Assembly (NCBI GenBank): GCA_002494215.1
Contig: DLBF01000100.1
Location: 1 to 12,184, forward strand
Source of the DNA: Prevotellaceae bacterium UBA7028
GTDB lineage: Bacteria; Bacteroidota; Bacteroidia; Bacteroidales; Bacteroidaceae
Length of the DNA stretch: 12,184 bases
Direction of reading: 5' to 3'
Positions 1 through 12,184 of the stretch are shown here, in pieces. Position 1 is the first letter of the stretch; each line of letters opens with the position of its first letter. Made by a program: the position numbers and the translations under genes. A model generated the notes under the pieces. The model ran no database searches, was not told the DNA's origin, and saw only the letters and a program-made list of their open reading frames with translations.

Positions 1-1
1 G

Positions 2-613
2 TCGCTCGAGATTGCCGAGCTGACAGGTAAACAACACAAGAATGTGATGCAGGCCATCCGAAACATGGAGCCTGCGTGGGAGAACATAGCCGGGCTCAAA
101 TTTGAGCTCGGGTCTTACAAGGACGCTAACGGACAGCTTCGCCCTTGTTACGTCCTCACTAAAACCGAATGCCTCTACATCGCCACTAAGTTCAACGACG
201 AGGCTCGCGCCCGCCTGGTACTTCGCTGGCAGGAGTTGGAGACGGGAAATGTTAGAAGGAAGCTGAGGGAAGTGAAATTGCTGACCTGCGATTCTGACAT
301 CCTTAAGGAATCTGAAATGATTGTGGGACGCGAACTTGAACGCCTGAATGGTGATCTAAATGAGTTCGTCACTACAACGGACATTGCCAAAACCTACGGG
401 CTGGAGGTTAAGGACCTGATTTCCTTCCTCCGTGACAAGAAGGTGTTGATGCCAAGAGGTCGCCAACGTCTTACCAGCCAATATTCTGAGAGCGGTCTGG
501 CCGAGGACAGACATTGCTGTTACTACTCTCTGAAAGGCGAGCTGAAGGAAAGCATCTATCTGGTGTGGACGCTGAAAGGCGCTCAGTTCATTCACAAGAT
601 GATTCAAAACTAA
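2..613 (+). CDS. Rha-family / KilAC-type phage regulatory protein (5' truncated by window edge)
   Basis: The reading frame is open from base 2 with no start codon before the window edge, and the text reads SLEIAELTGKQHKNVMQAIR, the typical start of the Rha/pRha DNA-binding domain. The gene therefore begins upstream and the ATG at 44 is internal. About 203 residues are visible. The N-terminal half carries the Rha pattern (EIAELTGK, then YVLTKTECLYIATKF and ARLVLRWQELE). The C-terminal part, from about TTTDIAKTYGLEVKDLISFLRDKKVL to GLAEDRHCC and TLKGAQFIHKMI, resembles the phage antirepressor KilAC domain. In known families such two-domain proteins bind DNA and modulate phage or island repressors. 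A regulatory role for the downstream replication module is inferred. The TAA stop shares its last A with an ATG (613) of the next frame, so tight coupling is possible. Family call is strong; the exact role is unknown. Confidence 0.82.
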   Translation, partial: SLEIAELTGKQHKNVMQAIRNMEPAWENIAGLKFELGSYKDANGQLRPCYVLTKTECLYIATKFNDEARARLVLRWQELETGNVRRKLREVKLLTCDSDILKESEMIVGRELERLNGDLNEFVTTTDIAKTYGLEVKDLISFLRDKKVLMPRGRQRLTSQYSESGLAEDRHCCYYSLKGELKESIYLVWTLKGAQFIHKMIQN

Positions 614-630
614 TGTTAAGACTTACAATT

Positions 631-837
631 ATGAATAACGAACTAGCGGTGTTACACGTAAGAAACAAACATGGCATAAGGGTTGCACGCTGCTGCATGA
701 GTTGCGCCTATAAGGAATGTACAGAAAGGATGAAACTAAGGCTCTGCACGCTGGACAACATGATGCACAGACGCCACCATGTCTGCAAAGAGTGGAAGAT
801 GAGTAAAGCGCTGGAAAGCGCTGGAATTAAAAATTAA
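631..837 (+). CDS. Small Cys-rich, zinc-ribbon-like protein (68 aa)
   Basis: This short ORF encodes 68 residues with six cysteines (C21, C22, C25, C30, C39, C52) in the order CCMSC, KEC, LCT, HVCKEW. The arrangement C-x2-C ... C ... C ... H-x-C-x2-W is typical of small metal-binding knuckle proteins of Bacteroidales mobile elements, so zinc binding is likely but not shown. It lies 17 bases after the Rha-like gene and probably shares its transcript. An in-frame ATG at 613 overlaps the preceding stop and would add six residues (MLRLTI). I chose 631 because the cysteine module needs nothing further and no ribosome binding site separates the two choices. No enzymatic motif is present. It could be a DNA-binding accessory factor. 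Confidence 0.6.
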   Translation: MNNELAVLHVRNKHGIRVARCCMSCAYKECTERMKLRLCTLDNMMHRRHHVCKEWKMSKALESAGIKN

Positions 838-861
838 AAGAGAAAAGAGAAAAATTAATTA

Positions 862-888
862 TAAATTCAAAATTCAAAATTCAAAATT
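862..888 (+). repeat. Heptanucleotide tandem tract (AAAATTC, about 4 units) abutting a start codon
   Basis: Units TAAATTC, AAAATTC, AAAATTC and AAAATT follow each other and run directly into the ATG at 889. The tract therefore forms the whole untranslated stretch where a ribosome binding site would sit. The same 7-base unit, in the opposite orientation, appears within the amylase coding sequence at 5932-5962. A unit change would alter leader spacing but not the protein. Confidence 0.85.
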
Positions 889-1167
889 ATGGAAGCAAAA
901 TTATTGAAGGTAATTAAGTGTGGTGAGGAATTCACCGTAAACAGTGAGAAATCCGAAGGCGGTATCCTGAAAAAGCGTAATCTGGTGCTGCAGGAGCTTG
1001 GCGGTAAGTATGAGAACCAGTATGTGGTAAGTGCCTTGGGCACACTGGCAACATTGCAGTTCAAAGCTAACGACCTTGTCTTTGCCACTATGAGATTCCA
1101 GTATCGCGAATATAACGGACAGGCGTTTCTGGACATTACGTTGACGGATATAATAAAGGTAGATTAA
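889..1167 (+). CDS. Small OB-fold-like protein, DUF3127-like (92 aa)
   Basis: The 92-residue product is built of alternating hydrophobic/polar strands with no signal peptide or membrane segment. The pattern KKRNLVLQELGGKYENQYVVSALG, then FKANDLVFATMRFQYREYNGQAFLDITLTDI, resembles DUF3127 proteins of Bacteroidota: KRefVLE, a vaFev-like strand, and hVsFdiesReWNGrwFts. That family has an OB-like, single-strand-binding-protein-like outline. A role as a small ssDNA-binding accessory for the nearby primase-helicase is inferred from this resemblance and from position. The start at 889 is well placed, directly after an AT-rich heptamer tract, and no upstream in-frame ATG is available. It is cytoplasmic. 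An alternative is an unrelated small beta-barrel protein. Confidence 0.65.
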   Translation: MEAKLLKVIKCGEEFTVNSEKSEGGILKKRNLVLQELGGKYENQYVVSALGTLATLQFKANDLVFATMRFQYREYNGQAFLDITLTDIIKVD

Positions 1168-1176
1168 AACTAACTA

Positions 1177-1257
1177 GAGTTGAAGCAGAGAGAATCAATT
1201 GAGCGCCGTATGGCGTAGGGCCCTTTCTCAAAGACTTCTCTCACATAATTTCAACTC
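1177..1257. other. Nested inverted repeat / structured intergenic element
   Basis: This spacer folds as stacked complementary arms read from outside inward. GAGTTGAA (1177-1184) pairs with TTCAACTC (1250-1257). GAGAGAA (1188-1194) pairs with TTCTCTC (1236-1242). TTGAG (1199-1203) pairs with CTCAA (1227-1231). CGCC (1204-1207) pairs with GGCG (1212-1215) around GTAT. All four helices are perfectly Watson-Crick and properly nested, 24 bp in total. It ends four bases before the start of the 108-aa gene. It could be a structured mRNA leader, a small RNA, a MITE-like remnant, or a hairpin origin or primase recognition site for the element. Nothing visible decides between these. Confidence 0.7.
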
Positions 1258-1261
1258 AAAA

Positions 1262-1588
1262 ATGCGAAAAATTGTATTTATCACGAACGTCCTGGATGCT
1301 ATGAAGGGACTGAAGAAGGGGAAAAGAATAGAAGGTGCACTGTATGTGGACAAGAACACTGGCGTGTTGACCTTTAAGCCTTACTTCCGTAAGCAGACAA
1401 CCTATGTGGCAGACAAGCTGATATGCTATCTGGAAGATGGCTGGGTTAAGGAGAGCGCAAGGCGCATAAAGGTACATGTCAGCTTTAATAAGCTGCTTGG
1501 AATAGCAAGGATACTGAGCATGCTGGAGCGTGACACAAGGGATGCCAAGAACGCCCTGATTAACAAGGAAATGGAGGGTAGCTTATGA
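1262..1588 (+). CDS. Unknown basic protein of the replication module (108 aa)
   Basis: I do not recognise this family. From the ATG at 1262 it gives 108 residues, Lys/Arg-rich, beginning MRKIVFITNVLDAMKGLKKGKR with IEGALYVDKNTGVLTFKPYFRKQ after it. The C-terminal half (KVHVSFNKLLGIARILSMLERDTRDAKNAL) looks helical. The frame stays open back to 1199, but that extension would translate the nested inverted repeat, so the later ATG is preferred. Its TGA (1586-1588) overlaps the ATG of the 800-aa gene (1585) as ATGA, the classic arrangement for translational coupling. The two products are therefore probably made together, and a small partner or loader for the primase-helicase is a reasonable but unproven inference. 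No signal peptide or catalytic motif is seen. Confidence 0.72.
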   Translation: MRKIVFITNVLDAMKGLKKGKRIEGALYVDKNTGVLTFKPYFRKQTTYVADKLICYLEDGWVKESARRIKVHVSFNKLLGIARILSMLERDTRDAKNALINKEMEGSL

Positions 1589-3987
1589 TTTACAGGATAA
1601 TAAACAACGGGCACAAGCATGCCCATTTGGTAAGGAACCGCGAGGAGCTGATGGCACTGCGCAACTCTATCGAGAATCAGGATAACCTGCAGAAGGCTCG
1701 CAAGGGCGATGCCAAGGCTAAGTCAAGGCTGTTGCAGCTGTCTTACAATCTGGGACACGTGGATGGTGCCTTGGCAGGATGCAAGAGCATAGGAAGCTAT
1801 TTCTTTCACGACATTGATTCTTACGAAAATGAAAAAGCCTCCCCCGTCCCCTCCCAGGGAGGGGTGAACCAACAAGATAAAAGAACTCCCTCTCCCCTTG
1901 GAGAGGGTCGGGGTGAGGCTCTTAAGGATCTTATCCTAAGTAAGAAGGAGGAGATTGGGCTGATGATGCTGGAGAGGAGTGCCAGCGGTGGATGGCATCT
2001 GGTCTGTAAGCGTGTGCCAGGGACTACCATACTGGAGAATCAGGTTCGTGTGGCTACCATCCTAAAGATAGAGATGGATACCAGCACAAAGGACTTGCAG
2101 CGCATTGTGTACAGCACCAGCGGCAGCCCCGAAGACCTTGTCTATCTGGACGATGAACTCTTCACCGAGCCTATGACACCCGAAGAGTGTGTGCAGGAGT
2201 ACAACCGCCTAAAAGCCCGCGTAATGCGCAAAGAAGAGAACGTACCCGCAGGGGCGAAGAAGGCTAATAAACATTATCGCCCTTGGCTTGAAAATGAAAA
2301 AGCCTCCCCCGTCCCCTCCCAAGGAGGGGTGAACCAACAAGATGAAAGAACTCCCTCTCCCCTTGGAGAGGGTCGGGGTGAGGCTGTCCGTATCCGTTTC
2401 ATTGCCAAGGGAGTAATGAAGGAGAAGGGGTTGGAGGAGAATGATTTTCTGAACGAGGGCGGCAGACATACTACCGTCAAGATATTCCTGGGCGGAGCTA
2501 CGCAGTTGCTGAAAAAGGCTGAGGCGAATGCCGTTCTGAAGGAGCTAATGCCAGACCATTGGAACGACGACAATATCCAACAGCTGGTAAACGACTTCTA
2601 TCAGAACTACACCAATCCTAACCAGCGTCTGCTGAAATATCAGGAACAGCTCTTTACGCAGAGCCAGCGGCTCGGTGAAAATGAAGAATTAAAAGTGAAG
2701 AATGAAGAATCGGCAGTGCCGCCTGAGATGCCTACTCGTTTACCAAAACTGATTCAGTTGCTTACTTCGCGCACGCCTGCCATCTACAAGGCTGCAGTGG
2801 CACATGCCGTGTTTCCTGCGCTGGCGACACACCTATGGCGGACGCGATTCAGATACATCGACAATAAGTTGCACGAAGCTACGCTGATGAACTGCCTGAT
2901 GGCAGGAACGGGAGCGGGTAAGGACTGTATCTCGGAACCGATAGACCATATCATGGCAGACATTCGCCGCAACGATGCGGAGAATATGAAGCGCGAGAAG
3001 GAGTGGAAGGACGAGATTAACGCCAAGGGTGCCAACAAGGATAAGAGGAAGAGGCCAGAGGGCCTTGTGATTCAGGAGATTGATGCGGATATGACGAACC
3101 CTGCCTTTGTGATGCGTATGGCGGAGGCGGACGAGCATTTTCTGTATGTAAAACTGAACGAGATAGACCAGTTCGATGCGCTGAAAGGTAACGGCTCGGG
3201 CGGGCAACAGTTCAGGATCATGTGTCTGGCCTTCGACCCTAACAACCGCTATGGTCAGACGCGTATCGGCACCCAGTCGGTAACGGAAAGGGTATGTATC
3301 CGCTTCAACTGGAACGCTACGACTACCATTCAGAAGGGACAGAAGTACTTTAGCAGGGTGCTGACGGACGGACCGCTCAGCCGTATCAACTTCTGTACCA
3401 TACCAGAAAGGGAGATAGGCTCAGAGATTCCCGTATATGGGGAATACGACAGCAACTTCGACGATGAGTTGCGCCCCTATATAGAGCGCCTCTGTGCCGC
3501 CCGTGGCGAGATTGACTGTCCGCAGGCCTTTAAACTGGCCAAGAAACTGAACGAGGAGTGCGCAGACTTCTCGCGCCTCAGCCAGAGCCGTACCTACGAG
3601 AACTTCACCTTCCGAGCCAATGTGATAGCGTACCTGAAGGCCTGTGTGCTCTTTGTGGCCAACGACTACAAGTGGGACAAGTCGTGCGAGGACTTCATCC
3701 GCTGGTCTCTGAACTACGACCTGTGGTGCAAGATGCAGTTCTTCGGCGATGCCATAGAGCAGGTAAATAATACAGCCAGTCGTACAGGAACACGTGGCCC
3801 AAGGAATCTGTTGGAGCTGTTGCCTGACACCTTCACACTGGAGGATGCCAAACGTGTGAGAAAGTTAAATGGCATGGATGCGAAGAAAGCCAGCAATATG
3901 ATTGCCCAATGGAAATCTCGCAGATATATATTACAGATGACAGATGACAGTTTTCAAAAAGCAAGAAAAATAAACGATAATTTATAA
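1585..3987 (+). CDS. Primase-helicase fusion: BT4734/VirE_N-like AEP domain plus DUF3987 P-loop ATPase (800 aa)
   Basis: This is the likely replication protein of the mobile element. The N-terminal part (about 1-230) shows AEP-like motifs: FFHDID (73-78), SGGWH (134-138, an sxH-like motif) and VYLDDELF (186-193). This fits the BT4734-like/VirE_N primase-type domain. The C-terminal part (about 385-795) matches DUF3987 in layout. It has LPKLIQLLTSRTPAIYKAAV, a Walker A loop GTGAGKD (441-447, with Asp where Ser/Thr is usual), a Walker B-like YVKLNEID (521-528), and RFNWNATTTIQKGQKYF further on. Three low-complexity inserts interrupt it: two copies of a 32-residue SPVPSQGGVNQQ...PSPLGEGRGEA segment (81-112 and 236-267), and a Glu/Lys-rich heptamer-encoded stretch (about 366-375). 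All keep the frame. Translation is coupled to the preceding gene by ATGA. In known families such fusions prime and unwind DNA for phages and integrative elements. Activity of this copy is uncertain because of the inserts. Confidence 0.8.
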   Translation: MIYRIINNGHKHAHLVRNREELMALRNSIENQDNLQKARKGDAKAKSRLLQLSYNLGHVDGALAGCKSIGSYFFHDIDSYENEKASPVPSQGGVNQQDKRTPSPLGEGRGEALKDLILSKKEEIGLMMLERSASGGWHLVCKRVPGTTILENQVRVATILKIEMDTSTKDLQRIVYSTSGSPEDLVYLDDELFTEPMTPEECVQEYNRLKARVMRKEENVPAGAKKANKHYRPWLENEKASPVPSQGGVNQQDERTPSPLGEGRGEAVRIRFIAKGVMKEKGLEENDFLNEGGRHTTVKIFLGGATQLLKKAEANAVLKELMPDHWNDDNIQQLVNDFYQNYTNPNQRLLKYQEQLFTQSQRLGENEELKVKNEESAVPPEMPTRLPKLIQLLTSRTPAIYKAAVAHAVFPALATHLWRTRFRYIDNKLHEATLMNCLMAGTGAGKDCISEPIDHIMADIRRNDAENMKREKEWKDEINAKGANKDKRKRPEGLVIQEIDADMTNPAFVMRMAEADEHFLYVKLNEIDQFDALKGNGSGGQQFRIMCLAFDPNNRYGQTRIGTQSVTERVCIRFNWNATTTIQKGQKYFSRVLTDGPLSRINFCTIPEREIGSEIPVYGEYDSNFDDELRPYIERLCAARGEIDCPQAFKLAKKLNEECADFSRLSQSRTYENFTFRANVIAYLKACVLFVANDYKWDKSCEDFIRWSLNYDLWCKMQFFGDAIEQVNNTASRTGTRGPRNLLELLPDTFTLEDAKRVRKLNGMDAKKASNMIAQWKSRRYILQMTDDSFQKARKINDNL
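1825..1920 (+). repeat. 96-bp GC-rich palindromic repeat, copy 1 (inside the primase-helicase gene)
   Basis: This segment is 94/96 identical to 2290-2385, in the same orientation and the same reading frame. It contains a perfect hairpin CCCTCTCC-CCTT-GGAGAGGG (1888-1907) and a second one around CCCTCCC/GGGAGGG. Its GC-rich part starts with AGCCTCCCCCGTCCCC, and the right end, read on the other strand, starts with AGCCTCACCCCGACCC, so the ends form imperfect inverted repeats as in MITE/REP-type elements. It encodes residues 81-112, between AEP motif I and motif II. No target-site duplication is evident. Translations of the PSPLGEGRGE type are familiar from dispersed repeats in other genomes. 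Confidence 0.92.
2290..2385 (+). repeat. 96-bp GC-rich palindromic repeat, copy 2 (inside the primase-helicase gene)
   Basis: This second copy differs from 1825-1920 at two positions (CAGGG to CAAGG, silent, and GATAAAAG to GATGAAAG, Lys to Glu). It encodes residues 236-267, in the linker between the AEP-like domain and the DUF3987 part. The flanks of the two copies are unrelated (before: TCTTAC versus GGCTT; after: CTTAAGG versus GTCCGTA). The shared unit is therefore a mobile or converted repeat rather than a duplicated protein segment. Near-identity suggests recent arrival or ongoing gene conversion. Confidence 0.92.
2682..2710 (+). repeat. Heptanucleotide tract (TGAAGAA family) in the primase-helicase gene
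   Basis: Units TGAAGAA, TTAAAAG, TGAAGAA and TGAAGAA lie in tandem and encode the linker ELKVKNEE just before the DUF3987 domain. The second unit is degenerate. The same heptamer family occurs at 4992-5019 and 5854-5881. The tract sits at a domain boundary where inserted residues are likely tolerated. Confidence 0.8.
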
Positions 3988-4003
3988 TCAAAACTCAAAT
4001 AAA

Positions 4004-4423
4004 ATGGAACCAAGAGGAATAAGAAATAACAATCCGTTGAACATCAGGCGTTCAAAGGATAAGTGGCAGGGCTTAAAGACCTTGCAGGAAGATAAGGAGT
4101 TCTTCCAGTTTACTGAAATGAAGTATGGTTGGCGGGCAGCGTTCAGGCTGCTCTGCCACACCTACTACAAGAAGTACAAGCTGAAGACCATACGGGATAT
4201 TATCTATCGCTGGGCACCGCCCAACGAGAACGGCACATCGGTCTATATCCGCAGTGTGGCAGAGCGGACGGGCATCAATGCCGACTGCGAACTGGGCGAC
4301 CCCGCCACGCATGCAGCACAATGGCTGATGATAGGCATGGCCATGGCCATCGTGGAGAACGGCACTACGCAGCAGGATTGGCTATCGATGCTGAAGGGAT
4401 ACTCACTCGCAATGGGCGAGTGA
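4004..4423 (+). CDS. P5/lysozyme-like protein of phage or mobile-element type (139 aa)
   Basis: The product starts MEPRGIRNNNPLNIRRS; the RGIRNNNP.NIR signature is typical of Bacteroidota proteins annotated as structural protein P5 and of related lysozyme/transglycosylase-like phage proteins. WQGL, then FFQFTEMKYGWRAAFRLLCHTYYKKYKLKTIRDIIYRWAPPNENGTSVYI, matches that family throughout, and 139 residues is close to its usual size. Such proteins are thought to cut or remodel peptidoglycan during phage entry/exit or transfer. The enzymatic role here is inferred. No signal peptide is seen, so release would need a holin or other route, none of which is visible. It follows the primase-helicase gene by 16 bases and probably ends the same transcript. 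A perfect 10-bp inverted repeat covers its stop codon. Confidence 0.8.
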   Translation: MEPRGIRNNNPLNIRRSKDKWQGLKTLQEDKEFFQFTEMKYGWRAAFRLLCHTYYKKYKLKTIRDIIYRWAPPNENGTSVYIRSVAERTGINADCELGDPATHAAQWLMIGMAMAIVENGTTQQDWLSMLKGYSLAMGE

Positions 4424-4425
4424 GT
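4401..4425 (+). terminator. Hairpin overlapping the stop codon of the P5-like gene
   Basis: ACTCACTCGC (4401-4410) pairs perfectly with GCGAGTGAGT (4416-4425) around a five-base loop AATGG. The TGA stop (4421-4423) lies in the right arm. No T-tract follows, so it is not a classic intrinsic terminator. It could protect the 3' end, act with Rho, or be a boundary feature of the element. Confidence 0.5.
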
Positions 4426-4457
4426 AGATTAGGGAATAGGCTGTAGAATGCTCTTTC

Positions 4458-4934
4458 TTACGTGCAGATAGTAAGGAGGGTGAGGGCTTGTAAATCCAGG
4501 TGGAAGGTGAAATTGATTGCCAGGGGCATAACGTAACGGACCTTAGGATGGGTAGTGGGGTGGGAGTTACGGATGGGGGCTTTGCTAATGTTGCGAATCT
4601 CCGTGAAGATACATTCCAGAATGGCATTGCTGAAGCTGTTGTCACCCCTTGCGGCATCGAAGTAGGCGAGAACCATACGGAGCTGCTCTATAAAATGGTG
4701 GGTGAAGACAGTCCGGAACTGTCCCTGGCGGGTGCTGACGCCTCCAAGAAACGGCTTGAACTCTTTCTTGAATCCGTCGATGGTGATAACCTCCTTATTC
4801 TGCATCTGCTCAAGGGCAAGGGGCAGGTCTGAGGGGGCTTTCATCAGGAGTTCTTCAAAATCTGCGTAACTGATTCTCGTCTTTGGTATGCCGAGACTTG
4901 CAAGAGCCTCATATTCTTCGTCTGATGTTGTCAT
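4458..4934 (-). CDS. Unrecognised cytoplasmic protein (158 aa)
   Basis: I do not recognise this protein. From the ATG at 4934 it reads MTTSDEEYEALASLGIPKTR and continues with SYADFEELLMKAPSDLPLALEQMQNKEVITIDGFKKEFKPFLGG, a largely helical, charged N-terminal half. The C-terminal half contains FTHHFIEQLRMVLAYFDAARGDNSFSNAILECIFTEIRN. There is no signal peptide or clear membrane segment. The frame is open up to 5072, but that extension would translate a heptamer repeat and the promoter-like region, so 4934 is preferred. It is convergent with the P5-like gene, with 34 bases between them. It may belong to the mobile island or be an adjacent chromosomal gene. A Bacteroidota-type promoter lies about 110 bases upstream of the start. 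Confidence 0.6.
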   Translation of the reverse strand: MTTSDEEYEALASLGIPKTRISYADFEELLMKAPSDLPLALEQMQNKEVITIDGFKKEFKPFLGGVSTRQGQFRTVFTHHFIEQLRMVLAYFDAARGDNSFSNAILECIFTEIRNISKAPIRNSHPTTHPKVRYVMPLAINFTFHLDLQALTLLTICT

Positions 4935-4991
4935 AGGTGTTCTGTGTTCAGTGCTTTTGTCGGTAATATCCTGGGGCAAAGGTAGAAAAAA

Positions 4992-5019
4992 TGAAGAATG
5001 AAGAGTGAAGAATGAAGAA
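4992..5019 (+). repeat. Heptanucleotide tract (TGAAGAA, 4 units) in the 5' leader of the 158-aa gene
   Basis: Units TGAAGAA, TGAAGAG, TGAAGAA and TGAAGAA lie between the proposed - strand promoter (5041-5048) and the ATG at 4934. They would therefore be transcribed in the leader. This is the same unit family, with the same single G variant, as at 5854-5881. Confidence 0.85.
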
Positions 5020-5040
5020 TAAACTTTGAGTTGAGTATTG

Positions 5041-5072
5041 CGAAAGTATTTTTTCCGATTCTGCATGCACAA
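5041..5072 (-). promoter_or_regulatory. Bacteroidota-type promoter for the 158-aa gene
   Basis: On the - strand the -7 box reads TACTTTCG (5048-5041), one base from TAnnTTTG. A TTG lies 21 bases upstream (5072-5070), close to the expected -33 spacing. It faces the 158-aa gene. The call rests on consensus matching only. Confidence 0.45.
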
Positions 5073-5088
5073 TGTCAGAAATAAGTTG

Positions 5089-5097
5089 TACTTTTGC
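5089..5097 (+). promoter_or_regulatory. Candidate + strand -7 box (TACTTTTGC)
   Basis: TACTTTTG matches TAnnTTTG exactly, but no TTG is seen at the -33 distance. A transcript from here would start at about 5104, run antisense into the 3' end of the 178-aa gene, and meet the hairpin at 5120-5153 followed by a T-rich run. No + strand gene follows. Confidence 0.35.
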
Positions 5098-5115
5098 AGC
5101 CGCTAACGAGGTAAG

Positions 5116-5652
5116 TCAGCAGACGCCCTGTCCTTCGCGGAACAGGGCGTCTGTTTCTTGTTGTCTTTCATAGTCCTCCATCTCGGCTATGAACTCTTCG
5201 TCTTCCACACGACAATAGTCGTATTTGTCTGCCCAGAAGAAGTCGTACTCGCACTGGGCGTACCTTTCCATTACTGCACATTCGGGATGGCCCATCTCTC
5301 GCCAGAGATTGTCGATACGGCGACCTAAATCCAGACTCTCGGGTTCGGAGAGCACACTGTCTATCCTGACGTAGTCGGGGTTGACGGGGACGTAGATCCA
5401 GTCTTCGTAGTCCTTCCAGCACATCAGCCTGAGCGTGAACTGCCAGACCTTGATGGCCCACCATGGATGGCCCGATGTGGCGCAGAGCTGACCCAGATGA
5501 AGGCCCCAATGGTACTTCATGCGGCTGTTCTGTGCGCAGCGAATGGAATGGATTCTGTAATTTACGATTTGGCGTAGCAGCTTGGTGTCTAACTGCACGA
5601 CGCCTTCACCAGGTGTGCAACGGCACACACGATAAGAATTACGTTTTCTCAT
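5116..5652 (-). CDS. Unrecognised protein, Trp/Tyr/Cys-rich with acidic C-terminus (178 aa)
   Basis: I do not recognise the family. The product begins MRKRNSYRVCRCTPGEGVVQ. It has an aromatic middle (MKYHWGLHLGQLCATSGHPWWAIKVWQFTLRLMCWKDYEDWIYV) and an acidic, tyrosine-rich tail (EYDFFWADKYDYCRVEDEEFIAEMEDYE). Nine cysteines are scattered without an obvious metal-binding spacing. There is no signal peptide or membrane segment, so it is probably cytoplasmic. A consensus -7 box sits immediately upstream (5670-5663), implying a short or nearly leaderless transcript. The last codons (DALFREGQGVC) are encoded by a perfect 12-bp inverted repeat, so the C-terminal residues are partly dictated by DNA/RNA structure. 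It may be a cargo gene of the neighbouring island; nothing visible tests this. Confidence 0.6.
   Translation of the reverse strand: MRKRNSYRVCRCTPGEGVVQLDTKLLRQIVNYRIHSIRCAQNSRMKYHWGLHLGQLCATSGHPWWAIKVWQFTLRLMCWKDYEDWIYVPVNPDYVRIDSVLSEPESLDLGRRIDNLWREMGHPECAVMERYAQCEYDFFWADKYDYCRVEDEEFIAEMEDYERQQETDALFREGQGVC
5120..5153. terminator. 12-bp perfect inverted repeat in the 3' end of the 178-aa gene
   Basis: CAGACGCCCTGT (5120-5131) pairs with ACAGGGCGTCTG (5142-5153) around a 10-base loop. The TGA stop of the - strand gene is at 5118-5116, just outside. On the + strand the stem is followed by TTTCTTGTTGTCTTT, so as a terminator it fits + strand transcription better. On the - strand no T-tract follows. 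Confidence 0.6.
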
Positions 5653-5662
5653 AATACAATCA

Positions 5663-5670
5663 CAAAATTA
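5663..5670 (-). promoter_or_regulatory. Bacteroidota -7 box for the 178-aa gene
   Basis: TAATTTTG on the - strand matches TAnnTTTG exactly, 10 bases before the ATG at 5652. The predicted transcription start would fall within a few bases of the ATG. No clear -33 box is seen. Confidence 0.4.
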
Positions 5671-5751
5671 AAGAACGCGGGACGTTAGGGCATACTCCTC
5701 CCTGCCGTCTGTTTTGTTTAAAAAAACTGTGGTTGAATTATGATTTTCTGG

Positions 5752-5772
5752 GGCAAAAGTATGTCTTTTGCC
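5752..5772. terminator. 8-bp inverted repeat downstream of the amylase gene
   Basis: GGCAAAAG (5752-5759) pairs with CTTTTGCC (5765-5772) around TATGT, 25 bases beyond the amylase stop on the - strand. A T7 run on the - strand follows only at 5725-5719, too far for a classic intrinsic terminator. A weak terminator or 3'-end stabiliser is possible. Confidence 0.35.
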
Positions 5773-5796
5773 TGAATCCGCCAAATGTTTGGGCGA

Positions 5797-7848
5797 TTAT
5801 TTGCTTTGAAGGAACTTCTTTCCGTTCACTACGAAAACGCCGTTTTCTTTTAATGAAGAATGAAGAATGAAGAGTGAAGAATTTGCTGCCGCGTTGATTT
5901 TTCGTCCACTGAGGTCGTAAACCTCCCCTCCATTTTGAATTTTGAATTTTGAATTTTGAATTGCCCCAATGCCCGTTTCTGTTTCTGCCGTCTGGTCTTC
6001 CACTATGTACTTGCCATTGTCTTGGGTGCCGGTTATGCATAGGTAGCTGTCGGACCTGAGGCCCATGATATCTATGGTTTGCTTGCCAGAGGAGCCGCTG
6101 ACCACCAAGTTGATGTACTGGGTGGGCGAGCTAAGGCGGTAGGTCTGATAGAACCACCGCTTGCCGTTTATGTTCTTGGTGACGGTGACGCGCTTGCCTG
6201 GCCAGTTGCCACTGAGCTGCTTGTCCTGATTGTCCCAGGCATAGAAGTAGGTGCCCGTCCAGCTGATGTCGGAACGAACATACAATGTGATATCGTGGGG
6301 CTGGAATATCTGGTAGTCGCGCTGCTGGATGCCATAGACCTTGCCGCCCGACAGGATGCCTGCCCTAAGGGTGCACGATGATTCTATGTTCAGTATGGTG
6401 CCGTCCGCTACCTGCGAGCTCTCTGCCGTTGGCTCCGAACCGTCCGACGTATAGACGATGGTTGCCCCCGACAGGTTGCTGACAGCCGTCAGCCGAACAT
6501 TGAGCGGCGACTCGTAGGTGCCGTCGGGGATGTCCATCCAAACGGTATTGGCACTGCGGCTGAGGCAATAGCGGAATCCCTTGCCGGAAAGAATCTCGGT
6601 GTATTGCGACTTGCTTACGCTATAGTTCTGGGGCGAGTTGCCCACCACGCAGAGTAGGGTGGCGGCATTGCCCGTGGTGGCTGTGGCGTAGTAGTTCTGA
6701 GCGCTGTATTTCTGTTGCGTGCTGCTGGTGTTGGTGATGCCTGCCAGACGGCGTGCCAGAATCATCTGCTTGAGGGCGTACTTGCAATCGCGCCAATGGG
6801 TATAGAAGATGCAGGGTGTGCCGGGCATTGCCAGCAGGTAGGCATTGGCTGCCAGGGTGTCTGTGCGGATGGGGTCCTGCTCATCACCGTTGCCGCGCTT
6901 CTCCGTGTCGTGGTTCTCGACAAAGGTAACGGCATACTGCTTGTAGTAGTTGTCGGCCACAAGGGGTTTCTCGTCGTATCCTAGCCAGCGCCAGTCGCGA
7001 TTGTTGATGGCATCGCGCATACGAAAGCGGAACTGGAAGTCGAAGGCGGCGCTGGTGGGTTTGTCCGAGACGTATCCCTTGCTGTTGCTGACCCACTCCT
7101 TGATCTTGCTGCTGCTGTCCCAGTATTCGCCCACGCTGAAGGCGGGTTGGGCATAGGTGTTGTAATCGGCTATGAAATAGGCATAGAAGCCCTTCACCAT
7201 ATCGTAGCGGAAACCCGTATATCCGATGTCCTCTAGCAGGAACTTCAGGTAGGCCTTGATGCAACGCTGCACGTTGGGGCTCTTGTGGTCCAGGTCGCGA
7301 CAGCCGGGCCAGTCCTCGCCTGTATCATCGTTCTGCGACAGCGAAAGGCCGTTGCCGCTGGCCCATCCCAGAGTGGCGCCTCCGTCATCATTACGGCAGA
7401 TGTCGGTGGGCAGCATCTGGTAGGTCTCTCCGTTATAGGTCTCGGCCGGATAATCCACCCACGAGCCGTTCTGCCCCATGTTGCTGCGGTGGTTGATAAC
7501 CACATCAGCTATCACCCCCGTTCCCCTCTGCCTGAAGGCGGAAATCATGCTGCGCAACTGAGCCTCAGAACCGAAGGAACTCTTTTGGTTGAAGTAATAG
7601 ACAGGCGTGTAGCCCATCATGTTATAGTCTGTGTTGCACCATCCGCTCTGGGGCACCCATACAAGCTGGAAGTAGGGCGCTATCTCGTCTGCCTCGGCCT
7701 GCAGCTTGGCCCACGACGTTTGGGAATAGGAGTCCCAATAGAACCCTTGCAGCATGACGCCGCCATAGTCGGACGGCCATCCTTGGGCGTGAATGCCCGG
7801 CTGTAGCAAGACCGTCAGTAAAAGCAGTAAAGCGTTTCTTTTCATCAT
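5797..7848 (-). CDS. Secreted GH13 alpha-amylase with CHB_HEX_C-like and CBM26-like modules and a sorting domain (683 aa)
   Basis: It hydrolyses internal alpha-1,4 bonds of starch-like glucans outside the inner membrane. A Sec signal (MMKRNALLLLLTVLLQPGIHA, residues 1-21) leads into the GH13 barrel. Region I is DVVINH (115-120), region II GFRYD (nucleophile D216), region III VGEYW (acid/base E241) and region IV FVENHD (D314), so all catalytic residues are present. The pattern resembles plant-type alpha-amylases (QGFYWDS, ENHDTE). Residues about 445-513 look like a chitobiase/hexosaminidase C-terminal (CHB_HEX_C) module (IVYTSDGSEPT). About 518-605 fits a CBM26-like starch-binding module. The tail VYDLSGRKI ... 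LKENGVFVVNGKKFLQ resembles a T9SS type A sorting domain, predicting surface display or export. Two heptamer repeats are translated around it (NSKFKIQN and NSSLFILHSS). It is divergently transcribed from the DUF1080 gene. A second in-frame ATG directly follows the first. Confidence 0.9.
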   Translation of the reverse strand: MMKRNALLLLLTVLLQPGIHAQGWPSDYGGVMLQGFYWDSYSQTSWAKLQAEADEIAPYFQLVWVPQSGWCNTDYNMMGYTPVYYFNQKSSFGSEAQLRSMISAFRQRGTGVIADVVINHRSNMGQNGSWVDYPAETYNGETYQMLPTDICRNDDGGATLGWASGNGLSLSQNDDTGEDWPGCRDLDHKSPNVQRCIKAYLKFLLEDIGYTGFRYDMVKGFYAYFIADYNTYAQPAFSVGEYWDSSSKIKEWVSNSKGYVSDKPTSAAFDFQFRFRMRDAINNRDWRWLGYDEKPLVADNYYKQYAVTFVENHDTEKRGNGDEQDPIRTDTLAANAYLLAMPGTPCIFYTHWRDCKYALKQMILARRLAGITNTSSTQQKYSAQNYYATATTGNAATLLCVVGNSPQNYSVSKSQYTEILSGKGFRYCLSRSANTVWMDIPDGTYESPLNVRLTAVSNLSGATIVYTSDGSEPTAESSQVADGTILNIESSCTLRAGILSGGKVYGIQQRDYQIFQPHDITLYVRSDISWTGTYFYAWDNQDKQLSGNWPGKRVTVTKNINGKRWFYQTYRLSSPTQYINLVVSGSSGKQTIDIMGLRSDSYLCITGTQDNGKYIVEDQTAETETGIGAIQNSKFKIQNGGEVYDLSGRKINAAANSSLFILHSSLKENGVFVVNGKKFLQSK
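5854..5881 (+). repeat. Heptanucleotide tract (TGAAGAA, 4 units) within the amylase sorting domain
   Basis: Units TGAAGAA, TGAAGAA, TGAAGAG and TGAAGAA on the + strand are translated on the - strand as SSLFILHSSL, between YDLSGRKI and ENGVFVV. Related sorting domains have only a short loop there. The unit length of seven means any unit change shifts the reading frame. Confidence 0.88.
5932..5962 (+). repeat. Heptanucleotide tract (GAATTTT, about 4.4 units) before the amylase sorting domain
   Basis: ATTTT is followed by GAATTTT three times and GAATT. It is translated on the - strand as QNSKFKIQN at the junction between the binding modules and the sorting domain. It is the reverse complement of the AAAATTC tract at 862-888. 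Confidence 0.88.
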
Positions 7849-7870
7849 AGGTTAATAACATCCGTCGCTG

Positions 7871-7878
7871 CAAATATA
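7871..7878 (-). promoter_or_regulatory. Bacteroidota -7 box for the amylase gene
   Basis: TATATTTG on the - strand matches TAnnTTTG, 22 bases before the ATG at 7848. A -33 TTG is not clearly placed; TTCG-like bases lie about 22 bases upstream. Confidence 0.5.
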
Positions 7879-7909
7879 AGGAATTTGTGCAAATGCGAAC
7901 CGAAAAATC

Positions 7910-7928
7910 GGAGAAAATTTTCTTCTCC
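7910..7928. promoter_or_regulatory. Inverted repeat between divergent promoters (candidate operator)
   Basis: GGAGAA (7910-7915) pairs with TTCTCC (7923-7928), and the core AGAAAATTTTCT (7912-7923) is a perfect 12-base palindrome. It lies between the amylase and DUF1080-gene -7 boxes, about 32 bases from each. That is a position where a dimeric regulator could act on both. No regulator gene is in the window. Confidence 0.4.
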
Positions 7929-7954
7929 CATGGTCGTTAATCTGAAATAAATTG

Positions 7955-7962
7955 TAAATTTG
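7955..7962 (+). promoter_or_regulatory. Bacteroidota -7 box for the DUF1080-family gene
   Basis: TAAATTTG matches TAnnTTTG exactly, 35 bases before the ATG at 7998. The alternative GTG start at 7962 lies within this box and so cannot be on the transcript. Confidence 0.5.
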
Positions 7963-7997
7963 TGGTCGAAAGGACAATAACTTTAATATTTAAGGTA

Positions 7998-9284
7998 ATG
8001 AAAAAGACAAATCTGATGCTGCTCTTAGTGGCAATGTGCGGAGCCCCCTCTTATTGTCAGGCCGAGGATAATGTGCTGACCAAGAAGGAGGTAAAGCAGG
8101 GATGGGAACTGCTGTTCAATGGCAAGGATCTTTCCGAATGGCGTAACTTCAATGGTACCGAACTCTCTAACGGATGGGGAGTGGTGAACGGTTGTATCCA
8201 GGCCAGCGGCTCCGGTGCCGACGACTCGGGCTACATCGTTACCAAGCGCAAGTTTGCCAACTTCGAACTTCGCTGGGACTGGAAGCTGACGCACGGCGGC
8301 AACAGCGGTATGATCTATCATGTGGTAGAGAACCCTGCCTTCAGCGTCCCCTATGTTACAGGCCCTGAGTATCAGCTGATAGACAATACCGGATGGGAGG
8401 AGGTGAATGCCCCTGCCAAGCTGGAGGAGTGGCAGAAGCTGGGCGTTGACTATGCCATGCACCTGCCTGACTACAGCAAGATGCACGTCAATCCCGTGGG
8501 CGAGTGGAACAGTTCGAAGATAGTCTTCGACAACGGCCACGTGGAGCACTGGCTGAATGGCAAGAAGATTCTGGAGTTCGAGGCATGGACCGACGACTGG
8601 TTCCAGCGTAAGGGCAGCGGCAAGTGGTCGCATGCACCCGAGTACGGTCTCGCCTCAGAGGGCGTTATCTGTCTGCAGGACCATGGCGACCCCGCCTCCT
8701 TCAAGAACGTGAAGATTCGTCCTCTTCCCCATAAGGCCGGTAAGACGGAGAGCCTCTTCAACGGCAAGGACCTGACGGGCTGGGAGCCCTTCGGCGATGG
8801 CAAGTGGAGCGTGGATGCCGACGGCAACCTGGTAACAGAGAATGGCGACAAGAAGCAGTACGGCTATCTCTGCACCCGCAAGTACTACAAGGACTTCGAC
8901 CTTACGCTGGAATTCAAGCAGGCCAGCAACGGCAACAGCGGTCTGTTCTTCCACTCCTTCATAGAGGGATTCAACAAGGTACATGGCTGGCAGTGTGAGG
9001 TGGCTCCCAAGGGCAACGACACGGGCGGCATCTACGAATCATACGGCCGTGGATGGTTGCAGCGCATCCCCGACGAGAAGGAGAATGTCCTGAAGGAAGG
9101 CGAGTGGAACACCCTGCGCCTGCGTGTAGAGGGCAATCATGTGCAGACTTGGTTGAACGGTGTGCCTATGTCCGATCTCCGGGATGAACTTATCGGCAGT
9201 ACTCCCGGACGCCTGATGCTGCAGATTCATGACGGAAACGACATCAAAGTCCTGTGGCGCAACTTCAAGTTGAAGCAACTTTAG
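7998..9284 (+). CDS. Secreted tandem DUF1080 / 3-keto-disaccharide hydrolase-family protein (428 aa)
   Basis: A Sec signal (MKKTNLMLLLVAMCGAPSYCQA, residues 1-22) is followed by two homologous DUF1080 (PF06439-type, jelly-roll) domains. Domain 1 runs from about GWELLFNGKDLSEW (36-48) to FKNVKIRPL (235-243). Domain 2 runs from about SLFNGKDLTGW (252-262) to LWRNFKLKQL (419-428). Each repeats the landmarks LFNGKDL.xW, GNSG(M/L)(I/F)(Y/F)H, EWN and H(V)xxWLNG. Members of this family hydrolyse 3-keto-glycosides after oxidation of the sugar by a dehydrogenase. No such oxidoreductase is in this window, so substrate and activity are inferred. The second domain has fewer insertions. I chose the ATG at 7998 because the signal peptide begins there and the promoter overlaps the upstream GTG. 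A strong terminator ends the gene. It is divergent from the amylase and convergent with the GH43-like gene. Confidence 0.87.
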   Translation: MKKTNLMLLLVAMCGAPSYCQAEDNVLTKKEVKQGWELLFNGKDLSEWRNFNGTELSNGWGVVNGCIQASGSGADDSGYIVTKRKFANFELRWDWKLTHGGNSGMIYHVVENPAFSVPYVTGPEYQLIDNTGWEEVNAPAKLEEWQKLGVDYAMHLPDYSKMHVNPVGEWNSSKIVFDNGHVEHWLNGKKILEFEAWTDDWFQRKGSGKWSHAPEYGLASEGVICLQDHGDPASFKNVKIRPLPHKAGKTESLFNGKDLTGWEPFGDGKWSVDADGNLVTENGDKKQYGYLCTRKYYKDFDLTLEFKQASNGNSGLFFHSFIEGFNKVHGWQCEVAPKGNDTGGIYESYGRGWLQRIPDEKENVLKEGEWNTLRLRVEGNHVQTWLNGVPMSDLRDELIGSTPGRLMLQIHDGNDIKVLWRNFKLKQL

Positions 9285-9300
9285 AAAGGAAGAAAAATAA

Positions 9301-9345
9301 AACTGCTATCCTTCCCTCGCATCGGAAGTGATAGCAGTTTTTTTT
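9301..9345. terminator. Bidirectional intrinsic terminator between convergent genes
   Basis: AACTGCTATC (9301-9310) pairs perfectly with GATAGCAGTT (9330-9339). CTTCC (9311-9315) continues the stem with GGAAG (9324-9328), leaving one bulged T and an 8-base loop. A run of eight T follows on the + strand (9338-9345). On the - strand the stem is followed by TTTTATTTTTC, so it can serve both the DUF1080-family and GH43-like genes. Confidence 0.92.
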
Positions 9346-9380
9346 GTGTTGTTAATAATAGAAATCGGTTATAAGTCTAA

Positions 9381-11951
9381 TCAGACGTTTCTTTTGCGGA
9401 AAAACACCTTGCGGCTCTTTTCTCCTTCTCTTACGATATATATGCCTTGCAGGTCCTTGCCGGTGGGCGACACGGGCTGGGCATTCAGATTGTAGATTTT
9501 TACGGGTGATGGTGCGGGTGACGGGTCTGCCGTAATGCCCTTTACCGGTGTCTCGGCATCCTTGTCGGGCGTAACGATGAAGTTGTCGAACCGTATGCTG
9601 GAGTTATGGGCGCGGAATCCTGCCCTTCCGGTGATGAAGGGGACAGGATCGGTATAATTGATGAGCGGCTTCTCCATATCGTCCAGGTAGCACTTGATGT
9701 TGGCTCCCTTTACTTCTACCTTCATGTGATGGGGTGCGGAGGCTGAGATGTTCTTGTTGGCAGTGGCTAGTGTCTGCCAGCCGAAATTATGCTTACCCAG
9801 GGCTACGGAGGTGGTGCCTGCCAGGAAGATATAGCCTTGCAGGAAGTCGGTGCCCAAAACGGGGTTGTCATCGGCTCCGCCTGTGGAGGCGTTGGTGGTG
9901 CGGAAGAGGAGGCCTCCGTTCATCTCGCTGCTACTGGTATAGATGACATCGCACTCTACGGTATAGTCCGTGAGGTGGATATCCTCGAACCCGCCCATAA
10001 GCATCTTGCCATATCTGCCGGTGGATTCCAACTGGCCGTTGACAATGGTCCAGTTGCCCTCCCGGTATCCCCACTCGGGGCTGAAACCGTTATCGAAACT
10101 GTCACTCATGATATGGGAATCCCTTACGCCGCGTTTGATATTGTATTCGTACAGGGTGGGGTTGCCGTCTGTGACTTCCAGCGTCAGTATGTGGTGTCCT
10201 GCAGGTATGGGCACGAGTTGGAGGGTTTGGACGCTGAGGGCAGAGCGGGTGTTGGGGAGTTCGGTTGTACCTGTGATGTCTTCACCGTCAATAAGCAGGC
10301 GGATGTGTGAGACGCTGGTTGATTTGTATCGGAGTCCAATATTATAGACGTTGCTGGCTTGTACGTTTACGCAGTACTTCAGATAGCTTCCGGCAGGGCA
10401 GCGCATGAGGGTGGCACTACCTGCGGAGAGGGCGCTGGAAAGGCTTCTGACGGCATCGGACTTCTCGGTACACAGATTGGCTGTAATCATGCCGGGAAGG
10501 GGGATGCTGACATCCAGGATACCGCTGCCATCCACGTAAGGACTTATGGCCACGTAGGCAAAGTCTGCCGTGCCGGCGTGGGTGACATATCCTATCTGTC
10601 CGCCCGTCTCGCTTAGGTTAATCTGGTACTTACGCATGCCGTCGATATATACTCTGACCCGTTTAGCATTCTTCTCTACACGGACGTTATGCCAGCAGGT
10701 AGGGTTAAAATCTGCGGGAAGGCTGACACTGCGGGTCAGGCTGACGGTTCCGTTTACGTAGTTGTTCAGTATAAAGGTATTGGTAGCGGCATCTATGAGG
10801 GCTTCTGTGTAGTTGCCAGAATCCTGGTATGAGAAGATGCAGCCTGATTTCCCGTTTTCTTTCTCCTGGGAGCGTAGTGTGAATTCTGCGGTATAGCTGT
10901 CATATGAGCAGGGGGTGAAGATTGCCTGACAGGTATCTGCGGTGAGGGCCTGACTGAGATAGCTTCTCTCCTTAACGCTCCATTCGCCGCCACGGACAGA
11001 CCAATTGTTGCCCAGCCCGGTACGTTCGAAGTAGTCGTTCCTTGCCACCAGTGGCTCATCCTGTTCCCAGCAGGTGGGGCCGGTCATGATGAGTTTGTCG
11101 CCGCACCAGGCTATACGTTCGAAGTTGAGCAGTCGGCGGGCTTTGTTGTCCTGCAGGTTATGATAACAGAAGTAATAGGTATCCAGGTCAGGGCCTACAA
11201 AGGCGGTTCCGTGCCCAAGAGCTTTATGGGTAGGGGTCTCTGTATCTACGAGTATGGGATTCTGCTCACTTTGGGGCGTGAAGCCTGAAAGGGCACCGCT
11301 GCGGCTGATAGCGTAATCTATGCGGTAGCCGTTAGTCCATACGTGATTGCCGGTATAAAGCAGGTAGTAGAGGCCGTTGCGTTTGAACATGCAGGGGCCC
11401 TCGGTCCATTGTCCGGTGATACAGCAGCCCAGATCCACATCGTTGCCGAATGACAGGTTGGTGGGCATGGTGCAGCCGCGGATACCCTGGTTGTTGGCAT
11501 GATAGAAATAGTGCCTGCCATCATCATCGGTAAAGAAAGAACCGTCGATGTCTCGGCCCAAGTTGCCGGTCATGTGGACGAAGGGACCCGTAGGACTGTC
11601 GCTGGTGAGGATGTAATGACCTCCGCCACGCGGCGATGTGCACATATAGAAGGTGCCGTTCCAATAGACAACCTCCGGGGCATAGGCTACGGCGGTAGTC
11701 TCGTCGGTACAACAGATGTAGGCCGTGGACCATTCCATCAGGTCTTTGGTGCGCCAGCAATAAATGTTCCTGTCGCCTGCACTTACGTAGAGGTAATAAT
11801 AGCCGTTGTACTTCATGATGTAGGGGTCGCCCAGGCTGCGGTCCTGTAAGCCGGGAAGAACCATGGGGTTATTCCAACCGTGAATATACGAGAGGGATAG
11901 AACACAGCAGAAAAGAAAAGCTGTCAGTCGGGAAAGAATACGGTGTCGCAT
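9381..11951 (-). CDS. Secreted GH43-like glycosidase with laminin-G-like modules and a sorting domain (856 aa)
   Basis: A signal peptide (about residues 1-24) precedes a five-bladed propeller of GH43 type. GDPYIMKYNGYYYLYVS contains base Asp42, DIDGSFFTDDDGRHYFY contains Asp136, and TEGPCMF contains acid Glu184. These correspond to the Asp-Asp-Glu catalytic set of the clan, so an arabinan- or xylan-type side-chain activity is plausible; the substrate is not decidable. After about residue 305 come a concanavalin/laminin-G-like module (308-470), a beta-sandwich module that may bind carbohydrate (475-605), and a second laminin-G/DUF1080-like module (616-795, SDSFDNGF ... NWTIVNGQLES ... IRFDNFIV). 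The tail VKIYNLNAQPVS ... GIYIVREGEKSRKVFF resembles a T9SS type A sorting domain. It is encoded convergently with the DUF1080-family gene. A consensus -7 box lies just upstream. At 856 aa it is much longer than a single-domain GH43. Confidence 0.85.
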   Translation of the reverse strand: MRHRILSRLTAFLFCCVLSLSYIHGWNNPMVLPGLQDRSLGDPYIMKYNGYYYLYVSAGDRNIYCWRTKDLMEWSTAYICCTDETTAVAYAPEVVYWNGTFYMCTSPRGGGHYILTSDSPTGPFVHMTGNLGRDIDGSFFTDDDGRHYFYHANNQGIRGCTMPTNLSFGNDVDLGCCITGQWTEGPCMFKRNGLYYLLYTGNHVWTNGYRIDYAISRSGALSGFTPQSEQNPILVDTETPTHKALGHGTAFVGPDLDTYYFCYHNLQDNKARRLLNFERIAWCGDKLIMTGPTCWEQDEPLVARNDYFERTGLGNNWSVRGGEWSVKERSYLSQALTADTCQAIFTPCSYDSYTAEFTLRSQEKENGKSGCIFSYQDSGNYTEALIDAATNTFILNNYVNGTVSLTRSVSLPADFNPTCWHNVRVEKNAKRVRVYIDGMRKYQINLSETGGQIGYVTHAGTADFAYVAISPYVDGSGILDVSIPLPGMITANLCTEKSDAVRSLSSALSAGSATLMRCPAGSYLKYCVNVQASNVYNIGLRYKSTSVSHIRLLIDGEDITGTTELPNTRSALSVQTLQLVPIPAGHHILTLEVTDGNPTLYEYNIKRGVRDSHIMSDSFDNGFSPEWGYREGNWTIVNGQLESTGRYGKMLMGGFEDIHLTDYTVECDVIYTSSSEMNGGLLFRTTNASTGGADDNPVLGTDFLQGYIFLAGTTSVALGKHNFGWQTLATANKNISASAPHHMKVEVKGANIKCYLDDMEKPLINYTDPVPFITGRAGFRAHNSSIRFDNFIVTPDKDAETPVKGITADPSPAPSPVKIYNLNAQPVSPTGKDLQGIYIVREGEKSRKVFFRKRNV

Positions 11952-11977
11952 AATACTCTGAAATTTTATTATGTCGA

Positions 11978-11985
11978 CAAAATTA
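11978..11985 (-). promoter_or_regulatory. Bacteroidota -7 box for the GH43-like gene
   Basis: TAATTTTG on the - strand matches TAnnTTTG, 26 bases before the ATG at 11951. A TTTC about 20 bases upstream is a weak -33 candidate. Confidence 0.45.
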
Positions 11986-12088
11986 TAAAGAAAAGGGATA
12001 TGAAAGAAATTCCCCTGTGGAATATACCAAAAAGCAAAGTATTAAAATCAAAAAACAAAGGAATGGGGTGTCAGTGGGGGGGGAATAT

Positions 12089-12125
12089 AATAAGGTGGAA
12101 CCTGAAAATGAGGTCCCACCTTATT
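12089..12125 (-). terminator. Stem-loop downstream of the right-edge gene
   Basis: AATAAGGTGGAACCT (12089-12103) pairs with AGGTCCCACCTTATT (12111-12125) with a single mismatch around GAAAATG. On the - strand it follows the stop of the right-edge gene by about 30 bases and ends in TTATTATATT, a moderately T-rich exit. It likely terminates that gene before the GH43-like promoter. Confidence 0.65.
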
Positions 12126-12156
12126 TATAATATACACATGCTTTGCAAGGAGAGAT

Positions 12157-12184
12157 TTATTCCTTGTCGAGCAGAATCTTCATC
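12157..12184 (-). CDS. 3' end of a gene continuing beyond the window
   Basis: On the - strand the last codons read ...MKILLDKE followed by TAA (12159-12157), and a terminator-like stem-loop lies just downstream. Only about nine codons are visible, so the product cannot be named. The stop plus terminator arrangement is the sole support. Confidence 0.4.

What the first reader, a model, noticed from the sequence alone, without database searches (positions are those of the whole stretch)
1825..2385. Two 96-bp palindromic elements inserted in frame within one primase-helicase gene
Seen: 1825-1920 and 2290-2385 are 94/96 identical, same orientation, same frame, with unrelated flanks. Each has internal hairpins and imperfect terminal inverted repeats. 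A length of 96 (32 codons) with no stop lets the host ORF survive. Copy 1 falls between AEP motif I (HDID) and the sxH-like motif, and copy 2 at the domain linker. Inference: the element behaves like a protein-tolerated REP/MITE that adds a ready-made flexible linker (SPVPSQGG...PSPLGEGRGE).
Basis: partly seen in the sequence, partly recalled or inferred. Interest (0 to 1): 0.72.

Follow-up and report, generated by a model that had tools for sequence, protein, structure and literature searches.

The report
Endonuclease-linked hairpin inserts inside protein genes
Two near-identical hairpin DNA pieces sit in frame inside one gene of a rumen Prevotella-like bacterium, and they look like stripped-down copies of a little-noticed mobile DNA element that carries a small DNA-cutting enzyme and settles, still readable as protein, inside essential genes.

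Summary
In detail: 1825-1920 and 2290-2385 are 94/96 identical and in frame inside an 800-codon gene. Each has an 85-bp core of two hairpin arms in inverted orientation. Homologues carry this doublet at one site, the other, both or neither. In three related genomes the arms are dispersed; 66 of 79 lie in open frames of 250 aa or more, the same share as random places (85%), so genes are not avoided. Hosts include CTP synthase, LeuRS, ArgRS and MetRS.

The new part: inverted arms of this kind flank 29 of 30 DUF559 (PF04480, homing-endonuclease-related) genes of a genus sample, against 1-2% of controls, and 19 of 29 and 8 of 14 in wider samples. Such arm-DUF559-arm elements sit in frame inside LeuRS, methionine synthase and restriction genes. 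The window's left arm matches an arm of one beside gmk at 32/33. I read the segments as nuclease-less, RPE/REPIN-like derivatives of a mobile endonuclease element. That DUF559 moves them is inferred.

The parts
1585..3987 (+). host gene, 800 aa, family with many homologues in Prevotella-like bacteria; N-terminal part weakly primase-like
   Evidence: ORF; best 120 homologues listed; related loci; fold; no Pfam/NCBIfam domain
1825..1920 (+). in-frame insert, copy 1 (32 codons)
   Evidence: this doublet is at site 1 in 9 of the 49 homologues shown, window's own included
1836..1868 (+). copy 1, left arm (short type, S): hairpin module
   Evidence: 31/33 to one arm of the DUF559-gmk element in G004 and G061
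1885..1920 (-). copy 1, right arm (long type, L), inverted
2290..2385 (+). in-frame insert, copy 2 (32 codons), 94/96 identical to copy 1
   Evidence: at site 2 in 10 of the 49 homologues shown, one a variant, window's own included
2301..2333 (+). copy 2, left arm (S type)
   Evidence: 32/33 to one arm of the DUF559-gmk element in G004 and G061
2350..2385 (-). copy 2, right arm (L type), inverted
2676..2710 (+). third in-frame repeat in the same gene: 7-bp tandem array read as ENEELKVKNEE; a different repeat kind
   Evidence: loop variable in homologues

Best explanation
The two segments are non-autonomous copies of a hairpin-ended mobile element. The complete form is: left arm, a DUF559 endonuclease coding stretch (domain about 110 codons, related in sequence to a homing endonuclease), then the right arm in inverted orientation, about 450-500 bp in the cases measured. 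It can be inserted so that the host reading frame runs on. The short form, as in this window, is two arms with a short spacer and no nuclease. Arms lack stop codons in most frames, so a copy that lands in a protein loop with a length that keeps the frame is translated as a Pro/Gly/Ser-rich peptide and survives. Shown here: the structure of the elements, their dispersal, in-frame positions in essential genes, one empty site, and the association of arms with DUF559 genes. Inferred: that DUF559 cuts DNA during movement, that it acts on the short forms in trans, and that the arms are what it or the repair machinery recognises.
For: Short form behaves as mobile: among the 49 homologues printed, the window's own included, the doublet peptide is at both sites in 7, site 1 only in 2, site 2 only in 3 (one a variant). 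The same peptide is in a DUF3987-family protein, P0121. Arms dispersed: 20, 28 and 31 pattern matches in three relatives against 1, 2 and 5 for the reversed control. Close arm pairs are inverted with tags outward in 17 of 19 cases, 2 being tandem. In genes: 66 of 79 in frames >=250 aa; random places in the same loci 2740 of 3209, so no avoidance of genes. Of 30 host ORFs scanned, 10 have the module inside one Pfam domain and 6 between two domains. DUF559 link: inverted-arm score >26 at 29 of 30 DUF559 loci (27 of 30 at 32 or more) against 21 and 11 of 2000 random places and, for >26, 5 of 271 small ORFs. 19 of 29 in a Bacteroidota sample and 8 of 14 plasmid loci of other phyla beat their own shuffles at p<=0.01. 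Cognate copies: one arm family has 15, 6 and 30 copies (the DUF559 gene's own arms included) in the three genomes whose DUF559 gene carries it; 10 of the 12 others have none. Module and DUF559 counts correlate over 61 genomes, Spearman 0.64. Empty site: G004 and G061 have the element just before gmk, fused in frame; G001, G006 and G002 lack it. Same LeuRS editing-domain site: short doublet in G004 and G006, DUF559 insert in P0148 and P0149. Enzyme: DUF559 profile matches PDB 3hrl (E 3.5e-30) and 3r3p 'Mobile intron protein' (E 1.1e-6); 13 columns invariant in 46 sequences, embedded copies included.
Against: No DUF559 gene is in the window and its genome is not held. No movement was observed and no target-site duplication was established. 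In Caulobacter a DUF559 protein, VsrA, is studied as a repair-type endonuclease (PMC12907096, passages read). 10 of 29 Bacteroidota and 6 of 14 plasmid DUF559 loci show no arms at p<=0.01. Three of the 30 genus loci score only 25-28 (L272, L266, L265), and some of the 30 are orthologous pairs, so not independent. G042, G033 and G041 have 31, 14 and 11 modules but no strong DUF559 match, although these are unfinished assemblies. The correlation is not corrected for kinship, and in G060 the reversed pattern also matches 25 times. The window's doublet joins an S arm to an L arm, and the L arm matches DUF559 arms less well (28/32 to 34/39). The in-gene share equals that of random places, so it shows tolerance, not targeting of genes.
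Confidence: 0.7

Rival explanations
1. REPIN-like doublets moved by an IS200-type RAYT transposase (Y1, PF01797), with DUF559 genes merely surrounded by them by chance or as preferred landing sites.
For: Geometry (two inverted hairpin modules, single modules also dispersed) is that of REPINs. Y1 matches exist in 4 of 7 module-rich genomes.
Against: PF01797 not found in G001, G006 and G061 (unfinished assemblies). No module in the 6 Y1 loci fetched, about 3 kb each. DUF559 genes are flanked by the arms.
Confidence: 0.1
2. DUF559 is a passenger or a host repair nuclease, and the hairpins on both sides are terminators or ordinary repeats that accumulate around it; movement is by another enzyme or by recombination.
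For: DUF559 VsrA of Caulobacter has a reported repair-like role (PMC12907096, passages). Some DUF559 genes have no arms.
Against: The two arms of one DUF559 gene are mostly near-identical, while different genes often carry different arm families. Small ORFs in general lack them, 5 of 271 above 26. Inside LeuRS or MetH ORFs a terminator makes no sense. Two DUF559 domains in 26 and three in 1 of 120 host proteins.
Confidence: 0.2
3. Permissive loops simply collect any low-complexity DNA by slippage or illegitimate recombination; the doublets are one kind among several and are not mobile elements.
For: The same loops hold 7-bp tandem arrays and other repeats in other species.
Against: The arm sequence is shared by unrelated genes, inverted pairs dominate, and in G004 the insertion runs exactly from arm end to arm end against an empty site.
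Confidence: 0.1
4. The inserts are removed after transcription or translation (intron-like, intein-like or ribosome bypass), so the mature protein lacks them.
For: They sit in essential enzymes and form strong hairpins.
Against: The one frame of the S arm with a stop is not used (0 of 28 distinct sites), though the choice of long open frames favours that result. No splicing domain in the Pfam scans.
Confidence: 0.05

Closest known systems
Rickettsia palindromic elements (RPE)
   Same: Palindromic, of order 100 bp, inserted in frame in many conserved protein genes (passages in PMC2229807, and PMC10969869). One RPE-bearing guanylate kinase is reported to keep activity with changed substrate affinity (PMC2229807).
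   Different: Different bacterial phylum; inverted doublets of REP-like arms; here a nuclease gene flanked by arms of the same kind is seen. No enzyme for RPE is named in the passages read.
REPINs / REP elements with RAYT transposases
   Same: Inverted pairs of short hairpin modules, non-autonomous, with single modules dispersed as well; an enzyme gene flanked by them (REPIN features recalled).
   Different: The flanked gene is DUF559, not a Y1 transposase; copies are as frequent inside genes as random places are.
EDxHD/Vsr-type homing endonucleases (for example I-Bth0305I; names recalled)
   Same: DUF559 matches the PDB entry 3r3p, 'Mobile intron protein', by sequence profile.
   Different: No intron seen; the nuclease stretch has inverted hairpin ends and many different host genes.
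Inteins
   Same: A nuclease domain read in frame inside an essential host protein.
   Different: No splicing domain seen; the insert appears to stay in the protein (inferred).
IS-derived MITEs
   Same: Short non-autonomous elements with inverted ends.
   Different: No parent insertion sequence found here; no target-site duplication established.

Membership tests
Rickettsia palindromic elements | palindromic element in frame inside protein-coding genes | tested here: met
Rickettsia palindromic elements | sequence membership in an RPE family | not tested
   no RPE sequence was compared; Rfam gave no match in the window
REPIN-RAYT | inverted pair of REP-like hairpins | tested here: met
   17 of 19 close pairs inverted
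REPIN-RAYT | cognate Y1 (RAYT) transposase gene flanked by the repeats | tested here: not met
   Y1 in 4 of 7 genomes, no module in the 6 loci fetched; unfinished assemblies
REPIN-RAYT | extragenic location | tested here: not met
   66 of 79 in open frames >=250 aa, random places 2740 of 3209; some of the 66 are at gene edges
Intein | in-frame insertion in a host protein with a nuclease domain | tested here: met
   for the complete elements:
Intein | splicing domain | tested here: not met
   no such Pfam domain at E <= 1e-5 in 10 DUF559-bearing ORFs or 30 module hosts
Homing endonuclease (Vsr/EDxHD type) | sequence relation to a known homing nuclease | tested here: met
   3r3p 'Mobile intron protein', E 1.1e-6
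Homing endonuclease (Vsr/EDxHD type) | cleaves the empty allele and homes | not testable with these tools
   needs biochemistry
IS-derived MITE | target-site duplication | tested here: inconclusive
   in G004 the insertion ends at the arm ends but replaces the first codons of gmk; no clear duplication
AEP primase (host gene) | AEP fold | tested here: inconclusive
   RepB' 3h20 at E 0.039, none at E <= 0.001; model pTM 0.35

The most novel reading that the evidence does not exclude
DUF559 genes with inverted hairpin arms are a widespread, unrecognised class of mobile element: splice-less, intein-like endonuclease elements that lodge in frame inside essential proteins such as LeuRS, MetRS, IleRS and methionine synthase, sometimes two or three per protein. 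They shed nuclease-less hairpin doublets, like the pair in this window, that then sprinkle disordered peptide loops through the proteome of whole bacterial lineages.
Probability: 0.6. Interest if true: 0.92.

Novelty: categorically new. Interest (0 to 1): 0.85.

Why it matters
If true, a domain annotated in Pfam only as 'unknown function' would be the enzyme of a mobile element; arm-flanked copies were seen here in Bacteroidota, Deinococcota, Cyanobacteriota and Alphaproteobacteria. It would be a third way, besides inteins and self-splicing introns, for a selfish nuclease to live inside an essential gene: by being tolerated rather than removed. It would give protein-coding palindromes, known from Rickettsia since 2000, a testable kind of enzymatic partner. 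It would also offer a natural insertion-scan of which loops of universal enzymes (tRNA synthetases, CTP synthase, CCA-adding enzyme, methionine synthase) accept foreign sequence, and it bears on how disordered loops arise in proteins.

Tried and rejected
Rfam on the window: no match. Exact long arm pattern and host gene in viral contigs: none. Pfam, NCBIfam and PHROGs on the host gene: no usable match. RAYT (PF01797) as mobiliser: not found in 3 of 7 genomes and no modules at the 6 loci fetched. The idea that the arms prefer genes was dropped: their in-gene share equals that of random places. The idea that the peptide itself is selected as a linker was rejected because the S arm is read in all five of its stop-free frames over 28 distinct sites and the L arm in three frames over 18. 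L074 in genome G001 looked like a 94% homologue but has a different N-terminal domain, so it could not serve as an empty allele. Literature: ten searches of the held open-access library. 'DUF559' occurs in 14 papers; I saw that listing with the starts of abstracts and read passages of one (PMC12907096). Passages of PMC3733652, PMC2229807 and PMC10969869 were also read; no paper was read whole. Nothing I saw describes a mobile element with hairpin ends and a DUF559 gene. Subscription papers and most preprints are not in the library, so absence from print is not established.
Full report
CHECK. The window holds two 96-bp copies, 1825-1920 and 2290-2385, with two differences, in the same frame of one 800-aa ORF. 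The inverted doublet proper is 85 bp, from AGCCTC to GAGGCT, at 1836-1920 and 2301-2385. It consists of a left arm (type S) and a related, longer right arm (type L) in inverted orientation. Together they fold into one hairpin, -50 kcal/mol, z -5.05. A third repeat of another kind, a 7-bp tandem array, lies in frame at 2676-2710.

THE HOST GENE. A search listed the best 120 of 8000 scored homologues. At site 1 (after HDID, before ALKDLI) the more distant homologues shown have a short loop. Among the 49 homologues I printed for all sites (P0001 is the window's own protein), the doublet peptide ENEKASPVPSQGG...GEGRGEA is at both sites in 7 (P0001, P0002, P0005-P0009), at site 1 only in 2 (P0003, P0015), and at site 2 only in 3 (P0004, P0012 and a variant in P0011). 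The others hold other repeat-derived or unrelated filling; some hold one arm only (for example P0016) or related arm peptides (P0110). So the two sites differ independently. A search limited to the insert found 13 proteins among 17 candidates: 12 of this family and P0121, a DUF3987 protein with the same peptide near its N-terminus. In the AlphaFold model most of each insert has pLDDT below 50, but so have other stretches and the whole model is poor (mean 64, pTM 0.35). A primase fold is suggested only weakly.

DISPERSAL. The window's genome is not held. In 15 genomes reached through homologues of the gene, 10 have BLAST matches to the unit, up to 21 in one; most cover one arm only. A pattern for both arm types gives 20, 28 and 31 matches in three of them against 1, 2 and 5 for the reversed control, and at least one match in 40 of 61 genomes of the genus sample. 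Of the 79 matches in the three genomes, 66 are in stop-to-stop frames of 250 aa or more, 4 in 150-249, 6 in shorter frames and 3 in none; some of the 66 are at gene edges. Random places in the same loci are in such frames in 2740 of 3209 cases. So the arms neither seek nor avoid genes, unlike REP elements as I recall them. I scanned 30 host ORFs with Pfam (positions). In 10 the module lies inside one domain: CTP synthase, CCA-adding enzyme (two sites), LeuRS editing domain (whole doublet), ArgRS, MetRS, OMP decarboxylase, a HerA-like helicase, phosphoglycerate mutase, serine dehydratase and a NanM-like protein. In 6 it lies between two domains of one protein, in 1 (L161) between DUF559 and guanylate kinase, and in 13 the scan does not bracket it. 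Of 46 distinct sites in long frames, S arms (28) occur in all five frames that are free of stops and never in the sixth; L arms (18) occur in three frames. Close pairs of arms are inverted with tags outward in 8 of 8 and 9 of 11; the other 2 are tandem.

SAME LOOPS, DIFFERENT REPEATS. The CCA-adding enzyme was found in 59 of 61 genomes of the genus sample. In the 30 loci aligned, site 1 is the plain GSG turn in 11 of 29 readable cases. Elsewhere it holds a single S arm (L173), a doublet of another family (L178), 7-bp arrays (L174, L175, L176) or other sequence. Site 2 holds a doublet of the present kind in L173 and L176, other doublets in L177, L178 and L179, and in L201 and L186 7-bp arrays that themselves form inverted arms. 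CTP synthase, found in 39 of 61 genomes and aligned in 30, shows repeat-filled inserts at several loops. So certain loops are reused, which favours tolerance over function.

THE NUCLEASE. In G031 and G047 pairs of inverted arms lie about 470-500 bp apart and enclose a small ORF that is DUF559, PF04480. This was then tested. DUF559 occurs in 13 of 15 genomes searched first, in 37 of 61 of the genus sample and in 78 of 148 of a Bacteroidota sample. Alignment of the 300 bp on either side gives an inverted-arm score above 26 for 29 of 30 DUF559 loci and 32 or more for 27 of 30 (L272 25, L266 27, L265 28; some loci are orthologous pairs). Random places with the same spacing exceed 26 in 21 and reach 32 in 11 of 2000 (an earlier draw had 7 of 2000 at 32 or more), and 5 of 271 other small ORFs exceed 26. 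Against their own shuffles, p<=0.01 holds for 29 of 30 in the genus sample, 19 of 29 in the Bacteroidota sample and 8 of 14 plasmid loci of other phyla (positive: 4 of 4 Deinococcus, 3 of 4 cyanobacterial and the Sphingomonas locus; negative: one Synechocystis, two Azospirillum, Photobacterium, Sinorhizobium, Methylobacterium). The two arms of one gene mostly match each other closely, while different genes often have different arm families. One arm family, CCCCTCCCCTGTTAGGGAGGGG, has 15, 6 and 30 copies, the gene's own arms included, in the three genomes that hold a DUF559 gene with that arm (L263, L273, L282), 13 in G033 and 1 in G048 (no DUF559 gene with that arm seen), and none in the other 10. 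Over 61 genomes module number and DUF559 number correlate (Spearman 0.64). Genomes with a strong DUF559 match (33) have a median of 8 modules, those without (28) a median of 0; G042, G033 and G041 are exceptions with 31, 14 and 11 modules (counts entered by hand; no correction for kinship; in G060 the reversed pattern also matches 25 times).

LINK TO THE WINDOW. The left arm of copy 2 matches one arm of the DUF559 element beside gmk in G004 and G061 at 32/33 (copy 1: 31/33); the other arms of these elements match at 28/29 and 32/34. The L arm matches other DUF559 arms at 28/32, 30/35, 33/38 and 34/39. In G004 the roughly 450-bp element starts two bases after the stop codon of the upstream gene, runs from AGCCTC to GAGGCT and replaces the start of gmk, so that gmk is fused in frame to DUF559; G061 has the same element with about 20 further bases before it. 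G001, G006 and G002 have upstream flanks 84-91% identical to G004 and no element.

WHOLE ELEMENTS IN FRAME INSIDE GENES. Pfam finds DUF559 inside LeuRS (L315), methionine synthase between its two B12 domains (L304, L309), HsdR (L294, L296), HsdM (L301), a type ISP protein (L289) and a DNA methylase (L290), and at the ends of PurD (L288) and phosphoglycerate mutase (L263). At DNA level, significant arms flank the domain in all of these except L290, p 0.02. A search with the DUF559 part of L304, restricted by the tool to proteins of about 610-1940 aa, gave 755 hits among 1044 candidates. Of the 120 listed, motifs name 103 as methionine synthase, 3 IleRS, 2 MetRS, 2 LeuRS and 10 others; 93 hold one DUF559 domain, 26 two and 1 three. 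These are protein sequences only, so their arms were not tested as DNA; arm-like peptides stand beside the domain in many that I read. Records include names not marked as metagenome bins, such as Flavobacterium micromati and Ignavibacterium sp. At one LeuRS editing-domain site, G004 and G006 carry the short doublet while P0148 and P0149 carry DUF559. The DUF559 profile matches PDB 3hrl (E 3.5e-30) and 3r3p 'Mobile intron protein' (E 1.1e-6); 13 columns are invariant over 46 sequences, embedded ones included. On Deinococcus plasmids the gene sits at different places within the hpa cluster in three species and in the paa cluster in a fourth, and on a Sphingomonas plasmid between sufB and sufC, as a mobile gene would.

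MECHANISM. Best reading: a DUF559 nuclease opens DNA at a target or at the arms, repair copies the hairpin-ended element in, and copies survive in genes when they keep the frame in a loop. Internal loss of the nuclease leaves doublets that can still be moved in trans. The anatomy, dispersal, frame use, empty site and association are shown; the biochemical steps are inferred.

AGAINST KNOWN KINDS. The doublets work like Rickettsia palindromic elements (passages in PMC2229807 and PMC10969869) and have the geometry of REPINs. Two defining features of REPIN-RAYT were tested and not met: no consistent Y1 gene beside the repeats, and no extragenic preference. The whole elements resemble inteins in position but show no splicing domain. 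A DUF559 protein of Caulobacter has been studied as a Vsr-like repair endonuclease (PMC12907096, passages), which is the main rival role. Taken alone the doublet would be a new variant of a known kind; taken with the arm-flanked, in-frame nuclease I know of no described kind, within the limits of the searches listed.

Noticed in passing
window 5852-5882 and 5932-5962 (- strand gene 5797-7848): Two 7-bp tandem arrays lie in frame in the C-terminal part of an amylase-like gene (read as SSLFILHSSL and QNSKFKIQN) around a YDLSGRKI motif that resembles a sorting domain (recalled).
   Followed up: partly
window 825-889 and 4990-5020: Further 7-bp arrays, one mostly outside genes and one at the start of the ORF 4458-5072 (-). 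Heptamer arrays of several families fill the same protein loops as the hairpin doublets in relatives.
   Followed up: partly
L201 and L186 (CCA-adding enzyme, site 2): Heptamer arrays occur as two inverted arms around a spacer, the same geometry as the hairpin doublets but with quite different sequence; possibly another element family.
   Followed up: no
L074 5001-6824: A protein with a best segment 94% identical to the window's (C-terminal part) but a different N-terminal domain: domain swapping in this gene family.
   Followed up: no
L177 and L179 (CCA-adding enzyme): A different doublet family (AGACCCCCCAACCCCC arms) sits at the same loop in two other genomes.
   Followed up: no
L335 (G001), start of gmk: The element-free gmk of G001 begins ATGGGGGGGAGGCT; its GGGGGAGGCT equals the last bases of the element's right arm in G004; an excision footprint or chance.
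   Followed up: no
L319, L323, L324, L325 (Deinococcus plasmids): Arm-flanked DUF559 genes lie at different positions within the hpa gene cluster in three species and in the paa cluster in a fourth.
   Followed up: partly
window 2-613 and 4004-4423: Rha/KilAC anti-repressor-like gene upstream and a phage endolysin-like gene downstream of the host gene: the host gene may itself belong to a mobile or phage-derived cluster.
   Followed up: no
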